From positions 1 through 64,000 of the IMG/VR virus record IMGVR_UViG_3300037852_000046: DNA of 64,000 bases; one strand, 5' to 3'. Source of the DNA: a virus. Under the pieces are notes generated by a model that had not been told where the DNA came from, did not search any database, and saw only the letters and a program-made list of their open reading frames with translations. This document shows positions 1-64,000 of this stretch, in pieces; within the stretch, counting starts at the first letter, position 1; each line of letters opens with the position of its first letter. The position numbers and the translations under genes were made by a program.

Positions 1-519
1 GAAGGTGAGCGCATGGTTGCCGTGGCCGACTGGATCTCGCCTGTTTCTCCTGCTCAAGCTGTACCGGACATCGTGCGCCTTGTCCGCGCGACTTTCCCGC
101 GTGCGAAGGTGAACACCTGGTTGCCGGCGGACGTGATGGATCAGGCGGACCGCATGCCGCTACTCGCGGCGATGAGGAGTGAGGGTTTGCAGCCGATGAG
201 GGGGGCCTACGCCTCATTATCCCGTGGGGCGCTAAGTCCGATGATCCGCACGGAGATGAAGGGAAAGCGGCTGTTCCTTGTGGATAGCCAGGCGCGGCAT
301 ACTATGAATGCGATAGCCGGAGGCTATGTATTTCCGATGAGCAAAAGCGGCCAGCAAGGTTCAGAGCCGGAACGCGGCCCTCATCGGACCCTGATGGAAG
401 GGGTCGAGAGCGCCGCCTACGTGATATGCTCGCAAAGTGGCAATTCCTTGCCAGATGAGTTACATTCTGCTAGAAATCCGCAAGGTGCAACCTATTTCAC
501 TTCTCTTCCAAGGAGATAG
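1..519 (+). CDS. terL: Terminase large subunit, C-terminal part (copy A)
   Basis: The reading frame is open from the first base, so this is the end of a gene that starts outside the window. It matches the last 172 residues of the complete terminase at 37393-39396, with scattered substitutions. That region belongs to the nuclease half, which cuts concatemeric DNA during head filling. The first 98 bases are identical to 38878-38975, after which the copies diverge. An internal ATG at 13 has no convincing ribosome binding site and is not taken as a start. The same small basic genes follow as in copy B. Confidence 0.9.
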   Translation, partial: EGERMVAVADWISPVSPAQAVPDIVRLVRATFPRAKVNTWLPADVMDQADRMPLLAAMRSEGLQPMRGAYASLSRGALSPMIRTEMKGKRLFLVDSQARHTMNAIAGGYVFPMSKSGQQGSEPERGPHRTLMEGVESAAYVICSQSGNSLPDELHSARNPQGATYFTSLPRR

Positions 520-521
520 CC

Positions 522-683
522 ATGGCCGTATCCCGCACAATTCATCCGAAATCCCCGACGCAAAACCCCGTTGCCTTCTACAAGGGCGAGCAGCAGGGCG
601 GCGCGCACGGCAAGCCAACCAGCGTTGGTGAGAAGCTTCAGGGCGGCCCGCAGCGCGAAGTCATGCGCCGCAAGGGGCTGTAA
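522..683 (+). CDS. Small basic phage protein, 53 aa (copy A)
   Basis: Starts at ATG 522, preceded by AAGGAG seven bases upstream and two bases after the terminase stop. The product is rich in Lys, Arg, Gly and Gln, has no hydrophobic segment, and ends in REVMRRKGL. The counterpart at 39399-39560 has the same length and the same ends, and differs mainly in the middle (it gains two cysteines). I do not recognise a family. Position between terminase and portal, basic charge and conservation suggest a head or packaging accessory protein; that role is inferred. Confidence 0.75.
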   Translation: MAVSRTIHPKSPTQNPVAFYKGEQQGGAHGKPTSVGEKLQGGPQREVMRRKGL

Positions 684-848
684 GTGGAGGGCAAGAAAGG
701 CCGCATGAACCGGGTGTACACGGCACCCGGTATCAAGGCATCGCCTGAAGCCGTGAAGAAGGGCGGGCGCACGGACGACCCCGGCAAGGGCAAGATGCCG
801 ATGCGCGGCGAGCGTACGTCGACGCACAAAGGCAAGATGGGCGGCTGA
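684..848 (+). CDS. Small basic phage protein, 54 aa (copy A)
   Basis: Begins at GTG 684 directly after the preceding stop; AAGGGG lies about seven bases upstream, inside the previous gene. A later ATG at 705 is an alternative start. The protein is Lys/Gly-rich (VEGKKGRMNRVYTAPG at the start, HKGKMGG at the end). The counterpart at 39562-39723 is nearly identical through residue 38 and then diverges. No family recognised. It belongs to a cassette of four tightly packed basic proteins. Confidence 0.7.
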   Translation: MEGKKGRMNRVYTAPGIKASPEAVKKGGRTDDPGKGKMPMRGERTSTHKGKMGG

Positions 849-850
849 CC

Positions 851-988
851 ATGGGCTATCGCGACCATCACAAGAGCGAAGGTAGCCAGGGGAAAGAGCG
901 CGATACGCGCAAGACTCCCGGCAAAGGCGCGAAGCCCCCGCCGATGGGCGCGAAGCGCAAGATCGCACCGAAAAAGAGGCCAGCATGA
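851..988 (+). CDS. Small basic phage protein, 45 aa (copy A)
   Basis: ATG 851 follows the previous stop by two bases, and the stop overlaps the ATG of the next gene (ATGA). The protein starts MGYRDHHKSEGS and is then almost only Lys, Arg, Gly, Pro and Ala. The copy B counterpart at 39726-39878 uses GTG, is five residues longer and keeps the GYRDHH start and the KTPGK block. Strong basic charge would suit binding to DNA or to acidic head proteins; this is inference only. Confidence 0.65.
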   Translation: MGYRDHHKSEGSQGKERDTRKTPGKGAKPPPMGAKRKIAPKKRPA

Positions 989-1200
989 AGGTATCGAAAA
1001 AGGACCGCGCCGGCAACAACGGGCGCAACTGGTCACAGTCGGTAGAACTGCGCGACGGCAAGATGTGGGCGGATTCGAAAACGCCGTTCGGACGCACGTC
1101 TAAGAAGCCGGAAGAGGACGACCGGCCGAAAGCCACGCCGAAAGACCGGAATACGGGAAGCCCCCTGTCACGCAAGCTGGCGGGTAAGGTTATCGGATAA
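985..1200 (+). CDS. Small conserved basic phage protein, 71 aa (copy A)
   Basis: ATG 985 overlaps the preceding stop and the final TAA shares a base with the portal ATG, so translation is probably coupled. The central block NWSQSVELRDGKMWADSKTP is identical in the counterpart at 39880-40092, while both ends vary, which indicates a constrained core. No known domain is evident. It is the best conserved of the four small proteins between terminase and portal. Confidence 0.75.
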   Translation: MKVSKKDRAGNNGRNWSQSVELRDGKMWADSKTPFGRTSKKPEEDDRPKATPKDRNTGSPLSRKLAGKVIG

Positions 1201-3374
1201 TGGCCCGCAAAAAGAAAGAAGAAAAGCACGAAGACCTGCCCGTCATCGAAACGGTCGATGCACGGGCAATTGACGCTGAACGCACCGGGGAAGAGCTGGA
1301 GAATTTCGCAGAGGATATGTCCTCGGATGCCTATATTGAGGCTTGTAAGTTATACCCTAAAATTCAGCGTTGCTTCGAAAATAAACAACAGCAGTCGGAT
1401 TGGATCGAAGAATATTGGAACGTGTACAATGCGCGCCCTGATGAAAACCAGCAATACACCGGGAACTCCCAGTGCTATATCCCCGCTGTCAGGGATGCCA
1501 TCAACGCTCGTTGTAAGCGGACCCTTGCAACTCTTTTCCCCGCGAATTACAAGCACGTCGACGCTGTCGGCCCTGCCTCAGTCACCCCTTTCCCGACGTT
1601 GGCTTTACTGGAACACTACATCCGTAAGACGAATCTGAAAGATATCGTTCGCGCGGATCTGCTCTCGGGCGATGTCTCCGGCCAGTGGCTGCTTTACATC
1701 GACTGGATGCGCACCACGCGCCGCGTCACCGAACTCGTCAAGAAACCGCCTATCGTCGAGACGATGGCCGGCGACGAAGAGGACATGACGATTGAGGAAG
1801 AGTGGGACATCGAGGAGAAGACGGTCGTCGATGAGATGCCGGATATCACGCCAATGGCGGTTGACGATCTGGCAGTCTACCCGCCCACGGTGAACGATAT
1901 TGAGCGCGCGACAGCTACGGCGATTCGTCTGCGCCTGTCGAAGGAATCGGTGGAGCAGTTTATTGAAGAAGGCGTCTTCGTCGGATGGAACGCGAAAGAG
2001 ATCATGGACAATCTGAACGAGCCAGACGGCGGCCGTCAGAAGCGTGTCCCGAATAAACGCCGCACGGCAGATGCGGGCGTGCGCACCGAGGGCACGTACA
2101 AGTACGCGCTGATTTACGAAGTCCATACGAATCTGGAACTGGAAGAAGGCAAGGGCAAAGAGCCCTGCTTTGTCTACTACGCCGGTCCGGAAGTCATTCT
2201 CGGCATCATCCGTAACCCATTCTGGTCGAAGAAGCGCCCGATCATCACAGCACCCGTCGAACGGATTCAGGGAACGATTTACGGGATCTCGCGCGTCGAA
2301 CCGGTCAAATACCTCCAGTGGAATCTTAACGACTACTGGAATATGGGGCAGGACAGCGCGCAGTATGCGCTTTTGCCTATCGTCATGACCGATCCGTTAG
2401 CCAACCCCAATTACCAGAGCATGGTGATGGGGCTCGCCGCTGTGTGGTTGACGAACCCCCAGACGACCCAGTTCGCGCAGTTTCCGGCCATCTATAAAGA
2501 CGCCGTGGCTTTGTGTCAGGCGATCAAGGCGCAGATCAACGAGAGCATGGAAGTCAACGACGCCATGCTCGGCAAGATGCCGGCGGGCCGGAAGAATCAG
2601 GCACAGGCCGCAGCGCAGGCGCAGGAACAGCAGTCGAACATCATCGACCATGCGAAGCGCTACGAGGGTTGCATCCTGAACCCGTTGCTTGAGCGCATGT
2701 TCGAGCTCGACCGCCAGTTCCGCACGAAGGAACTGACCGTAGTGACGATGGGCGAGGTTGGCGCGCGTGCCAAGCAGGAAGAGATTCCGGTGCAGGCCTT
2801 CTCAGAGCGCTATTTCTTCCGCTGGTGCGGCACGGCCTACCAGACCGGTATGCAGCGCATGCAACAGATGATTGCGTGGATGAACGTGCTTCGCGGCATT
2901 CCCCCGCAGCAGCTGGACGGCAGGCGGCTCAATGTTGGTCCAATCCTGGAGATGGGAACCGAACAGATTTTCGGGCCTGAAGTCGGCCCGCGCATCCTGA
3001 TCGACGAGCGCAACCTGTTTCATGTCGAGCCATCAGACGAGAACCTGATGATGCACAACGGCTTGCCGGCGGAAGTGCATCCGGCGGACGACGATCAGCG
3101 GCACATCGCGGAGCATATGCGCGGTGCGACGCTGACCGGCGATCCGGTCGGCCTGTTCCGCGCGCACATCCAGCAGCATCAGCAGGCCATGAATCAGAAG
3201 ATGCAAAAGGCGCTTGGTCCTCCGCAAGGGCAGCAAGGCGTACCGGGCGGCGCAGGGCCAGGCGTGGCAGGTACTCCGCGCCCCGGCGCGCAACCGGGCC
3301 AGCCTCGCCCGCAAGGGCCCGCCGGAATGATTCATCCGGACACGGTTCAGGATGCACAAATGGGGCCTCGCTAA
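1200..3374 (+). CDS. Portal protein (copy A)
   Basis: A 724-residue protein directly downstream of the terminase cassette, in the position and size range of P22- and N4-type podovirus portals. Portals form the dodecameric ring at one head vertex through which DNA is packaged and ejected, and which carries the short tail. It has a charged N-terminus (MARKKKEE), a mixed alpha/beta core, and a Gln/Pro/Gly-rich tail from about residue 660. The copy B protein at 40610-42790 is almost identical beyond residue 230, with most changes in the first 220 residues. Function rests on size, order and general character; no single catalytic motif proves it. Confidence 0.85.
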   Translation: MARKKKEEKHEDLPVIETVDARAIDAERTGEELENFAEDMSSDAYIEACKLYPKIQRCFENKQQQSDWIEEYWNVYNARPDENQQYTGNSQCYIPAVRDAINARCKRTLATLFPANYKHVDAVGPASVTPFPTLALLEHYIRKTNLKDIVRADLLSGDVSGQWLLYIDWMRTTRRVTELVKKPPIVETMAGDEEDMTIEEEWDIEEKTVVDEMPDITPMAVDDLAVYPPTVNDIERATATAIRLRLSKESVEQFIEEGVFVGWNAKEIMDNLNEPDGGRQKRVPNKRRTADAGVRTEGTYKYALIYEVHTNLELEEGKGKEPCFVYYAGPEVILGIIRNPFWSKKRPIITAPVERIQGTIYGISRVEPVKYLQWNLNDYWNMGQDSAQYALLPIVMTDPLANPNYQSMVMGLAAVWLTNPQTTQFAQFPAIYKDAVALCQAIKAQINESMEVNDAMLGKMPAGRKNQAQAAAQAQEQQSNIIDHAKRYEGCILNPLLERMFELDRQFRTKELTVVTMGEVGARAKQEEIPVQAFSERYFFRWCGTAYQTGMQRMQQMIAWMNVLRGIPPQQLDGRRLNVGPILEMGTEQIFGPEVGPRILIDERNLFHVEPSDENLMMHNGLPAEVHPADDDQRHIAEHMRGATLTGDPVGLFRAHIQQHQQAMNQKMQKALGPPQGQQGVPGGAGPGVAGTPRPGAQPGQPRPQGPAGMIHPDTVQDAQMGPR

Positions 3375-3703
3375 TGATTGCGCGATCGACGCTATGGGGC
3401 ACTATCCAGTTCGGTGATGAGTTTTACAGGCTCACCGAACTGGAGCAGTGCGCCATCGTCGCGCACGAACAGGGCCATATCCATCACCGGCACACGTGGA
3501 AGCGCCTCGCGCGGCTCGTGACTTTCCGATGGAAGGGTTTCTTCGAGTTCTGCGAAGCGCAGGAACTGGAAGCGGATCGGTACGCCGCGGAACGCGGACA
3601 CGCGGCCGGCCTGATCTCTTTCCTGTTTCGCAGTAACCTGCATGTAAAATCCGCTGGATATCCGACGCATAAACAGCGCATAGAGGCTATCCATGTCCGA
3701 TGA
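3374..3703 (+). CDS. Small M48-like zinc metallopeptidase (copy A)
   Basis: A 109-residue protein with the zinc-metallopeptidase signature HEQGH at residues 31-35 and a second helix ELEAD at 64-68, the spacing expected of a minimal M48 (HtpX/Ste24-like) domain. The end, YPTHKQRIEAIH, resembles the H-P-x-x-x-x-R-I-x-x-L segment that closes M48 domains. There is no membrane helix or signal peptide, unlike HtpX, so it should act in the cytoplasm or in the virion. ATG 3374 overlaps the portal stop (TAATG), and the end overlaps the fibre start by 11 bases. Processing of head or tail proteins is a reasonable guess but not shown. Confidence 0.8.
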   Translation: MIARSTLWGTIQFGDEFYRLTELEQCAIVAHEQGHIHHRHTWKRLARLVTFRWKGFFEFCEAQELEADRYAAERGHAAGLISFLFRSNLHVKSAGYPTHKQRIEAIHVR

Positions 3704-5552
3704 ATTCCGCATCATCCCCTACGTTGTGCGCTCGGCAGGCACCGATGTGCCTCCGGAAGAAGTGCAGGCCGCGATCAACTCGCTCGCGCAGCAGACCACG
3801 GTTGACCTGAACATTCTCGCCAGCCAGGCGCAAAGCCCGACTGGGCCGGCAGGCGGCGATCTCGGCGGCACCTATCCGAACCCAACTGTGGTAGGTCTGC
3901 ACGTAACGACCGGTACGGAAAGCGGTGTCACGGTTACTGGAAATACAATCAATAGTTCACCGATCGGCCAGACTACGCCGGCCGCCGGGGCTTTCACGAC
4001 GTTGACCGCGACCACGCCAATTGGCGCGGCAAGCGGCGGCACGGGCCAGAATACGTTAAGCGCGCACAATGTCCTGCTAGGTGAAGGTACAGGCGCGGTA
4101 GGCTTCGCGGCTCCGGGCGTCACTGCTCAACCCCTTGTTTCGAACGGTTCAGGCGTTGATCCTTCTTTTCAAACCCTGGGTGTAGCCGGAGGGGGGACCG
4201 GTCAGGCGTCGTTACTTTCGCATGGCGTTTTGATAGGCGAAGGAACAGGAGCCATTCATTCAACTGCCGGAACGACCGGGCAGATGCTGCTTGGCGTGAC
4301 CGGAGCGGATCCGGCTTTCGGAAACAATCCGACGATTACCGGCGGCACAATCGACAATGCGCCTATCGGAGGCACAACACCGGCTTCTGCTAAAGTTACA
4401 AGTCTGATCATCCCCAGCACAGGCACGGGCGTAAGCCAGACCTTCATAGGCTCCGGCGGCGCGGCGCTGATGTGGGAAAATCAGACAGCAGTAGCGGCGA
4501 ACGCCACCACTCCCGAAATCGGTGCGCAGTTCACCATAAATTCCAACGTTGGAACGGCCAACAAGACAACGGCGTACAAGATAGGTTTGACCTCTTCCGC
4601 CATCGGAGGAGCGAATTCTGCCAACGTCTACGGGCTCAACACTATTACGCAGGGTTTCGGCGGAACGTATCTGGTAACGGGTATCGAAAGCGATGTCAAC
4701 AATGTCGGCGCGGACTCCATAACCCTCGGGGGTTCGGCGGCGGTGTACGGACTGGTTGCGGTCGCCGCCGGAAGTTTCAAGTCAACCGCCGGCCTGTGGT
4801 TGACGAACGGGGGCTCTTCCGGCTCATGGACGTACGGATGCGCTGTATCGCAGGCGAACGTCGCAGCGTACTACGAAGCCAGCACGGCAACCGCCGGCCT
4901 GAACATCGCAGGCACGCATACCGCCGGGATAGACATGACCGCCGGCACGATGACGCATCTTATGACGTTGCCGAATAACGTCGATATCGCGCAAAAGGAT
5001 AGCGGCGGAACGCTCAGAACCCTGATCTATACTGACAACACGAACAACGTCCACTTAGGCGATCCCGCCCTGAGTTCCGTAACTTCAGAAACAAATTTCA
5101 TATCTGTTGGTTCGGTAACGCCTTCGCAGACCGGCGGCATCGTTGGCACCACTACAAACAACAATGCGAACACGGGCAGCGTGGGCGAGTATGTAACCAA
5201 CACGACGACCGGAACATCCCTCGCTACAGGTACTACCGCAAATGCAACCAGTGTTTCACTGACTGCCGGCGACTGGGACGTTACAGGTGTCGTTCGTTTT
5301 AACCCGGCGGGGACTACCACAGTAAGCAATGAATACGCAGGAATCAGTACAACATCAGCTACGCTCGGCATATTGGGCACCTTTGTACAGGATTCCGGCC
5401 CGCTCAATACCGGGTCGCAGATGTACACCACATGCCCCGTCGTGAGAGTCAGCATCGCGGCGACTACGACTGTGTACGCTGTGGCGCAGGCCACGTTCGG
5501 TACGAGTACGATGTCTTGTGATGGTTTTATCCGGGCGCGTCGTGTCCGTTGA
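3693..5552 (+). CDS. Tail fibre / receptor-binding protein (copy A)
   Basis: A 619-residue Gly/Thr/Ala-rich protein. Residues 1-60 form a short head resembling the copy B fibre. Then come beta-rich repeats built on GGTGQxxLxxHxVLxGEGTGA (two copies) and an NPTITGGTIDN block, typical of trimeric fibre shafts. About residues 250-450 are specific to copy A, and the last 140 residues form a beta domain with a LTAGDWDVTG motif common at phage fibre ends. The head-proximal part is shared with 43109-44893 while the tip is not, as expected for receptor-binding specificity. The stop codon overlaps the promoter at 5549. Confidence 0.8.
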   Translation: MSDEFRIIPYVVRSAGTDVPPEEVQAAINSLAQQTTVDLNILASQAQSPTGPAGGDLGGTYPNPTVVGLHVTTGTESGVTVTGNTINSSPIGQTTPAAGAFTTLTATTPIGAASGGTGQNTLSAHNVLLGEGTGAVGFAAPGVTAQPLVSNGSGVDPSFQTLGVAGGGTGQASLLSHGVLIGEGTGAIHSTAGTTGQMLLGVTGADPAFGNNPTITGGTIDNAPIGGTTPASAKVTSLIIPSTGTGVSQTFIGSGGAALMWENQTAVAANATTPEIGAQFTINSNVGTANKTTAYKIGLTSSAIGGANSANVYGLNTITQGFGGTYLVTGIESDVNNVGADSITLGGSAAVYGLVAVAAGSFKSTAGLWLTNGGSSGSWTYGCAVSQANVAAYYEASTATAGLNIAGTHTAGIDMTAGTMTHLMTLPNNVDIAQKDSGGTLRTLIYTDNTNNVHLGDPALSSVTSETNFISVGSVTPSQTGGIVGTTTNNNANTGSVGEYVTNTTTGTSLATGTTANATSVSLTAGDWDVTGVVRFNPAGTTTVSNEYAGISTTSATLGILGTFVQDSGPLNTGSQMYTTCPVVRVSIAATTTVYAVAQATFGTSTMSCDGFIRARRVR

Positions 5553-5577
5553 CTTTTCTGTAACAATCGCATATAAC
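5549..5577 (+). promoter_or_regulatory. Promoter of the capsid unit (copy A)
   Basis: TTGACT (5549-5554), a 17-base spacer and TATAAC (5572-5577) make a good sigma70-type promoter. It starts in the fibre stop codon and lies 28 bases before the GTG of the next gene. The same elements and spacing recur at 44890-44918 in copy B, although the fibre codons just upstream have diverged, which supports selection on the site. Confidence 0.75.
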
Positions 5578-5604
5578 CGGCGAAAGCCTACACAGGAGCT
5601 TATC

Positions 5605-6129
5605 GTGCGAAAACTCAGCAAATTGACCGCGATGATTCGCGCGTTGTTTCCCGGCGTTCAGGGGCAAACTCCCGTCATTTCTCCGATGCTCGGCGCACTG
5701 GCGGATCAAACCGGCATTATCAATTCGATTCTGTCCATCAACCCGTGGCAAGCTGCTATCTACAACGCAGCCTCGAACACGACGGGCTTCACGGCTACCC
5801 AGTCGCAGATCATGGGTGCGGAAACAACCGTACTGAACCTGACGGGCACGCTCGGCGCGGGCGCTGCACTTACGCTCCCTACGGCGGCCGTGATGCAGGC
5901 GACGATGACCCCGCAGCAGGCAGTAGTCGGGTCAACTACTACGCTTCGCGTAATCAATAGCTCGGGCGGTGCTTTCTCCTGGACAGTTACTACGGCCACT
6001 GGATGGACGCTTAACGGAACCATGACGGTAGCGCAAAATACCTGGCGCGATTTCATCGTGACGATCACGGCTGTCGGGGCTACGCCGACGATGACGCTTC
6101 AGGCGATCGGCACTGGCACGCAATCGTAA
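5605..6129 (+). CDS. Putative capsid decoration / head protein with LFPG N-terminus (copy A)
   Basis: GTG 5605 is chosen because AGGAG lies eight bases upstream and the same start is conserved in copy B. The 174-residue product opens with a basic amphipathic segment ending in LFPGV (residues 14-18), followed by a Thr/Val/Ala-rich, beta-predicted body (GAGAALTLPTAAVMQATMTP, then GWTLNGTMTV). Lying first in a promoter-driven unit with scaffold and capsid genes suggests a head decoration or stabilising protein. No family is recognised. Confidence 0.7.
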   Translation: MRKLSKLTAMIRALFPGVQGQTPVISPMLGALADQTGIINSILSINPWQAAIYNAASNTTGFTATQSQIMGAETTVLNLTGTLGAGAALTLPTAAVMQATMTPQQAVVGSTTTLRVINSSGGAFSWTVTTATGWTLNGTMTVAQNTWRDFIVTITAVGATPTMTLQAIGTGTQS

Positions 6130-6138
6130 GGAATGACA

Positions 6139-6864
6139 ATGAACAAGCTGCTTAAAAAGCTGCTCGGCCTTCTTTTCCCGGGGATTGACGGCGATGATAC
6201 TGATGTTGATCCTCCTGAACTTCCTGAGTCACCTGATCCCGATGGTGATGATCCTGATCTTGATCTTGACCTTGATCTGCCTGACGATACTCCTGCACGC
6301 GCCGCCCCGCGCCGTGACGATTCTGGTGAGCGCCTGGCTCGGCTGGAAGCTGAAGTCTCGGCAGCGAAGCGTTATGCGGATGAAGTCAAATCTCGCCAGC
6401 CCGCTCCGGTAGACAGCGAGTTCCAGCGGGAAGAGGAAAAGCTTCGCAATCCGGAAACGACGGAACTGGAGCGCTGGCAGATCCAGTCAAATCGCACTCT
6501 ACGGGAAGCGAAAGCCGAAGCGCGCCAGGCGAGGCTTGAAGCGGCCGACATGATCGACCGCACGCGGTTCGAGTCGAAGAATTCGACCGACCCGCGCCGC
6601 GCGAAGTATGCGGAGCGCGTGGAAGAGGCGATCCAGCAGGAGCGTGCGCAGGGGCGCAACGCGTCGCGCGAGGCTGTCTACTTCTACATGCTTGGCAAGG
6701 ATATCGCAGAGGGCAAGCTCAAAGCGAAGGCGAAACCGGCATCGAAAACGCCGGACGTGCCGCGCGGCAGGTCTCCGGGGGTTCGGAGCGACGTTCAGGG
6801 CCGGGGCAGGCCCACGACTGATAAAGACAAGCTTCGTGCTCGTCTCGAAAATCAGAATATTTAA
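6139..6864 (+). CDS. Capsid scaffolding protein (copy A)
   Basis: A highly charged protein directly before the capsid gene, the classic scaffold position. It opens with a Leu/Lys amphipathic segment ending in LFPGI, then an Asp/Pro-rich acidic tract (residues 18-50), a long charged helical region with coiled-coil character (about 60-200), and a basic Arg/Lys/Pro-rich C-terminus like the coat-binding ends of scaffolds. I prefer ATG 6139 over the in-frame ATG 6133 because copy B has only the equivalent of 6139. Scaffolds direct procapsid assembly and are lost or cleaved on maturation. Confidence 0.8.
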   Translation: MNKLLKKLLGLLFPGIDGDDTDVDPPELPESPDPDGDDPDLDLDLDLPDDTPARAAPRRDDSGERLARLEAEVSAAKRYADEVKSRQPAPVDSEFQREEEKLRNPETTELERWQIQSNRTLREAKAEARQARLEAADMIDRTRFESKNSTDPRRAKYAERVEEAIQQERAQGRNASREAVYFYMLGKDIAEGKLKAKAKPASKTPDVPRGRSPGVRSDVQGRGRPTTDKDKLRARLENQNI

Positions 6865-6879
6865 CCACGAGAGGAAACC

Positions 6880-8301
6880 ATGTCCTACCTCAAGAAACTG
6901 GGCCTCATGTGGGCCTCGCTGTTCCCCGGCGTGACAAACCAGTCAACCAGTTTTACGGCTGACGTTGAAGCATACATTCAGGAAGAAGTCGAGCCACTGG
7001 CCCGCCGGCAACTGGTCGCATACCAGTTCGGCAAGCCGCTCAAGCTCGATACGAATCGCGGCACGACCTACACGGCTTCGCGCTACCAGCGTCTTCCGCT
7101 GCCGTTCGCGCCGTTGCAGGAAGGCGTCGCGCCCCCCGGCGAGGCGATGGCGCTGCAACAGGTCTCGGCGACCGCGCAGCAATGGGGCGATCGCGTCATC
7201 ATCACCGACGTGGCGAACCTGACCATCAAGCACCCGCTCTTCCAGCAGGCCTGCGAACTGGTCGCGCTTCAGCTTCCGGAAACGCTCGAACGCAACACGA
7301 TGAATACGCTGATGGCGGCCACGCAGGTGAACTTCGCCAACGGCAAAACGTCGCGCGCCAACCTGCTCGCCACCGATGTCATGACGCCGCACGAGAACAA
7401 CCGCATTGTCGGAACGTTCCTGACCTATGGCGTTCCGCGCTTCATGGGCGACGAGCGGGAAGACATGATGATCGAGGCGGGCGCGTATCGCGATCCATCG
7501 AAGTCGCCGGCCGTGATGCAGCACTACATCGGCCTGATTCACCCGCTGTCGGCGCAGGATATGCGCGAGAACACGACCGTGGCCAATGCCTGGTCGTACA
7601 GCGACATCAACCGCCTGTACAACAACGAACTCGGCCCGTTTGGCGGCACGCGCTTTGTCGAATCGAACATGATTCCGTTCTTCACGGGCGTGGCTGCGAT
7701 CCAGGGCACGGCTTCGGCTTCGGGCGGCACGCTCGCGACGAACGCCGGTTACCAGATCATCGTAACCGCTTCGCCGGCGCAGACTTCGGTTGAACAGCAG
7801 ATCTACCAGGTGTCGAATGCGATCTCGGTTACTGGCCCGACTGGTTCTATCAGCGTTGTCCTGCCCCAACTGGCCGGCTACGTGTTCAACATCTACATCG
7901 GCACGTCGGCCACGCCGTCCAACCTTGCAACCGCAATCGGTCTCGGCGTTCCGGCTACCGGCCCCCTGGCCGGCCAGGCAACGCAGCTTCTGCCGAACCA
8001 AACTGTCACCCTGACAGGCATCGGCGTCGCGCAAACGCCGCCGGCCGCTCCGGCCACGGGCGTTTCAGTATTCCCGACGATATACATCGGCAATCACTCG
8101 TACGGTCAGGTGCTGCTCGAAAACCCCGAGTTTCACTATCTGACGGGCCCTGACAAGTCAGATCCGCTGAATCAGACGCGCGTGGTAAGCTGGAAAGTGT
8201 TCTACGGCTCGATCATCCTCAACCAGGCGTTTTTGGCTCGCGTTGAAGCCGGTTCTGCCTTCAGCACGACGTTCTCCGCCGGCACTGTGACAACCCCGTA
8301 A
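6880..8301 (+). CDS. Major capsid protein (N4-gp56-like) (copy A)
   Basis: A 473-residue protein with a good ribosome binding site (GAGAGGAAACC), positioned after the scaffold. The N-terminus carries LFPGV (residues 14-18). The E-loop/spine-like middle and the end (SWKVFYGSIILNQAFLARVE) resemble the N4-gp56 capsid family, which has the HK97 fold. About residues 270-395 form a Thr/Ala/Gly-rich, beta-type insertion, possibly an Ig-like or surface domain. I count six differences from the copy B protein, by far the strongest conservation in the window. Confidence 0.82.
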   Translation: MSYLKKLGLMWASLFPGVTNQSTSFTADVEAYIQEEVEPLARRQLVAYQFGKPLKLDTNRGTTYTASRYQRLPLPFAPLQEGVAPPGEAMALQQVSATAQQWGDRVIITDVANLTIKHPLFQQACELVALQLPETLERNTMNTLMAATQVNFANGKTSRANLLATDVMTPHENNRIVGTFLTYGVPRFMGDEREDMMIEAGAYRDPSKSPAVMQHYIGLIHPLSAQDMRENTTVANAWSYSDINRLYNNELGPFGGTRFVESNMIPFFTGVAAIQGTASASGGTLATNAGYQIIVTASPAQTSVEQQIYQVSNAISVTGPTGSISVVLPQLAGYVFNIYIGTSATPSNLATAIGLGVPATGPLAGQATQLLPNQTVTLTGIGVAQTPPAAPATGVSVFPTIYIGNHSYGQVLLENPEFHYLTGPDKSDPLNQTRVVSWKVFYGSIILNQAFLARVEAGSAFSTTFSAGTVTTP

Positions 8302-8313
8302 TCAGGAGCGTAA

Positions 8314-8808
8314 ATGCCCCCGCGTACCCCTAACACCCCGCCCGATGGCGGGGTTTTTGAAGACAACGACGAACCGATTGAACAACCGGCAAAGGTTGAA
8401 TCGCCGGATGATCTGAAAGCGCGCATCAAGGCGCTTGAGGCTCAACTCGCGCGCTCGCAGGCCGGAAAGGCAATCGCGGAGGAAGAATCCGCGCGCCTTT
8501 CCGCGCAGGCTCAATCCTCGATGTTCACGACGAACGTTACCGAACGGTTCTCCCGCAAGACGGAAGCCGGGAAGGATCTGTGGTGGTATCGTATTGACCT
8601 CGCGCCGTGCGGCGGAACGGAAGTCAAGATCAACGGCGTCCCGTACTACCACGGTTCAACTTACGAGTTCGAGACGGATCTTCTGCGCTCCATCAAGGAA
8701 ATCGTGGCGCGCACGTGGGATCACGAGAACAACATCCAGGGCAGCAACGAGAACGTCTACAAGGTCGCGCAGGAGCGCATCCTTCGCGGCGGCGAACGTC
8801 GGCGATAA
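8314..8808 (+). CDS. Conserved head protein with coiled coil, 164 aa (copy A)
   Basis: ATG 8314 has AGGAG six bases upstream. Residues 1-25 are Pro/Asp-rich and are encoded across a perfect intrinsic terminator (8336-8358). Residues 28-68 form a probable coiled coil rich in Lys, Glu, Ala and Leu; the rest is a compact mixed domain (WWYRIDLAPCGGTEVKINGV). It is almost identical to 47646-48140. No family recognised. It may be a minor head protein or a capsid assembly factor; expression must depend on readthrough of the terminator or on another promoter. Confidence 0.75.
   Translation: MPPRTPNTPPDGGVFEDNDEPIEQPAKVESPDDLKARIKALEAQLARSQAGKAIAEEESARLSAQAQSSMFTTNVTERFSRKTEAGKDLWWYRIDLAPCGGTEVKINGVPYYHGSTYEFETDLLRSIKEIVARTWDHENNIQGSNENVYKVAQERILRGGERRR
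8336..8358 (+). terminator. Intrinsic terminator inside the 5' end of a gene (copy A)
   Basis: A perfect 7-bp stem CCCCGCC/GGCGGGG with a CGAT loop is followed by five T. It lies in codons 8-15 of the 164-residue gene, 35 bases after the capsid stop. It is conserved base for base at 47668-47690. Its position should end most transcripts coming from the capsid promoter at 5549. Confidence 0.8.
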
Positions 8809-8817
8809 GAGGAAACA

Positions 8818-9207
8818 ATGAGCGAAGAAAAGATTGCGGTAGTGGTCGGTAACTTCCAGATCAACATGCCGGCACCGAACGGCGCTTCACTGTCGATCAG
8901 CGAATACATTCGAGAGGGGGAAACGCTGGACGAACTGAATGAACGCGTGGACGTGGCTCGTGAGGTTTTGGTACGCCAGCAACAGGCCCTGGAAATTCCG
9001 GTTCTTGAAGAGCGGATGGGGCAACTTGAACGTACGCGCGTCCAGATCATGGAAGCGTACGCGGATCTGCTCGAAAAGCAGAAGCGCAAGACGCTCCCAA
9101 GCGCTGAAATGTCGCACCTGAAAAATTACCCAACTCAACTCAAGCACATTGAAGAAGAGATCGAGAAGGGCAAAGCGAAAATCGCCGTCGTGAAAAAGGT
9201 CGCGTAA
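8818..9207 (+). CDS. Conserved virion-region protein with coiled coil, 129 aa (copy A)
   Basis: ATG 8818 follows GAGGAAACA. The N-terminal 30 residues are beta-like (VVGNFQINMPAPNGASLSIS) and are conserved in copy B. The remaining 90 residues are a charged helical segment ending in Lys-rich IAVVKKVA. The stop overlaps the next ATG (TAATG). No family recognised; context suggests a head-tail joining or assembly protein. Confidence 0.7.
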   Translation: MSEEKIAVVVGNFQINMPAPNGASLSISEYIREGETLDELNERVDVAREVLVRQQQALEIPVLEERMGQLERTRVQIMEAYADLLEKQKRKTLPSAEMSHLKNYPTQLKHIEEEIEKGKAKIAVVKKVA

Positions 9208-9911
9208 TGGCTTATCTAACGTCTCAGCAAATTGTCAATCTGGCATGCACTATCGCCAAATGCCCTGGCTTTCTGGCTCAGGGCGGACAGTTTCTGAACA
9301 TGACGTTAGAAGACCTCTGGCTGCACCGTGATCTGAAGATCAACCGCAAGACGGAATCGATCACGGTGCAGGCAAATAACTTCGGCCCGTTCACGCTGCC
9401 GTTGAATTATCTGCGTACGTACGATCTGTTCTTCACGCAAAACAATCTGCCGTATTTCCTGAATCCGATCTCGACTGAAGAATACGATCAGGAGTTCAAG
9501 GATCCGTCAATCGCGAACTATCCGTATGAGTTCATGACGATTCTGGTCGACGAGACGGCGGCGATCGCGCAGGGTTCCGCCGGCACGCTCTTCATCTATC
9601 CACAGTCGTCCGGCCAGATCGTCCTGACGCACCGGTACATGGTGAAGCAACCGGACATCGCGGCGCCGGAAACGTCAGTCGTAATCCCGTGGTTTCCGGA
9701 TCAGGATTACCTGATCACGGCCACGGCTTCACGTCTGATGCAGATCACGGATGACACGCGCCGGCCGGAATTCATCGCGGAATGTGAGAAGATGCTTCGC
9801 ATCCATCTGATCATGGAAGGCGACGAACAGCAGGTAGTGAAGTCCGTTCGCCTCGATCCTCGGCGCTTCCACACAAACCGGACGCTCAAGCCGACCAAAA
9901 TCACCGACTAG
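9207..9911 (+). CDS. Head-tail connector / tail accessory factor-like protein (copy A)
   Basis: A 234-residue protein translationally coupled to the upstream gene. Its position after the capsid, and its content (N-terminal helices followed by a beta-rich segment with aromatic residues, then helices LMQITDDTRR), fit the first tail accessory factors of podoviruses such as P22 gp4 or T7 gp11, which extend the portal. The copy B protein has a small insertion near residue 115 (VQALQQNPPS). The assignment is by order and character, not by a diagnostic motif. Confidence 0.65.
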   Translation: MAYLTSQQIVNLACTIAKCPGFLAQGGQFLNMTLEDLWLHRDLKINRKTESITVQANNFGPFTLPLNYLRTYDLFFTQNNLPYFLNPISTEEYDQEFKDPSIANYPYEFMTILVDETAAIAQGSAGTLFIYPQSSGQIVLTHRYMVKQPDIAAPETSVVIPWFPDQDYLITATASRLMQITDDTRRPEFIAECEKMLRIHLIMEGDEQQVVKSVRLDPRRFHTNRTLKPTKITD

Positions 9912-9919
9912 GAGACGCT

Positions 9920-11545
9920 GTGGCAATCCGCAACGACCAGCCGGTAAGATTCACGCCCAAGGGTATCTGCGATGCGTTCGACGCAACGGACGCCTTTCCG
10001 GGCGCGTGCGCGTTGCTCACGAACCTGATTTTCGATCAGGCGAACCCCGAAGTGGTGATAAGCCGACCCGGCGTCGGCGCACCGGTTACATCCTTTGCCA
10101 GCTTCACGCCCCCGACTTTCGTTTCCGGCTTCATCACGATTGGATCAGTCGTGTACGGCATGGTCTCGACCGCGCGCAACGCAGGGCATGATGAGCCATT
10201 CGCGTTCGATCTGAACGCTGGAACGTTCATCACGATCAGCGGTGTTACAGCGGGCAATACGCCGACCTCACCCGCGACCACGGGCCCGTGGACGCCTCCG
10301 ACCTTCGCCGTGATCAGCACCAAGATTATCGTCGCGCATCCGGGGTTTAACGGCGCGGGGTCGAACTTCTTCGGCGTGATCGACATCACGACTCCGGCCA
10401 CGCCTGCGTGGAGTTCAAGCAATCTGGCGACGAACGGGCTCACTGGGGTTCCGACTTCGGTTTCGAACTACAATAACCGGGCGTACTTCGCTGTCGGGAA
10501 CACGCTTCAATTCAGTGACGTGCTCGTGCCGACGACGCGCACGAACGCGAGCCAGGCTTTGACGCTCGGCGATACGACGCCGATCACCGCGCAATCCGGC
10601 CTGCCTGTCCAGACGACTTCGGCCGGTGTGGTAGGAGCGCTCGTGGTATTCAAGGCGTCGCAGATCTGGCAGGTTACCGGCGATCCGGCAACCAGCAATC
10701 TGGCGTTGAACTACGTCACCCTGACGACGGGCACCATCGCGCCGCGCACCGTCGTGCAAGGTCCGTTCGGGATCTTCTTCATCGGTATTGATGCGCCCTA
10801 CATCCTGAACTTCCTTGGCGTGCTATCGCCTCTGTCGCACACCCCCGGCAATGACGGCGTGGCCGACGTGCAAGTCCCGTTCCAGAACGCGACAACGCCC
10901 TCACGCCAGGCCGCATCGTTCTCCGGCAACATCTTTCGGGTATGCTCCGCGACGATCATTCAGGGCGTACAGCAGACCAACGATTACTGGTACGACATAC
11001 GACGCAAGCGCTGGACCGGGCCGCACACTTTCACTTACGATTCGATATCGCAATTCGGGAATAACTTCGTGCTGTCGGGCATCGATCATGGCGCGGCGCT
11101 GTTTGTGAGTCAAAGTCTTCCGGCAGTGGGCAGTGTCTATACAGACAACGGTGCGCAGCTCGTCAGTCATCTGCGCTCGTCGTCTTTCCCGAAAACGGGC
11201 CACATGGCGGAAGTTCAGGTAGTCGAGTCGACACAGGAATTTGCGTCTTCTGGTGCATCCGTGAACTACAATATTACGGCCCTGGATGACCAGAACGGCA
11301 CGCTAAACTCGACTTCTGTCTCAACGCCGGCCGCGGGGATCACTTGGGGCGGCGGAGCGCTGTGGGGCGGTGGCGCGCCGTGGGCGTCCACTGCGAAGAT
11401 TCCCCACGTCTACACCATCCCCTGGACAGCGCCGCTCGTATTCCAGAAAATGGCAATCGACATAACAGGGACTTCGTCTAACAGCCTGTCGATCGGGACT
11501 TTTTTCGCCCGGTACCAGGATACGGGTTACACCAATCAGGGGTAA
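9920..11545 (+). CDS. Tail hub / DNA-stabilisation protein, beta-propeller-like (copy A)
   Basis: GTG 9920, with GGAGA upstream, starts a 541-residue, Thr/Gly/Phe-rich beta protein with repeated blade-like segments (NYNNRAYFAV, FKASQIWQVTG, GPFGIFFIGIDAPYIL, DYWYDIRRKRW). This resembles podovirus hub or tubular proteins of the P22 gp10 / T7 gp12 type, which plug the portal and hold packaged DNA. In copy B an HNH gene is inserted just before the start. The function is inferred from fold character and order. Confidence 0.65.
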   Translation: MAIRNDQPVRFTPKGICDAFDATDAFPGACALLTNLIFDQANPEVVISRPGVGAPVTSFASFTPPTFVSGFITIGSVVYGMVSTARNAGHDEPFAFDLNAGTFITISGVTAGNTPTSPATTGPWTPPTFAVISTKIIVAHPGFNGAGSNFFGVIDITTPATPAWSSSNLATNGLTGVPTSVSNYNNRAYFAVGNTLQFSDVLVPTTRTNASQALTLGDTTPITAQSGLPVQTTSAGVVGALVVFKASQIWQVTGDPATSNLALNYVTLTTGTIAPRTVVQGPFGIFFIGIDAPYILNFLGVLSPLSHTPGNDGVADVQVPFQNATTPSRQAASFSGNIFRVCSATIIQGVQQTNDYWYDIRRKRWTGPHTFTYDSISQFGNNFVLSGIDHGAALFVSQSLPAVGSVYTDNGAQLVSHLRSSSFPKTGHMAEVQVVESTQEFASSGASVNYNITALDDQNGTLNSTSVSTPAAGITWGGGALWGGGAPWASTAKIPHVYTIPWTAPLVFQKMAIDITGTSSNSLSIGTFFARYQDTGYTNQG

Positions 11546-11548
11546 GGC

Positions 11549-12178
11549 ATGGCGATCATCGGAACGCTACCGAACAACATCCAGAACGGCCAGGTGGTTG
11601 ACGCTAACCCTGTGATGGCGGATTTTAACTATATTGTCAATCAGGTGAACGCGAACGCCAATCCGCTGGGCACACTGACAGCGCCGAGCGGGACCGTTAT
11701 GCCCTTCGCACAGGCAACCGCACCCTTGGGATGGACCGCTTCAACAGACGCAGCTCACAATGATGCGGCGATGCGGTGCATGACCCCGGCAGGATACGGG
11801 GGGACTCAAGGTGTTAGCGCTTTCGGCCTGCTGCTTGAGGGGGGCGCGGTAACCGATGGCCATTCATTGTCGATCGGCGAACTGGCGGCGCACAATCACA
11901 CGGACTCGGGTCACATTCACAACATAAACGACTTGGGCCACAGTCACGGACCATCTGGCGGGGGAAGTTTTTATACCACGCAGGCCAGCGGGGTCAACTA
12001 CGGCGGGGGCGGCACTTCTTTTACCCCTGTAGCTTCGACTGCCACTGTGGCAACCGGGATTAATATTCTGACAGGAAACGCGCAGATCCAGAACACCGGC
12101 AGCGGCTCGGCGCACACGCATACGCTGACCAACTTCAATTACAAGATTGTCGATTACATCCTTTGCACGAAGAGCTAA
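11549..12178 (+). CDS. Tail-tip / collar-like protein, 209 aa (copy A)
   Basis: Residues 1-40 (MAIIGTLPNNIQNGQVVDAN) are shared with 51398-52174. Residues 45-209 differ completely and resemble the phage tail collar fold, with PSGTVMPFAQATAPLGW at its start and the His-rich HNHTDSGHIHNINDLGHSHG stretch known from receptor-binding fibre ends, where such His sites hold metal. A shared anchor with swapped tips indicates an adhesin or fibre end attached to the hub encoded just upstream. Confidence 0.75.
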   Translation: MAIIGTLPNNIQNGQVVDANPVMADFNYIVNQVNANANPLGTLTAPSGTVMPFAQATAPLGWTASTDAAHNDAAMRCMTPAGYGGTQGVSAFGLLLEGGAVTDGHSLSIGELAAHNHTDSGHIHNINDLGHSHGPSGGGSFYTTQASGVNYGGGGTSFTPVASTATVATGINILTGNAQIQNTGSGSAHTHTLTNFNYKIVDYILCTKS

Positions 12179-12182
12179 CCCG

Positions 12183-12512
12183 ATGCGCAAGAAAGAACCT
12201 ATTTGCCCGCTCCTGAAGAAAGAATGCATTGGGGATGGCTGCATGTTCTGGACGCATATGCTCGGTACGAACCCTCAAACCGGGCAGCCGGTAGACCAGT
12301 TCGACTGCTCGATCAGATGGCTGCCGGTGTTGATCCTCGAAAATGCGCGTATGACGCGCGGCGCGCAGGCGGCGGTAGAATCGATGCGAAATGAAGTAGT
12401 GCAGCGGCAGGACGCTCTTAATAACGCCGTGGCGCTAGGCCAGCGTGAAGCGGCAAAGCGAATCGGGGAACAGGAATGCCAGACGATAGAACGCTTACCG
12501 AATCAGACGTAA
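12183..12512 (+). CDS. Cysteine-rich protein of unknown function, 109 aa (copy A only)
   Basis: The N-terminus has four cysteines in a compact pattern (CPLLKKECIGDGC, then FDC), suggesting a small metal-binding knot. The C-terminal half is helical and Gln/Ala/Glu-rich. ATG 12183 lies four bases after the previous stop, and the 3' end overlaps the next gene by 37 bases. No counterpart exists in copy B, where the flanking genes are only 21 bases apart. No function is assigned. Confidence 0.6.
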   Translation: MRKKEPICPLLKKECIGDGCMFWTHMLGTNPQTGQPVDQFDCSIRWLPVLILENARMTRGAQAAVESMRNEVVQRQDALNNAVALGQREAAKRIGEQECQTIERLPNQT

Positions 12513-12670
12513 AGGCGATAGTCGATGAGTTGGAAAGACGCGCTACACAGCGGTTTCAGATCAATATTGGGCGGGGGGTGCTTGGTCTGGCGTGGAAAGC
12601 CTGCCTGTACCTCGCGATATGGCTTGCCGCCTACGGCGCTGCCGGAGGCTTCAAGAAATTTTTCAACTAG
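12476..12670 (+). CDS. Small single-span membrane protein near lysis genes (copy A)
   Basis: A 64-residue protein: a charged N-terminal helix (about 1-27), then one hydrophobic helix at about 36-57 (LGLAWKACLYLAIWLAAYGA) and a short basic end. It is nearly identical to 52196-52390. Its place just upstream of endolysin and holin suggests a second holin, an antiholin or another lysis helper; this is inferred. It overlaps the preceding gene in another frame. Confidence 0.7.
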   Translation: MPDDRTLTESDVKAIVDELERRATQRFQINIGRGVLGLAWKACLYLAIWLAAYGAAGGFKKFFN

Positions 12671-12680
12671 GAGTAGCATC

Positions 12681-12893
12681 ATGAGTTTCTGGACTGATAT
12701 CGAAGCCGAATTCAATTCCGTCGTCGCGAGCGCGGATAGCATCCCGGCAAAGCTCGAAGCCCTGGTCGGGATCCAGAGCAAGGCCGCGCAGATGACCGCG
12801 CTCACCAACCAGATCACGGCCATCCTTGAAGACGGTTCGAAAGCGAACGCCGACAAGGTGACGGAAATCCTGACGGCGGTAGGCAAACTGTGA
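12681..12893 (+). CDS. Small helical protein upstream of endolysin, 70 aa (copy A)
   Basis: ATG 12681 follows GGAGTAGCATC. The product is a soluble, helix-rich peptide (SADSIPAKLEALVGIQSKAA) without cysteine or a membrane segment. The stop overlaps the GTG of the endolysin gene. It is conserved at 52401-52613 with about 30 percent substitutions. Unknown function; its position in the lysis cassette is constant. Confidence 0.65.
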   Translation: MSFWTDIEAEFNSVVASADSIPAKLEALVGIQSKAAQMTALTNQITAILEDGSKANADKVTEILTAVGKL

Positions 12894-13432
12894 GCCCCGA
12901 GACACTGGCAGCGGCGCTTGGGGTTCCTTCGGCTCGCGCGCAAACGTGGGCCGATCCGCTTTCTGCGGCGATGGCTCTTTATGCTATCGATTCGCTCAAG
13001 AGGCAGGCGGCGTTCCTCGCCCAGGTAGGTCACGAGTCCGGCAGGTTGATCTATGTCCGGGAACTGTGGGGGCCGACGCCCGCACAGGAAGGCTACGAGG
13101 GACGCGCGGATCTCGGCAATACCGAGCCAGGTGACGGGTTCAAGTTCCGTGGCCGTGGCCTGATTCAGGTCACAGGGCGCGCGAATTACGCGACATGCGG
13201 CGCGGCGCTGTGTCTGCCTCTGACCGACTCGCCGGAACTGCTTGAGTCTCCGTCCAATGCTGCGCAGTCGGCGGCGTGGTTCTGGAATTCGCGCGGTCTG
13301 AACGCTTTCGCCGATGTCATGGACTTCGAGACGATCACGCGAAGGGTTAATGGCGGTTTGAACGGGTGGGATGACCGCGTGGCGCTCTGGAAAATGGCGC
13401 TCGCCGCATTTGGAGCAGACAATGGCACTTGA
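12890..13432 (+). CDS. Endolysin, glycoside hydrolase family 19 type (copy A)
   Basis: A 180-residue protein matching phage GH19 chitinase-like lysozymes. It has the early helix with VGHESGRLIYVRE (catalytic Glu at about 49), then NTEPGDGFKFRGRGLIQVTGRANY, the substrate-cleft core of the family, and ITRRVNGGLNG near the end. GH19 phage enzymes cleave the glycan strand of peptidoglycan. There is no signal peptide, so export depends on the holin encoded next. GTG start coupled to the previous stop. Confidence 0.92.
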   Translation: MSPETLAAALGVPSARAQTWADPLSAAMALYAIDSLKRQAAFLAQVGHESGRLIYVRELWGPTPAQEGYEGRADLGNTEPGDGFKFRGRGLIQVTGRANYATCGAALCLPLTDSPELLESPSNAAQSAAWFWNSRGLNAFADVMDFETITRRVNGGLNGWDDRVALWKMALAAFGADNGT

Positions 13433-13811
13433 TCCGGTCACGGCAGGAATCGACCTAGCTACTACGATCGTTGGACGCATCTGGCCGGACAAGACGGCGC
13501 AGGAGCAACAGCAACTCGCCGCTACCCTATCCATGATCCAGGGGCAAATGACGATCAACCAGGCGGAAGCGGGCAACGCCAGCACCTTCGTCGCCGGCTG
13601 GCGGCCCTTCATCGGTTGGGTATGCGGTCTCGCATGCGCCTGGAACTGGATGGGCTTGCCTGTCGCCAAGGTAGTTCTCGATTACTTCGGGCACACAATC
13701 TTGATGTCGCCCGCCGATCTGTCGGAGATGATGCCGGTTTTGATGGGCATGCTTGGGCTTGGCGGGCTGCGCACGTTTGAGAAGGTGCAGGGCGTGGCGA
13801 GGATGAAATGA
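13422..13811 (+). CDS. Holin of the three-helix (GTA/3TM) type (copy A)
   Basis: A 129-residue protein with the layout of the 3TM holin family: an N-terminal helical region with DPVTAGIDLATTIVGRIWPD, the conserved NASTFVAGWRPFIGWVCGLA leading into a membrane segment (about 52-75), a second segment around 77-90 and a third around 102-115. Holins permeabilise the inner membrane and release the endolysin. The start overlaps the endolysin 3' end, as is usual for lysis cassettes. Confidence 0.85.
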   Translation: MALDPVTAGIDLATTIVGRIWPDKTAQEQQQLAATLSMIQGQMTINQAEAGNASTFVAGWRPFIGWVCGLACAWNWMGLPVAKVVLDYFGHTILMSPADLSEMMPVLMGMLGLGGLRTFEKVQGVARMK

Positions 13812-14371
13812 ACCACCTTGTAAAAATCGCTCACGGCATCGATACGGCTCCGGTCCTGCTTGAGATCGCGCGCCAGCCCAAGCTATGGAACCGGCACACG
13901 GTCAGGAAGACGGCACCGGAGACCCCGCACGCCGCGATGGACGATATCTGGCTGCGCTACCGGGATGAGAAGCCGTTTAGGGAATCGGGCGACTACTCGA
14001 CATTCAATGACGAGCATGACGCGATCTTCTACCCGGAATGGTTCGCGCTGCCCAGCGTGCGCCCTATCGTCTACAGTCTCATGGCGCGCGTTCAGGCGGT
14101 ACGCCTGGGCGGTGTGATGATCACCCGGATCCCGCCGGGGGGTCGAATTGACCCGCACGCAGACGACGGCTGGCACGCCACGTATTACAATACGAAATTG
14201 TATGTCGTGCTTCAGTCGAATCCGCAGTGCGTCAATCGCGTGGAAGAGGAGCGCGTCTCGATGGCACCGGGCGATGTCTGGTACTTCGACAACCTGAAAG
14301 AGCATGAAGTCGTGAACGACGGTCCGGACGACCGGATCACGCTGATTGTGTGCCTGAGGTGCGAAAAATGA
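13808..14371 (+). CDS. Aspartyl/asparaginyl beta-hydroxylase-like 2OG oxygenase (copy A)
   Basis: A 187-residue double-stranded beta-helix oxygenase. Iron ligands are visible as HAD at 117-119 and His166 (KEHEVVN), with the 2-oxoglutarate-binding Arg at about 176 (DDRITLIV). The PPGGRIDPHADDGWH segment is typical of the Asp/Asn beta-hydroxylase family. These enzymes hydroxylate Asp/Asn or related groups in proteins or small molecules; the substrate here is unknown. It is coupled to holin and cupin genes by ATGA overlaps and conserved at 53773-54336 (almost identical), so it is not a passing cargo gene. Confidence 0.85.
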   Translation: MNHLVKIAHGIDTAPVLLEIARQPKLWNRHTVRKTAPETPHAAMDDIWLRYRDEKPFRESGDYSTFNDEHDAIFYPEWFALPSVRPIVYSLMARVQAVRLGGVMITRIPPGGRIDPHADDGWHATYYNTKLYVVLQSNPQCVNRVEEERVSMAPGDVWYFDNLKEHEVVNDGPDDRITLIVCLRCEK

Positions 14372-14649
14372 TCAGGCATTACTTTTCAGGTGGCGCTTAC
14401 GTACGGGAGCAAACGCTGGCGGAAGGGCTCGAAGTCGAAAAGCACGAACACGACTACGACCACGTGAGTTACCTGTGCGCCGGTCGCGCGCTGCTCGACG
14501 TGGACGGCGAACTGGAATATCTGACCGGGCCGTGCGCCATTCTGATCAAGGCGGGCTGTAGACACCGGATTGCGGCTCTGACAGACATCACCTGGCTTTG
14601 CATTCACGCGGAGAGCGTTGCGGATCCGGAAACCATTGTGAAGGAGTGA
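14368..14649 (+). CDS. Small cupin protein, 93 aa (copy A)
   Basis: ATG 14368 overlaps the hydroxylase stop (ATGA) and is preferred to the upstream in-frame GTG 14350. Metal-binding cupin motif 1 is seen as HEHDYDH (26-32) with the following Gly-rich turn, and motif 2 as AGCRHRI with His66. Single-domain cupins bind a metal and may be enzymes or small-molecule sensors. The constant pairing with the upstream hydroxylase suggests a joint role. Conserved at 54333-54614. Confidence 0.8.
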   Translation: MIRHYFSGGAYVREQTLAEGLEVEKHEHDYDHVSYLCAGRALLDVDGELEYLTGPCAILIKAGCRHRIAALTDITWLCIHAESVADPETIVKE

Positions 14650-14653
14650 CATC

Positions 14654-15652
14654 ATGCCATGGGGCGTAGCGGCAGCAGCAGTAGGCGCGGGGGTATCAGC
14701 GGCGCTCGCCCCCTCTCCTTCAGGTGGATCGGGCGGCAGTCAATCCTATTACGTTCCGACGGGTTTGCAGACCGCCGACCAGCAATGGCAGGCGCTTCAG
14801 CAGGGCAACCTTAATGCGTATAACGCCAGCAATCTGTCTCAATACGGTCTGCAATCCCTTAATCAAGGGATGGAAAGCTATAACCAGTATGCGCCGGGAT
14901 ACCAAAATGCCGCGAATGCGGCGGGCGCACAGTATGGCGCGCTCGGCCAGCAACTAGGTGCTGCTTCAGGACAGCAATTCGGTGCAGCAAATCAGGTCTA
15001 CCAGACCGCTTTCGATCCGCAAAGCGCGCTTTACAATCGCACTGTTCAGCAGTTGCAGGACCAGACCGGAGCCACGAATAGCATGTACGGGCTCGGATCC
15101 TCGGCCGCCGGCGCGGGCGTCGCGAATCAGGCGCTCGGCAACTTTAATATCGACTGGCAGAATCAGCAGCTTCAGCGTCAGATTCAGGGTTTAGGCGCGG
15201 CGGGGCAAGCCTACGGGCAGGCTGGCGCACTCGGGCAGGCCGGGGGGCAAGCCACGCTTCAGGGCGGTCAATTGCCGTATCAGACCGCGCAGAGCCTCGC
15301 CGCAGTGCCCGGACAGCTTGGCGGCGCGTATGGGCAGTTCCTGCAAAGCAACGTGTACGGACCGGCGCAGGGGTTCCAGTCGCAGGCGATTCCGTATATG
15401 AATTACGGACAGGGGGCGCAGGCCGTACCTTACCAGAATGCGCAGCAAGGCGCGGGAGCGGCCGGCGCACTGATATCACAGGGTATCCAGGGCTTGGGCA
15501 GCAATCCGCAAGTCCAAAGCGGACTTGGAAGCCTGTTCGGCGGGAATAGCGCTAGCGGGTCTTTCAGCGGCGGCGACTTCTCCGGTGCGTTCTCATCCAA
15601 TCCGTACTATGGCGGTGGCGGTAACAGCTACGGCTTCACCATGGGGTATTGA
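14654..15652 (+). CDS. Putative internal virion / ejection protein 1 (copy A)
   Basis: A 332-residue Gln/Gly/Ala/Tyr-rich protein. A weakly hydrophobic N-terminus (MPWGVAAAAVGAGVSAALAP) is followed by low-complexity repeats and a conserved core (QTAFDPQSALYNRTVQQL, NSMYGLGSSAAGAGVANQAL) that is identical in copy B, while flanks differ. Three large Ala/Gln-rich genes in a row after the tail genes match the ejection-protein block of P22-like podoviruses (gp7, gp20, gp16). Such proteins leave the head with the DNA and build a channel through the envelope. Confidence 0.65.
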   Translation: MPWGVAAAAVGAGVSAALAPSPSGGSGGSQSYYVPTGLQTADQQWQALQQGNLNAYNASNLSQYGLQSLNQGMESYNQYAPGYQNAANAAGAQYGALGQQLGAASGQQFGAANQVYQTAFDPQSALYNRTVQQLQDQTGATNSMYGLGSSAAGAGVANQALGNFNIDWQNQQLQRQIQGLGAAGQAYGQAGALGQAGGQATLQGGQLPYQTAQSLAAVPGQLGGAYGQFLQSNVYGPAQGFQSQAIPYMNYGQGAQAVPYQNAQQGAGAAGALISQGIQGLGSNPQVQSGLGSLFGGNSASGSFSGGDFSGAFSSNPYYGGGGNSYGFTMGY

Positions 15653-15654
15653 TC

Positions 15655-17214
15655 ATGGCCGGACTTGGGGGACTTCCCTACTTCATTCAGTACCAGGGGC
15701 AGTTGCAGGAACAGGCAGCAGCGAAGCAGCAACAGCAGATGCAGCTTATGCAGTTCCAGCAGCAGCAGCAGGACCGCCAGCGGCAACAGGCCGCAATGGC
15801 GGCGGCCGGCAACGCACTCCCTCAACTGGTGCAACCGCCTCCGCAGGCGATGCAGCAGCCCGCGCCGCAACCTCCGGCACCCGGTCAGGCATCACAACCG
15901 ATGCAGCAGGCCGGCGGAGGCGTTCCGTTGCCCCAAGGCCCGGTTCCCGGCCAGGTGTTGCGTCCGCCATTGCTTCCGGGCGGCGCGCAGGGCGCTATGT
16001 CCCCGCAGGGCATTCCGCCTTTCCGTCCGATGCCTAGCGCGCCGCCCCCGCAACAGGCGCAACCGGCAGGGATTCCCGCGCCCCCGCAACAGGCACCGCA
16101 AGCCGCGCCACCCCAGCAAGACCAGATGGAAGGCGGCTTCTCGCTCTCGAACATCATCCAGTCGGGGCAGAAGCAAGGGCTCTCCGGTTCGGATCTGTAC
16201 GACTACGTGCAGACCATGGAACCGTACATGACCGCGCAGCAAAAGGCGAAAGCGGAGCAATTCAAGACACAACTCGAACTGAAGAAGCTCGATGCGGAAA
16301 TTGCTTTGCATACGCAGGCTGCTCAAAACCAGAACCTGTCTTTTCAGGAACGCGAGCGACACGATCGGGCGCTTGAGGATCTGGCATCGCGCCGTATCGG
16401 TATCGCGCAGGGCAATCTGAACATCCGGATTCAGGCAGCAGGAGGCGGAGCGGGGTCCGCCCCTGTGGCCGACCTGACACCGGACACGCAGGGTAATTTG
16501 CCTGCCCCGAAAGCGGTCGGCGGCTATTCGAGTGAAGCAATCAAGGCCTTGGGTGAAGACTTCGCGCAGCGGGGTTCCGCTGCATTCACAGGTATGGGGC
16601 GCGGGAAGAGCGAGGCAGCGGTACGCGCCGAGGCGATCAACTACGGCACTGCGGTAAATGCGCAGAAGGGCGGGAACGTTGCAACCAACCGCATCCAGTA
16701 CGCGGCGGATACGGCCGGCGCACGCTCGAACGCGGTACAAGCCGCCAAGGTGGACGCGGCGGCGAACGCGCTTGTGCAGAAGGGCGGGATTGGCGACCAG
16801 TTGCAGGAGGCGACGGACGCATTGGAGCGAACAGGAATTCCAGTCGCCAATCAGGTGCAGATGGAAGCGCTCCGGCGTACGTTCGATCCGCGCGTCGCGG
16901 CTTACGACGCGGCACAAAATGGCGTGGTATCGGAAGCCGCGCAGATCCTCGGACGCGGCACGCTTACCGTGAACTCGATGGAAGAAGCGCGGCGCGTAGT
17001 AAGCCAGTGGCATACTTCCGAACAGACGCGGGCAGGCCTTGCGCAGCTTAAACGTGAAGCCGCGACCACGGTTAGGGCGTCTTCGGAAGAGGTAGCGAAG
17101 TCCGCGCGCACGCCGAAAGGTCAACCGGGTGTACAGGCAGGCAATGCGCCTGAAACAAAGACGATCGGCAACAAGACATATGTAAAACACGGTTCTGACT
17201 GGTACGAGCAATGA
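15655..17214 (+). CDS. Putative internal virion / ejection protein 2, Gln/Pro-rich (copy A)
   Basis: The 519-residue product starts at ATG 15655; an in-frame TTG six bases upstream is not needed, since copy B starts at the equivalent ATG. Residues 15-45 are nearly pure Gln/Met with helical potential, 50-160 are Pro/Gln-rich and disordered, and 160-230 are a charged helix conserved in copy B (EGGFSLSNIIQSGQKQGLSG). The rest is Ala-rich and helical. Size, composition and position match a DNA-ejection protein; no enzymatic motif is visible. Confidence 0.65.
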   Translation: MAGLGGLPYFIQYQGQLQEQAAAKQQQQMQLMQFQQQQQDRQRQQAAMAAAGNALPQLVQPPPQAMQQPAPQPPAPGQASQPMQQAGGGVPLPQGPVPGQVLRPPLLPGGAQGAMSPQGIPPFRPMPSAPPPQQAQPAGIPAPPQQAPQAAPPQQDQMEGGFSLSNIIQSGQKQGLSGSDLYDYVQTMEPYMTAQQKAKAEQFKTQLELKKLDAEIALHTQAAQNQNLSFQERERHDRALEDLASRRIGIAQGNLNIRIQAAGGGAGSAPVADLTPDTQGNLPAPKAVGGYSSEAIKALGEDFAQRGSAAFTGMGRGKSEAAVRAEAINYGTAVNAQKGGNVATNRIQYAADTAGARSNAVQAAKVDAAANALVQKGGIGDQLQEATDALERTGIPVANQVQMEALRRTFDPRVAAYDAAQNGVVSEAAQILGRGTLTVNSMEEARRVVSQWHTSEQTRAGLAQLKREAATTVRASSEEVAKSARTPKGQPGVQAGNAPETKTIGNKTYVKHGSDWYEQ

Positions 17215-18758
17215 AACTGGTAACCGATCCGGCGCTCCTGGCGCAATTGAATGGCGGTGGCGGTGACTCCTCATCCGGAGGGAAAGTCACTGATCCGGCT
17301 TTGCTCGCGCAACTTAACAACCCGGCAACCGGTCTGGAGAAACTTCCGCCGGCCGCTGGCGCTCCGCAGAATCCTGTGTACGTCGCGCCGCCCTCTGAAA
17401 GCATCGGGCAGCGCATCAAAGGCAGTGCGGAGGCTGGAGCGGCGTTGGCAACGGGTGCGCTCGGCGGCGCTGCCGGCCAGTTGTATGGGCTCGGCAAGAC
17501 ACTTACCGGCGGCAAGTACGGCACGCCGCAGGGCGCGGCGGAAGGCGAGGCAGCGGGCGTCAATCTCGCGAACAAGCTTACCTACCAGCCGCGTACGCAA
17601 ACCGGACAGGCGATCACGCAGGGCGTTGGTAAGGCGCTTTCCCCTTTGCAGGCGCTGCCGGCGGACGCCGGTTTACTCGGTCGGATTGGTGAAGTACCGC
17701 GCGGTGTACTGGCGGGCGAAGAGGCAGCCGGCGCGGCGGGGCGCGTGGTCGGCAAAGGCGCAGCAACCGCTGCCGCGAAGGCGTTACCCGCCATAGATGA
17801 GGAAACCCGACAACTCGCGCAGCAGGCTCATCAGATGGGTTTTCGCCTGACTCCGGAACAGGTGGTAGGCGGCAAGTACAGCAAGATTGCTGGCGAAAGC
17901 CTGGCCTCTGTTCCGCTATCGGGCAGCAATGCGGAATTCAATAAAGGCGTATTCCTTCGCAACCTGTCAGAGCAGGCAGGCATAGAAGGCGGAAAGCCGA
18001 CGCGTAAAGCCTTCGGGCAGGCGACGAAAAAAGTGGGCAAGGAGATTGGAGCGCTTAATCAGAAGTACGATGTACCTATCGACCGTTCTGCAACGCAGGC
18101 TTTTAAGTCGAACGCTAACGGTCAGTTGCCGGAAGTGCAGAGCGTCGTCAACTACTACTCTGATCTGATCTCGAAGAGTGCCAAGGGCGGCGTGCTTCCG
18201 GGCAGCACTTTCCGGAAGATCAATACGAAACTTAACACTCAGATCAAGCAGACTTCGAATGGTGATCTGAAGTACGCACTTAGCAATTTGCAGGACGATC
18301 TTCTGGAGCTTCAGCAAAAGCAGATGAGCCCTGAAGATAACGCGCGCCTCAACACTTTGCGACGGCAATATGCGATACAGCGCACGATAGAGCCGCTTGC
18401 AGCGAAGAGTCCTACAGGCGACATCCCGCCGTCGGCGCTACTCGGGGCGCTTACTGCCACAAAGACGGGGAAGTCTTTCGTCGCGCGTAACGCGGCCGGC
18501 GATCTCGGCAATCTGGCGGACATCGGCGCACGCTTTTTGAAAGAGCCGAAGTCTTCGGGAACCGCAGAACGCCGATTGCTGCAAGGTATCCCTCCTGCAC
18601 TTGCCAGTGCGGCCGGCGCGGGTGCGGGCGTCGCCGGAGGGGCTGGCGCTCTTCCTGCCATTTTGGGGGGCGTGGGCGCTACGTACGGCGCGGCTAATCT
18701 GTACAATCGCGCAGGGCCGGCTATAACACGTGCATTGATCGACAGACCGCCTCAATGA
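17211..18758 (+). CDS. Putative internal virion / ejection protein 3 (copy A)
   Basis: A 515-residue protein, ATG overlapping the previous stop. Two copies of the short motif VTDPALLAQLN begin it (residues 4-14 and 26-36). The middle is helical, and the C-terminus has Ala/Gly-rich hydrophobic stretches (about 460-505) that could enter a membrane. In copy B the gene is longer (657 codons at 57199; about 652 from the chosen start) and its N-terminal repeat is PWEKYxAQ instead, yet the order and overall plan are the same. Likely the third ejection protein. Confidence 0.65.
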   Translation: MKLVTDPALLAQLNGGGGDSSSGGKVTDPALLAQLNNPATGLEKLPPAAGAPQNPVYVAPPSESIGQRIKGSAEAGAALATGALGGAAGQLYGLGKTLTGGKYGTPQGAAEGEAAGVNLANKLTYQPRTQTGQAITQGVGKALSPLQALPADAGLLGRIGEVPRGVLAGEEAAGAAGRVVGKGAATAAAKALPAIDEETRQLAQQAHQMGFRLTPEQVVGGKYSKIAGESLASVPLSGSNAEFNKGVFLRNLSEQAGIEGGKPTRKAFGQATKKVGKEIGALNQKYDVPIDRSATQAFKSNANGQLPEVQSVVNYYSDLISKSAKGGVLPGSTFRKINTKLNTQIKQTSNGDLKYALSNLQDDLLELQQKQMSPEDNARLNTLRRQYAIQRTIEPLAAKSPTGDIPPSALLGALTATKTGKSFVARNAAGDLGNLADIGARFLKEPKSSGTAERRLLQGIPPALASAAGAGAGVAGGAGALPAILGGVGATYGAANLYNRAGPAITRALIDRPPQ

Positions 18759-18895
18759 TGTTCGTGTGCGGCGGCAAGGAACATTCCGACGAACATCCCG
18801 AACACAATCGCAGGAACGAAACCTATATGCGTGCAGATGAAGAAGAAGCCGCCGATAAGTGCGCAGCCCCAAAGGAATTCAAGTAAGCCTTTCAT
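18752..18895 (-). CDS. Small membrane protein, 47 aa, antisense-oriented (copy A)
   Basis: Starts at ATG 18895 with GGGAG nine bases upstream. The product (MKGLLEFLWGCALIGG at the start) is hydrophobic almost throughout, with two membrane segments and a His-rich end. It points against the late genes, and its 3' end overlaps the end of the ejection gene by 7 bases. It lies just downstream of the GCATTTGCTATAGT promoter element. The same slot in copy B (59200-59325) holds an unrelated small hydrophobic protein. Function unknown. Confidence 0.65.
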   Translation of the reverse strand: MKGLLEFLWGCALIGGFFFICTHIGFVPAIVFGMFVGMFLAAAHEHH

Positions 18896-18920
18896 GGTGA
18901 TCTCCCAGGTTGTTACGGCC

Positions 18921-18934
18921 ACTATAGCAAATGC
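18921..18934 (-). promoter_or_regulatory. Early-type promoter element GCATTTGCTATAGT
   Basis: Read on the - strand, GCATTTGC precedes TATAGT, giving an extended -10 (TGC-TATAGT) 26 bases before the 47-residue gene. No clear -35 is present. The same 14 bases occur at 29994 (+) and 59351 (-), with close variants at 24697 and 35741. On the + strand it ends four bases before the ATP-grasp start, so a bound protein here could also affect that gene. Confidence 0.65.
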
Positions 18935-18937
18935 GAA

Positions 18938-20281
18938 ATGAAAATACTAGTCATCGATGTGGGTAGCAATGCGCTCGACCTCTGCATGCGCTGGCAGCAT
19001 CAGGGCCATGAGGTGAAGTGGTACGACAAACCGCGTCCCGATGGGACGGACCGCCATGCCGGAGAGGGAATCGTGGAGAAGATCCGCGATTTCAACGACC
19101 TGAGAAAGAAGTGGATCGGGTGGGCGGACCTCATCTATACCCCTGACAACGTTTCCTACCTCGATCTGCTCGAACCGTATCGCAGGATCGGTTACCCTAT
19201 CTTTGGATGCAACCTTGCCGGTGTTGAGTGGGAGCTCGACCGCGAAGTCGGCCAGAAGGTCATGGCCGACTGCGGCATGCCGATCATTCCGGGCAAGACG
19301 TTTCATGACTACGATTCAGCGATCGCTTACGTAAAGAAGGAGGGTAAAGCGTTCGTCTCCAAGCCGTCCGGTGACGGCGAGCGTGCAATGTCCTACGTCG
19401 CGAATAACGCGGCGGATATGGTCTACATGCTGGAGCGCTGGAAGAAGATTCCGAAGTACGTGAAAGCGGCCAAGGAAGAAGGGTTTATTCTCCAGACCAA
19501 GATAGACGGGATGGAAATGGCAGTCGGCGGATGGTTTGGCTCGGCGGGCTGGAGCCGTGCCGGGTGGGTGGAGAACTTCGAGAACAAGAAGCTCATGAAT
19601 GGCGATCTCGGAGTCAACACCGGCGAAATGGGCACGACGGTTCGCGTCGTCAAGAAATCCCGGCTGGCGGATATGGCCCTGAAGCCAGCGACAGATCACC
19701 TCCACCGCATCGGGTATGTGGGCTACGTCGACGTGAATTGCATGATAACGCACGATGGAACCCCCTACCCTCTTGAGTGGACGATGCGCGACGGCTGGCC
19801 GATCCGCCACAACCTGACTGCGTTGATCGAAGGCGACCAAGCGCAGTGGATGCTCGATCTGGTAAACGGTAAGGACTCACTTAAAATCAAGACCGACACC
19901 GTGTGTATCTCTGTCCTGATGGCGCTTCCTGATTTCCCGTACTCGAAGATCACGAACAAGGAACTCTGCGGAATTCCGATTTACAATGCGGAAGACATGG
20001 ATCACCTTCACTTTTCCGAAGTCATGATCGGCAACGCGCCGCGCGAGATTAACGGGAAGGTGGTTGATCTTCCGGGACCGGTTACCGCCGGGGATTACGT
20101 TCTGGTTGCCACGGGTACGGGGCAGTCCATAACAGGTGCGCGGCGCAGTGCTTACAGCGCCCTGAAAAAGGTAAAGATACCCAATAGCCCGTTTTACAGG
20201 ACGGACATTGGCGCAGGACGGTTGAAGAAGCAGTTGCCGGAACTTCAGGCTCTTGGCTTTGCGACGGGTCTTTCTTACTAG
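18938..20281 (+). CDS. PurD-like ATP-grasp ligase (copy A)
   Basis: A 447-residue protein with the plan of phosphoribosylamine-glycine ligase: a Rossmann-like N-terminus (MKILVIDVGSNALDL), the ATP-grasp core with SKPSGDGERA (141-150), VGGWF (196-200), and the Mg/ATP motif PLEWTMRDGWP near 278-288, equivalent to the EFN-x-R-x-GDPE of PurD. The DPE part is replaced, so substrate use has probably changed. ATP-grasp enzymes join a carboxylate to an amine through an acyl phosphate. It is conserved in copy B (59381). The ATG has no visible Shine-Dalgarno in copy A. The role in the phage is unknown. Confidence 0.75.
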   Translation: MKILVIDVGSNALDLCMRWQHQGHEVKWYDKPRPDGTDRHAGEGIVEKIRDFNDLRKKWIGWADLIYTPDNVSYLDLLEPYRRIGYPIFGCNLAGVEWELDREVGQKVMADCGMPIIPGKTFHDYDSAIAYVKKEGKAFVSKPSGDGERAMSYVANNAADMVYMLERWKKIPKYVKAAKEEGFILQTKIDGMEMAVGGWFGSAGWSRAGWVENFENKKLMNGDLGVNTGEMGTTVRVVKKSRLADMALKPATDHLHRIGYVGYVDVNCMITHDGTPYPLEWTMRDGWPIRHNLTALIEGDQAQWMLDLVNGKDSLKIKTDTVCISVLMALPDFPYSKITNKELCGIPIYNAEDMDHLHFSEVMIGNAPREINGKVVDLPGPVTAGDYVLVATGTGQSITGARRSAYSALKKVKIPNSPFYRTDIGAGRLKKQLPELQALGFATGLSY

Positions 20282-20289
20282 GAGTCATT

Positions 20290-20439
20290 ATGCCGCTCAA
20301 AAAAGGTAAGTCGAAAGATACGGTTTCGTCCAACATAAAGACCGAGATGAAACACGGCAAGCCGCAAAAGCAGGCCGTGGCTATCGCTCTGAATCAGGCT
20401 CGCAAGTCGGGCGCGCACATTCCGAAGAGGAAGAAGTGA
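20290..20439 (+). CDS. DUF6496-like small basic protein, 49 aa (copy A)
   Basis: ATG 20290 follows TAGGAGTCATT. The product has KTEMKHGKPQKQAVAIAL followed by a Lys/Arg-rich tail, the hallmark of the small DUF6496-type proteins common in phages. It ends in GTGA, overlapping the start of the next gene. The copy B version (61254-61403) has the same length. Possibly a nucleic-acid-binding or head-associated peptide; no function is established that I can name. Confidence 0.75.
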   Translation: MPLKKGKSKDTVSSNIKTEMKHGKPQKQAVAIALNQARKSGAHIPKRKK

Positions 20440-20969
20440 CTAGTCGCGCACGAAAGAATGGTCTGATCAGCGAGCAGTCAATAAAGGCGGCGATCAGTGA
20501 AGCAAAGGGTGACCTCTTCCTCGCTTCGTGCGCCCTTGACTGTACGGCACGTGAACTCGACGGATATATCCGTCGCTCCGTCGAGTTGCAGCACTTCATA
20601 ACTGCTGTTGAACAGGTCAAGATCGATCCTGCCTACTCGCGTCTGAGCGTCGAGCAGTTTGAGAATCAGCTCGCCGATCAAACGCGCGCGCTCCGGATAG
20701 AAGGACTCAACGAAATCCATAAGCTCGCGACGATGGAATTCGGTGATAGTGCTGCCCTTGCGAAGGTCAAGCTCGATGCGGCGCTCGCCCTTCGCGGTGG
20801 AGTGCAGGGTAGTGTCTCCAATAGTGAGACAGAGTCGGCGCTGGCCGAATTGAACCATCTGTATCATCAAAATGCTCCTCGTATCAAAGAGATTCGCCAG
20901 ACTGTTCTAGTGCTTCGGGACGAACGCGATATCACACCAAATCTAACCCTGGATTCCGACAAAGTTTAG
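20436..20969 (+). CDS. Putative DNA-binding protein, small-terminase candidate (copy A)
   Basis: GTG 20436, preceded by AAGAGGAAG, starts a 177-residue helical protein. Residues 8-45 look like a helix-turn-helix (IKAAISEAKGDLFLASCALD then TARELDGYIRRS), as in small terminase subunits, followed by an oligomerisation-type helical middle and an Asp/Glu-rich end. No other small-terminase candidate is visible near the large subunit. It closes the late operon, and its 3' end overlaps the convergent - strand gene by 38 bases. Nearly identical to 61400-61933 until the last 25 residues. Confidence 0.5.
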   Translation: MTSRARKNGLISEQSIKAAISEAKGDLFLASCALDCTARELDGYIRRSVELQHFITAVEQVKIDPAYSRLSVEQFENQLADQTRALRIEGLNEIHKLATMEFGDSAALAKVKLDAALALRGGVQGSVSNSETESALAELNHLYHQNAPRIKEIRQTVLVLRDERDITPNLTLDSDKV

Positions 20970-21519
20970 CCACTTCAACGAGCCATTTTGCTAACGAAGT
21001 CGGGGTATGTTCTCGCTCTGCTTTCGTGACCTCTGGGCGGTATTGAGGATGCCCTTTGGGAAAGCGGTGCGCCCCGATAACATGTGTTGGCGGAACCAAT
21101 GACATCGACCACGTGGGCAAGTTCTCGGGTTCGCAACCCGCGATGTAAAGAAGCGTCTGTTTTTCGGCTTTATGCCCAAACCAGCTTTGATGGATGAGAA
21201 TCGAAAAACCGCCGAACTCATCGCGTAATCCTGGCTTGGGCAGGTTGTACTCAGGCCACAAGCGGGATGCGCGCGGGTGCTCTAGCACCCCGCCATATTC
21301 CCGGATGCGGTCAACCGCCCACATTGCTAATTCACGCTCCCCCAGTCTAGGATTCGCCATGTGACTTAACGCGCCCCACGCGCGACAAGGCGGATGCGCA
21401 ACGATAGGCGCTCCACCTTGCCACTTAAGGGCGTCGCGCTCTGTATCCCATACGTCACAGTCGGGCATCGTCTTGTAGATGCTATCCGCGCGCGCAAACA
21501 GAACGACTACTGATGACAA
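20932..21519 (-). CDS. Methylase-like protein with HPPCRAWG motif (copy A only)
   Basis: Proposed start TTG 21519 with GAGGA upstream, overlapping the previous gene by 13 bases; an in-frame ATG at 21597 would lie deep inside that gene. The 195-residue product (SSVVVLFARADSIYK) carries VAHPPCRAWG, like the catalytic PPC loop of cytosine-C5 methylases, then GGVLEHP, which may correspond to the ENV motif. The usual SAM-binding FxGxG is not clear, so activity is uncertain. It is absent from copy B, where the neighbours run into each other. Confidence 0.55.
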   Translation of the reverse strand: MSSVVVLFARADSIYKTMPDCDVWDTERDALKWQGGAPIVAHPPCRAWGALSHMANPRLGERELAMWAVDRIREYGGVLEHPRASRLWPEYNLPKPGLRDEFGGFSILIHQSWFGHKAEKQTLLYIAGCEPENLPTWSMSLVPPTHVIGAHRFPKGHPQYRPEVTKAEREHTPTSLAKWLVEVAKLCRNPGLDLV

Positions 21520-22310
21520 GGCAGATCCTCCACAAGTAATCGAACAGAAGACATATCCCTGAGCGCGTCTTCCCGGCCGCGCTCCAGTGCTTTCCATTCG
21601 GGTGTTTCCGCCGGGTAGTGCTGGATCTTCTTCAACTGGATGTAGCCGAAACGCGCCATCTCTTCAACCCAGTTCCTGTAACCTGCCTTGGTGATTTCCT
21701 TGCGCGGGTACTCCTTACTTTCCAGCCAGTCCCAAACCGGGATGAACTCTTCACGCTCCGGGGCCAGGCGTTTCTTGATATGCCAGAATTCCACCGGCCG
21801 AAGTGCGGTCTTCATGAACTGCACGTTGACGACCGGAACGCCAAGTTCGTTCGCCAGTTCGCTGTTCGACATGCGCTGGCCGCCGCACACGCTCCACAGG
21901 TCTTGCAGGAAGGGCACAGGAGGGAAGCGGAGGTCTACCGTCTCATCATGCTGCGCCCAACTCACGGGGCGCGGCACGACCCCGTACGCCGCGTTACGCT
22001 GGCAGCATGCCTCTATCCGCTTCATCTGGTATGGGCACTCGACCATTAGCGTTACATCGGGCGCAAGCTCGATCGCAGGGCGGGGGTCCTGCTCGATCAG
22101 CACGCCCCCTGTCTCCTTCCACATCGTTACCTGTCGTTCGGTCGCCGGAATCCAGCTTGCGTACTGGTGAATCGGGAGATCATCGAGCGTGGAGCTATTA
22201 AACAGCGTCGGCTTCACGAGCGAGTACCCCCGGTTCAGGATCACATGCGTGAACTGGTCATAGGCGACGTGAATCGACCTTGACAGATCGTCGGTTGCGT
22301 AGAGCTTCAT
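21507..22310 (-). CDS. Conserved protein of the replication block, 267 aa (copy A)
   Basis: ATG 22310 overlaps the previous stop. The protein has a beta-rich N-terminal half and a helical C-terminal half containing a possible helix-turn-helix at MSNSELANELGVPVVNVQFM (about residues 147-166). Two Cys (MVECPYQMKRIEACCQRN) may bind metal. The copy B protein (61848-62681) is very similar but has a longer, different C-terminus. I do not recognise the family; DNA binding in replication or regulation is possible. Confidence 0.6.
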   Translation of the reverse strand: MKLYATDDLSRSIHVAYDQFTHVILNRGYSLVKPTLFNSSTLDDLPIHQYASWIPATERQVTMWKETGGVLIEQDPRPAIELAPDVTLMVECPYQMKRIEACCQRNAAYGVVPRPVSWAQHDETVDLRFPPVPFLQDLWSVCGGQRMSNSELANELGVPVVNVQFMKTALRPVEFWHIKKRLAPEREEFIPVWDWLESKEYPRKEITKAGYRNWVEEMARFGYIQLKKIQHYPAETPEWKALERGREDALRDMSSVRLLVEDLPCHQ

Positions 22311-22696
22311 ATGTCGTGAAGTCCCCCTTGGACCTCCTGCAAACCCAAAGCGCGGCGCGCTGCCTGCCGTACCTCAAACGATACTGCGTGTCCGAGATCC
22401 TGCGGATCGAGCAGACGGCGCGCGAATGCGGCGAGATCCAGTACGGCCTTCGTATCGTTGCGTAGGGGGGCGTACAGGTTGGCGTGCAGTTCAGGACCGG
22501 ATGCCGTACGGTTGGTCATTGCTTCGTGCTGTGCGGCCTGCTCTTTAAGGCGTGCATTTACGGAAGCGACATCGGTTTTCAAGGAAGCTGGATAGTGAAC
22601 AAGCTTTTCGAGTTGCGTGATCCTCGCTTGATGCTCGTTGACGCGCGTAGTAGTGGCCTTTATCAATTCATAGATCAAGTCAATATGCTCTTTCAT
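22307..22696 (-). CDS. Small helical protein of the replication block, 129 aa (copy A)
   Basis: ATG 22696 overlaps the helicase stop. The N-terminal 55 residues are a likely coiled coil (LIKATTTRVNEHQARITQLE), and the second half is a conserved helical domain (NLYAPLRNDTKAVLDLAAFA, then LLDPQDLGHAV). Copy B (62662-63027) keeps the C-terminal domain but has a different N-terminus apart from TQLEKLVHYP. No function recognised. Confidence 0.6.
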   Translation of the reverse strand: MKEHIDLIYELIKATTTRVNEHQARITQLEKLVHYPASLKTDVASVNARLKEQAAQHEAMTNRTASGPELHANLYAPLRNDTKAVLDLAAFARRLLDPQDLGHAVSFEVRQAARRALGLQEVQGGLHDI

Positions 22697-24063
22697 TTTC
22701 GCCTCTTCATAGCCTGCATAAGAATGTCCTGCACTGAGCGCTTGCTTTCAAGCCGCTCCAGTACGTCGAAGTCCACTGTGTCATTCGCCAGTATGAAGTG
22801 GATGAATACCGGCCTGTCGTGCCCCGCCTGCATCTGCCTGGTCGGGCCTATCCGCTCGATTATCTGCTGATGCTCTTCGAGGTTCCAGTTGACGGAGAAA
22901 AAGACCAGTATGTTCCCTCCGTCCTGTAAATTGAGGCCATGGCCAGCACTAGCAGGATGAGCAAACAGAACCGGTATTTTCCCCGCGTTCCAAGCTCTAA
23001 TAGTTTCTGGATCGGAATCAAGCACGCGGCCACGAGGAAAAGCGGCGCGCAGGCGATGCAGATCATGCTTAAAATGATATGCCACCAGAACAGGCGCACC
23101 GCCGGCCTCTTCGATAATGTCGTCAAGTGCCGCAATCTTGGCATCATGAACCTCTGTCCAGTTTCGTTGCTCATCGGTATAAATCGCGCCGTTTGCCAGC
23201 TGGAGGCACTTCTGTGTCTTGCTGGCCGCATTCAGCGCTTCGACTTCTGTCGGCCCCAGACGCCCCTCCAGTTCCAGGAACATCTTCTTCTCCATGTCCC
23301 GGTATTGCTGCCGCGCCTTGTAAGGCAGATCCACTACTATCCTGTTCGTGATTGGCTCTGAGAGATTGAAGTAGTCCTTCACATCCAGTGACAAGCACAC
23401 GTCGGAGATGAGCTGCTGTATCTCCCGCTGCGCTGTATCCAACGGTTCCAGGCCATACCCGTCGTAAGTGGAACGGAACCAGCGTTGTGAAAACGCTGAA
23501 AAAGATTTCCCAAGTCGCTGGCCCCCATCCACGAACCACATCGGCCCCCATAAATCTTTTAGCCCATTCGGTGCAGGCGTACCTGTCAGACCAATCCATC
23601 TATCCACCTTTCGATGTGCGACTTCCGCAAGCGCCTTGGCGCGCTTCGTACCCTGGCGCGTGCGAAAGCCTTTGAGTTTCGTTACTTCATCCGCGACGAT
23701 AGTTTTAAACGGCCACGGGCGGGGATTGTACTTAAACCACTCTACGAGCCACGGTACGTTTTCGTAGTTGATAGTAAAGATGGCGGAATCCTCGCGAAGC
23801 GCCATAGCCCGTTGCTCCGCTGTACCGACGACAGGCGTGACTGGCAAATCGAGATCCCACTTCTTGACTTCGTCAGGCCACGTACTTTGCGCAACCCGGA
23901 GAGGCGCAAGGACCAACGTCGGGCCTTGATCGACCAGCGCTGTAGCTTCGATGGCTCGAAGGGTGCTGATCGTTTTGCCAAGACCCATTGGTACGAAGGC
24001 ATTGCATCTCTCCTTTTCCAGAATGTGAGCGATGATCAGTTGTTGGTAGGGACGAAGTTTCAT
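22693..24063 (-). CDS. SNF2-type DEAD/DEAH helicase (copy A)
   Basis: Start chosen at ATG 24063 (MKLRPYQQLIIAHIL), overlapping the stop of the tiny membrane gene; the frame also extends upstream. The 456-residue protein shows the Q-like RPYQ, Walker A VPMGLGKTIST, motif II DEVTKLKG, motif III GLTGTPAPNGLKDLWGPM, and motifs V/VI HPASAGHGLNLQ and QQIIERIGPTRQ. This is the small phage SNF2-like ATPase often found with VRR-NUC and DUF2815 proteins. It probably translocates on duplex DNA during replication or recombination. Confidence 0.9.
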   Translation of the reverse strand: MKLRPYQQLIIAHILEKERCNAFVPMGLGKTISTLRAIEATALVDQGPTLVLAPLRVAQSTWPDEVKKWDLDLPVTPVVGTAEQRAMALREDSAIFTINYENVPWLVEWFKYNPRPWPFKTIVADEVTKLKGFRTRQGTKRAKALAEVAHRKVDRWIGLTGTPAPNGLKDLWGPMWFVDGGQRLGKSFSAFSQRWFRSTYDGYGLEPLDTAQREIQQLISDVCLSLDVKDYFNLSEPITNRIVVDLPYKARQQYRDMEKKMFLELEGRLGPTEVEALNAASKTQKCLQLANGAIYTDEQRNWTEVHDAKIAALDDIIEEAGGAPVLVAYHFKHDLHRLRAAFPRGRVLDSDPETIRAWNAGKIPVLFAHPASAGHGLNLQDGGNILVFFSVNWNLEEHQQIIERIGPTRQMQAGHDRPVFIHFILANDTVDFDVLERLESKRSVQDILMQAMKRRK

Positions 24064-24143
24064 CGCGGACGCACGGCCCATCCGCAGGCGAAGGCCAGAA
24101 TCGCGATACCCCAGCACAAAAGCACCATTGGCAGACCGCTCAT
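24060..24143 (-). CDS. Tiny membrane peptide, 27 aa
   Basis: ATG 24143 overlaps the VRR-NUC stop (ATGA), and its own stop overlaps the helicase ATG, so the three are chained by coupled translation. The peptide is one hydrophobic helix (LPMVLLCWGIAILAFACGWA) with a basic end. Too short for family recognition; precise overlaps at both ends argue that it is translated. Confidence 0.5.
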   Translation of the reverse strand: MSGLPMVLLCWGIAILAFACGWAVRPR

Positions 24144-24415
24144 TTCGTCACCTTTTCAATAAAGTAATCGACACCTTCCTTGCTGTCGATTGTGAATACG
24201 TGCGCGCCGACGGTACGAAGCTTCGCATGCTCGCGAACCTGGCCGGGGCGCAGGAACTTGCCGGGTGCTTTCAATTCCACGAAGTACACCCGACCGTCGA
24301 GAACAACAATGCGATCAGGTACGTCCTTGTGGCCGGGGGAAGTGAACTTGCGTTGCTCGCCGCCGATTTCCTTAACCCGACGAATGAGATACTGTTCGAC
24401 TTCGCGCTCTTTCAT
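24140..24415 (-). CDS. VRR-NUC domain nuclease
   Basis: A 91-residue stand-alone VRR-NUC protein. PD-(D/E)XK residues are visible in GHKDVPDRIVVLDG and VYFVELKAPGK (Asp, Glu and Lys), preceded by a conserved Glu in REVEQYL. Stand-alone phage VRR-NUC proteins are thought to be junction-resolving or structure-specific nucleases working with SNF2 helicases; here the helicase follows immediately. ATG 24415 (MKEREVEQYL) overlaps the upstream stop, so the longer GTG start at 24424 is rejected. Confidence 0.9.
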   Translation of the reverse strand: MKEREVEQYLIRRVKEIGGEQRKFTSPGHKDVPDRIVVLDGRVYFVELKAPGKFLRPGQVREHAKLRTVGAHVFTIDSKEGVDYFIEKVTK

Positions 24416-24591
24416 CCGCGCCACCCAATCAGCAAACCGTAAACAACTCCGAGCGCGATCACGCCGAGCGCCACAGAGAGAATGTCCTTTCGCACGCGAC
24501 GATACTCGACATTCAACCCGTGATAAGGCCCAAACGCCTCATTGAGCGTGCGGGGCGTAGCGCGATAGTGTGTCCTGTCTTTGGGGAACAT
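24412..24591 (-). CDS. Small membrane protein, 59 aa
   Basis: ATG 24591 has GGAG eight bases upstream (GGAGCAAAC). The N-terminal 35 residues are basic and soluble (MFPKDRTHYR). A single membrane helix at about 37-55 (ILSVALGVIALGVVYGLLI) is followed by WRG. It is the first gene after the promoter at 24697-24725, with a leader of about 100 bases. Function unknown; it could tether the replication complex to the membrane, but nothing shows this. Confidence 0.6.
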   Translation of the reverse strand: MFPKDRTHYRATPRTLNEAFGPYHGLNVEYRRVRKDILSVALGVIALGVVYGLLIGWRG

Positions 24592-24696
24592 GTTTGCTCC
24601 TTCGTTGTTAAGGGTGCGCTGGCCAGACCTTTTACCTCTTGAGTCCCCTGACTAGCCGAATGTGGACGGTAGCTGTTACCCGCAGCGCACGACTTC

Positions 24697-24725
24697 ACTA
24701 TAGCAATTGCTATAGGAAATGTCAA
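24697..24725 (-). promoter_or_regulatory. Strong promoter with overlapping 18-bp palindrome
   Basis: On the - strand TTGACA (24720-24725), a 17-base spacer and TATAGT (24697-24702) give a near-consensus promoter with an extended -10 (TGC). The perfect palindrome CTATAGCAATTGCTATAG (24698-24715) covers the spacer and the -10, ideal for a dimeric repressor. The -35 overlaps the polymerase stop codon. It would drive the small membrane protein, VRR-NUC and helicase genes separately from the polymerase. Confidence 0.8.
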
Positions 24726-26767
24726 CCCTTCCTGTATCGGTATCCTTCAAAACCCGCTGCAGCTAAGGGTAATCCTGGTGCCCATGCCGGAACCACGGCC
24801 ATGAGCGACGACAGGTGCTTCGGCCCATACATCAGACCGTCCGGAGCGTACGTGATGTTCTCATCGTGCACTGGTAGACGGATCTCGTATCCGGCTTCAA
24901 GAATCGCGGGATAGCTTGCCTTGAACACATCACGGGCGACGGCTTGCGTACGGTTTTCAGTTATTTTGCCCCCATACGTTGTAAGTCTTTGCCATTTCCG
25001 GCTGTACTGGTTCAAGCCCATATAGGACAGTCTACTGTCCGTCTGCGGTGCGGGGTAGGAGACGGAACGCCCACTCGGTAGAATGACACGCAACCAGTTG
25101 CCCTTGCGCACGAAGGTGCAACGCCCTGAGACAAACTCCTTACCTTCATTGCTAACCGCATTGCTGAATGAAAGATCGTCGCTTGTCCACATCTGAACCG
25201 TTTTCGGATGCGCGCGTCGCCATAGGCGTTTCAAGGAATCGCAAGCGATGAATACGTCTTTCGGCAGACCGTACGTGGAGCGCTTCGTCTCAATAGACCA
25301 TTCCCAAAAATTGAGGGCTTCTCTCACGGCATCATCCGGCAATGACAGGCCGCTCGTCATCTGTTCAAGGTCCAGAGCGTAAACCGCAGCAAATGTAATG
25401 AACGATCCGACCCCGCCTCCGAAACCCATAGCCAGTTCCAGCACCTTGCCTACTTGGCGCTTTGCTTCTTCAAGAGAGACGCCGAAAGTCCGCGCATACG
25501 AAGCAATGTAAAGATCCGGACCTTCGCCTCTATCAAAATCCCGAAACGCCTGTAGCTTCCACTCTTCGCCGGCCAGCCAGGCCAGTACACGCCCTTCGAT
25601 ATTCGACAGGTCGGCTATGACGATCTTCTTACCCGGCGGCGCGATGATCACTCCGCGCATCGCGTTCGCGCATAGTTCCATCACGTTACCCGTAACGAGA
25701 TCCGCGCAACCGGCCTTGATGGCGTCAATGCCCGCGTCGATCTCACCACCCGGTAGCGTAGGGCGCATCAGATTCTGAGGCTGGAAGAGTCGGCCGGCAT
25801 CGCGTCCGGTCCGCCCAGCGCCCGAGAACTGGATCACGCCTCGCAGGCACCCGTCCGAACTGGTAGAACGAATCACCCTCTTGTACTTGCTTACGGATGA
25901 CGTAGAGGCCATAAGGCGGATGCCGATCAGATCTCTGACTCCATCGGGCAAAGACGAATCCGTAAGGCGTCGTTCAAGTGTATCCGCCCGCATATCGGGC
26001 AGTGATACCCCATGTTCTCTGAGTATGTGTTCAAGCAATTTATCTCTTTGCGTCGCGGATGTAACTGCTCCATCCGTTGCTTCGCTAACAGCGACCGCAA
26101 GGCCGGCTTGCGCAACATCGACCGCTTCAACGGCAGACCTCGCGAGATCCAGATCGACATAAATGCCCTCCTGATTGATTCGCTGATCCAGTTTCCAAAG
26201 CTTAAGTTCGAATTCGTGATTCGGGTAATTCCACTTCGGCATTTTCTGATGCAGGATGCGCATCGAAGTGATATCCGACTCCGCGTACTCGATGAATTCC
26301 GCCCACTCTGCTGGATGCGTTTCGCGCGTATAGCGCCTGATCGTGCTGTTAACAGGGCGCGGTTTGCAAAACAGTTGAATCAGCTGCTTACCGCGCTTGT
26401 GCTTTGCTATATCCGTGTCGAGTTTGAAAATCTCGCACAAGGTATCCAACTTTCCAGGGAGTCCATGGCAAAGCGCCTGAACCATTGTGTCGCGGTGGCG
26501 CGCTTCATCGGCCATGAAGTACGGCAAGGCGTGTTTTAAAACCACGCGGTCAAACATCCCGGAGTTATGCCCCCAAAATTCGTCGGCGTCCTGTACGGCT
26601 TCAATGAGTTCACCGGGCATAGGGGTGTACGTCGCATCCCAACACTGAACCGGCCCGTCATCGACCGCCCACGCAAATAGCAATACCTCTGCTGCCTCCG
26701 CATATTTATGCGCGCCATCCGTGATTGGGATTTCGCTGTATGTTTCCAGATCCCACCAGAGTTTCAT
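24722..26767 (-). CDS. DNA polymerase, family A, with 3'-5' exonuclease
   Basis: A 681-residue phage Pol I. Exonuclease motifs: DLET at residues 6-9, HNSGMFD near 68-74, and YAESDI around 157. Polymerase motifs: A as IADLSNIEGR, B as RQVGKVLELAMGFGGG, and C as PVHDEN. It lacks a 5'-3' exonuclease domain, as usual for phage replicases. ATG 26767 overlaps the upstream zinc-ribbon gene stop. It replicates the phage genome together with the primase-helicase encoded at 32578. Confidence 0.95.
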   Translation of the reverse strand: MKLWWDLETYSEIPITDGAHKYAEAAEVLLFAWAVDDGPVQCWDATYTPMPGELIEAVQDADEFWGHNSGMFDRVVLKHALPYFMADEARHRDTMVQALCHGLPGKLDTLCEIFKLDTDIAKHKRGKQLIQLFCKPRPVNSTIRRYTRETHPAEWAEFIEYAESDITSMRILHQKMPKWNYPNHEFELKLWKLDQRINQEGIYVDLDLARSAVEAVDVAQAGLAVAVSEATDGAVTSATQRDKLLEHILREHGVSLPDMRADTLERRLTDSSLPDGVRDLIGIRLMASTSSVSKYKRVIRSTSSDGCLRGVIQFSGAGRTGRDAGRLFQPQNLMRPTLPGGEIDAGIDAIKAGCADLVTGNVMELCANAMRGVIIAPPGKKIVIADLSNIEGRVLAWLAGEEWKLQAFRDFDRGEGPDLYIASYARTFGVSLEEAKRQVGKVLELAMGFGGGVGSFITFAAVYALDLEQMTSGLSLPDDAVREALNFWEWSIETKRSTYGLPKDVFIACDSLKRLWRRAHPKTVQMWTSDDLSFSNAVSNEGKEFVSGRCTFVRKGNWLRVILPSGRSVSYPAPQTDSRLSYMGLNQYSRKWQRLTTYGGKITENRTQAVARDVFKASYPAILEAGYEIRLPVHDENITYAPDGLMYGPKHLSSLMAVVPAWAPGLPLAAAGFEGYRYRKG

Positions 26768-26994
26768 CGCTGATCCTCGTAGTCCGCGAAGTCAACGGGC
26801 TCATCCCATTCGTGACCGCATTCCGGGCACGTCATCGCGATATCAAACTCATGCCGTTTTTCGCTGTCGTCTTCCGGTTCCTGTTTCGCAAAACGCTTTG
26901 CGGCTTCCAGAATCGCGCACACATCATCGTCATCCGCAATCAGTGCGCTGCGTAACTCTTCGTCGCTCCAGCTTGAATAATTTATGTCTCGCAT
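26764..26994 (-). CDS. Small zinc-ribbon protein, 76 aa
   Basis: The helical, acidic N-terminal 45 residues are followed by MTCPECGHEW, a CxxC knuckle without a clear second pair; a His at residue 48 might help hold metal. The gene sits between the single-strand binding protein and polymerase genes and overlaps the polymerase start. A GC hairpin lies just upstream of the ATG. Unknown function, perhaps a polymerase accessory. Confidence 0.6.
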   Translation of the reverse strand: MRDINYSSWSDEELRSALIADDDDVCAILEAAKRFAKQEPEDDSEKRHEFDIAMTCPECGHEWDEPVDFADYEDQR

Positions 26995-27002
26995 CTGCTG
27001 AA

Positions 27003-27018
27003 CCCGGCTTTCGCCGGG
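27003..27018. other. GC-rich hairpin between ssDNA-binding and zinc-ribbon genes
   Basis: CCCGGC-TTTC-GCCGGG forms a perfect six-pair stem (GAAA loop on the - strand transcript). There is no T-run on either strand, so it is not a proper terminator. Lying 9 bases before the - strand ATG at 26994, it may reduce translation initiation or protect the upstream mRNA end. Confidence 0.5.
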
Positions 27019-27027
27019 CCTCCATAG

Positions 27028-27615
27028 TTACGCCAGATCGTCTTCCGCATCGACAACATCAAATCCGTCATCCGTAGCGCGCGACGCGCCGCCGAAGCTG
27101 TCACCGTGGTCCCGGAACTGTACGCCGAGCAGCCCGCAGCGCATGCCACTATACGTGCCTGACTGAGCCCACATTTCCACCTTGGCGTTGACGTAGCACC
27201 CGGCGTAGATCACGCCCTCCTTGCCGGTCAACTTTTGAGCCTTGCCGGTTTCCGGATCCTTGAACTTGTGCAGAAAGATCGGCGCGCCGTCCTTCTGCTT
27301 GCGCACTGCCGACAGCGCATAGCGGTTCTCGAACCCTTCATACACTTCGCCCGTCTTGTCTTTCTTGTTTTTCATGTATGAGAACTTGTTCTTGTTCCCT
27401 CGCATGTCTTCAAGAAAAGCATCGGCCTTCTTCCCCCACAAGGCGACTGCCTCTTTCTGGATTGCGTCCTGAATCGCAGCGTCGTTTGCGCTACCCGGCT
27501 CCACGATGAACGCGGCAGTGTGGCGGAAATCGCCTTGGCCTTCATACTGCGCGGGCTCGAAAAGATCATCGATAAACGCGATGCGGACATTCTTCAATTG
27601 CACGATGGTACCCAT
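27028..27615 (-). CDS. Single-stranded DNA-binding protein, DUF2815 family
   Basis: A 195-residue protein with the family pattern: MGTIVQLKNVRIAF at the start, an OB-like beta barrel, YVNAKVEMWAQ, and an acidic disordered C-terminus (VVDAEDDLA) as in SSB proteins. ATG 27615 has AAGGAG nine bases upstream. DUF2815 proteins are found beside DUF2800 and polymerase genes in many phages and act as SSB in replication and recombination; the same order is seen here. Confidence 0.88.
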   Translation of the reverse strand: MGTIVQLKNVRIAFIDDLFEPAQYEGQGDFRHTAAFIVEPGSANDAAIQDAIQKEAVALWGKKADAFLEDMRGNKNKFSYMKNKKDKTGEVYEGFENRYALSAVRKQKDGAPIFLHKFKDPETGKAQKLTGKEGVIYAGCYVNAKVEMWAQSGTYSGMRCGLLGVQFRDHGDSFGGASRATDDGFDVVDAEDDLA

Positions 27616-27628
27616 TTTCTACATCTCC

Positions 27629-28867
27629 TTAACAAAGGTCTTCGGCTTCAAAGCCGTCTTCCAAGGGTTTGACTTCAATAGCCGGACGCTTGTCCGATTC
27701 GTGGACTACATGCGGCTTTCCTTCAGCCTGAATCACCAAAGCCTCAATCTGTTTCAGGCGTCGCGGTTGATCCTTCAGCGCTTCAAGGATAGGCTTGGGG
27801 CCGAGCAGTTTGAAGCTGTACATATGGTCCTGTTTCATCTTGAACTTCTTCATGAGGCTTTCCGCTTCCTCATCCGACGCCCATTGCCGGTTACCGCGCT
27901 TGCCTGCCACAACCTTGACGCCCGGTACGGTCTTGCCTGCGAACACTTCCAGTTCGATACGCGCGCGTACAGCCTTGATCCAGTCTTCGACCATCTCCAG
28001 CCTGGCGAACTTCTGCCCGAGTGACTCGACGCGGATCAGTTCAATGTTGTCGATGACTGGATCTTCAGCTTCGAAATCCGCGCCTGTCACTTCCTCTACT
28101 GCTTTCAGCAATGCAGGGCAGACCGCCTTCGCCTTGCACCACTGGCAGGTCTTCTCCGACGGCGCAAAGTCCGATTCCTTCAGCGCGCGTTTATCCACCA
28201 TCTTGTGAATCAAAATTGCCTTCTGCGCTGCCGGAGTCGCGTACGCATGCGCCCATCCAGTAATGAAGTCAGGCGTCGTAAACCATTCTTTCGATGCGGA
28301 AGAGCGAAGCGGCTGCTCAATGATCAGGTTCACATGCGTGAACTCTTCCGTAAGCCCGAACTTCTCAAGCGCTCCGGAACCGTACATAAGCAGCTGCGGA
28401 TTCTCTTCGACTTCGACTTCGGAGTATCCGAATTTCGCATCGACTACATCAAGCACAGAATGACCATCAGGATAGCTAACGACAAGCACGATATCCCCGC
28501 GTCCAGTAGCACCCTCCTCGCCCGTGATGTGCTCAATCGGGAGATCCTGCTCCACTTCGACAGTAACGTGACAGCCGAGCAGAATGTAACTACGAATACG
28601 CTCGCGTACGTTATCAATAACAGTCTGTACGTCGGCGGCTAACTCCCGGTTGACGGTATGTCCTTTCTTCAGGATATGACCTTCATACTTCATCGCATCG
28701 TTTCCGAAGGCCATGCACAAGGTCAGCAATTCGTGCTTGTCCGTTCCGAGATCCGCAGCCTTCGTATCGCCTTCCGGCTGGCCGATCTCCATGGCGAGCG
28801 AGTTTGCGCAATACAGCCAGCGGTGCGCGCTCGACGGGCTGGCTAGGGCGTGGTATTCCTCACTCAT
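27629..28867 (-). CDS. DUF2800 family nuclease (RecB/Cas4-like)
   Basis: Start at ATG 28867 (MSEEYHALASPSS), coupled to the preceding tiny gene; the frame extends further upstream without support. The 412-residue protein has the PD-(D/E)XK elements GATGRGDIVLV and LDVVDAKFGY followed by a QLLMYG helix. An N-terminal Cys (WLYCANS) and the C-terminal CQWCKAKAVC cluster suggest a Cas4/AddB-like iron-sulphur fold. It probably processes DNA ends for recombination-dependent replication with the DUF2815 protein. Confidence 0.88.
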   Translation of the reverse strand: MSEEYHALASPSSAHRWLYCANSLAMEIGQPEGDTKAADLGTDKHELLTLCMAFGNDAMKYEGHILKKGHTVNRELAADVQTVIDNVRERIRSYILLGCHVTVEVEQDLPIEHITGEEGATGRGDIVLVVSYPDGHSVLDVVDAKFGYSEVEVEENPQLLMYGSGALEKFGLTEEFTHVNLIIEQPLRSSASKEWFTTPDFITGWAHAYATPAAQKAILIHKMVDKRALKESDFAPSEKTCQWCKAKAVCPALLKAVEEVTGADFEAEDPVIDNIELIRVESLGQKFARLEMVEDWIKAVRARIELEVFAGKTVPGVKVVAGKRGNRQWASDEEAESLMKKFKMKQDHMYSFKLLGPKPILEALKDQPRRLKQIEALVIQAEGKPHVVHESDKRPAIEVKPLEDGFEAEDLC

Positions 28868-28968
28868 TTGCTTAACCCCCACGCGATGGCAAACAGGACA
28901 ACGGAACAACACATAAAAGTCATCCCTGCTGAAACGCAAACAAAGATTCCTAGGAGGTCATGCTTCAT
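28864..28968 (-). CDS. Tiny membrane peptide, 34 aa
   Basis: ATG 28968 has GGAGG eleven bases upstream of the A, starts inside the 3' end of the preceding gene, and its stop overlaps the DUF2800 ATG (ATGA). One hydrophobic helix (LLGIFVCVSAGMTFMCCSVV) spans most of the peptide. Coupling at both ends and a good binding site support it as a real gene. Function unknown. Confidence 0.5.
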   Translation of the reverse strand: MKHDLLGIFVCVSAGMTFMCCSVVLFAIAWGLSK

Positions 28969-29386
28969 GTGGAGCCTCCGGATCGACTTCGCGGTTCGCA
29001 ACGCGTGTCAAGTAAGTCACGGCTTCCGGCCACTGAGTTTCGGTCAGTTCCTTGCCGTGCTTCACGCCGAGACGCGCGAGCGCTGCCTTCGCTTTCGCCA
29101 GATCGGTCTTTGCGATCTGCGTCACCAGCTTGGCGACGTCGCTATAGGCAACCGGCTTTGATTCTTCTGCGGAAGTCTGCGAAGTGCTGGTAGTGGTCGG
29201 TGAGGGTTCGTTTGGGAGGTCTTCGACCTTCATCGAAGCCGTAGCGAGCGGCGCACCTTTCAATTCGTGGACGATCGAATCTGGCCTTGGCGCTTGCATA
29301 CCGCTGTTCGGCTCAAAACGATCCACAAGCACCTTGATCAAGCCTTCAACGGCTTGCGTCAACTCTTCAATACGTGTTTCAAGCAT
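28958..29386 (-). CDS. Accessory protein of the recombination module, 142 aa
   Basis: First gene after the leftward promoter at 29424; ATG 29386 has AAGGAG ten bases upstream. The N-terminal 22 residues form a coiled coil (LETRIEELTQAVEGLIKVL), 40-80 is a Ser/Thr/Pro-rich linker, and the C-terminal domain (VAKLVTQIAKTDLAKAKAAL) is helical. Proteins of this plan occur in phage replication clusters, but I cannot name the family. Probably an accessory of the DUF2800-DUF2815 pair. Confidence 0.6.
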   Translation of the reverse strand: MLETRIEELTQAVEGLIKVLVDRFEPNSGMQAPRPDSIVHELKGAPLATASMKVEDLPNEPSPTTTSTSQTSAEESKPVAYSDVAKLVTQIAKTDLAKAKAALARLGVKHGKELTETQWPEAVTYLTRVANREVDPEAPHEA

Positions 29387-29423
29387 TCTTCATCTCCTTC
29401 GGTTGATGGGTAACGCAGACCAG

Positions 29424-29452
29424 AATTTAGGCGCTAAAATTCCCCTTGTCAA
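29424..29452 (-). promoter_or_regulatory. Leftward early promoter
   Basis: On the - strand TTGACA (29447-29452), 17 bases and TAAATT (29424-29429) precede the 142-residue gene by about 40 bases. It would drive the block from DUF2800 through the polymerase. Its -35 lies only seven bases from that of the rightward promoter, so the two face away from each other in one compact control region. Confidence 0.75.
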
Positions 29453-29459
29453 GACATAT

Positions 29460-29488
29460 TTTACGGATAAATTTTCTCTTGCTATACT
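29460..29488 (+). promoter_or_regulatory. Rightward early promoter
   Basis: TTTACG (29460-29465), 17 bases and TATACT (29483-29488), with an extended -10 (TTGC before the hexamer). The HNH gene starts 26 bases downstream. The TTGCTATA core resembles the recurring early element but lacks its GCA-W-W part. Confidence 0.65.
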
Positions 29489-29513
29489 TTCGGCACTTGA
29501 AAGGACACTGAGC

Positions 29514-29975
29514 ATGGAATACTCCGACGAAGAACTAGCAGCTTTGGATGCCTACTACGAAAGCGTGAAGGAAAATTTTGAGCGCAAAGTTCGCACCTAT
29601 CAGAGCGAATACGCCAAATCTCCTGCTGGACGACTCGCCGCGAAGCGCTACAGGGAAAGTAACCGCGAAAAATTGACTGCCTACCATGTGGGGTATCAAG
29701 CGGCACATCGCGGGGCGATCAACGCACGCGCCAACAAACGCAACGCTACAAAGATCAAAGCTACGCCGTCTTGGGCAGATCTCAAAGCCATAAAAGAAAT
29801 CTATGAACTGGCGGTTTTTCTTAGCGAGACGTTAGGAGAGCCTTATCACGTGGACCACATCGTGCCATTGAGGTCAAAGCTGGTATGCGGTTTGCACTGG
29901 GAGCAGAATTTACAAGTTCTGCCCTGGTTAGAGAACATCCAGAAATCCAACAAAACATGGCCTGACATGCCTTAG
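29514..29975 (+). CDS. HNH endonuclease, zinc-finger-less (copy A)
   Basis: A 153-residue protein starting at ATG 29514; the open frame extends upstream but crosses the promoter. The HNH core is YHVDHIVPLRSK followed by GLHWEQNLQVLP and the family ending NKTWPDMP. The middle is helical and basic. It belongs to the same family as the proteins at 40089 and 60727 but lacks their N-terminal CxxC zinc ribbon. Free-standing HNH genes of this kind are usually homing endonucleases; its location between two promoters suggests a recent insertion. Confidence 0.85.
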   Translation: MEYSDEELAALDAYYESVKENFERKVRTYQSEYAKSPAGRLAAKRYRESNREKLTAYHVGYQAAHRGAINARANKRNATKIKATPSWADLKAIKEIYELAVFLSETLGEPYHVDHIVPLRSKLVCGLHWEQNLQVLPWLENIQKSNKTWPDMP

Positions 29976-29978
29976 CAC

Positions 29979-30007
29979 TTGCGAACTGAGTTTGCATTTG
30001 CTATAGT
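29979..30007 (+). promoter_or_regulatory. Rightward promoter with recurring early element
   Basis: TTGCGA (29979-29984), 17 bases and TATAGT (30002-30007). The segment 29994-30007 is GCATTTGCTATAGT, identical to elements on the - strand at 18921 and 59351. It starts right after the HNH stop and precedes the repeat-protein ATG by 27 bases, so the HNH gene lies between two rightward promoters. Confidence 0.78.
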
Positions 30008-30034
30008 CCAGTCACCATCAACGAAGGAGAAATC

Positions 30035-30792
<758 letters not shown>

Positions 30793-30793
<1 letters not shown>

Positions 30794-31077
30794 TGTCGAT
30801 TGGAAAATTCAAGCAGTGGCTGGCGGAATCGACTCCCGCTGAGAAACGGGAGCTTGCGATTAAAGCATCCACGTCCGTCAGTACGCTCTGGCAGATTTCC
30901 TACGAGGTGCGCGGCAACGGTAAACCGTTCAACGCATCTTCGGAACTCGCAGGGCGTATCGAGCGGGCAATCACATCGATCAACAAGCGCCGTCGTCATG
31001 CCCCGCTTCCTGAAGTGCGGAAGGGGGACATCTCGAAGGATTGCGCGAAGTGCCGTTTCTACAAGGAATGCGAATAA
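30793..31077 (+). CDS. Small HTH / zinc-ribbon regulator-like protein, 94 aa
   Basis: TGATG overlap with the previous stop. Residues 5-65 look like a helix-turn-helix domain (KRELAIKASTSVSTLWQISY, then SELAGRIERAI), as in Cro-like or YdaS-like phage regulators. A Cys pair with a third Cys ends it (DCAKCRFYKEC), probably binding metal. It may be an early transcription regulator; the promoter at 29979 lies upstream of its operon. Confidence 0.6.
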
Positions 31078-31166
31078 TGAAACTCGGTTTAGTTATTGGT
31101 GTATTTGGCGTAATCGTAGGTATCTTTATCTTTTTTCTCTATCTGGTTTTTTTTGCGGACTACTGA
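31077..31166 (+). CDS. Tiny membrane peptide, 29 aa
   Basis: ATG 31077 overlaps the previous stop (TAATG). The product is a single hydrophobic helix (LVIGVFGVIVGIFIFFLYLV) ending ADY. Coupling is the only evidence for translation. The next ATG lies two bases after the stop. Confidence 0.45.
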   Translation: MKLGLVIGVFGVIVGIFIFFLYLVFFADY

Positions 31167-31168
31167 AA

Positions 31169-31432
31169 ATGGTACCTCTTGTAGATTTTGCGGTACGTCT
31201 GGTGCAGCTCAAGAATGAAGGGAAGTGGAGCCAGAAGGATCTTGCGGAAAAGATCCGCGTTAACCCGGCCACGTTGTCGAACTATGAACACCGGCATTTC
31301 GTCCCGGATCTGTGGACGCTGCTTGAGATCGCAAAGGTGTTTGACGTGTCGCTCGACTATCTTTGCGGTTTGTCAGAAGTGCGCAAACCGGTGGTGAACA
31401 TGCTGCTCAAGGACTGGAAGGAAAGACAATGA
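31169..31432 (+). CDS. Cro/CI-like HTH transcriptional regulator, 87 aa
   Basis: Residues 8-65 form an XRE-type helix-turn-helix (KWSQKDLAEKIRVNPATLSN, then VPDLWTLLEIAKVFDVSLDY), with a short basic C-terminal tail and no peptidase or oligomerisation domain. It is thus Cro-like rather than a full CI repressor. A Shine-Dalgarno is not evident; translation may depend on the upstream peptide. It is a candidate for binding the palindromic early elements, which is not demonstrated. Confidence 0.82.
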   Translation: MVPLVDFAVRLVQLKNEGKWSQKDLAEKIRVNPATLSNYEHRHFVPDLWTLLEIAKVFDVSLDYLCGLSEVRKPVVNMLLKDWKERQ

Positions 31433-32076
31433 AACTCGCTGCCCTGCTTATCGCTTTACCCATCGTCGCGCACGCTCAATCTTTCTTCCAGATGGAAGCC
31501 GGTCTTGGCGTCACGCACTACCAGACAGAGAATGGACGCTGGTATCAGAACGGCCAGCCGGATAACCGCGTCACGTCAACCGTGCCAGCGTTCACGCTGG
31601 GGCTGACCGGGCCTGTCGTCACGCTCGGCGCGTGGGGCGTTGACTGGCATGCGGATTACGTGAACCTTGGGCGCGCTGCGGCTTCCTGCCAGTGTGATAC
31701 GAGCGATGCAGACTACGCAGCGCATACCACGAAGCACACGGCGTTCTACAGCGGTTCCGGCCGCGCGCAGGGCGTCGCGTTGACCCTGGAACCCTACCGG
31801 TACTACGCGGGACTGCGATGGGCTGCGGAGGCCGGTGCTTACGTCTACCACTCCAGCTGGAACGAGTCGGTAACCGGCTGGACGGCAGGCGGGCCGCCGG
31901 TCGACCTGTCACTATCCGAAAGCCGGTGGAGCGTAGCGCCAGTCGCGGGCCTGTCAGTCGGTAACGGCAAATGGACTGCCGGATACCGGCATTACTTCAT
32001 GCGTTATCGCAAGGCGGAGAACGTTCCGCCTTTGTGGAACGATGCTGACGTTTTGATGTTCACGAAGAGATTCTGA
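31429..32076 (+). CDS. Predicted outer-membrane beta-barrel protein, 215 aa
   Basis: ATG 31429 overlaps the regulator stop. A clear signal peptide (MKLAALLIALPIVAHAQS, cleavage after AHA) is followed by alternating aromatic/small beta strands (FQMEAGLGVTHYQT, WSVAPVAGLSVGNGKWTAGY) and a C-terminal MFTKRF ending in Phe, the BAM recognition signature of outer-membrane proteins. Size suits an eight-stranded Ail/OmpW-like barrel. A phage-encoded barrel expressed early could block superinfection or alter the host surface; this is inference. Confidence 0.75.
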   Translation: MKLAALLIALPIVAHAQSFFQMEAGLGVTHYQTENGRWYQNGQPDNRVTSTVPAFTLGLTGPVVTLGAWGVDWHADYVNLGRAAASCQCDTSDADYAAHTTKHTAFYSGSGRAQGVALTLEPYRYYAGLRWAAEAGAYVYHSSWNESVTGWTAGGPPVDLSLSESRWSVAPVAGLSVGNGKWTAGYRHYFMRYRKAENVPPLWNDADVLMFTKRF

Positions 32077-32150
32077 TGACCGGAATATACTGGCTGGACT
32101 GGTTGATGACGTGGATCGAAGCCATCATCAACGCTTTGGGAGACGGGTAA
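32076..32150 (+). CDS. Tiny amphipathic peptide, 24 aa
   Basis: The TGATG overlap with the barrel gene and a stop directly before the next ATG are the evidence. The Trp-rich sequence (MTGIYWLDWLMTWIEAIINA) would form a membrane-active amphipathic helix. Only coupling supports it. Confidence 0.4.
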   Translation: MTGIYWLDWLMTWIEAIINALGDG

Positions 32151-32288
32151 ATGCTCATCGGTGTTTTCATCTGGTTTTTCGGATTGCTGTCGGCGGTCCC
32201 CTCATGGGTATGGGTCGTTTCCTTCGTCCTGTGCTGCATCGCATCTGTCGTCGGGCTGTTTGCGATCGCGAAAAGCATGCTAGACTGA
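32151..32288 (+). CDS. Small membrane protein, 45 aa
   Basis: ATG 32151 follows the previous stop without a gap; GGGAGACGG serves as ribosome binding site. Two membrane helices are likely (about 3-15 and 19-40; VPSWVWVVSFVLCCIASVVG). It is the last gene before the terminator at 32313. Possibly a superinfection-exclusion or holin-like peptide; nothing specific is recognisable. Confidence 0.5.
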   Translation: MLIGVFIWFFGLLSAVPSWVWVVSFVLCCIASVVGLFAIAKSMLD

Positions 32289-32312
32289 TCCCGTCTCCTT
32301 CTGTTGTCTTCG

Positions 32313-32336
32313 GCCCGCTTGCCTAGCGGGCTTTTT
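32313..32336 (+). terminator. Intrinsic terminator ending the early + strand unit
   Basis: GCCCGCT/AGCGGGC, seven pairs with a five-base loop, is followed by five T, 25 bases after the stop of the 45-residue gene. It separates the regulator/outer-membrane operon from the AlpA-primase genes. Confidence 0.85.
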
Positions 32337-32401
32337 CTTGCCTGCTCCAAAAAGACAGAGTATGCTCCTTGAACACCGTTGAACAACCAAGGAGATGTCC
32401 C

Positions 32402-32578
32402 GTGCTGATCCCTATTGCCGATGTTCTGGCGCTTATTCCCGTTTCCCGTGGCACGCTTTACAACCGTATGCAGGAACCTGATTTTCCGAAACCTGTGAAG
32501 ATCGGAGGCCGGATCTTCTGGAAGTCCGAAGAGATCCAGGCATACATCGATTCGAAGCAGGTCAAAGCGGAGGCGTAA
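32402..32578 (+). CDS. AlpA-like HTH regulator, 58 aa
   Basis: GTG 32402 is preferred because AAGGAG lies eleven bases upstream; an upstream in-frame TTG at 32369 has none. The product is a winged helix of the AlpA/excisionase type (IADVLALIPVSRGTLYNRMQ, then FPKPVKIGGRIFWKSEEIQA). Such proteins regulate phage promoters or act in excision; no integrase is seen here, so transcription control is likelier. Its stop overlaps the primase start (TAATG). Confidence 0.85.
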   Translation: MLIPIADVLALIPVSRGTLYNRMQEPDFPKPVKIGGRIFWKSEEIQAYIDSKQVKAEA

Positions 32579-34596
32579 TGCCGCAATTCCTGAAAGACTA
32601 CGGCGAGCGGCTCGTCGAGCTCGGGTATACCGTCCTGCCGATCCGGCCGGGAACCAAACGTCCGGACCTGAAGAACTGGCCGCACCACGCTACCGCTGCC
32701 GACGACGTGCGCGCCTGGTACAGCAATGGGCGGGCAGGCCACGGGGTCGGCATCAATGCGCGCAACACCCCGGCCATCGATGTTGACGTAATGGACCGGG
32801 AAATTGCGGACGCGATGTCAGACGCCATCGACCGGATCTTCCCGGGCGTGGCGCTGCTCACGCGCACGGGCCTCGCTCCGAAGTTCCTGATTCCGTTCCG
32901 GAGCGACGAACCGTTCCGCAAGATCACCAGTTCTGTCTACACGGATGGTACAAATGAACACAAGGTCGAAATCCTCGGCGACGGTCAGCAATGGGTTGCC
33001 TATCACGTCCACCCTGACACTGGAAAACCGTACGCGTGGTGGGATGGATTGGGAGCCGGTGGAATTGTTGACATGGAGCATGAAGCACTACCCGTTTTGG
33101 GAAGAGAAGACGCTCAACGCGTTCTTGACGCATTCGAGGTACTTGCGCACGCTCGGATGTCTTCAGGCCAATGGCGAGCCGTTACGCGCGCGTCAGAGGC
33201 AAAAGATCGATCATCCGATGCCGATCCCTTTGCGGAGTACGCTCAACCCGTAACCGATCTCACACGTAGCCAGATCGAAACCCTGATCCACAAACTGGAC
33301 TGGGATTCGCGCGACGACTGGGTGCGCGCGGGCCGGATACTGCACCACCAGTACAGCGGTGGTGAAGAAGGTTTCGAGATCTGGAACGCATGGGCAACGA
33401 ACTCCAGCAAGTGGCAGGCCGAGACGGAAGCTGCGGTTTGGGAGTCGTTCGGGCGTCGCCACGACGCGCCAGAAACGATTCGCGCTCTCATCAAGGATTT
33501 CGGGCAACCGCCGGCAGAAGAGCACAAACCCGCGCCGCCGCATCCGCAAGCCACCAAAGAAGATCCTGTGCCTTTCAGCGAGGGTTCGCAGTTCGCAATC
33601 GGCTTTGAGGATATCGACTGGCTGATTGAGGACGTGGTGCCGCGTGCGCAGGTTGGCGTCATCTACGGTGCATCCGGTTCCGGAAAGACCTTCTTCGCCC
33701 TCGATATGGCCTGCGCCGTCCAGAGGGGCGGTGTGTGGCGTATGAAGCATATCGAGCAGGCGGATACCTTCTACGTCGCGGCGGAGGCGGGCAACGGCAT
33801 CAAAAAGCGCATCGCGGCCTATCTCCAGTTTCACGGTGCAGGTCCCATGCCGTGGTTCGTTGATTATCAGCCGAACCTTGCGACCCTCGAATCAGTTCAC
33901 GCTATCTCAACCTCCATCAAACTCCGGTCGCAGAACGCCGGCCTGATCTTCCTGGACACGCTCTCCCTGTCGCATGACGGCGACGAGAACAGTAGCAAAG
34001 ACATGTCCTTGGTCCTGCGCCACTGCAAGATTCTGTCTGATGATACGGGAGCGCTCGTAGTTCTCGTACACCACACGGGCAAGGATGAGTCGAAAGGCAT
34101 GCGGGGGTCCAGTTCACTTTACGCTGGCGCGGATTTCGTGCTCGAAGTCGTGTCGAAAGACAAAGACCGCACGATGATCGTTGACAAGCTCAAAGACGGC
34201 GAGCGCGGCGCGAAGTTCGGGTTTTCCCTTCAGTCGGTCGAGGTCGGCACCACGCCGCGCGGCAAGGTCATTACGTCTTGCTACGTCAGGGAGGAAGTGA
34301 AAACCATCTCGAAAGCGGAAGGCAAGCCTCTTACCAACGAGCAACAGATTTTCATCTTTGAAGTATTTCGCGAGTCTCTGGGCATGGCAACCGAGATGAC
34401 GGAAACGGAACTCGTTGATGCGGTCAAGGCGAAACAGAAGGCGAACGATAACGTTCCGTCGCAGGGGCAGAGCATCCGGAAAAGCATCGCAAAGATCGTA
34501 ATCGCAGGCCATATTTGTAAGGAAGGTGAAAGACTTAGCCTACCTCATTCGGGGTCATTCGGGGTCATTCGGGGTCATCCGAATGAGGGTGAATGA
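32578..34596 (+). CDS. Primase-helicase (prim-pol domain plus RepA-like ATPase)
   Basis: A 672-residue fusion. Residues 1-190 are a bifunctional primase/polymerase domain (LPIRPGTKRPDLKNW, then NTPAIDVDVMD with the metal-binding acids). Residues 225-300 resemble a primase C-terminal module (WDSRDDWVRAGRILHH). Residues 340-560 are a RecA/RepA-like ATPase with Walker A GASGSGKT and Walker B LIFLDTLSLS, then VLVHHTGKDE. It starts replication by priming and unwinding. The last codons run into the repeat at 34551, where iterons would be expected for a RepA-type protein. Confidence 0.9.
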   Translation: MPQFLKDYGERLVELGYTVLPIRPGTKRPDLKNWPHHATAADDVRAWYSNGRAGHGVGINARNTPAIDVDVMDREIADAMSDAIDRIFPGVALLTRTGLAPKFLIPFRSDEPFRKITSSVYTDGTNEHKVEILGDGQQWVAYHVHPDTGKPYAWWDGLGAGGIVDMEHEALPVLGREDAQRVLDAFEVLAHARMSSGQWRAVTRASEAKDRSSDADPFAEYAQPVTDLTRSQIETLIHKLDWDSRDDWVRAGRILHHQYSGGEEGFEIWNAWATNSSKWQAETEAAVWESFGRRHDAPETIRALIKDFGQPPAEEHKPAPPHPQATKEDPVPFSEGSQFAIGFEDIDWLIEDVVPRAQVGVIYGASGSGKTFFALDMACAVQRGGVWRMKHIEQADTFYVAAEAGNGIKKRIAAYLQFHGAGPMPWFVDYQPNLATLESVHAISTSIKLRSQNAGLIFLDTLSLSHDGDENSSKDMSLVLRHCKILSDDTGALVVLVHHTGKDESKGMRGSSSLYAGADFVLEVVSKDKDRTMIVDKLKDGERGAKFGFSLQSVEVGTTPRGKVITSCYVREEVKTISKAEGKPLTNEQQIFIFEVFRESLGMATEMTETELVDAVKAKQKANDNVPSQGQSIRKSIAKIVIAGHICKEGERLSLPHSGSFGVIRGHPNEGE

Positions 34597-34658
34597 AGTC
34601 AGAAGCCTCATTCACCTCATTCGCGCTTTATAAGCGAATGAGTGAATGAGCTGAATGA
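34551..34658 (+). repeat. Iteron-like repeats and long hairpin downstream of primase
   Basis: Three direct copies of GGGGTCATTC (34551-34580, the last with one change) are followed by many GAATGA/TCATTC units. A long inverted repeat follows: arm 34607-34624, nine-base loop GCTTTATAA, arm 34634-34650, pairing over about 17 bases with one bulge. A further GAATGAG and a short T-run (34664-34668) come after. The position right behind a RepA-like gene suggests a replication origin; the T-run also allows a terminator role. Confidence 0.65.
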
Positions 34659-34687
34659 GGTAATTTTTGAAGTGTAAGGAGAATGAA

Positions 34688-34873
34688 ATGTTTATCGCAC
34701 TAACCGCAGCAGAGACGGGCGTAAGGGTTTACGTGAATATGAGTCTCATCAAGCATTTTTGGCGGGCAGCAGGATGGACTGTCATGTATTCGGTAGAGGC
34801 AAAGTTTCCGACAGAGGTTCAGGAAACGCCGGACGAGATCCTGACGCTACTGGCCGGAGACAACGAACGATGA
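34688..34873 (+). CDS. Small protein of unknown function, 61 aa
   Basis: ATG 34688 has AAGGAG seven bases upstream; the earlier ATG at 34683 is out of frame. Composition is ordinary for a folded alpha/beta protein (LTAAETGVRVYVNMSLIKHF). The stop overlaps the next ATG. No family recognised. Confidence 0.6.
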   Translation: MFIALTAAETGVRVYVNMSLIKHFWRAAGWTVMYSVEAKFPTEVQETPDEILTLLAGDNER

Positions 34874-35052
34874 AACGCGATTCGGTTTTGTGTGTTGCCT
34901 GCGGCAGGGCCTTCGATGTCGGTTTGCTGGAGCTTGTACGCTGGTCGGGGCCGCTGTGGTGCCAGCCGTGCATCCTGAAGGCGGATGAGGCTTTAAATCA
35001 GGCCGCCCAGCGGGCCGCGAGGGTTGGGGAGGTAGTTGGGGACCAGAAATGA
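34870..35052 (+). CDS. Small zinc-ribbon protein, 60 aa
   Basis: Two CxxC knuckles, CVACG (8-12) and CQPC (about 33-36), frame a short beta-rich segment, a typical zinc ribbon. The C-terminus is an Ala-rich helix. ATGA overlap with the previous gene. It ends 27 bases from the end of the converging - strand operon, and no good terminator lies between. Confidence 0.65.
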   Translation: MKRDSVLCVACGRAFDVGLLELVRWSGPLWCQPCILKADEALNQAAQRAARVGEVVGDQK

Positions 35053-35079
35053 GAAACGGCCCGTTGTGGACCGCTCTCG

Positions 35080-35262
35080 TCATTGAAGAGGCGCGTAGCC
35101 GAGTTGTATGCCGGGATTCACGTGGAGGAAGTGATCCCGGTTCGTGAACCCCCCGACCGCGGCCAGGTGATCGGCCATTTCCTCCGGAGTAGGCGCACCG
35201 GCGCTGCGGATGTAGCCAAGAGGGTCTTCGGATTCAGGCGACAGGATGACGTAGGTGATCAT
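35080..35262 (-). CDS. Small protein of leftward operon, 60 aa
   Basis: ATG 35262 (MITYVILSPESEDPLGY) overlaps the preceding stop, and GGAGG lies twelve bases upstream. It is a soluble alpha/beta peptide with PTPEEMADHLAAVGG. Unknown function; last gene of a four-gene unit reading away from the regulatory region at 35741-36290. Confidence 0.6.
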   Translation of the reverse strand: MITYVILSPESEDPLGYIRSAGAPTPEEMADHLAAVGGFTNRDHFLHVNPGIQLGYAPLQ

Positions 35263-35384
35263 GCGTTGAGCCTCCTGACGAAGAGTGAAGCCGCCATTGC
35301 GGCCCGCGTTAAAAGAAGGGAACAACGGCCTTCGCGAACCGTGACCCACCAGATGCCCTCGAATTTGAAGATGTGAGGTTTCAT
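35259..35384 (-). CDS. Small basic protein of leftward operon, 41 aa
   Basis: ATG 35384 overlaps the stop of the preceding gene, and its stop overlaps the next ATG. The sequence (MKPHIFKFEGIWWVTVREGR) suggests a small beta unit followed by an Ala/Arg-rich helix. Coupling on both sides supports it. Unknown function. Confidence 0.5.
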   Translation of the reverse strand: MKPHIFKFEGIWWVTVREGRCSLLLTRAAMAASLFVRRLNA

Positions 35385-35569
35385 TGCAGGCAGATCCTCG
35401 CATAGTCAACGGTGCGACGCACAACCCAGTGGCGTTTTACCTCCGGGAGCCACGGGTCATAGCACACGCACTCGATGTAGGCGTTGGCAAGGAACGTGAG
35501 CACCACATGGGCGGTGGTGCGTTCCAAGAGCCTGCGCTCCTGTTCGAGCAGCTGCGATTCGGATTTCAT
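35381..35569 (-). CDS. Small protein of leftward operon, 62 aa
   Basis: ATG 35569 has AGAGG about six bases upstream. A charged helix (MKSESQLLEQERRLLERTTA) leads into a more hydrophobic part with two Cys and a Trp/Arg-rich end. No family recognised. Confidence 0.6.
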   Translation of the reverse strand: MKSESQLLEQERRLLERTTAHVVLTFLANAYIECVCYDPWLPEVKRHWVVRRTVDYARICLQ

Positions 35570-35579
35570 GATCAACCTC

Positions 35580-35711
35580 TCAGACAGGACGGATAACGTG
35601 ATTGATGCCAAGTTTAGCCAGACGCAGGGAGGCGCGCTTCGCGGCATTGAAGTTGCGGAACACGTCACGGCATACGGCTTCGTTTGTTGCAGGGTTGACC
35701 AGACGGAACAT
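35580..35711 (-). CDS. Small basic protein of leftward operon, 43 aa
   Basis: First gene behind the promoter element at 35741. ATG 35711 has GAGGAG about nine bases upstream. The product (MFRLVNPATNEAVCRDVFRN, then AAKRASLRLAK) is basic and helical and might bind nucleic acid. Unknown function. Confidence 0.6.
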   Translation of the reverse strand: MFRLVNPATNEAVCRDVFRNFNAAKRASLRLAKLGINHVIRPV

Positions 35712-35740
35712 GATGTTTTCTCCTCGCTGTTGATGACTTA

Positions 35741-35758
35741 ACTATAGCATTTGCTATA
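35741..35758 (-). promoter_or_regulatory. Leftward promoter element GCAAATGCTATAGT with palindrome
   Basis: On the - strand GCAAATGC plus TATAGT (35741-35754) forms an extended -10; no convincing -35 is present. TATAGCATTTGCTATA (35743-35758) is a palindrome except at its centre, parallel to the perfect one at 24698. It would drive the four-gene operon 35080-35711. Confidence 0.7.
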
Positions 35759-35759
35759 C

Positions 35760-36294
35760 GGAAATTACATTGATTGTCACTATGATCGCGCGTGCGTAAA
35801 TAGGCGGAGGCTTCAGTTCGCCTAGCGAACAATTGTTCGCGTTTTGTGATTTGGTTGCAAAACGGACACCGATGCCCGCCTTCAAAACATCGATAGTGAG
35901 CGCTCACTAACAAGTTCCACGAAAGATGACTGTAAGTTCCACGACAGCTTGTGAACAGGGGTTTGCGGCCTGATAACGCAGATCTGTATATGCACTTTCG
36001 ATTATCCCTTTGCAATCAATGGCTTACGATTTGTTTAAGCGTTCGCCTAATTTGACATAATGGAAAGTATCGATGTTGCACTCAATTCTCATTTAGATTG
36101 GAGGCCGTGGAACCTCACTTTGTAAGTTCCACGAAAGCTTTGTAAACTCTGGGAAAGCCGGGGGCGGACGGCGGACGGGTGGCTAATTTTTGGAAACACG
36201 TTTCCCGATCCGCGAATCGAAAAAACATCGATGAAGCCTGAAGCGCAAGCGCGGTGCTAAACTGTCCGCAAATTCCAATCCCCCAGAGGACGCC
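35760..36294. promoter_or_regulatory. Non-coding control region with palindromes and TTCCACG repeats
   Basis: No supported gene in 535 bases. It holds GTTCGC-CTA-GCGAAC-AATT-GTTCGC (35816-35840), in which GCGAACAATTGTTCGC is a perfect 16-bp palindrome; a second perfect palindrome TAGTGAGCGCTCACTA (35894-35909); three copies of AAGTTCCACGA(A/C)AG (35912, 35934, 36124); and another GTTCGCCTA at 36041. This density fits an operator cluster, a packaging (pac) site, an origin or a genome-end region ahead of the head genes. Confidence 0.65.
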
Positions 36295-37077
36295 ATGGGC
36301 AACGGTTATCTGAAAAACGTCTCGCAGGATCCGGTTGCCATCCAGTTCCCGCTGGCTGCAACCCTGAACCGGATCGGCGGGCACTCCCGCGTGGCCGTGT
36401 ACGGGCATCATCCGAGTCCGGTTACTGCTGGCGCGGACATCTGGGAAGGAAGCGGGGCGTACCCGTTTCAGGCGGCGGCTACCGTTCTGGAGATTCTTTC
36501 CGCTTCAGCGAGCGACACGGCAGCAGGCACCGGAGCCAGGACATTCCTGCTGAACGGACTGGACGCGAATTACAACGTGATAAGCGAGACGCTTACGTTA
36601 AACGGCACGACGCCGGTTCAGACGGTGAACAGCTATCTGCGCGTGAATTCGTTGAACATCGCTACCGCTGGCAGCGGGCAGGTGAATGCAGGCGACATCA
36701 CCTTGCGCGTGACGGGGGCAGGAGCTACACAGGCGCTGGCACGGGCGGGGTACGGTTACGCGAAACAGGCTATCTACACGGTACCGGCGGGTTTTACGTT
36801 ACTGGTGACGGATCTGCTGCTCGAATGTGGGGGCACCGGTACGACGAGTGTGATTACGTTCAGTTTCACGCGTATCAACGCTTTCACAGGCAATATCATC
36901 CAGACGACCAGTGAATACCTGGCGGGGCCTTTGTTCCCGGTCCAACGCAGCGTAATCGTGGGCGCGATGGTACAGCAGCGGACGACGCTTACAACGCGCG
37001 TCAAGGCGGTGACCGGTACGGTAGACGGGTTCGCGGCTTTCGAGGGTATCCTGATCGACAATACGCAACTGGTGTAG
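36295..37077 (+). CDS. Putative head/tail structural protein, 260 aa (copy B start)
   Basis: ATG 36295 has GAGG upstream. A Thr/Gly/Ala-rich beta protein (TFLLNGLDANYNVISETLTL, ITLRVTGAGATQA) of the kind seen in phage neck, fibre or decoration proteins. It is placed before the terminase genes; the equivalent for copy A lies outside the window. Probably a virion component; exact role unknown. Confidence 0.6.
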   Translation: MGNGYLKNVSQDPVAIQFPLAATLNRIGGHSRVAVYGHHPSPVTAGADIWEGSGAYPFQAAATVLEILSASASDTAAGTGARTFLLNGLDANYNVISETLTLNGTTPVQTVNSYLRVNSLNIATAGSGQVNAGDITLRVTGAGATQALARAGYGYAKQAIYTVPAGFTLLVTDLLLECGGTGTTSVITFSFTRINAFTGNIIQTTSEYLAGPLFPVQRSVIVGAMVQQRTTLTTRVKAVTGTVDGFAAFEGILIDNTQLV

Positions 37078-37079
37078 CC

Positions 37080-37199
37080 ATGACGAAACAGCCATTCACG
37101 CATAAGCCGAACTTGCCGCGCCATCCGAAAGAGAAGCAGAAGCACGAACAGCACGGCGAGAAGGTCCAGAAGCAGCGCGAACTTGCGAAGCGCAAATGA
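37080..37199 (+). CDS. Small basic protein, 39 aa
   Basis: ATG 37080 lies two bases after the previous stop. It is Lys/Gln/His-rich (MTKQPFTHKPNLPRHPKEKQ) and ends KRELAKRK-like, resembling the other basic peptides around the terminase. The stop overlaps the next ATG. Unknown function. Confidence 0.6.
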   Translation: MTKQPFTHKPNLPRHPKEKQKHEQHGEKVQKQRELAKRK

Positions 37200-37393
37200 G
37201 GAAGTGCAAAACCCCAGGGGCCATGTTTCATTTCATGGTCGGCGCGCCTAATGCGGCGGGTCAGACTGAGATCCGCGCGGGCGTCACGCTACCCGGGGGG
37301 GTCACCGTCGATGAGGCCACGGCCGAAAAACTGGACAGGGCGTTTCACGACGCGATGGAAAGGGTTCTGGCTCCTTTGTGGAAGGTGAAATAA
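37196..37393 (+). CDS. Small protein upstream of terminase, 65 aa
   Basis: ATGA overlap with the previous gene and TAATG overlap with the terminase start. A soluble alpha/beta peptide (VTLPGGVTVDEATAEKLDRA, then MERVLAPLW). The slot is where a small terminase would be expected, but 65 residues without a helix-turn-helix make this unlikely. Confidence 0.6.
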   Translation: MRKCKTPGAMFHFMVGAPNAAGQTEIRAGVTLPGGVTVDEATAEKLDRAFHDAMERVLAPLWKVK

Positions 37394-39396
37394 TGAGCCT
37401 GACGAACGCCTCCATGCTCCGGGTGATATCGGAGGACCGGGCACTCGCCAGCGCCATGGTGTTCCCGCACCGGCATCCGCAGCAAAGTCCCCCGGCGCAC
37501 GTGAGGATCATGGACGCATGGCGCAGTGTTGACCCGCTGGTGCTCATCGAGATGTTCCGGGAAGGAGGGAAGAGCACCCTGTCGGAGGAGTTCCTGCTGC
37601 TCGAAGCCGGCTTCGGCAACATGGGCTATTGCATCATCATTGGCGAGACATACACCAAGGCGTGCCAGCGACTGGAGGCGATCAAGTTTGAGGCGGCGAC
37701 CAACACGAAGCTCCTGAGCCTGTTCGGCAAGATGGCGAAGTGCGCCGGCAGGCTGTGGAACGAACACCAGTTCGAACTTCCAAACGGCGTGCTTCTGGAA
37801 GCGCACGGTTGGGAGGAAGAGTTCCGGGGGTTCAAGTGGCATGACCTGCGGCCTGACCGCGCGTATCTGGACGACATCGAGAACCGGGAGCGGGTGAAGG
37901 ACGCTGCGACGGTGAAGAAGAGCGTGAACAAGCTCTATCTCGAACTGATGCCTGCGATGGACAAGGAGAAGGGGAAAATCCGCATCACCGGGACGCCACT
38001 GGCCGAGGACTGCATGATCACGCGGCTGCGGGCGAACCCCGACTGGACGAGTTTCCAGTTTCCGATCTGCAACGGGGAAATTGACGACCCGGCGACCGTT
38101 GCCACGTGGCCGGAGCGGTATCCGATGGAGTGGGTCCGGGGGAAGCGCGACCAGATGGAGCGCGCCGGGGAACTGAACGGATTCTTGCAGGAGTACATGC
38201 TCAAGGCAATCGGCACGGCCGACAAGCCATTCGAGGAGCGCCATTTACATGAGATTGCGATCGATCCTGCACCTTGGCTGCCGCGTACTCTGGTGGTGGA
38301 TCCTGCCCGCACTGCTAACGTGGGCAGTTCTGACCGGACGGGCCGAGTGGTTCTTTCTCGGCTCGGAACCCGTATCTACGTGCATGCAAGCTCCGGCGAG
38401 TACTGGAAGCCAGATGCCATCATCGCCGACGCTTTTGACACATCCCGCAGATTTGATGCCGCAACTGTGGCGATAGAGAAGAATTCGCTGGACGAGTGGC
38501 TTTTGCAACCGCTGCGCGCGGAGATGCTGCGACGCGGGGAGAGCCTGCCGCTGAAGGCGATTCAGGCACCGCAGGACCGTTCGAAAGAACAGTTCATCCT
38601 CGGGCTGCAACCCTTCTTCGAAGCCGGGGACATCGTGCTCGTCGGAGGACGCGGCGCGCACAGCCAGCTTGTGGCGGAAATCCTGAACTTTCCGAGCGGC
38701 AAGCGGGATATACTGAACGCGCTGGCGTACGCCCAGCGGGTGTTTTCAGGAGTACCGGTGTATGAAGACTTCGGGGCATGGAATCTCATCGAAGGGTACG
38801 AGCCAAGCGCGCGAGATAGCTTGGCTCTGTGTTTTAACGCTTCAGGTTCTGACACTACGGCTGCTCTGGTTTCTGTTGAAGGTGAGCGCATGGTTGCCGT
38901 GGCCGACTGGATCTCGCCTGTTTCTCCTGCTCAAGCTGTACCGGACATCGTGCGCCTTGTCCGCGCGACTTTCCCTCGAGCGAAGGTGAACGCGTGGCTG
39001 CCGGCCGACGTGATGGATCAGGCGGACCGCATGCCGTTGCTCGCCGCGATGCGCGCGGCGAAACTGATGCCGATGCGCGGCGCGTACCCCTCACTGGCGC
39101 GCGGCGCGCTTAGCCCGCTGATCCGCACGGAGATGAAGGGCAAGCGCCTGTTCCTCGTTGACTCTCAGGCGCGGCATACGATGAACGCCCTGGCCGGCGG
39201 ATACGTGTTCCCGATGAGCAAGTCCGGGCAGCAGGGCACGGAACCGGAGCGCGGGCCGCATCGCACGTTGATCGAAGGGCTGGAAGCGGCGGCGTACGTA
39301 ATCTGCTCCAGCGCTGGAAATTCCTTGACAGATGAGTTACATTTGGCGTCAAACCCCCATGGGGCTCAATATTTCACTTCTCTTCCTCGGAGATGA
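37393..39396 (+). CDS. terL: Terminase large subunit (copy B)
   Basis: Start at ATG 37393 (MSLTNASMLRVISED). The 667-residue protein has Walker A FREGGKST (55-62), Walker B with DRAYLDDIE (155-163), the coupling motif TGTPL (199-203), and RNase H-like nuclease acids in LVVDPARTA (303) and AIEKNSLDEW, with a further Asp in KRDILNALAYA. It powers DNA translocation into the procapsid and cuts the concatemer. The C-terminal quarter matches the fragment at 1-519. Confidence 0.95.
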   Translation: MSLTNASMLRVISEDRALASAMVFPHRHPQQSPPAHVRIMDAWRSVDPLVLIEMFREGGKSTLSEEFLLLEAGFGNMGYCIIIGETYTKACQRLEAIKFEAATNTKLLSLFGKMAKCAGRLWNEHQFELPNGVLLEAHGWEEEFRGFKWHDLRPDRAYLDDIENRERVKDAATVKKSVNKLYLELMPAMDKEKGKIRITGTPLAEDCMITRLRANPDWTSFQFPICNGEIDDPATVATWPERYPMEWVRGKRDQMERAGELNGFLQEYMLKAIGTADKPFEERHLHEIAIDPAPWLPRTLVVDPARTANVGSSDRTGRVVLSRLGTRIYVHASSGEYWKPDAIIADAFDTSRRFDAATVAIEKNSLDEWLLQPLRAEMLRRGESLPLKAIQAPQDRSKEQFILGLQPFFEAGDIVLVGGRGAHSQLVAEILNFPSGKRDILNALAYAQRVFSGVPVYEDFGAWNLIEGYEPSARDSLALCFNASGSDTTAALVSVEGERMVAVADWISPVSPAQAVPDIVRLVRATFPRAKVNAWLPADVMDQADRMPLLAAMRAAKLMPMRGAYPSLARGALSPLIRTEMKGKRLFLVDSQARHTMNALAGGYVFPMSKSGQQGTEPERGPHRTLIEGLEAAAYVICSSAGNSLTDELHLASNPHGAQYFTSLPRR

Positions 39397-39398
39397 TC

Positions 39399-39560
39399 AT
39401 GGCCGTTTCCCGTACCATTACCCCGAAAGCCCCGACGCAAAACCCCGTTGCCTTCTACAAGTGCGAGCAGCAGGGCGGGTGCCACGGCACGCCCACGAAG
39501 GTTGGCGAGAAGCTGACCGGCGGTCCGATGCGCGAAGTAATGCGCCGCAAGGGGCTGTAA
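39399..39560 (+). CDS. Small basic phage protein, 53 aa (copy B)
   Basis: Counterpart of 522-683. The sequence keeps SPTQNPVAFYK-like and REVMRRKGL parts but has two Cys (YKCEQQGGCHG), so a metal or disulphide site may exist only here. GGAG lies seven bases upstream of the ATG. Confidence 0.75.
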   Translation: MAVSRTITPKAPTQNPVAFYKCEQQGGCHGTPTKVGEKLTGGPMREVMRRKGL

Positions 39561-39561
39561 G

Positions 39562-39723
39562 GTGGAAGGCAAGAAAGGCCGCATGAACCGGGTGTACACG
39601 GCACCCGGTGTCAAGGCTTCTCCTGAAGCCGTGAAGAAGGGCGGGCGCACGGACGACCCCGGTAAGGGCAAGATGCTCGCGCGCGCGGGCACTTCGAAGC
39701 ACAAAGGCAAGATGGGGTACTGA
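39562..39723 (+). CDS. Small basic phage protein, 53 aa (copy B)
   Basis: Counterpart of 684-848, also with a GTG start, one residue shorter. Residues 1-38 differ from copy A by a single Ile/Val change; the end is ARAGTSKHKGKMGY. Confidence 0.7.
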   Translation: MEGKKGRMNRVYTAPGVKASPEAVKKGGRTDDPGKGKMLARAGTSKHKGKMGY

Positions 39724-39725
39724 TC

Positions 39726-39878
39726 GTGGGCTATCGCGACCATCACAGGAGCACAGGCAGCGAGTCAGGCGCGAAGGATGTGCGCAAGACTCCCGGCAAG
39801 TCGCCGAAAGTGCCCCCGAAGGGCGCGAAGCGCAAGATCATCGCGCGGCATGCGGACCAGAAACGCAAGGTGAAATGA
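39726..39878 (+). CDS. Small basic phage protein, 50 aa (copy B)
   Basis: Counterpart of 851-988, with GTG instead of ATG. GYRDHH and KTPGK are kept, and the basic tail is longer (RHADQKRKVK). Confidence 0.65.
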   Translation: MGYRDHHRSTGSESGAKDVRKTPGKSPKVPPKGAKRKIIARHADQKRKVK

Positions 39879-39879
39879 C

Positions 39880-40092
39880 ATGGTAACGAAAGCGGATCGT
39901 CGGGGTAATACCGGGAAGAACTGGTCGCAGTCGGTCGAATTGCGCGATGGCAAGATGTGGGCGGATTCGAAGACGCCTTTCGGTCGCACGTCGAAGAAGC
40001 CGGAAGAAGATGACCGCACAGCCCCGTCCAAGAAAGAGCGCAATACCGGGACGACCGTCGCGAAGCGCCTGGCGGGTAAGGTGATTGGGTGA
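39880..40092 (+). CDS. Small conserved basic phage protein, 70 aa (copy B)
   Basis: Counterpart of 985-1200, with the identical core NWSQSVELRDGKMWADSKTP. In copy A the stop touches the portal ATG; here it overlaps the GTG of an inserted HNH gene. Confidence 0.75.
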   Translation: MVTKADRRGNTGKNWSQSVELRDGKMWADSKTPFGRTSKKPEEDDRTAPSKKERNTGTTVAKRLAGKVIG

Positions 40093-40628
40093 AGACCTGT
40101 TCTAAATGCGGACAGGAAAAGCCATTGACAGAGTTTTCATTTCTGAAAGGCGTTCCACGTTCACATTGCAAAGTATGCAAGGCGACCACGGCAGCAGAAT
40201 GGCGTAAGGCAAACCCCGGCCGGATGGAGGCAAAATCCGCCGAATGGTACGCGCAAAACGCAAAACGCAAACAGGAAACGAACGCGACATGGCGCGCGGC
40301 GAATCCTGAGAAAGCGAAAGCGGCGCAAGTGAAGGCTACGGCGCGTTGGCGTGAAGCGAATCCGCATCGAGTGACCGCCAAGCAGGCTAGGCGGACGGCG
40401 GCGCAACTTCAGGCGACGCCCACGTGGGCGGATGAAAAGGCTATCAGGCAGTATTATCTGATAGCAAATTACCTGTCGGTGGAATTGAATTCTCCGTTTC
40501 AGGTAGATCACGTAGTGCCGCTTCAGTCAAAAGAGGTATGCGGCTTGCATGCCCAAACTAATCTGTCGATCCTGCCAGCGGCATGGAACGCAAAGAAAGG
40601 CAATCGGACATGGCCCGGAAAGCCGTAA
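40089..40628 (+). CDS. HNH homing-type endonuclease before portal (copy B)
   Basis: A 179-residue protein with a GTG start coupled to the previous stop. An N-terminal zinc ribbon (CSKCG, CKVC) is followed by a basic helical middle with repeated AxxR/K blocks and the HNH core FQVDHVVPLQSK then GLHAQTNLSILP, ending in NRTWPGKP. It is absent at the same place in copy A. The Trp codon near its end (aca tgg) contains the ATG of the portal gene, so the insertion keeps the portal start while overlapping it by 19 bases. Confidence 0.88.
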   Translation: MKTCSKCGQEKPLTEFSFLKGVPRSHCKVCKATTAAEWRKANPGRMEAKSAEWYAQNAKRKQETNATWRAANPEKAKAAQVKATARWREANPHRVTAKQARRTAAQLQATPTWADEKAIRQYYLIANYLSVELNSPFQVDHVVPLQSKEVCGLHAQTNLSILPAAWNAKKGNRTWPGKP

Positions 40629-42790
40629 AAAAGAAAGAAGAATTTGAGGACCAGCCGGTTATTGAGACCGTGGGTTCGCGCGTCATCGACGCGGAACGCC
40701 TTGATGAAAAGCTGGAAAATTTCGCGGAAGACCTCGGCTCAGACGCGATGATCGAAGCGGCCAAGTTGTACCCGAAAATTCAGAAGAGCTACGAGAACAA
40801 GCAACAGCAGTCCGACCGCGTGGAAGAATGCTGGAACATCTTTAATGCAATTCCCGATGAGAATCAGCAGTATACCGGAAATTCGCAATGTTATGTTCCA
40901 ATAGTCAGAGATTGCATCAATGCACGTTGTAAACGCACTCTCGCTACTCTCTTTCCCGCCAATTACAAGCACGTAGACGCCATTGGACCTTCCAGCGTTA
41001 CGCCGTTTCCTACACTCGCCCTGCTCGAACACTACATCCGAAAGACGAATCTGAAGGATATCGTTCGCGCGGATCTGCTTTCGGGCGATGTAACCGGCCA
41101 GTGGCTGCTTTACGTGGACTGGATGCGTACGACACGGCGAATCACTGAGCTTGTAAAGAAGCCACCGATTGTCGAGACCCTGTCGGGCGAGGAAGAGGAC
41201 GTTACGATCGAAGAAGAATGGGATGTTGAAGAAAAGACGATCGTTGACGAAATGCCGGACATTACCCCGATGGCCGTTGACGATCTCGCGGTCTACCCCC
41301 CTACAGTGAACGACATCGAGAAGGCTACGGCCACGGCGATTCGTCTGCGCCTGTCGAAGGAATCCGTCGAGCAGTTCATTGAAGAAGGTGTCTTCGTCGG
41401 CTGGAACGCGAAAGAGATCATGGACAATCTGAACGAGCCGGACGGCGGCCGCCAGAAACGCGTCCCGAACAAGCGCCGCACGGCAGATGCCGGCGTGCGC
41501 ACCGAGGGCACGTACAAGTACGCGCTGATTTACGAAGTCCATACGAATCTGGAACTGGAAGAAGGCAAGGGCAAAGAGCCTTGTTTTGTCTATTACGCCG
41601 GCCCGGAAGTCATTCTCGGTATCATCCGAAACCCGTTCTGGTCGAAGAAGCGCCCCATCATTACGGCACCCGTTGAGCGGATTCAGGGAACGATTTACGG
41701 GATCTCGCGTGTCGAACCCGTGAAGTACCTCCAGTGGAACGTGAACGATTTCTTCAACATGGGGATGGATAGCGCTCAATACGCGCTTTTGCCTATCGTC
41801 ATGACCGATCCGTTAGCCAACCCCAATTACCAGAGTATGGTGATGGGGCTAGCCGCTGTGTGGCTCACGAACCCGCAAACAACACAATTCGCGCAGTTCC
41901 CGGCGATATACAAAGATTCCATCGCGCTTTGTAATGCAATCAAGGCGCAGATCAAAGAATCGATGGATGTCAATGACGCGATGCTTGGGACCCTCCCCCC
42001 AGGCAGGAAGAATCAGGCGCAGGCCGCAGCGCAGGCGCAGGAGCAACAGTCGAATATCATCGACCACGCGAAGCGTTACGAAGGTTGCATTTTGAACCCG
42101 TTGCTGGAACGCATGTTTGAGCTCGACCGTCAGTTTCGTACGAAGGAACTTACGGTCGTCACGATGGGCGAAGTCGGAGCTCGAGCAAAACAGGAAGAAA
42201 TCCCGGTTCAGGCATTCAGCGAGCGCTACTTCTTCCGCTGGTGTGGCACAGCCTATCAGACCGGAATGCAGCGCATGCAGCAGATGATTGCGTGGATGAA
42301 CGTGCTGCGCGGCATCCCCCCGCAGCAACTGGACGGCCGGCGGCTCAACGTCGGCCCGATTCTGGAGATGGGCACTGAGCAGATTTTCGGGCCGGAAGTC
42401 GGCCCGCGTATCCTGATCGATGAGCGCAATCTGTTCCACGTTGAGCCGTCAGACGAGAACCTGATGATGCACAACGGTTTGCCAGCGGAAGTGCATCCGG
42501 CGGATGACGATCAGCGGCACATCGCGGAGCATATGCGCGGTGCGACGCTGACCGGCGATCCGGTCGGCCTGTTCCGCGCGCACATCCAGCAACATCAGCA
42601 GGCCATGAACCAGAAGATGCAAAAGGCACTTGGGCCGCCGCAAGGGCAACAGGGCATACCCGGCGGCGCGGGCCCAGGCGTGGCCGGCACCCCGCGACCG
42701 GGCGCACAACCCGGCCAGCCTCGCCCGCAAGGCCCGCCCGGTATGGTGAATCCGGATCAGGTTCAGGATGCACAGATGGGGCCGCGCTAA
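40610..42790 (+). CDS. Portal protein (copy B)
   Basis: Start placed at ATG 40610 (MARKAVKKKEE), which aligns with the copy A start; the in-frame ATG 40583 would lie inside the HNH gene. It matches 1200-3374 closely, most changes falling in the first 220 residues and around 445-475. It keeps the Gln/Pro/Gly-rich tail and NPDQVQDAQMGPR-like end. Confidence 0.85.
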   Translation: MARKAVKKKEEFEDQPVIETVGSRVIDAERLDEKLENFAEDLGSDAMIEAAKLYPKIQKSYENKQQQSDRVEECWNIFNAIPDENQQYTGNSQCYVPIVRDCINARCKRTLATLFPANYKHVDAIGPSSVTPFPTLALLEHYIRKTNLKDIVRADLLSGDVTGQWLLYVDWMRTTRRITELVKKPPIVETLSGEEEDVTIEEEWDVEEKTIVDEMPDITPMAVDDLAVYPPTVNDIEKATATAIRLRLSKESVEQFIEEGVFVGWNAKEIMDNLNEPDGGRQKRVPNKRRTADAGVRTEGTYKYALIYEVHTNLELEEGKGKEPCFVYYAGPEVILGIIRNPFWSKKRPIITAPVERIQGTIYGISRVEPVKYLQWNVNDFFNMGMDSAQYALLPIVMTDPLANPNYQSMVMGLAAVWLTNPQTTQFAQFPAIYKDSIALCNAIKAQIKESMDVNDAMLGTLPPGRKNQAQAAAQAQEQQSNIIDHAKRYEGCILNPLLERMFELDRQFRTKELTVVTMGEVGARAKQEEIPVQAFSERYFFRWCGTAYQTGMQRMQQMIAWMNVLRGIPPQQLDGRRLNVGPILEMGTEQIFGPEVGPRILIDERNLFHVEPSDENLMMHNGLPAEVHPADDDQRHIAEHMRGATLTGDPVGLFRAHIQQHQQAMNQKMQKALGPPQGQQGIPGGAGPGVAGTPRPGAQPGQPRPQGPPGMVNPDQVQDAQMGPR

Positions 42791-43119
42791 TGATTGCACG
42801 TTCGACGCTATGGGGCACTATCCAGTTCGGTGATGAGTTTTACAGGCTCACCGAACTGGAGCAGTGCGCCATCGTTGCACATGAGAAGGGCCACATCCAC
42901 CACCGGCACGCATGGAAACGCCTCGCGCGTCTCGTGACTTTCAGATGGAAAGGCTTTTTCGAGATGTGCGAAGCGCAGGAACTGGAAGCGGACCGCTACG
43001 CCGTGGCGCGCGGCCATGTGCCCGGACTGATCTCTTTCCTGCTTCGCAGTAACCTGCATGTAAAATCGGCCGGATATCCGACGCACAAACAGCGCATAGA
43101 GGCTATCCATGTCCGATGA
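42790..43119 (+). CDS. Small M48-like zinc metallopeptidase (copy B)
   Basis: Same length and overlaps as 3374-3703. The zinc motif reads HEKGH, and ELEADRYA and YPTHKQRIEAIH are kept while surrounding residues vary. Retained ligands in two diverged copies argue for an active enzyme. Confidence 0.8.
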   Translation: MIARSTLWGTIQFGDEFYRLTELEQCAIVAHEKGHIHHRHAWKRLARLVTFRWKGFFEMCEAQELEADRYAVARGHVPGLISFLLRSNLHVKSAGYPTHKQRIEAIHVR

Positions 43120-44893
43120 ATTTGTCTTCAATATCCCGGTAGTCAAAGGCGAGGGTGTTGGCGTACCGGTGAGCGAGGTTCAACGCGCGATCAATTCGAT
43201 CTGCCAGCAGACAGCGGCGGATCTGAACCTGATTGCATCAGGTGGCTTCCCTCTCAACAACGTGAACATCACCGGCGGCACGATCACGGGCGTTACTGGC
43301 GCGACGCAAGGCCCGACGGACAACTCTCTACTGCTCGCGACGGATGCCTTCGTCAATCAGCAGGTCATCCGGAATACAGCGACCGTTCCCCTTTCGATCA
43401 CGGGCGGTATCTACAATCAGGAATCGCTCGGTTCAGGGCTTCAGGTAGTCGTCTTTGCCTCTGGCGGAGTGATCACAGGTATTCTGTCTATCGCCGTACC
43501 CGGCAGCGGTTATGCCGTGGGCGATATTCTGGTGCTTCCGGGCGGTAATTCGGATGCGGTGATCCGCGTCACCGTAGTTGGGGGCGGCGGTTCGGTAACC
43601 ACGACGCAGATCCTGTACGGCGGCACGGGCTATTCGACCGGCGCGCAGATCGCTGGAGCCGTTGTGCCGCCCGGAGAGCGTCAGGTTATCCTGACAGGAA
43701 CGCTTACCAGCAACGCGACGATCATTATCGCGGCAGGGAATTTCAATAACGCTTCCCGCCGACCGGCATTCGTCAACAATACGACGGGAGCCTTCACCGT
43801 CACAGTGGCGTTGAGTAATGGCGCGGGCGGTACAACAGGCTCCAGCGTCGTTCTGCCGCAAGGCACTGCCAATTCCTCCGCTGTCGTTCTGGAAACGGAC
43901 GGTGAGACGGGCGTATGGATTGCGAATACGCCTCTCGGGATTGGCGCTTTGCCCTCGACCTCGCCGACGATTACCGGCGCAACGATTACCAGCAGCACGA
44001 TCAACAGTACATCGGTCGGCGCGACGACGCCTTCAACCGGCGCTTTCACGACGTTGACCGCGTCCACGCCGGTAGGTGTCGCGAGCGGCGGCACGGGCCT
44101 TGGGGCTTTGACGGCGTTTAACGTCCTGGTCGGCAACGGTACGGGAAACGTCGCGCTGATTGCGCCTGGCGCAGCCGGAATTCCACTTACCTCGCGCGGC
44201 GCGGGCACGAATCCGGCATTCCAGGGGATCACAGTCCCCGGCGGCGGAACCGGACAGACGACGCTCACAGCGCATAGTGTCCTGCTCGGCGAAGGCACAG
44301 GTGCAGTAGCGTTCGCGACGGGCACGACAGGGCAGATGTTGATTGGCGTCACGGGGGCCGATCCGGCGTTCGGAAATAACCCGACGATCACGGGCGGAAC
44401 AATCGACAACGCGGTAATTGGCGGCACGACTCCGGCGGCGGTTACCGCTACTACGCTCGTAGCAACCGGAATGTCGCGCGTTATCGCTAGTACGACGAAC
44501 GCATTAAGTTTGACAAGTGGGGCAACGACTGTCGTTACGACCTTTACGGCAACGGTGAACGTCGGAGCAAACTTTGTGGCGTCCACGGGTGTTTATACCG
44601 CGCCGGCCACGGGGCAGTATGCGGTAAGCGCGGCGTTTCGAACGACTTCTGCCACCGTGGCGGCCAATACCCAATTCATCGTCATTTTCAACGTGAACGG
44701 CGCGGCGGTTCAGCAAGCGGGCGTAACGTATCAGTCTAACGTGGCCACTACCTGCCAGGCGACTTGCGCCACAGTTCTCAACGTGACTTCAGGCCAGACG
44801 ATAACGGTATCGATTTTCCAGAGCACAGCGGCGACGTTGACGCTAGACGGGGCCGCCGCCGCCAACTGGCTTACGATATCCAGGCTTTATTGA
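43109..44893 (+). CDS. Tail fibre / receptor-binding protein with C1q-like tip (copy B)
   Basis: A 594-residue protein sharing the first residues, the GGTG-type repeats and the NPTITGGTIDN block with 3693-5552. About residues 60-280 and the last 130 residues differ. The end (STGVYTAPATGQYAVSAAFR, then TSGQTITVSIFQS and NWLTISRLY) looks like a C1q/TNF-type jelly roll, a common trimeric binding domain. The copies therefore probably recognise different receptors. Confidence 0.8.
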   Translation: MSDEFVFNIPVVKGEGVGVPVSEVQRAINSICQQTAADLNLIASGGFPLNNVNITGGTITGVTGATQGPTDNSLLLATDAFVNQQVIRNTATVPLSITGGIYNQESLGSGLQVVVFASGGVITGILSIAVPGSGYAVGDILVLPGGNSDAVIRVTVVGGGGSVTTTQILYGGTGYSTGAQIAGAVVPPGERQVILTGTLTSNATIIIAAGNFNNASRRPAFVNNTTGAFTVTVALSNGAGGTTGSSVVLPQGTANSSAVVLETDGETGVWIANTPLGIGALPSTSPTITGATITSSTINSTSVGATTPSTGAFTTLTASTPVGVASGGTGLGALTAFNVLVGNGTGNVALIAPGAAGIPLTSRGAGTNPAFQGITVPGGGTGQTTLTAHSVLLGEGTGAVAFATGTTGQMLIGVTGADPAFGNNPTITGGTIDNAVIGGTTPAAVTATTLVATGMSRVIASTTNALSLTSGATTVVTTFTATVNVGANFVASTGVYTAPATGQYAVSAAFRTTSATVAANTQFIVIFNVNGAAVQQAGVTYQSNVATTCQATCATVLNVTSGQTITVSIFQSTAATLTLDGAAAANWLTISRLY

Positions 44894-44918
44894 CTTTTTT
44901 GTAACAATCGCATATAAC
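44890..44918 (+). promoter_or_regulatory. Promoter of the capsid unit (copy B)
   Basis: TTGACT (44890-44895), 17 bases and TATAAC (44913-44918), overlapping the fibre stop exactly as at 5549 in copy A. Confidence 0.75.
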
Positions 44919-44945
44919 CGGCGAAAGCCTATACAGGAGCTTATC

Positions 44946-45452
44946 GTGCGAAAACTCAAACTGGCCGAAGTGATCGGCGCTCTTTTCCCCGCGATCCAGG
45001 GCCAGACTCCTGTTATCGCTGACAACGGCTCCATGCCTGATCAGGTCGGCCTGATCAATGCGCTGATTTCGGTCAACCCGTGGCCGGCGACGGCATACAA
45101 CCTCGACACGCACACGGGTGCTTTTACCGCCACGCAGCAGCAGGTCATGGCGGCGGAGAATACCTTTCTCGCCCTGTCCCTCACCGGCGCGGCGGCGGTT
45201 ACTCTGCCGACTGTAGCTACGCTCCTTTCGACGATGACTCCGCAGCAAGCGGTAGTCGGGTCAACGACCAACCTTCGCATCATTAACGCCACCGGCTTTA
45301 CTGCTACCGTCACGACCAACACTGGCTGGACGTTAAATGGCACGATGACGGTCGCCACTACCGTGTGGCGCGACTTCGTGATTCAGATCACGGCCACAGG
45401 CGCGACTCCTACGGCGACCATCCAGAATGTCGGCGCTGGCGACGCAACGTAA
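44946..45452 (+). CDS. Putative capsid decoration / head protein (copy B)
   Basis: GTG start with AGGAG upstream, 168 residues, counterpart of 5605-6129. The N-terminal motif reads LFPA (13-16) rather than LFPG. The central TMTPQQAVVGSTT and GWTLNGTMTV parts are shared; other beta stretches differ. Confidence 0.7.
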   Translation: MRKLKLAEVIGALFPAIQGQTPVIADNGSMPDQVGLINALISVNPWPATAYNLDTHTGAFTATQQQVMAAENTFLALSLTGAAAVTLPTVATLLSTMTPQQAVVGSTTNLRIINATGFTATVTTNTGWTLNGTMTVATTVWRDFVIQITATGATPTATIQNVGAGDAT

Positions 45453-45461
45453 GGAACAACA

Positions 45462-46196
45462 ATGAACAAGCTGCTTAAAAAGCTGCTCAAAAAGCTGCTC
45501 GGCCTTCTATTCCCGGGGATTGACGGCGATGACGATAATGTTGATCCTCCTGACGATCCTGACACACCTGATCCCGATAGTGGCGATCCTGATCTTGATC
45601 TCGACCTTGATCTGCCTGACGATCCTCCTCCACGCACCGCCGCGCGTCACGACGATTCTGGTGAGCGCCTGGCTAGGCTGGAAGCTGAAGTCGAAAGGCG
45701 CGGCCGCCTGGCGGCAGAAGCCGCAGCACGCCAGCCCACGGTAGACAGTGAGTTCCAGCGGGAAGAAGAGCGTCTCCGCAATCCGGAAACGACGGAGCTT
45801 GAGCGCTGGCAGATCCAGTCAAACCGCACACTGCGCGAAGCGAAGGCCGAAGCGCGTCAGGCAAGACTCGAAGCGGCCGACATGATCGACCGTACGCGGT
45901 TCGAGTCGAAGAACACGACCGATCCGCGACGCGCGAAGTACGCGGACCGCGTGGAAGAAGCGATACAGCAGGAGCGGAATCAAGGGCGCAACGCGTCGCG
46001 CGAGGCGGTCTACTTCTACCTGCTCGGCAAGGATATCGCGGAAGGCAAGCTTAAAGCGAAGGCAAAACCGGCATCGAAAGCGCCGGACGTGCCGCGCGGC
46101 AGGTCTCCGGGGGTTCGGAGCGACGTACCAGGCCGGGGTCGGCCCACGACTGATCAGGACAAGCGTAGAGCGCGTCTTGAGAATCAGAATATTTAA
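45462..46196 (+). CDS. Capsid scaffolding protein (copy B)
   Basis: A 244-residue counterpart of 6139-6864. The N-terminal Leu/Lys segment has one extra KLLK unit (12-bp duplication near 45474-45497) before LFPGI. The acidic Asp/Pro tract and basic C-terminus are kept; residues 78-95 differ most. Confidence 0.8.
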   Translation: MNKLLKKLLKKLLGLLFPGIDGDDDNVDPPDDPDTPDPDSGDPDLDLDLDLPDDPPPRTAARHDDSGERLARLEAEVERRGRLAAEAAARQPTVDSEFQREEERLRNPETTELERWQIQSNRTLREAKAEARQARLEAADMIDRTRFESKNTTDPRRAKYADRVEEAIQQERNQGRNASREAVYFYLLGKDIAEGKLKAKAKPASKAPDVPRGRSPGVRSDVPGRGRPTTDQDKRRARLENQNI

Positions 46197-46211
46197 CCAC
46201 GAGAGGAAACC

Positions 46212-47633
46212 ATGTCCTACCTCAAGAAACTGGGCCTCATGTGGGCCTCGCTGTTCCCCGGCGTGACAAACCAGTCCACCAGTTTTACGGCGGACGTTGA
46301 AGCGTACATTCAGGAAGAAGTTGAACCGCTCGCGCGCCGCCAACTGGTCGCGTACCAGTTCGGAAAGCCGCTCAAGCTCGATACGAATCGAGGCACGACC
46401 TACACGGCATCGCGCTACCAGCGTTTGCCGTTGCCTTTCGCGCCGTTGCAGGAAGGCGTAGCGCCTCCCGGCGAAGCGATGGCGCTGCAACAGGTCTCCG
46501 CTACCGCGCAGCAATGGGGTGACCGCGTTATCATCACCGACGTGGCGAACCTGACCATCAAGCATCCGCTCTTCCAGCAGGCCTGCGAACTGGTCGCGCT
46601 GCAACTGCCGGAAACGCTGGAGCGCAACACGATGAATACGTTGATGGCGGCCACGCAGGTGAACTACGCCAACGGCAAAACGTCGCGCGCCAACCTGATT
46701 GCAACCGATGTCATGACGCCGCATGAGAACAATCGTATCGTAGGCACGTTCCTGACCTACGGCGTTCCTCGCTTCATGGGCGACGAGCGGGAAGACATGA
46801 TGATCGAAGCGGGCGCGTATCGCGATCCGTCGAAGTCGCCGGCCGTGATGCAGCACTACATCGGCCTGATTCATCCGCTGTCGGCGCAGGACATGCGCGA
46901 GAACACGACCGTGGCTAACGCGTGGTCGTACAGCGACATCAACCGCCTGTACAACAACGAGCTCGGCCCCTTCGGCGGTACGCGCTTCGTCGAGTCGAAC
47001 ATGATTCCCTTCTTCGTCGGCAATGCCGCGATTCAGGGAACGGCCTCGACTTCGGGTGGCACGCTCGCGACGAACGCCGGTTACCAGATCATCGTGACCG
47101 CTTCGCCGGCCCAAACTTCGGTTGAGCAGCAGATTTACCAGGTGTCGAACGCGATCAGCGTCACCGGCCCCACGGGCTCGATCAGCGTCGTACTGCCGCA
47201 GCTTGCCGGCTACGTGTTCAATATCTACATCGGCACGTCGGCCACGCCGTCGAACCTCGCCACGGCCATCGGCCTCGGCGTCCCGGTCACCGGCCCCCTC
47301 GCTGGTCAGGCAACGCAGCTTCTGCCGAACCAGACCGTGACGCTCACGGGCATTGGTGTAGCGCAAACGCCGCCGGCCGCTCCGGCAACGGGCGTTTCAG
47401 TGTTCCCGACTATCTATATCGGCAACCACTCGTACGGTCAGGTGCTGCTCGAAAATCCTGAGTTCCATTACCTGACCGGGCCGGACAAGTCGGACCCGCT
47501 GAACCAGACTCGCGTCGTATCATGGAAAGTATTTTATGGAAGTATTATCCTCAACCAGGCGTTTCTTGCCCGCGTTGAAGCCGGTTCCGCGTTCAGCACG
47601 ACGTTCTCCGCTGGTACTGTGACAACCCCGTAA
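46212..47633 (+). CDS. Major capsid protein (N4-gp56-like) (copy B)
   Basis: 473 residues; I count six differences from 6880-8301 (Phe/Tyr, Leu/Ile, Thr/Val, Val/Asn, Ala/Thr and Ala/Val), four of them near or in the beta-rich insertion. Codons have diverged widely, so protein conservation reflects selection rather than recent copying. Confidence 0.82.
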   Translation: MSYLKKLGLMWASLFPGVTNQSTSFTADVEAYIQEEVEPLARRQLVAYQFGKPLKLDTNRGTTYTASRYQRLPLPFAPLQEGVAPPGEAMALQQVSATAQQWGDRVIITDVANLTIKHPLFQQACELVALQLPETLERNTMNTLMAATQVNYANGKTSRANLIATDVMTPHENNRIVGTFLTYGVPRFMGDEREDMMIEAGAYRDPSKSPAVMQHYIGLIHPLSAQDMRENTTVANAWSYSDINRLYNNELGPFGGTRFVESNMIPFFVGNAAIQGTASTSGGTLATNAGYQIIVTASPAQTSVEQQIYQVSNAISVTGPTGSISVVLPQLAGYVFNIYIGTSATPSNLATAIGLGVPVTGPLAGQATQLLPNQTVTLTGIGVAQTPPAAPATGVSVFPTIYIGNHSYGQVLLENPEFHYLTGPDKSDPLNQTRVVSWKVFYGSIILNQAFLARVEAGSAFSTTFSAGTVTTP

Positions 47634-47645
47634 TCAGGAGCGTAA

Positions 47646-48140
47646 ATGCCCCCGCGTACCCCTAACACCCCGCCCGATGGCGGGGTTTTTGAAGACAACG
47701 ATGAACCGATTGAACAACCCGCAAAGGCTGAATCTCCGGAGGATCTGAAAGCGCGCATCAAGGCGCTTGAGGCTCAACTTGCGCGCTCTCAGGCCGGAAA
47801 GGCGATTGCGGAAGAAGAATCCGCGCGCCTCTCCGCGCAAGCCCAGTCGTCGATGTTCACCACGAATGTGACTGAACGGTTCTCCCGCAAGACGGAAGCC
47901 GGAAAGGATCTGTGGTGGTATCGTATTGATCTCGCACCGTGCGGCGGAACGGAAGTCAAGATCAACGGCGTTCCGTACTACCACGGTTCGACTTACGAGT
48001 TCGAGACGGACCTTCTGCGCTCCATCAAGGAAATCGTGGCGCGCACGTGGGACCACGAGAACAATATCCAGGGCAACAACGAAAACGTCTACAAGGTTGC
48101 GCAGGAACGCATTCTGCGCGGCGAAGGCCGTCGTCGATAA
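47646..48140 (+). CDS. Conserved head protein with coiled coil (copy B)
   Basis: Counterpart of 8314-8808, same length, with only a few substitutions. It also begins across a perfect intrinsic terminator. Confidence 0.75.
   Translation: MPPRTPNTPPDGGVFEDNDEPIEQPAKAESPEDLKARIKALEAQLARSQAGKAIAEEESARLSAQAQSSMFTTNVTERFSRKTEAGKDLWWYRIDLAPCGGTEVKINGVPYYHGSTYEFETDLLRSIKEIVARTWDHENNIQGNNENVYKVAQERILRGEGRRR
47668..47690 (+). terminator. Intrinsic terminator inside the 5' end of a gene (copy B)
   Basis: CCCCGCC-CGAT-GGCGGGG plus five T, identical to 8336-8358, within codons 8-15 of the overlapping gene. Confidence 0.8.
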
Positions 48141-48148
48141 GAGGAAAC

Positions 48149-48532
48149 ATGGAAAAGACAACTCCCGTTCTCGGTAACTTCCAGATCAACCTTCCGGGCC
48201 CGAATGGCGCTTCCATGTCGATCAGCGGCTATCTGTACGCCGATGAATCGAAAGAATCGCTCGACGAGCGCATGGACCTTTGTCGCGAGTCGCTGACTCG
48301 TCAGCAACGCGCGCTCGAAGTCCCAGTACTGGAAGAGCAGATCATCCAGCTTGAGCGCAAGCTGGAAGAGATGCGCCTGGCCTACGTCGATCTGCTCGAA
48401 AAGCAGAAGCGCAAGGCGTTGCCGAGTGCGGAAACTGCCAATCTTAAGAACTATCCGATTATCATCAAGAACATCACCGATGAAATCGAGAAAGGCAAAA
48501 AGAAGATCGAAGCCGTGAAAAAGGTCGCGTAA
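48149..48532 (+). CDS. Conserved virion-region protein with coiled coil, 127 aa (copy B)
   Basis: ATG 48149 follows GAGGAAAC. It keeps LGNFQINLPGPNGASMSIS at the start and the Lys-rich end, with many substitutions in the helical middle compared with 8818-9207. Confidence 0.7.
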   Translation: MEKTTPVLGNFQINLPGPNGASMSISGYLYADESKESLDERMDLCRESLTRQQRALEVPVLEEQIIQLERKLEEMRLAYVDLLEKQKRKALPSAETANLKNYPIIIKNITDEIEKGKKKIEAVKKVA

Positions 48533-49242
48533 TGGCTTACCTCCAGAGTCAGCAGATTGTCAATCTGGCATGCACTATCGCCAAGTGTCCGGGCTTTCTG
48601 AGTCAGGGCGGACAATTCCTGAACATGACTCTGGAGGATCTTTGGCTGCACCGTGATCTGAAAATCAATCGAAAGAACGAATCAATCACGGTACAGGCCA
48701 ATAACTTCGGCCCCTTCGTGCTTCCGCAGAATTATCAGCGCACGTACGATCTGTTCTTTCAGCAGAACAACCTCCCGTATTTTCTGAATCCGATCAGCAC
48801 TGAAGAGTACGATCAGGAGTTCAAGGACCCGTCGATTGCGAACTATCCGTACGAGTTCATGACTATCCTGTACGACGAAGTGCAGGCACTGCAACAGAAC
48901 CCGCCCTCCGCCGGTCAGTTGTTCATCTATCCGCAGTCGTCCGGCCAGATCGTGCTCACGCACCGGTACATGGTGAAGCAGCCCGACATCACGACGCCCG
49001 AGACTTCGACCATCATTCCGTGGTTTCCGGACCAGGACTACCTGATCACGGCCACGGCTTCGCGACTGATGCAGATTACGGACGATACACGACGGGAATC
49101 GTTCCTCGCTGAATGCGATAAGATGCTGCGAATCCATCTGATCATGGAAGGCGATGAACAGCAGGTTGTGAAGTCGGTAAGGCTAGACCCCAGACGTTTT
49201 CATACTAATCGGACCCTAAAACCCACCAAGGTGACCGACTGA
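48532..49242 (+). CDS. Head-tail connector / tail accessory factor-like protein (copy B)
   Basis: 236 residues, close to 9207-9911, with a two-residue net insertion near 115. TAATG coupling to the preceding gene is kept. In this copy an antisense HNH gene follows. Confidence 0.65.
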   Translation: MAYLQSQQIVNLACTIAKCPGFLSQGGQFLNMTLEDLWLHRDLKINRKNESITVQANNFGPFVLPQNYQRTYDLFFQQNNLPYFLNPISTEEYDQEFKDPSIANYPYEFMTILYDEVQALQQNPPSAGQLFIYPQSSGQIVLTHRYMVKQPDITTPETSTIIPWFPDQDYLITATASRLMQITDDTRRESFLAECDKMLRIHLIMEGDEQQVVKSVRLDPRRFHTNRTLKPTKVTD

Positions 49243-49250
49243 ATCACTGA

Positions 49251-49715
49251 TTATACGACATTTTTCCAATTCTTGCGATGCACGATATCCCAAATTCCTT
49301 GGAACGTCATACCATAGTGCTCCGCAATACTGCGTTGAGTGCTGCCTTCGGCATGCATCTTTCGGATCTGTCGTACATCATCTTCTGTCAACTTTGCCTT
49401 CCATTGGCCTTCGCCCACTGGGCAGCGATGGCGTTTCTTTTCCATCTTATCGGTCATGTTCGCTTGCGCATCGCCAAGAAAGATGTGAAAAGGATTGCAA
49501 CAAAGAGTGATATCGCATCGGTGGCAGACATATCCGCCGGCGGGGATCGGACCTTTGAACAAACGCCAGGCCGCACGATGCGACCCGTCGTAGTCTTTCG
49601 GCCCCATGTAGAATTTTCCGTATCGCCCATCGGGATACGTCGAAGCCATCCAGATCCAGCAACCCGATTCAGGAATCATTTCGATATTTCGCATGAAGCG
49701 CTGAAGAACGTCCAT
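49251..49715 (-). CDS. HNH endonuclease (HNH_3 type) on the opposite strand (copy B)
   Basis: Start at ATG 49715 with AGGAGG at ideal spacing; the frame extends upstream without support. The 154-residue protein has GCWIWMAS, HRAAWRLFKG, VCHRCDITLCCNPFHIFLG (HNH with Cys ligands) and a C-terminal helix-turn-helix (TEDDVRQIRKMHAEGSTQRS). It is inserted between connector and hub genes, where copy A has only eight bases. A TATAGT-type -10 lies at about 49740 on the - strand, so it may have its own promoter. Confidence 0.88.
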   Translation of the reverse strand: MDVLQRFMRNIEMIPESGCWIWMASTYPDGRYGKFYMGPKDYDGSHRAAWRLFKGPIPAGGYVCHRCDITLCCNPFHIFLGDAQANMTDKMEKKRHRCPVGEGQWKAKLTEDDVRQIRKMHAEGSTQRSIAEHYGMTFQGIWDIVHRKNWKNVV

Positions 49716-49768
49716 AAATCCCTCCTGATCAGTGAGTCCTACTATATCACAGATATGGAGTGCGCGTA

Positions 49769-51394
49769 ATGGCAATCCGCAACGGCCAGCCGGTACGATT
49801 CACGCCAAAAGGCGTCTGCGATGCGTTCGACGCTACGGACGCCTTTCCGGGCGCGTGTGCACTGCTCTCGAATCTGATTTTCGATCAGGCAAATCCCGAA
49901 GTGGTCGTCAGTCGCCCAGGTGTCGGCTCGCCGGTTACGTCCTTCGCCAGTTTCACGACTCCGACTTTCGTTTCAGGCTACATCACGATTGGATCTGTCG
50001 TGTACGGCATGGTCTCGACCGCGCGCAACGCGGGGCACGATGAGCCTTTTGCCTACGATCTGAACGCGAATGCCTTCATCACGATCACCGGGGTAACAGC
50101 CGGGAACACCCCGACATCGCCCGCGACGACAGGCCCGTGGACGCCGCCGACGTTCGCCGTGATCAGCACGAAGATCATCGTCACTCATCCGGGGTTCAAC
50201 GGAGTCGGGAACAACTTCTTCGGCGTGATCGATATCACGAACCCGGCAGCGCCCACGTGGACGGATACGAACACCGCGACGACTCCGCTCACAGGGGTCC
50301 CAACTTCGGTTGCGAACTACAATAACCGCGCGTACTTTGCCGTCGCGAATACGCTCCAGTTCAGCGATGTCCTTGTCCCGACCACGCGCACGAACGCGAG
50401 CCAGTCTGTCACGCTCGGCGACACGACGCCGGTAACGGGTCAATCCGGCCTGCCGGTTCAGACGACATCGGCCGGCGTCATCGGCGCGCTGGTAGCGTTC
50501 AAGGCGTCGCAAATCTGGCAGGTGACCGGCGATCCGACGACGAACAATCTCGCGCTGAGCTACATCTCCCTGACCACGGGGTGCATCGCTCCGCGCAGCA
50601 TCGTGCAGGTGCCCTTCGGGATCTGCTTTATCGGCATCGACGCGCCGTACGTGCTCAACTTCCTCGGTACGCTCTCGCCGCTCTCGCATACCCCCGGCAA
50701 TGACGGCGCGGCCGACGTGCAGGTTCCGTTCCAGAACGCGACTACCCCTTCGCGTATCGCGGCGTCCTTCTCTGGCAACATCTTCCGGGTATGCGTCGCG
50801 ACGATCATCCAGGGTGTACAGCAGACCAACGATTACTGGTTCGACATCCGGCGCAAGCGCTGGAACGGTCCGCACACGTTTACTTACGATTGCCTTGCGC
50901 AATTTGGGAACAACTTCGTCGTGTCGGGCATCGACCACGGCGCGGCGCTCTTCGTGAGCCAGAGCCTTCCGCAGATCGGCAGTGTGTATTCAGACAACGG
51001 CGTGCAGTTGATCAGTCACGAGCGCTCATCATCATTCCCGAAAACCGGACGCATGGCGGAAGTGCAAGTAGTTGAATCGACGCAGGAATTTGCTTCTTCC
51101 GGATCGGCGGTGAACTACAATATCACCGCACTTGACGATCAGGGAAACACGCTCAATTCGACGTTCATCATGACGCCGGCAGCCGGTATCACGTGGGGCG
51201 GCGGGCACCTGTGGGGAGATGGTTCGCTATGGTCGTCATCGGCGAAGGTTCCGCACGTCTACAACATCCCGTGGACGATCCCGCTTGTGTTTCAGAAAAT
51301 GGCGCTCGACATAACGGCGACTTCATCCAATAGTCTGTCAATCGGGACGTTCTTCGCCCGGTATCAGGACACCGGCTACACGAACCAGGGCTAA
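49769..51394 (+). CDS. Tail hub / DNA-stabilisation protein (copy B)
   Basis: 541 residues, aligned with 9920-11545 over the whole length. Start ATG 49769 (MAIRNGQPVRF) replaces the GTG of copy A; GGAG lies upstream in the HNH-flanking sequence, so the insertion kept or supplied a ribosome binding site. Confidence 0.65.
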   Translation: MAIRNGQPVRFTPKGVCDAFDATDAFPGACALLSNLIFDQANPEVVVSRPGVGSPVTSFASFTTPTFVSGYITIGSVVYGMVSTARNAGHDEPFAYDLNANAFITITGVTAGNTPTSPATTGPWTPPTFAVISTKIIVTHPGFNGVGNNFFGVIDITNPAAPTWTDTNTATTPLTGVPTSVANYNNRAYFAVANTLQFSDVLVPTTRTNASQSVTLGDTTPVTGQSGLPVQTTSAGVIGALVAFKASQIWQVTGDPTTNNLALSYISLTTGCIAPRSIVQVPFGICFIGIDAPYVLNFLGTLSPLSHTPGNDGAADVQVPFQNATTPSRIAASFSGNIFRVCVATIIQGVQQTNDYWFDIRRKRWNGPHTFTYDCLAQFGNNFVVSGIDHGAALFVSQSLPQIGSVYSDNGVQLISHERSSSFPKTGRMAEVQVVESTQEFASSGSAVNYNITALDDQGNTLNSTFIMTPAAGITWGGGHLWGDGSLWSSSAKVPHVYNIPWTIPLVFQKMALDITATSSNSLSIGTFFARYQDTGYTNQG

Positions 51395-51397
51395 ATC

Positions 51398-52174
51398 ATG
51401 GCGATCATCGGAACGCTACCAAACAACATCCTGAATGGGCAGGTAGCCGATGCCAATCCGGTAATGGCGGATTTCAATTTTATCGTCAACCAGGTGAACG
51501 CCAACGCTGCGCCCTCGAGTGCGCTTATTATCGGCTCAAGATTGATTGGCGTACAGGTGTTCAGCACGCCAGGCACATTCACCTACACTCCAACGGCGGG
51601 CGCTACACGCGCATACGTTGAAGTGCTCGGGGGTGGGGGAGCAGGTGGGGGCGCAGCAGCCACAGGGGGCAACTTTTCTGTGGGCTCCGGCGGCGGATCG
51701 GGTGCTTACGCCAAAGGCGTGATTATCAACCCGGTTTCGGGCGCGGTGGTAGTGGGCGCGGCAGGAACTGCCATCGCCGGAAGCACGGGCGGAACGGGGG
51801 GAAATTCAGGGTTTCAGGGGCTTATCGTTTGCACCGGGGGACTGGGAGGCAATACCGCACCCGCCGGAGTATCAATAGGGACGACGGGGGGCGCAGGCGG
51901 CACGGTATCGACTCCCGGAACGATCATCAACATACCGGGGCAACCCGGAGGGTCCGCCTTTGGCTACTCCACAGGCACTATCGGGTTGACGGGGTTTGGC
52001 GCGAGCGGTATTTATGGTTCTGGCGGGGTTGCCCTGGTATCCGTAAACTTGCCGGGGATTAGCGGAACAGGCTTTGGGTCCGGCGGAAGCGGGGCTTTCA
52101 ACGGGGGCGGCCAATCCGCACAGGTAGGCGGTAATGGCGCATCCGGAATAATAATCGTATACGACTATGCATAA
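51398..52174 (+). CDS. Tail-tip protein with glycine-rich domain, 258 aa (copy B)
   Basis: Residues 1-38 match 11549-12178. The rest is a Gly-rich domain (VLGGGGAGGGAAATGGNFSV, then GGSGAFNGGGQSAQVGGNGA) after an FSTPGTFTYTPTAGATRAYV lead-in, the common glycine-rich tip of phage fibres. It replaces the collar/His-rich tip of copy A. Confidence 0.75.
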   Translation: MAIIGTLPNNILNGQVADANPVMADFNFIVNQVNANAAPSSALIIGSRLIGVQVFSTPGTFTYTPTAGATRAYVEVLGGGGAGGGAAATGGNFSVGSGGGSGAYAKGVIINPVSGAVVVGAAGTAIAGSTGGTGGNSGFQGLIVCTGGLGGNTAPAGVSIGTTGGAGGTVSTPGTIINIPGQPGGSAFGYSTGTIGLTGFGASGIYGSGGVALVSVNLPGISGTGFGSGGSGAFNGGGQSAQVGGNGASGIIIVYDYA

Positions 52175-52195
52175 AAATGCAGACCGGGGAAAACA

Positions 52196-52390
52196 ATGTC
52201 AGAAGAAAGAACACTCACTGACGGGGATGTAAAGGCGATAGTCGATGAACTGGAAAGACGTGCCACTCAGCGTTTTCAGATTAATATCGGCAGGGGGGTG
52301 TTGGGCCTGGCGTGGAAAGCAGGACTCTACCTCGCAATATGGCTTGCCGCCTACGGCGCTGCCGGGGGCTTCAAGAAATTCTTTCAATAG
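52196..52390 (+). CDS. Small single-span membrane protein near lysis genes (copy B)
   Basis: 64 residues, nearly identical to 12476-12670. The Cys-rich gene that overlaps it in copy A is missing here. Confidence 0.7.
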   Translation: MSEERTLTDGDVKAIVDELERRATQRFQINIGRGVLGLAWKAGLYLAIWLAAYGAAGGFKKFFQ

Positions 52391-52400
52391 GAGCAGTATC

Positions 52401-52613
52401 ATGAGCTTTTGGGCAGACATCGAAGCTGAAGCCAATGCTGTATGGGCTAGCGCGGATAGCATTTCCGTCAAACTGGAAAACCTTGTCGGTATTCAAACGC
52501 GCGCTCAACAGGTGACGGCGTTAACGAACCAGTTCACAGCGATCATTGACGACGGCACGAAGGCAACGCCGGAGAAGGTGACGGAACTGTTGACCCTGGT
52601 CGGCAAGCTGTGA
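52401..52613 (+). CDS. Small helical protein upstream of endolysin, 70 aa (copy B)
   Basis: Counterpart of 12681-12893, same length, TGA overlapping the endolysin GTG. Confidence 0.65.
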   Translation: MSFWADIEAEANAVWASADSISVKLENLVGIQTRAQQVTALTNQFTAIIDDGTKATPEKVTELLTLVGKL

Positions 52614-53152
52614 GTCCTGAAACACTGGCGGCAGCACTTGGGATCGGATTGCCCCGCGCGCAAACGTGGGCCGATCCGCTTTCTGCGGCGATGGCTCTTT
52701 ATGCGATTGATTCGCCAGCGCGCCAGGCGGCGTTCATTGCTCAGGTAGGCCACGAGTCGGGGCGGTTGATCTACGTGCGCGAACTGTGGGGGCCGACGCC
52801 GACACAGGAAGGCTACGAAGGCCGCGAGGATCTAGGCAATACCGAACCGGGCGATGGGTTCAAGTTCCGGGGTCGGGGGCTGATTCAGGTCACCGGGCGC
52901 GCGAATTACGCGAAGTGCGGCGCGGCGCTCTGTCTTCCGCTTACCGATTCGCCGGAACTGCTTGAGTCTCCGTCCAATGCTGCGCAGTCGGCCGCGTGGT
53001 TCTGGAATTCGCGGAACCTGAACGACCTTGCGGACATCGGGGATTTCAACACGATCACGCGCCGGATCAATGGCGGGTTGAATGGGCTGCAAGACCGGCT
53101 TGCACTGTACGCGCTCGCGAAGAGCGCTTTGGGGAATGGCGATGGCACTTGA
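52610..53152 (+). CDS. Endolysin, glycoside hydrolase family 19 type (copy B)
   Basis: 180 residues with VGHESGRLIYVRELWGP and FKFRGRGLIQVTGRANY retained. Differences from 12890-13432 concentrate in the last 40 residues. Confidence 0.92.
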   Translation: MSPETLAAALGIGLPRAQTWADPLSAAMALYAIDSPARQAAFIAQVGHESGRLIYVRELWGPTPTQEGYEGREDLGNTEPGDGFKFRGRGLIQVTGRANYAKCGAALCLPLTDSPELLESPSNAAQSAAWFWNSRNLNDLADIGDFNTITRRINGGLNGLQDRLALYALAKSALGNGDGT

Positions 53153-53531
53153 TCCGATCTCGGCGGGAATTGACTTCGCCAACACGATAGTCTCTCGCAT
53201 CTGGCCAGACAAGACAGCGAAAGAACAGCAGCAGTTGTCCGCCGTCCTGGCGATGGTTCAGGGGCAAATGGCGATTAATCAGGCAGAAGCATCGAACGCC
53301 AGCACTTTCGTAGCCGGCTGGCGGCCGTTCATCGGCTGGGTATGTGGTCTCGCGTGCGCATGGAACTGGATGGGGTTACCTGTCGCCAAAGTGGTCCTTG
53401 ATTATCTCGGGCACCCAATCGCGATGTCCCCCGCCGATCTGTCGGAGATGATGCCGGTTCTTATGGGCATGCTCGGCCTCGGCGGTCTGCGCACATTCGA
53501 GAAAGTGCAGGGCGTAGCGAGGATGAAATGA
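53142..53531 (+). CDS. Holin of the three-helix type (copy B)
   Basis: 129 residues, counterpart of 13422-13811; NASTFVAGWRPFIGWVCGLA is unchanged. Its end overlaps a gene not present in copy A. Confidence 0.85.
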   Translation: MALDPISAGIDFANTIVSRIWPDKTAKEQQQLSAVLAMVQGQMAINQAEASNASTFVAGWRPFIGWVCGLACAWNWMGLPVAKVVLDYLGHPIAMSPADLSEMMPVLMGMLGLGGLRTFEKVQGVARMK

Positions 53532-53773
53532 TCGGGCGCTTCCTTCTGAACGTTCTGCGCTGGCTGGACGAAGGCTTGAACGTCTTCTCAGGCGGCGACG
53601 CCAACGAGACTTTAAGCTCGCGCGCAGGCAAGGAGCAGATCAAGGGCGCAGAGTGGGCATGCGTGCTATGCAAGTCAATAGACTGGGTGACGCACTGGTT
53701 CAAGGTTCCTCCCGGCCACTGCTTGCGCGCGATCAATCCTGACGACGGTAAAAACGCAACTATTCCCGACTGA
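53528..53773 (+). CDS. Small protein with possible metal site, 81 aa (copy B only)
   Basis: ATGA overlap with the holin and TGATG overlap with the hydroxylase. It has a short hydrophobic N-terminus (MIGRFLLNVLRWLDEGLNVF), then a soluble part with CVLCKSIDWVTHW and a later Cys-Leu-Arg, so a Cys/His metal site is possible. Unknown function; it lies between lysis and hydroxylase genes, where copy A has nothing. Confidence 0.6.
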   Translation: MIGRFLLNVLRWLDEGLNVFSGGDANETLSSRAGKEQIKGAEWACVLCKSIDWVTHWFKVPPGHCLRAINPDDGKNATIPD

Positions 53774-54336
53774 TGAAACACTTGATTAAAATCGCCGCTG
53801 GTGTAGACACTGCTCCCGTCCTGCTTGAGATCGCGCGCCAGCCCAAACTGTGGAACCGGCATTCGGTCAGGAAGACTGCGCCTGAGACTCCGCACGCCGC
53901 GATGGACGATATCTGGTTGCGCTACAGGGATGAGAAGCCGTTCAAGGAATCGGGCGACTACTCGACGTTCAACGATGAGCATGACGCGATCTTCTACCCG
54001 GAATGGTTCGCGATACCCAGCGTACGCCCGATTGTCTACAGCCTCATGGCCCGCGTCCAGGCGGTACGCCTCGGCGGCGTGATGATCACCCGGATTCCGC
54101 CGGGGGGTCGAATTGACCCGCACGCGGACGACGGCTGGCACGCCACGTATTACAATACGAAATTGTACGTTGTGCTTCAGTCGAATCCGCAGTGTGTGAA
54201 CCGCGTGGAAGAAGAGCGGGTCTCGATGGCACCAGGTGAAGTCTGGTACTTCGACAATCTGAAAGAGCATGAAGTCGTGAACGACGGGCCGGACGACCGG
54301 ATCACGTTGATTGTGTGTCTGAGGTGCGAGAAATGA
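53773..54336 (+). CDS. Aspartyl/asparaginyl beta-hydroxylase-like 2OG oxygenase (copy B)
   Basis: 187 residues, nearly identical to 13808-14371 after residue 15; HAD, distal His and Arg ligands are all retained. Strong conservation next to variable small genes suggests a fixed role in the phage cycle. Confidence 0.85.
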   Translation: MKHLIKIAAGVDTAPVLLEIARQPKLWNRHSVRKTAPETPHAAMDDIWLRYRDEKPFKESGDYSTFNDEHDAIFYPEWFAIPSVRPIVYSLMARVQAVRLGGVMITRIPPGGRIDPHADDGWHATYYNTKLYVVLQSNPQCVNRVEEERVSMAPGEVWYFDNLKEHEVVNDGPDDRITLIVCLRCEK

Positions 54337-54614
54337 TCAGGCATCTATTCGCCGGAGGGGTGTACGCGCGAGAGCAGACACTGGCGGAAGGTCACGAGGT
54401 CGAGAAGCACGAGCACGACTACGATCACCTGAGCTATCTGTGCGCGGGCCGTGCGCTGCTCGACGTGGACGGCGAATTGCAGTATCTGACGGGCCCGTGC
54501 GCGATCCTCATCGCCGCCGGCAAGAAACATCGGATTCAGGCTTTGACGGACATCACCTGGCTTTGCATCCACGCAGAGAGCGTCGCAGATCCGGAAATCA
54601 TCGTAAAGGAGTAG
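54333..54614 (+). CDS. Small cupin protein, 93 aa (copy B)
   Basis: Counterpart of 14368-14649, HEHDYDH retained, with KKHRI in place of CRHRI for motif 2. Start at the ATGA overlap. Confidence 0.8.
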   Translation: MIRHLFAGGVYAREQTLAEGHEVEKHEHDYDHLSYLCAGRALLDVDGELQYLTGPCAILIAAGKKHRIQALTDITWLCIHAESVADPEIIVKE

Positions 54615-54617
54615 ATC

Positions 54618-55661
54618 ATGCCCTGGGGCGTAGCGGCATCAGTAGCAGGAACGGTGATATCAAGCGCGCTCGCCCCTTCCCCTTCGGGCGGATCGAGCGG
54701 CGGAGGGGGCGGGCCGAACTATTACGTTCCGACCGGTTTGGGCACGGCCGATACCGCCTGGCAACAACTCCTGGCGCAGCAGCAGGCGCAGCAGGGCGGT
54801 ATCGAAGGCATGTTGCCCTATTACCAACAGGCGTTTGGGCAAGGGTACAACGCGAATCAGGCATACGGTCCGGGTTATCAGAACGCCGCGAACGCGGCCG
54901 GTCAGCAGTACAGCAACCTCGGACAGGCTCTGACAAGCTACGGCCAGGGGGCGTACGATCTGTCGGCGAATCTCGCCGGGGCAGGCCGGCAGGCGTACCA
55001 GACTGCGTTAGATCCGCAAAGCGCGCTTTACAATCGCACCGTCCAGCAATTGCAGGACCAGACCGGAGCCACGAACAGCATGTACGGGCTCGGGTCTTCC
55101 GCTGCCGGCGCGGGCGTTGCGAATCAGGCATTGAGCAATTTCAACATTGATTGGCAGAACCAGCAACTCCAACGCCAGTTGCAAGGGCTTCAGGGCTTGG
55201 GTACAGCGTACGGACAGGCAGGCCAGTTGGCGGGGCAAGGCGCGTCGCTTCAAGGTCTTGGCGCGGGCTATACACTTCAGGGCGGGCAGTTGCCGTACCA
55301 GACGGCGGCGGGTATCGCGGCGGTTCCCGGCCAGTTGGCGGGGCAATACGCTCAGGGTATCGAATCCGGTCCTTTGTCGTCGGCGCAGTCGATCAACAGT
55401 CAGATCATTCCGTATCTGAATTACGGTCAGGGGGCGCAACAGGTTCCCTACCAGAGCGCACAGCAAGGCGCGGGCGCGGCGGGTGCGCTGGTTAGTCAAG
55501 GGATTCAGGGCTTGGGGAGCAATTCGCAAGTTCAAAGCGCGCTTGGCAATGTGTTCGGCGGGGGCCCTACGGGCTCGTTCGGCGGTGGCGACTTCTCCGG
55601 CGCATTCTCGTCCAATCCGTACTACGGCGGTGGCGGTAATAGCTACGGCTTCACGATGTAG
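54618..55661 (+). CDS. Putative internal virion / ejection protein 1 (copy B)
   Basis: 347 residues. The core YQTALDPQSALYNRTVQQLQ to FNIDWQNQQLQRQ is shared with 14654-15652, the flanks differ by insertions of Gln/Gly repeats, and the end SNPYYGGGGNSYGFTM is the same. Confidence 0.65.
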   Translation: MPWGVAASVAGTVISSALAPSPSGGSSGGGGGPNYYVPTGLGTADTAWQQLLAQQQAQQGGIEGMLPYYQQAFGQGYNANQAYGPGYQNAANAAGQQYSNLGQALTSYGQGAYDLSANLAGAGRQAYQTALDPQSALYNRTVQQLQDQTGATNSMYGLGSSAAGAGVANQALSNFNIDWQNQQLQRQLQGLQGLGTAYGQAGQLAGQGASLQGLGAGYTLQGGQLPYQTAAGIAAVPGQLAGQYAQGIESGPLSSAQSINSQIIPYLNYGQGAQQVPYQSAQQGAGAAGALVSQGIQGLGSNSQVQSALGNVFGGGPTGSFGGGDFSGAFSSNPYYGGGGNSYGFTM

Positions 55662-55669
55662 GAGCAATC

Positions 55670-57217
55670 ATGGCCGGACTCGGGGGGCTTCCCTACTTCA
55701 TCCAGTATTCGGGCGAGTTGCAGCAGCAGGCAGCGGCGAAGCAGAAGCAGCAACAGGACATGCTCATCTTCCAGCAACAGCAGCAGGACCGTCAGCGGCA
55801 ACAGGCCGCGCAGGCGGCGGCTGGCAATGCGCTCCCGCAACTCGTGCAACCGCCCCCGCCGATGCAGCAACCCCCGGCACCCGGTCAGGCATCGCAACCG
55901 ATGCAGCAGGCTGGCGGGGGCGTTCCATTGCCTCAAGGTCCGGTTCCCGGCCAAGTGGTGCGTCCGCCGTTGCCCCCCGGCGGCGCGCAGGGCGCTATGC
56001 CTCCGCAAGGCGTTCCGCCGTTCCGCCCGATGCCGACCACGCCCCCTCAAGCGCAGGCCGCGCCGCAGGGGGCTATTCCCGCACCCCCGGCGCAGGCCGG
56101 CGCTTCGCCTGTGAATCCGCAACAGGACCAGATGGAGGGCGGGTTCTCGCTTTCGAATATCATCCAGTCGGGGCAGAAGCAGGGGCTTTCCGGTACGGAT
56201 CTGTACGACTACGTACAGACGATGGAACCTTACATGACCTCGCAGCAGAAGGCGAAAGCGGAGCAGTTCAAGACGCAACTAGAACTGAAGAAACTTGATG
56301 CGGAAATCGCGCTTCATAGCCAGGCGGCACAGAATCAGCAACTCTCGAGGGAAGAGCGGGAGCGGCACGATCAGGCGCTAGAACGTCTCGCGACACAGCG
56401 CATTGGTATTGCGGAGCAGCGAGTCGGGATTGCTGAACGGAAAGGAGGGGCGGGTGCTGTTCCGGCCCCTGAAGCGCAGGGAGACCCTCTCAGCCCGAAA
56501 GGCACGGCGGGGTATTCGAGCGATGCAATCAAGGCACTGGGCGATGATTACGCCGTGCGCGGCCCGACTGCGCTCGCTGGGTTCGGCTACAAGAATCTGC
56601 CTCCGGCGGCACGCGCGGAAATCGTCAACTACGCCGCCGCAAAAAACGCGGCCGGGGGGCAGAACTTCGCCAGTAACAAGATCCAGTACGCGGCGGATAC
56701 TGCCGGCGCGAGGGTCAACGCCCAACAGGCCGCGAAGACGGACGCTGCATCGAACGCCTTGACCAGTGCGGGGGGAATCGGCGATCAGTTCCAGCAGGCT
56801 ATCGATGCGCTCAATCGTACCGGCGTCCCGATTGCCAATCAGGCGCAGATGCAGGCGCTTCGACTGACCAACGATCCGCGCGTCGCGACTTATGATACGG
56901 CGATGAATGGTGTTGTGTCGGAATCCGCGCAGATCCTTGGTCGTGGGCAGATCACCGTGAACTCGATGGAAGAAGCGCGCAAAGTCGTCAACGGCTGGCA
57001 TACTTCCGAACAGGCGAAGGCGGGTCTCGCGCAACTCAAGCGCGAAGCCGCGACCACGGTTAAGGCGTCTTCGGAAGAGGTAGCGAAGTCCGCGCGCACC
57101 CCGAAAGGCCAGCCGGGTGTTCAGGCGGGCGGTCCGGCTGTCGGCACCGTGGAAAGCGGCTATCGATTCAAGGGCGGCGATCCGTCATCCCCTGCCAGTT
57201 GGGAGCGTGTGCAATGA
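55670..57217 (+). CDS. Putative internal virion / ejection protein 2, Gln/Pro-rich (copy B)
   Basis: 515 residues from ATG 55670, aligned with 15655-17214. The helical core and C-terminal helix AKAGLAQLKREAATTVKASS are well kept; the Pro-rich linker and residues 250-300 vary. Confidence 0.65.
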   Translation: MAGLGGLPYFIQYSGELQQQAAAKQKQQQDMLIFQQQQQDRQRQQAAQAAAGNALPQLVQPPPPMQQPPAPGQASQPMQQAGGGVPLPQGPVPGQVVRPPLPPGGAQGAMPPQGVPPFRPMPTTPPQAQAAPQGAIPAPPAQAGASPVNPQQDQMEGGFSLSNIIQSGQKQGLSGTDLYDYVQTMEPYMTSQQKAKAEQFKTQLELKKLDAEIALHSQAAQNQQLSREERERHDQALERLATQRIGIAEQRVGIAERKGGAGAVPAPEAQGDPLSPKGTAGYSSDAIKALGDDYAVRGPTALAGFGYKNLPPAARAEIVNYAAAKNAAGGQNFASNKIQYAADTAGARVNAQQAAKTDAASNALTSAGGIGDQFQQAIDALNRTGVPIANQAQMQALRLTNDPRVATYDTAMNGVVSESAQILGRGQITVNSMEEARKVVNGWHTSEQAKAGLAQLKREAATTVKASSEEVAKSARTPKGQPGVQAGGPAVGTVESGYRFKGGDPSSPASWERVQ

Positions 57218-59172
57218 TGCCTTGGGAGAAGTACGCGGCGCAGGCCGCGCCGGAAGGCGCTCCGGCGATTCCACCTTGGGAGAAGTACGGCGCGCAAAAA
57301 GCCGCCGTTCCCGCTACGCCTGAGCAGCCCCAAAGCATGACAGGATTCGTGGGCGGCAATCTGGCGAAAGGCGCGGCGCAAGTTGCGGGCATGCCGGCGG
57401 AAGTCGGAAAGCAATTGCTGTCGGCCACTGAGGGGCCGGGGCGTGAGCGCTTCGAGAAACTGACGAAAGCGCCAGCGCTTCCGAAGTCAACGCAACCGAT
57501 GGCCGGCAGTCAGCAGCACATCGAGGATCTGCTCAAGCGAAACGGAATCATCACGCAGTCCGCTGAACCACGAGGACGCGGGCAGCAGATCGCGGCGGCC
57601 GGCTTGCAGGCTCTTCCTTCTGCTGTCATACCGGACGGCGGAATGAAGGCGATTCCGCGCATTGCAGCTGCGCTCGGCGGGGGCGTGGGCGGCGAGGTCG
57701 GTCGGCAGATCGGCGGCACGCCGGGGCAACTAGCAGGCGCACTGGTCGGCGGCGGCCTTGGCGGTACGGTCGGCGCGCCGCGCGGCATTCCGAAACCGCC
57801 TAGCGAACCACAGCGCGCGTCGCAGGCGTCAGGCATCCCGCTCACTCTTGGGCAAGAAACGGGCAGCAAGGCGCTCACTTCTATTGAGAACCGTCTACGT
57901 GAACTGTTCCCGTCCAAGGGTACGGCGCACGCCGACGAAGTGGCGCAGGTTACCGCAGGCGTGAAGCGTGTAGACGATCTCGCAAGCCAGATGGGTAGCG
58001 CGACAGCGGATCCGGAAGCTATTGGCAATCAATTACGCCAGTCGTACAAGGATACTGTTGGAAAAATCGACAAAATGCGTTCCTCGCAAGCCGCAACGGA
58101 CTATGGCGACGTACGCAAACTGGCGGCGGACCAGAAAGTTATCGGCTACAAAAACACGCTCGACACGCTCGATCAGATCATCGCGGCGAACAAAAATGTG
58201 CCAGCCGGCGACGCCAAGCGTATCGCAGCACAGGCACAGTCGATACGCGATCTGCTCAAAAAGCAAGGTACGGCCACGGTGGACGACGCGATGAAGACTC
58301 GCAGCGCGTGGGGCAAAGCAGCGCAGCGCACGGGGAACATCTTCTCTGACATCGATCCGAACGCCAATCAGGTATTGGCGAAGCGCCTTTTCGCAGCCGT
58401 GAATAAGGACTTCGATGACGCCAGTACAGCAAGCACTCCAATTGCCCAAGCTTTGAGGAAAGCGAACCAGAATTATGCGAAGGCTTCACAGTCGATCGAT
58501 TTCATCAAGAAATCGGCGCTCGGAAAACTGCTTGGCGAAGATGTGACCGACGCAGCATTCACCGGAAACGTCGCGTCAACCAAAGCACCAGAGGCGATAG
58601 CCAAGCGCTATCTGACGATGAACCCGAGCGAGGCGAAGTCAGTAACCGCAATCCTCCAGCAACATGATCCGCAAACCTTGCAGGACGTGAAGTCTTTCGT
58701 CCTGCGTAACGGACTGGAAGCGGCGAAGAATGACGTACCGGGGGCGGCTCCGATCTCCTTCGCCAAATTCAGGAAAGAGATAGACAAGGTACAGCCCAAG
58801 CTTCAGGAGATGGGGTTCACGAACAAGGAAATCGCGGACATCAAGGACGTTACTGACACGATGGCACGAGCGGGTGACAAGGCCGGCGCAAACCCGTCGG
58901 GTACGTCCGCAGCGCTGCACATGGGTGCAACAGGCGCGGCCGCATTTGCGCATCCTCTGGCAGCGGTTGCCTCAGTCGTAACGCCCTACGTGGCTTCCAA
59001 GGCGCTACTCACGCAACCCGGTCGGGATCTACTGCGCGCGGCGTACAACGCCACGAACGGCAAAGCACAGGCCGCAGCTATTGGAGCGCTTCGCAGTACC
59101 TTCGCACAGCCTAGTGGCCGTGATCAGAATCCGCCGACCACAGGCACACAATTAGCATCACCGCCCCAATGA
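57214..59172 (+). CDS. Putative internal virion / ejection protein 3 (copy B)
   Basis: About 652 residues from ATG 57214, which overlaps the previous stop; an in-frame TTG at 57199 is less likely. Two PWEKYxAQ motifs begin it, and hydrophobic Gly/Ala stretches lie at about 145-190 and near the C-terminus. It has the same position as 17211-18758 but most of the sequence differs, so it is an alternative version of the third ejection protein. Confidence 0.65.
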   Translation: MMPWEKYAAQAAPEGAPAIPPWEKYGAQKAAVPATPEQPQSMTGFVGGNLAKGAAQVAGMPAEVGKQLLSATEGPGRERFEKLTKAPALPKSTQPMAGSQQHIEDLLKRNGIITQSAEPRGRGQQIAAAGLQALPSAVIPDGGMKAIPRIAAALGGGVGGEVGRQIGGTPGQLAGALVGGGLGGTVGAPRGIPKPPSEPQRASQASGIPLTLGQETGSKALTSIENRLRELFPSKGTAHADEVAQVTAGVKRVDDLASQMGSATADPEAIGNQLRQSYKDTVGKIDKMRSSQAATDYGDVRKLAADQKVIGYKNTLDTLDQIIAANKNVPAGDAKRIAAQAQSIRDLLKKQGTATVDDAMKTRSAWGKAAQRTGNIFSDIDPNANQVLAKRLFAAVNKDFDDASTASTPIAQALRKANQNYAKASQSIDFIKKSALGKLLGEDVTDAAFTGNVASTKAPEAIAKRYLTMNPSEAKSVTAILQQHDPQTLQDVKSFVLRNGLEAAKNDVPGAAPISFAKFRKEIDKVQPKLQEMGFTNKEIADIKDVTDTMARAGDKAGANPSGTSAALHMGATGAAAFAHPLAAVASVVTPYVASKALLTQPGRDLLRAAYNATNGKAQAAAIGALRSTFAQPSGRDQNPPTTGTQLASPPQ

Positions 59173-59199
59173 CATCGTAGAACATGTCAGGGGTTAGCA

Positions 59200-59325
59200 T
59201 CATTTCTGGTAGTTTTCCCAAGGGCCATGCACGACGGGCGGGTCGCTGCGTACAGGACTCTTAAGAATCAGGAAGTCGAAGAGCAGAACTTGCGATACGA
59301 TCAAGATTGCGGCGAATAGTTTCAT
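59200..59325 (-). CDS. Small membrane-anchored peptide, antisense-oriented, 41 aa (copy B)
   Basis: ATG 59325 with GGGAG upstream, in the same slot and with the same promoter as 18752-18895, but unrelated in sequence: one N-terminal hydrophobic helix (KLFAAILIVSQVLLFDFLIL) and a short soluble end. It could be a signal-anchor peptide. Function unknown. Confidence 0.6.
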   Translation of the reverse strand: MKLFAAILIVSQVLLFDFLILKSPVRSDPPVVHGPWENYQK

Positions 59326-59350
59326 GGTGATCTCCCAGGTTGTTACGACC

Positions 59351-59364
59351 ACTATAGCAAATGC
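59351..59364 (-). promoter_or_regulatory. Early-type promoter element GCATTTGCTATAGT (copy B)
   Basis: Identical to 18921-18934, 26 bases upstream of the 41-residue gene on the - strand. The adjoining TAAATAG extends the palindromic character. Confidence 0.65.
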
Positions 59365-59380
59365 TAAATAGGAAAGCAAG

Positions 59381-60727
59381 GTGAAGATACTGGTTATTGA
59401 CGTTGCTTCTAACGCCTTGGATCTTTGCCTGCGGTGGCAAGCGGAAGGCAACGAGGTTAAATGGTATGACAAACCCCGAGACGACGGTTCACCTCGTCGC
59501 GCCGGAGAGGGCTTTGTCGAAAAGATCAGGGACTTTAACGACCTCCGTAAAAAATGGATCGGATGGGCCGATCTCATTTACACACCAGACAACACGTGCT
59601 ACCTCGATCTGCTCGAACCGTATCGGCGGATCGGATACCCCATCCACGGGTGCAACCTCGACACTGTGGAGTGGGAACTTGACCGTGAAATCGGTCAGAA
59701 AGTCATGCAGGAGTGCGGATTAAAAACCATTCCGGGCAAGACGTTTCACGATTACGATACGGCCGCAGCATACGTCAAAAAACAGGGCGTAGCGATGGTT
59801 TCCAAGCCTTCAGGCGACGGTGAGCGCGCCATGTCATACGTGTCGAAAAATGCTGCCGATCTGGTGTACATGCTTCAGCGGTGGAGCAAAGTAGATAAGT
59901 ACCGTAAAGCCGCTAAAGAGATGGGGTTCATCCTTCAAGAGAAGGTCAATGGTATCGCGGAGATGGCCGTTGGCGGGTGGTTCATACCGGGCGTAGGTTG
60001 GTCGAAGGCTGGATGGGTGGAAAACTTCGAACATAAATCCCTCTTCGCCGGGGATCTTGGTGTTTCGACCGGGGAGATGGGCACTATCGTACGCGTAGTG
60101 AAAAAATCAAAACTCGCGGACATGATGCTCAAGCCTGTTACTGAGCATCTGCACAAGATAGGGTATGTCGGCTATCTGGACGTAGCTACGATTATCGGGG
60201 AAGACGGCACGCCCTGGCCTCTGGAATTTACCTGCCGGGACGGCTGGCCTATCCGCCACAATCTGACCTCGTTAATTGAGGGTAGCCAGTCGCAGTGGAT
60301 GCTAGACGCTATAAACGGCAAAGATACTCTCAAGATCAAGACGGATGTAGTAAGCGCCAGTGTAGTTATGGCATTGCCTGACTTTCCCTATTCTCATGTT
60401 ACGAATCGCGAACTGTGCGACATTCCGATTTACGGGGCAGAAGACACCGGCCACGTGCATTTTTCCGAGGTAATGCTGGGCGCGGCACCGCGCGAGGTAA
60501 ACGGTAAGGTGGTTGATCTTCCTGGCCCAGTGACGGCAGGTGATTACACCCTTGTTGCAACAGGGCAGGGCGAAACAGTATCCGGCGCGCGCCGAAGCGT
60601 GTACAGTGCGCTGAAGAAAATCTCAGTGCCGAACAGCCCGTTCTATCGAATCGACATCGGCGTAAAATTGAGAAAGCAACTCCCCGAATTGCAACGGTTA
60701 GGCTTCGCTACCGGAATGGAATTTTGA
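59381..60727 (+). CDS. PurD-like ATP-grasp ligase (copy B)
   Basis: GTG 59381 with AGGA upstream, 448 residues. SKPSGDGERAMSYV is unchanged, and the C-terminal motif reads LEFTCRDGWP, closer to the PurD EFN-x-R form than in copy A. Clear divergence elsewhere with conserved ATP-grasp motifs argues for catalysis under selection. Confidence 0.75.
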   Translation: MKILVIDVASNALDLCLRWQAEGNEVKWYDKPRDDGSPRRAGEGFVEKIRDFNDLRKKWIGWADLIYTPDNTCYLDLLEPYRRIGYPIHGCNLDTVEWELDREIGQKVMQECGLKTIPGKTFHDYDTAAAYVKKQGVAMVSKPSGDGERAMSYVSKNAADLVYMLQRWSKVDKYRKAAKEMGFILQEKVNGIAEMAVGGWFIPGVGWSKAGWVENFEHKSLFAGDLGVSTGEMGTIVRVVKKSKLADMMLKPVTEHLHKIGYVGYLDVATIIGEDGTPWPLEFTCRDGWPIRHNLTSLIEGSQSQWMLDAINGKDTLKIKTDVVSASVVMALPDFPYSHVTNRELCDIPIYGAEDTGHVHFSEVMLGAAPREVNGKVVDLPGPVTAGDYTLVATGQGETVSGARRSVYSALKKISVPNSPFYRIDIGVKLRKQLPELQRLGFATGMEF

Positions 60728-61245
60728 TGAAAACCTGTACTAAGTGCGGACTTACTAAAGACTTCTCCTGCTTTCGCCGCCGTGGCGAAATCGGGTACAA
60801 GCCTGACTGTAAAGACTGCGCTCGACTCTACAATCTCGCGAACCGTGAAAAGCAACTAGCGCAGATGAAAGTCTATCGCGAAGCAAACAAAGAGAAGATT
60901 CTTCCGTTCAAACAGGCGTGGAAAGAACGGAACCGCGAACAGGTCAGAGAAGCGAACAGGACGTACCAGAAAGCCGCGAAAAGTCTGATAAACGCCCGCA
61001 CAGCTAAGCGCAGGGCGTTGAAGAAAAATGCAACGCCAGCATGGGCCGACGCGGGGAAGATGAAGGAATTCTATTTTGCGGCTGATTTCCTCGGCATGGT
61101 GACCGGCGAGTGGTACCACGTCGATCACATCGTGCCTTTGCAAAGCAAACTTGTTCGCGGTTTGCACTGCGAGGAAAATTTTCAGGTTCTCCCCGGCATT
61201 GAGAACTGGAAGAAAGGCAACACCCAATGGCCGGATATGCCTTAG
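60727..61245 (+). CDS. HNH homing-type endonuclease after ATP-grasp gene (copy B)
   Basis: 172 residues, ATG overlapping the ATP-grasp stop (TGATG). N-terminal zinc ribbon (CTKCG, CKDC), basic helical middle, HNH core YHVDHIVPLQSK then GLHCEENFQVLP, end NTQWPDMP. Same family as 40089 and 29514. Its stop TAG merges with the GGAGTCAT that precedes the DUF6496 gene in copy A, so the insertion is exact. Confidence 0.88.
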   Translation: MKTCTKCGLTKDFSCFRRRGEIGYKPDCKDCARLYNLANREKQLAQMKVYREANKEKILPFKQAWKERNREQVREANRTYQKAAKSLINARTAKRRALKKNATPAWADAGKMKEFYFAADFLGMVTGEWYHVDHIVPLQSKLVRGLHCEENFQVLPGIENWKKGNTQWPDMP

Positions 61246-61253
61246 GAGTCATC

Positions 61254-61403
61254 ATGCCACTCGACAAGAGTAAATCGAAATCGGCTATCGGGAAGAACAT
61301 CAAGACCGAGATGAAACACGGCAAGCCTCAGAAGCAGGCTGTGGCGATTGCGCTCAACACTGCGCGTAAGGCCGGCGCGCACATTCCGAAGAGGAAGAAG
61401 TGA
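61254..61403 (+). CDS. DUF6496-like small basic protein, 49 aa (copy B)
   Basis: Counterpart of 20290-20439; NIKTEMKHGKPQKQAVAIAL is unchanged. Confidence 0.75.
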   Translation: MPLDKSKSKSAIGKNIKTEMKHGKPQKQAVAIALNTARKAGAHIPKRKK

Positions 61404-61933
61404 CTAGCCGCGCGCGTAAAAACGGTCTGATCAGCGAGCAGTCAATCAAGGCCGCGCTTGGCGAAGCTAAGGGAGACCTCTTCCTCGCTTCGTGCGCCCT
61501 TGACTGCACGGCTCGTGAACTCGACGGTTATATCCGTCGCTCCGTCGAGTTGCAACACTTCATAGCTGCTATTGAACAGGTCAGGATCAACCCGGCCTAC
61601 TCGCGTTTGAGCGTCGAGCAGTTTGAGAATCAGCTGGCCGATCAGACTCGCGCGCTCCGGATAGAAGGGCTCAACGAAATCCATAAGCTCGCGACGATGG
61701 AATTCGGTGATAGTGCCGCCCTTGCGAAGGTCAAACTGGATGCGGCGCTCGCCCTTCGCGGTGGAGTGCAGGGTAGTGTCTCCAACAGTGAGACAGAGTC
61801 GGCGCTTGCCGAATTGAACCACCTGTATCATCAAAATGCCCCTCGTATCAAAGAGATTCGCCAGACTGTGATAACGCTTCAGGATGATCGGGAAGCGATT
61901 CCACAAGTAATCGAACAGAAGCCATATCCATGA
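61400..61933 (+). CDS. Putative DNA-binding protein, small-terminase candidate (copy B)
   Basis: 177 residues, nearly identical to 20436-20969 for the first 150 and different at the end. The 3' end overlaps the convergent gene by 86 bases because the methylase-like gene of copy A is absent. Confidence 0.5.
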   Translation: MTSRARKNGLISEQSIKAALGEAKGDLFLASCALDCTARELDGYIRRSVELQHFIAAIEQVRINPAYSRLSVEQFENQLADQTRALRIEGLNEIHKLATMEFGDSAALAKVKLDAALALRGGVQGSVSNSETESALAELNHLYHQNAPRIKEIRQTVITLQDDREAIPQVIEQKPYP

Positions 61934-62681
61934 GGGCCGCGTCGCGGCCTTCTTCCAGATTCTTCCAGTTCGGGGTTTCCGCCGGGTAGTGCTGGATCTT
62001 CTTCATCTGGATGTAGCCGAAGCGCGCCATTTCCTCGATCCAGTTCCGGTACCCCTTTTTGGTGATCTCGTTACGCGGATAGTCCTTGCTTTCCAGCCAG
62101 TCCCAAACCGGAATGAACTCTTCGCGCTCCGGTGCCAGGCGCTTCTGGATGTGCCAGTGTTCTTTCGGATTCAACGCCGTCTTCATGAACTGCACATTCA
62201 CGACCGGAACCCCAAGTTCCGACGCCAGTTCACTGTTCGACATCCGCTGGCCGCCGCATACGCTCCACAGGTCTTGCAGGAAGGGCACTGGCGGGAAGCG
62301 GAGGTCTACCGTCTCATCGTGTTGCGCCCAACTCACGGGGCGCGGGATGACCCCGTACGCCGCGTTACGCTGGCAGCAAGCCTCGATACGCTTCATCTGG
62401 TATGGGCACTCCACCATCAGCGTGACATCGGGCGCAAGCTCGATCTCAGGGCGCGGGTCCTGCTCGATCAGCACGCCGCCGGTCTCCTTCCACATCGTGA
62501 CCTGTCGGTCAGTCGCCGGGATCCAGCTTGCGTACTGGTGAATCGGGAGATCGTCGAGCGTGGAGCTATTGAACAGCGTCGGCTTCACGAGCGAGTACCC
62601 CCGGTTCAGGATCACGTGTGTGAACTGGTCGTAGGCGATGTGGATCGACCTTGACAGATCGTCAGTTGCGTATAGTTTCAT
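61848..62681 (-). CDS. Conserved protein of the replication block, 277 aa (copy B)
   Basis: Counterpart of 21507-22310, with the helix-turn-helix-like MSNSELASELGVPVVNVQFM kept. The C-terminus runs on into DHPEALSQSGESL within the convergent gene. Confidence 0.6.
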   Translation of the reverse strand: MKLYATDDLSRSIHIAYDQFTHVILNRGYSLVKPTLFNSSTLDDLPIHQYASWIPATDRQVTMWKETGGVLIEQDPRPEIELAPDVTLMVECPYQMKRIEACCQRNAAYGVIPRPVSWAQHDETVDLRFPPVPFLQDLWSVCGGQRMSNSELASELGVPVVNVQFMKTALNPKEHWHIQKRLAPEREEFIPVWDWLESKDYPRNEITKKGYRNWIEEMARFGYIQMKKIQHYPAETPNWKNLEEGRDAALMDMASVRLLVESLPDHPEALSQSGESL

Positions 62682-63027
62682 CGATAGTAGCCTCTGGCAA
62701 ACCCAAAGCGCGCCGTGCGCATTGCCGGACCTCGAACGTTACCGCGTGGCCGAGGTCTTGCGGATCGAGCAGTCGGCGCGCGAACGCGGAGAGGTCCAGC
62801 ACAGCCTTCGTATCGTTGCGCAAGGGGGCGTATAGATTTTGCTCGCACGGCTGGCCGATCTGCGTCTCGTTCAAGCCCCGCGCTTGCTGTTGTGCGGATT
62901 GCGACATCAGTCCGGTATCGATCTCTTTCTTCGTGGCGACCGGATAGTGAACAAGCTTTTCGAGTTGCGTTACGCGCTCACCTAGTTCTTCCATGCATTG
63001 CTGCCACGTGTAGTGTGCTGGGTACAT
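62662..63027 (-). CDS. Small helical protein of the replication block, 121 aa (copy B)
   Basis: ATG 63027 overlaps the helicase stop (TGATG). Shares TQLEKLVHYP and the C-terminal NLYAPLRNDTKAVLDL domain with 22307-22696; the N-terminal 20 residues are different. Confidence 0.6.
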   Translation of the reverse strand: MYPAHYTWQQCMEELGERVTQLEKLVHYPVATKKEIDTGLMSQSAQQQARGLNETQIGQPCEQNLYAPLRNDTKAVLDLSAFARRLLDPQDLGHAVTFEVRQCARRALGLPEATIDETIRN

Positions 63028-64000
63028 CACTTTCTCCTCTTCATAGCCTGCATCAAAATGTCCTGTACTGAACGCTTGCTCTCAAGCCGCTCCAGCACAT
63101 CGAAGTCTACTGTGTCGTTCGCCAGTATGTAGTGGATGAATACTGGCCTGTCGTGCCCTGCCTGCATCTGCCTGGTCGGACCTATCCGCTCGATTATCTG
63201 TTGATGCTCTTCGAGATTCCAGTTGACGGAGAAAAAGACCAGTATGTTCCCTCCGTCCTGCAAATTAAGACCGTGGCCAGCAGAAGCAGGATGAGCAAAC
63301 AGAACCGGTATTTTCCCCGCGTTCCAAGCTCTAATAGTTTCTGGATCGGAATCAAGCACGCGGCCGCGAGGAAAAGCGGCGCGCAGACGATGCAGATCAT
63401 GCTTAAAATGATATGCCACGAGAACAGGCGAACCGCCCGATTCCTCGATGATGTCGTCAAGTGCTGCAATCTTGGCATCGTGAACCTCTGTCCAGTTTCG
63501 TGATTCATCGGTATAGATCGCGCCGTTTGCCAGCTGGAGGCATTTCTGTGTCTTGCTGGCTGCGTTCAGAGCCTCCACTTCCGTAGGTCCGAGATGCCCC
63601 TCCAGTTCTAGGAACATTCTCTTCTCCATATCCCTGTATAACGATCGTGCTTTTGCGGGCAGGTCCACAACTATCTTGTTGCTGATCGGCTCTGAGAGAT
63701 TGAAGTAGTCCTTCGCATCCAGCGATAAGCACACGTCGGATATCATCTGCTGTATCTCCGTCTGCGCACATTCCACCGGTTCCAGCCCGTAGCCGTCGTA
63801 ACTGGTCCGGAACCACCGTTGAGAGAAAGCCGCAAACGACTTGCCAAGTCTCTGGCCCCCATCCACGAACCACATCGGCCCCCATAAGTCTTTCAAGCCA
63901 TTCGGTGCCGGCGTACCCGTCAGACCAACCCATCTTGTCACCTTTCGATGTGCGACTTCCGCGAGCGCCTTGGCGCGCTTCGTACCCTGGCGCGTACGGA
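63027..64000 (-). CDS. SNF2-type helicase, C-terminal part (copy B)
   Basis: The frame is open to the window edge, so the start lies outside. Contains GLTGTPAPNGLKDLWGPM, HPASAGHGLNLQ and QQIIERIGPTRQ as in 22693-24063. Nearly identical C-terminal half. Confidence 0.9.
   Translation of the reverse strand, partial: RTRQGTKRAKALAEVAHRKVTRWVGLTGTPAPNGLKDLWGPMWFVDGGQRLGKSFAAFSQRWFRTSYDGYGLEPVECAQTEIQQMISDVCLSLDAKDYFNLSEPISNKIVVDLPAKARSLYRDMEKRMFLELEGHLGPTEVEALNAASKTQKCLQLANGAIYTDESRNWTEVHDAKIAALDDIIEESGGSPVLVAYHFKHDLHRLRAAFPRGRVLDSDPETIRAWNAGKIPVLFAHPASAGHGLNLQDGGNILVFFSVNWNLEEHQQIIERIGPTRQMQAGHDRPVFIHYILANDTVDFDVLERLESKRSVQDILMQAMKRRK

What the first reader, a model, noticed from the sequence alone, without database searches (positions are those of the whole stretch)
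5605..6940. Three adjacent virion genes share an N-terminal Leu/Lys-LFPG motif
The possible decoration protein (LFPGV at 14-18), scaffold (LFPGI at 12-16) and capsid protein (LFPGV at 14-18) all begin with a short basic/hydrophobic helix ending in LFPG, although the rest is unrelated. Copy B repeats it (LFPA, LFPGI, LFPGV), with an extra KLLK unit in the scaffold. It may be a common assembly or targeting tag, such as a shared docking or protease-recognition peptide in the procapsid. LFPA or LFPS also occurs by chance elsewhere (portal, one ejection protein), but not at an N-terminus.
Basis: partly seen in the sequence, partly recalled or inferred. Interest (0 to 1): 0.75.

Follow-up and report, generated by a model that had tools for sequence, protein, structure and literature searches.

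The report
Shared cut-off tag on capsid proteins
A family of Burkholderia-type phages marks its capsid, scaffold and spike proteins with the same short N-terminal tag and always carries a small zinc protease (M48 type) near the portal gene, which probably cuts the tag off while the virus shell is built; a metalloprotease has not, to our knowledge, been described in that job in phages.

Summary
Six genes in the 64 kb window, the same trio in two genome copies, start with a short hydrophobic helix ending in LFPG/A; nothing else does. The tag is conserved across relatives: 86 distinct tagged loci, with 163 strict motif hits in the trio and 3 elsewhere. Capsid and scaffold tags co-vary by genome (FPG, TLG, RPG and LLPG versions), with different synonymous codons, so selection acts on the protein. 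Relatives with 49-58% identical capsids lack the tag on both proteins, and their start codon lies within a few residues of the tag's end. The unexpected finding is a 109-aa M48/Ste24-type zinc metallopeptidase gene, usually directly after the portal gene. It is present in 58/58 tagged loci that reach the portal and absent from 33/33 untagged ones. Four apparent exceptions had it further upstream. No other known prohead-protease class is in the record. Best explanation: a shared propeptide cut near LFPG|V by the phage M48 enzyme. The precedent is phage 80alpha, whose capsid and scaffold share a tag cut by host Prp; here protease class, consensus and third substrate differ. Cleavage is inferred, not shown. 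Tag and protease were acquired together once, so their co-occurrence is one evolutionary event.

The parts
3374..3703 (+). mini M48 (Ste24-like) zinc metallopeptidase, 109 aa, HEQGH...ELEAD; proposed tag protease, copy A
   Evidence: Pfam M48 E 2.2e-4, 21.6 bits over cut-off 20.3; invariant H31 E32 H35 E64 D68 R102 in 19 diverged homologues; AF2 pLDDT 94.6, VIA Z 10.3 to ZMPSTE24
5605..6129 (+). capsid spike/decoration-like protein, 174 aa
   Evidence: PHROG_673 E 6.9e-5; AF2 model matches Pa223 capsid spike, Foldseek E 2.6e-4, VIA Z 8.8 over 95 residues
5605..5655 (+). N-terminal tag MRKLSKLTAMIRALFPG of the spike protein
   Evidence: AF2: helix 2-14 then low-confidence LFPG
6139..6864 (+). 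putative scaffold, 241 aa, acidic region after the tag
   Evidence: position directly before capsid, acidic composition; conserved across loci; no library match above threshold
6139..6183 (+). N-terminal tag MNKLLKKLLGLLFPG of the scaffold
6880..8301 (+). major capsid protein, N4-gp56 family
   Evidence: TIGR04387 E 4.9e-37 over cut-off; PHROG_1357 E 1.7e-37
6880..6930 (+). N-terminal tag MSYLKKLGLMWASLFPG of the capsid protein; predicted cut near G17|V18
   Evidence: untagged relatives start within a few residues of this point
42790..43119 (+). mini M48 metallopeptidase, copy B
44946..45452 (+). spike/decoration-like protein with tag MRKLKLAEVIGALFPA, copy B
45462..46196 (+). scaffold with tag MNKLLKKLLKKLLGLLFPG, copy B
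46212..47633 (+). major capsid protein with tag MSYLKKLGLMWASLFPG, copy B

Best explanation
The LFPG segment is a shared N-terminal propeptide (tag) carried by the capsid, scaffold and spike/decoration proteins, and the phage-encoded mini-M48 metallopeptidase is the enzyme that removes it during procapsid assembly. Likely working: the short hydrophobic helix brings the partners, or a common chaperone or the protease, together while the procapsid forms. The zinc enzyme then cuts near the G|V junction of LFPG|V (hydrophobic P1'), leaving a capsid protein that starts where the untagged relatives naturally start. Shown here: the shared tag, its conservation, its covariation and its coordinated presence with M48. 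Inferred: that M48 cuts it, the exact bond, the timing, and what the tag does before removal.
For: 1) Tag on all three genes in the window (both copies) and across relatives; 163 strict hits in the trio against 3 elsewhere in 86 tagged loci. 2) M48 upstream in 58/58 tagged loci that reach the portal, plus 6 that do not; absent in 33/33 untagged ones. The four tagged phages whose fetched stretch lacked it have an M48 match 6-8 kb upstream in the full record, two of these matches below the Pfam cut-off; six untagged near-complete records have none. 3) Catalytic residues are invariant in homologues 25-70% identical to the window's; the model matches Ste24/ZMPSTE24. 4) Untagged capsids at 49-58% identity start at or within a few residues of the tag end (Met at the position of G17 in 17, P16 in 15, F15 in 7 of 48), and their scaffolds start directly at the acidic region. 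5) Capsid and scaffold tags covary: own-genome similarity 27.0 vs 23.4 +/- 0.5 permuted, no excess in untagged controls; curated test significant also within tag types. 6) Identical tags in one genome use different synonymous codons (L101, L229), so this is not recent gene conversion. 7) No S78, S77, S49, ClpP or Prp match in the record. 8) Precedent: 80alpha CP and SP share an N-terminal tag cut by Prp (PMC5744158). Gut phages of the same capsid family share capsid/scaffold tags and many encode Prp upstream.
Against: No proteomics or biochemistry shows cleavage. The tag plus M48 is one event on the capsid tree, so their co-occurrence is not statistically independent support; the spike gene is also confined to the tagged clade as far as detected. 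Tags are degenerate at the presumed site (TLG, RPG, FPA, FPS, FPQ; scaffold LAR, SLR), wide for one enzyme, although M48 has diverged alongside. Some spike proteins in the tagged clade have lost or altered the tag (L063/L244, L238, L239). In 80alpha the N-terminal sequence of SP is needed for assembly while its cleavage is not (PMC5744158), so the tag's main job need not be cleavage.
Confidence: 0.68

Rival explanations
1. Docking or assembly peptide that is not cut: the hydrophobic helices of capsid, scaffold and spike bind each other or one shared pocket (portal, capsid inner face or a host chaperone), and M48 has another substrate.
For: Scaffold tags are amphipathic (mean muH 0.50). Capsid and scaffold tags covary, as contacting partners would. 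In 80alpha the SP N-terminus is required for assembly while cleavage is dispensable, and a common chaperone has been suggested (PMC5744158).
Against: Does not explain why M48 is present exactly where tags are, nor why untagged relatives start close to the tag edge.
Confidence: 0.18
2. Membrane-targeting helix: the tags place capsid components on the inner membrane, where procapsids assemble; M48 may release them.
For: Tags are hydrophobic, some resemble short signal sequences, and M48 relatives such as Ste24 are membrane proteases.
Against: The phage M48 is only the catalytic domain, 109 aa aligned over its full length. Tag helices are short and basic residues are not conserved. Membrane assembly would not need the conserved PG edge.
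Confidence: 0.08
3. M48 and the tags are merely hitchhiking features of one clade, with no functional link.
For: Single origin on the capsid tree.
Against: Catalytic residues stayed invariant while the rest of M48 fell to 25-48% identity in most homologues; the gene stays beside the portal in most loci; the tags kept covarying while changing type.
Confidence: 0.06

Closest known systems
Staphylococcus phage 80alpha capsid gp47 and scaffold gp46 cut by host Prp (cysteine protease; PMC5744158, PMC9405229)
   Same: Short N-terminal tag (...NLQ[FH]F|A) shared by capsid and scaffold of one phage; 13-14 residues removed by one dedicated protease; non-homologous proteins carry it.
   Different: Here the candidate enzyme is phage-encoded and an M48 zinc metallopeptidase; consensus LFPG (or TLG/RPG); a third protein, the spike/decoration, also carries the tag; cleavage not yet shown.
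Gut phages with N4-gp56-like capsids that encode their own Prp (L087, L342, L349, L393 and others)
   Same: Related capsid (found by capsid homology); in L087 the order is portal - protease - scaffold - capsid; capsid and scaffold share a genome-specific N-terminal tag.
   Different: Cysteine protease Prp and NLQ-LFA/MFD-like tags, not M48 and LFPG; no third tagged protein was looked for.
T4 capsid targeting sequence on internal proteins (PMC3012670)
   Same: A common N-terminal peptide on otherwise unrelated proteins that takes them into the prohead core; from general knowledge also removed by the prohead protease gp21.
   Different: T4 tags internal proteins, with a (L/I)xE cleavage consensus and a serine protease (both from general knowledge); neither is present here.
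M48A peptidases Ste24p/ZMPSTE24
   Same: Catalytic domain fold and HExxH...ExxxD...R residues.
   Different: No transmembrane domain, only 109 aa, encoded in a phage head module.

Membership tests
Prp-type shared-propeptide system (80alpha) | Capsid and scaffold share an N-terminal motif | tested here: met
Prp-type shared-propeptide system (80alpha) | Motif is NLQ(F/L)F|A | tested here: not met
   Motif is LFPG with TLG/RPG variants
Prp-type shared-propeptide system (80alpha) | Prp cysteine protease encoded by the phage (gut-phage form) | tested here: not met
   No PF04327 match in the record; a host Prp cannot be excluded
Prp-type shared-propeptide system (80alpha) | Tag is removed in the particle | not testable with these tools
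   Needs N-terminal mass spectrometry
M48 peptidase family | HExxH, downstream glutamate (ExxxD) and C-terminal arginine conserved | tested here: met
   Invariant H31 E32 H35 E64 D68 R102; Pfam over cut-off for the protein
M48 peptidase family | Ste24/M48 catalytic fold | tested here: met
   AF2 pLDDT 94.6; VIA Z 10.3, rmsd 2.0 over 103 residues to 5syt; profile E 1.5e-7 to Ste24p
M48 peptidase family | Zinc-dependent peptidase activity | not testable with these tools
   Needs an enzyme assay
Classical prohead proteases (S78, S77, S49, ClpP-like) | Such a gene present in the phage record | tested here: not met
   No matches at E<=1
N4-gp56 major capsid family | Match to the family model over the curated cut-off | tested here: met
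   TIGR04387, 127.9 bits against cut-off 60
T4 capsid targeting sequence | (L/I)xE cleavage consensus and S77 protease | tested here: not met
   Tag ends LFPG/TLG/RPG; no PF03420

The most novel reading that the evidence does not exclude
A tailed-phage lineage replaced the usual serine or cysteine maturation protease with a soluble, minimal Ste24-like M48 metallopeptidase and marks all its shell components (capsid, scaffold and outer spike) with one co-evolving N-terminal propeptide. Together with Prp-bearing gut phages of a related capsid, this points to a general, modular tag-plus-protease principle of procapsid assembly that evolved more than once.
Probability: 0.55. Interest if true: 0.82.

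Novelty: new variant of a known kind. Interest (0 to 1): 0.72.

Why it matters
Phage maturation proteases known to us are serine or cysteine enzymes. A metallopeptidase with a matching tag on three shell proteins would be a new enzyme class for this job. It gives a testable handle on an open question left by 80alpha: why capsid and scaffold share a removable N-terminal peptide whose cleavage itself seems dispensable. The tag and 109-aa protease could also serve as a small processing pair for engineered protein shells.

Tried and rejected
Recent gene conversion between adjacent genes: rejected because identical tag peptides use different synonymous codons within a genome. Alternative internal start at V18: GTG in only 45 of 86 loci, while the tag's ATG has a ribosome site in 85 of 86, so the tag is translated. 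Chance motif: rejected. M48 in sequenced phages: tblastn of the window M48 against INPHARED gave no match, so no record there tests the link. NLQLFA literature search returned nothing; papers on an M48 prohead protease: none seen, but only hit lists and one passage were checked. PDB by sequence: only weak matches for the capsid, none for the spike.

Full report
What was checked. The window is part of a 79,073-base virus record holding two diverged copies of one phage's head region, about 39.3 kb apart. In both copies three consecutive genes (spike/decoration-like, scaffold, capsid) begin with a short hydrophobic helix that ends in LFPG or LFPA. A scan of the whole window for that pattern behind a start codon with a ribosome site returned these six genes and nothing else; the chance from composition alone is about 1.5e-12 for the three proteins of copy A.

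What the proteins are. The capsid belongs to the N4-gp56 family (TIGR04387, 127.9 bits). The scaffold call rests on position and acidic composition; no library model matched. The first protein matches PHROG_673 weakly, and its predicted structure (pLDDT 81.7) has one significant Foldseek match, the capsid spike of Pseudomonas phage Pa223 (E 2.6e-4; VIA Z 8.8 over 95 residues of the C-terminal domain). In that model the tag is a helix (residues 2-14) of low confidence, followed by a disordered LFPG.

Conservation and covariation. Capsid searches of IMG/VR and of bacterial genomes gave 290 usable loci with 136 distinct capsid entries. In the tagged ones capsid and scaffold carry the tag, and the spike too apart from losses in some. 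The strict motif was found 163 times in the trio and 3 times elsewhere in 86 tagged loci; one of those three is a further gene between spike and scaffold in L254. Tags change together in one genome: L229 capsid LLASFLTLG and scaffold LLASFLTLG; L292 capsid LFRPG, scaffold LRPA, spike FRPA; L034 AYLFPG in both; L101 LLLPG in both. An automatic test gives own-genome similarity 27.0 against 23.4 +/- 0.5 for shuffled pairs, and no excess in untagged phages (9.1 against 10.3). A test with hand-set boundaries, also inside each tag type, agrees; those boundaries were set by eye. Codons of identical tags differ synonymously (L101, seven of eight codons; L229), so selection acts on the peptide. Shared ancestry inflates such permutation tests, so they are read together with the codon evidence.

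The untagged relatives. Capsids 49-58% identical (L103-L106 and most of 69 viral loci) have no tag: their Met aligns with G17 (17 of 48), P16 (15), F15 (7), or a few residues further upstream (9). Their scaffolds start directly at the acidic region. So the tag is an add-on whose edge lies close to the natural start of untagged relatives.

The peptidase. A 109-aa gene (3374-3703; copy B 42790-43119) matches Peptidase_M48. Across 19 homologues, most 25-48% identical to the window's and one 70%, the residues H31, E32, H35, E64, D68 and R102 are invariant. The model (pLDDT 94.6) matches the catalytic domain of ZMPSTE24 (VIA Z 10.3, rmsd 2.0 over 103 residues) and Ste24p (Z 8.5), and the sequence profile finds Ste24p at E 1.5e-7. 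M48 lies upstream of the capsid in 58 of 58 tagged loci that include the portal and in none of 33 untagged ones; it usually follows the portal directly. Four tagged loci seemed to lack it. I expected it further upstream, and a search of their full records found an M48 match in each, 6-8 kb before the capsid on the same strand; two of these are below the Pfam cut-off. Six untagged near-complete records have none. The window's record has no S78, S77, S49, ClpP or Prp match.

Mechanism. The best reading is a shared propeptide removed by the phage's own M48 enzyme. The proposed bond, G17|V18, rests on the start sites of untagged relatives and on the general preference of this peptidase clan for hydrophobic P1' residues (own knowledge). 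The closest precedent is 80alpha: capsid and scaffold share an N-terminal sequence from which Prp removes 13 and 14 residues; pre-cleaved scaffold is lethal, uncleavable scaffold or capsid is viable (PMC5744158). The tag may therefore have an assembly job before it is removed.

A parallel case. Gut phages with a related capsid, reached from the window capsid by tblastn, carry a Prp gene (PF04327 over cut-off), in L087 exactly between portal and scaffold. Their capsid and scaffold share genome-specific tags, e.g. LKRLHTLMFDG/LSNLHTLMFDG in L342. An automatic test over 41 loci gives 25.2 against 16.2 +/- 0.8; Prp was seen upstream in 20 of those fetched stretches, many of which are short. This supports a general tag-plus-protease principle with interchangeable protease classes.

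Limits. No cleavage has been observed. On the capsid tree the tag changes state once, so the perfect M48 association counts as one event; support comes from its retention, from covariation and from the precedent. Scaffold starts were chosen by rule and a few may be wrong.

Noticed in passing
window 1-64000 (record of 79,073 bases): Two diverged copies of one phage's head region lie about 39.3 kb apart in the same orientation (78% identical at 5605-6940 versus 44946-46272): tandem prophages, or two related genomes joined in assembly.
   Followed up: partly
L037-L040 and L045, capsid gene start: An about 96-base in-frame insertion lies inside the tag (MKYLKKLGLLWA, then LTLQTIISFFVNYHKRDSGRTWTLMAYRQLPMY, then LFPGVTNQ), with the LFPG edge kept; close relatives lack it.
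   Followed up: partly
L018:2693, L051:2705, L075:3189: The fibre-like gene upstream of the trio begins with a Sec-like signal peptide (MKKILALLLFVSTVALAQNYPSPTY), odd for a protein assembled in the cytosol.
   Followed up: no
L254:4311: A further gene between spike and scaffold carries the tag (MNRITRLARAIKSLFPSLVGYP, 271 aa).
   Followed up: no
L090, L096 (Bacteroides phage BS162P1): Distant capsid relatives start with a long hydrophobic segment (MNTLLFIVVAFVLPFLSGLFFG) that their scaffold does not share.
   Followed up: no
L095:3529-3978 (Stenotrophomonas phage StenR_269): A homing endonuclease gene is annotated between scaffold and capsid genes.
   Followed up: no
L342-L441, gut phages: Many N4-gp56-like gut phages share a genome-specific N-terminal tag between capsid and scaffold, and many encode Prp upstream.
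   Followed up: partly
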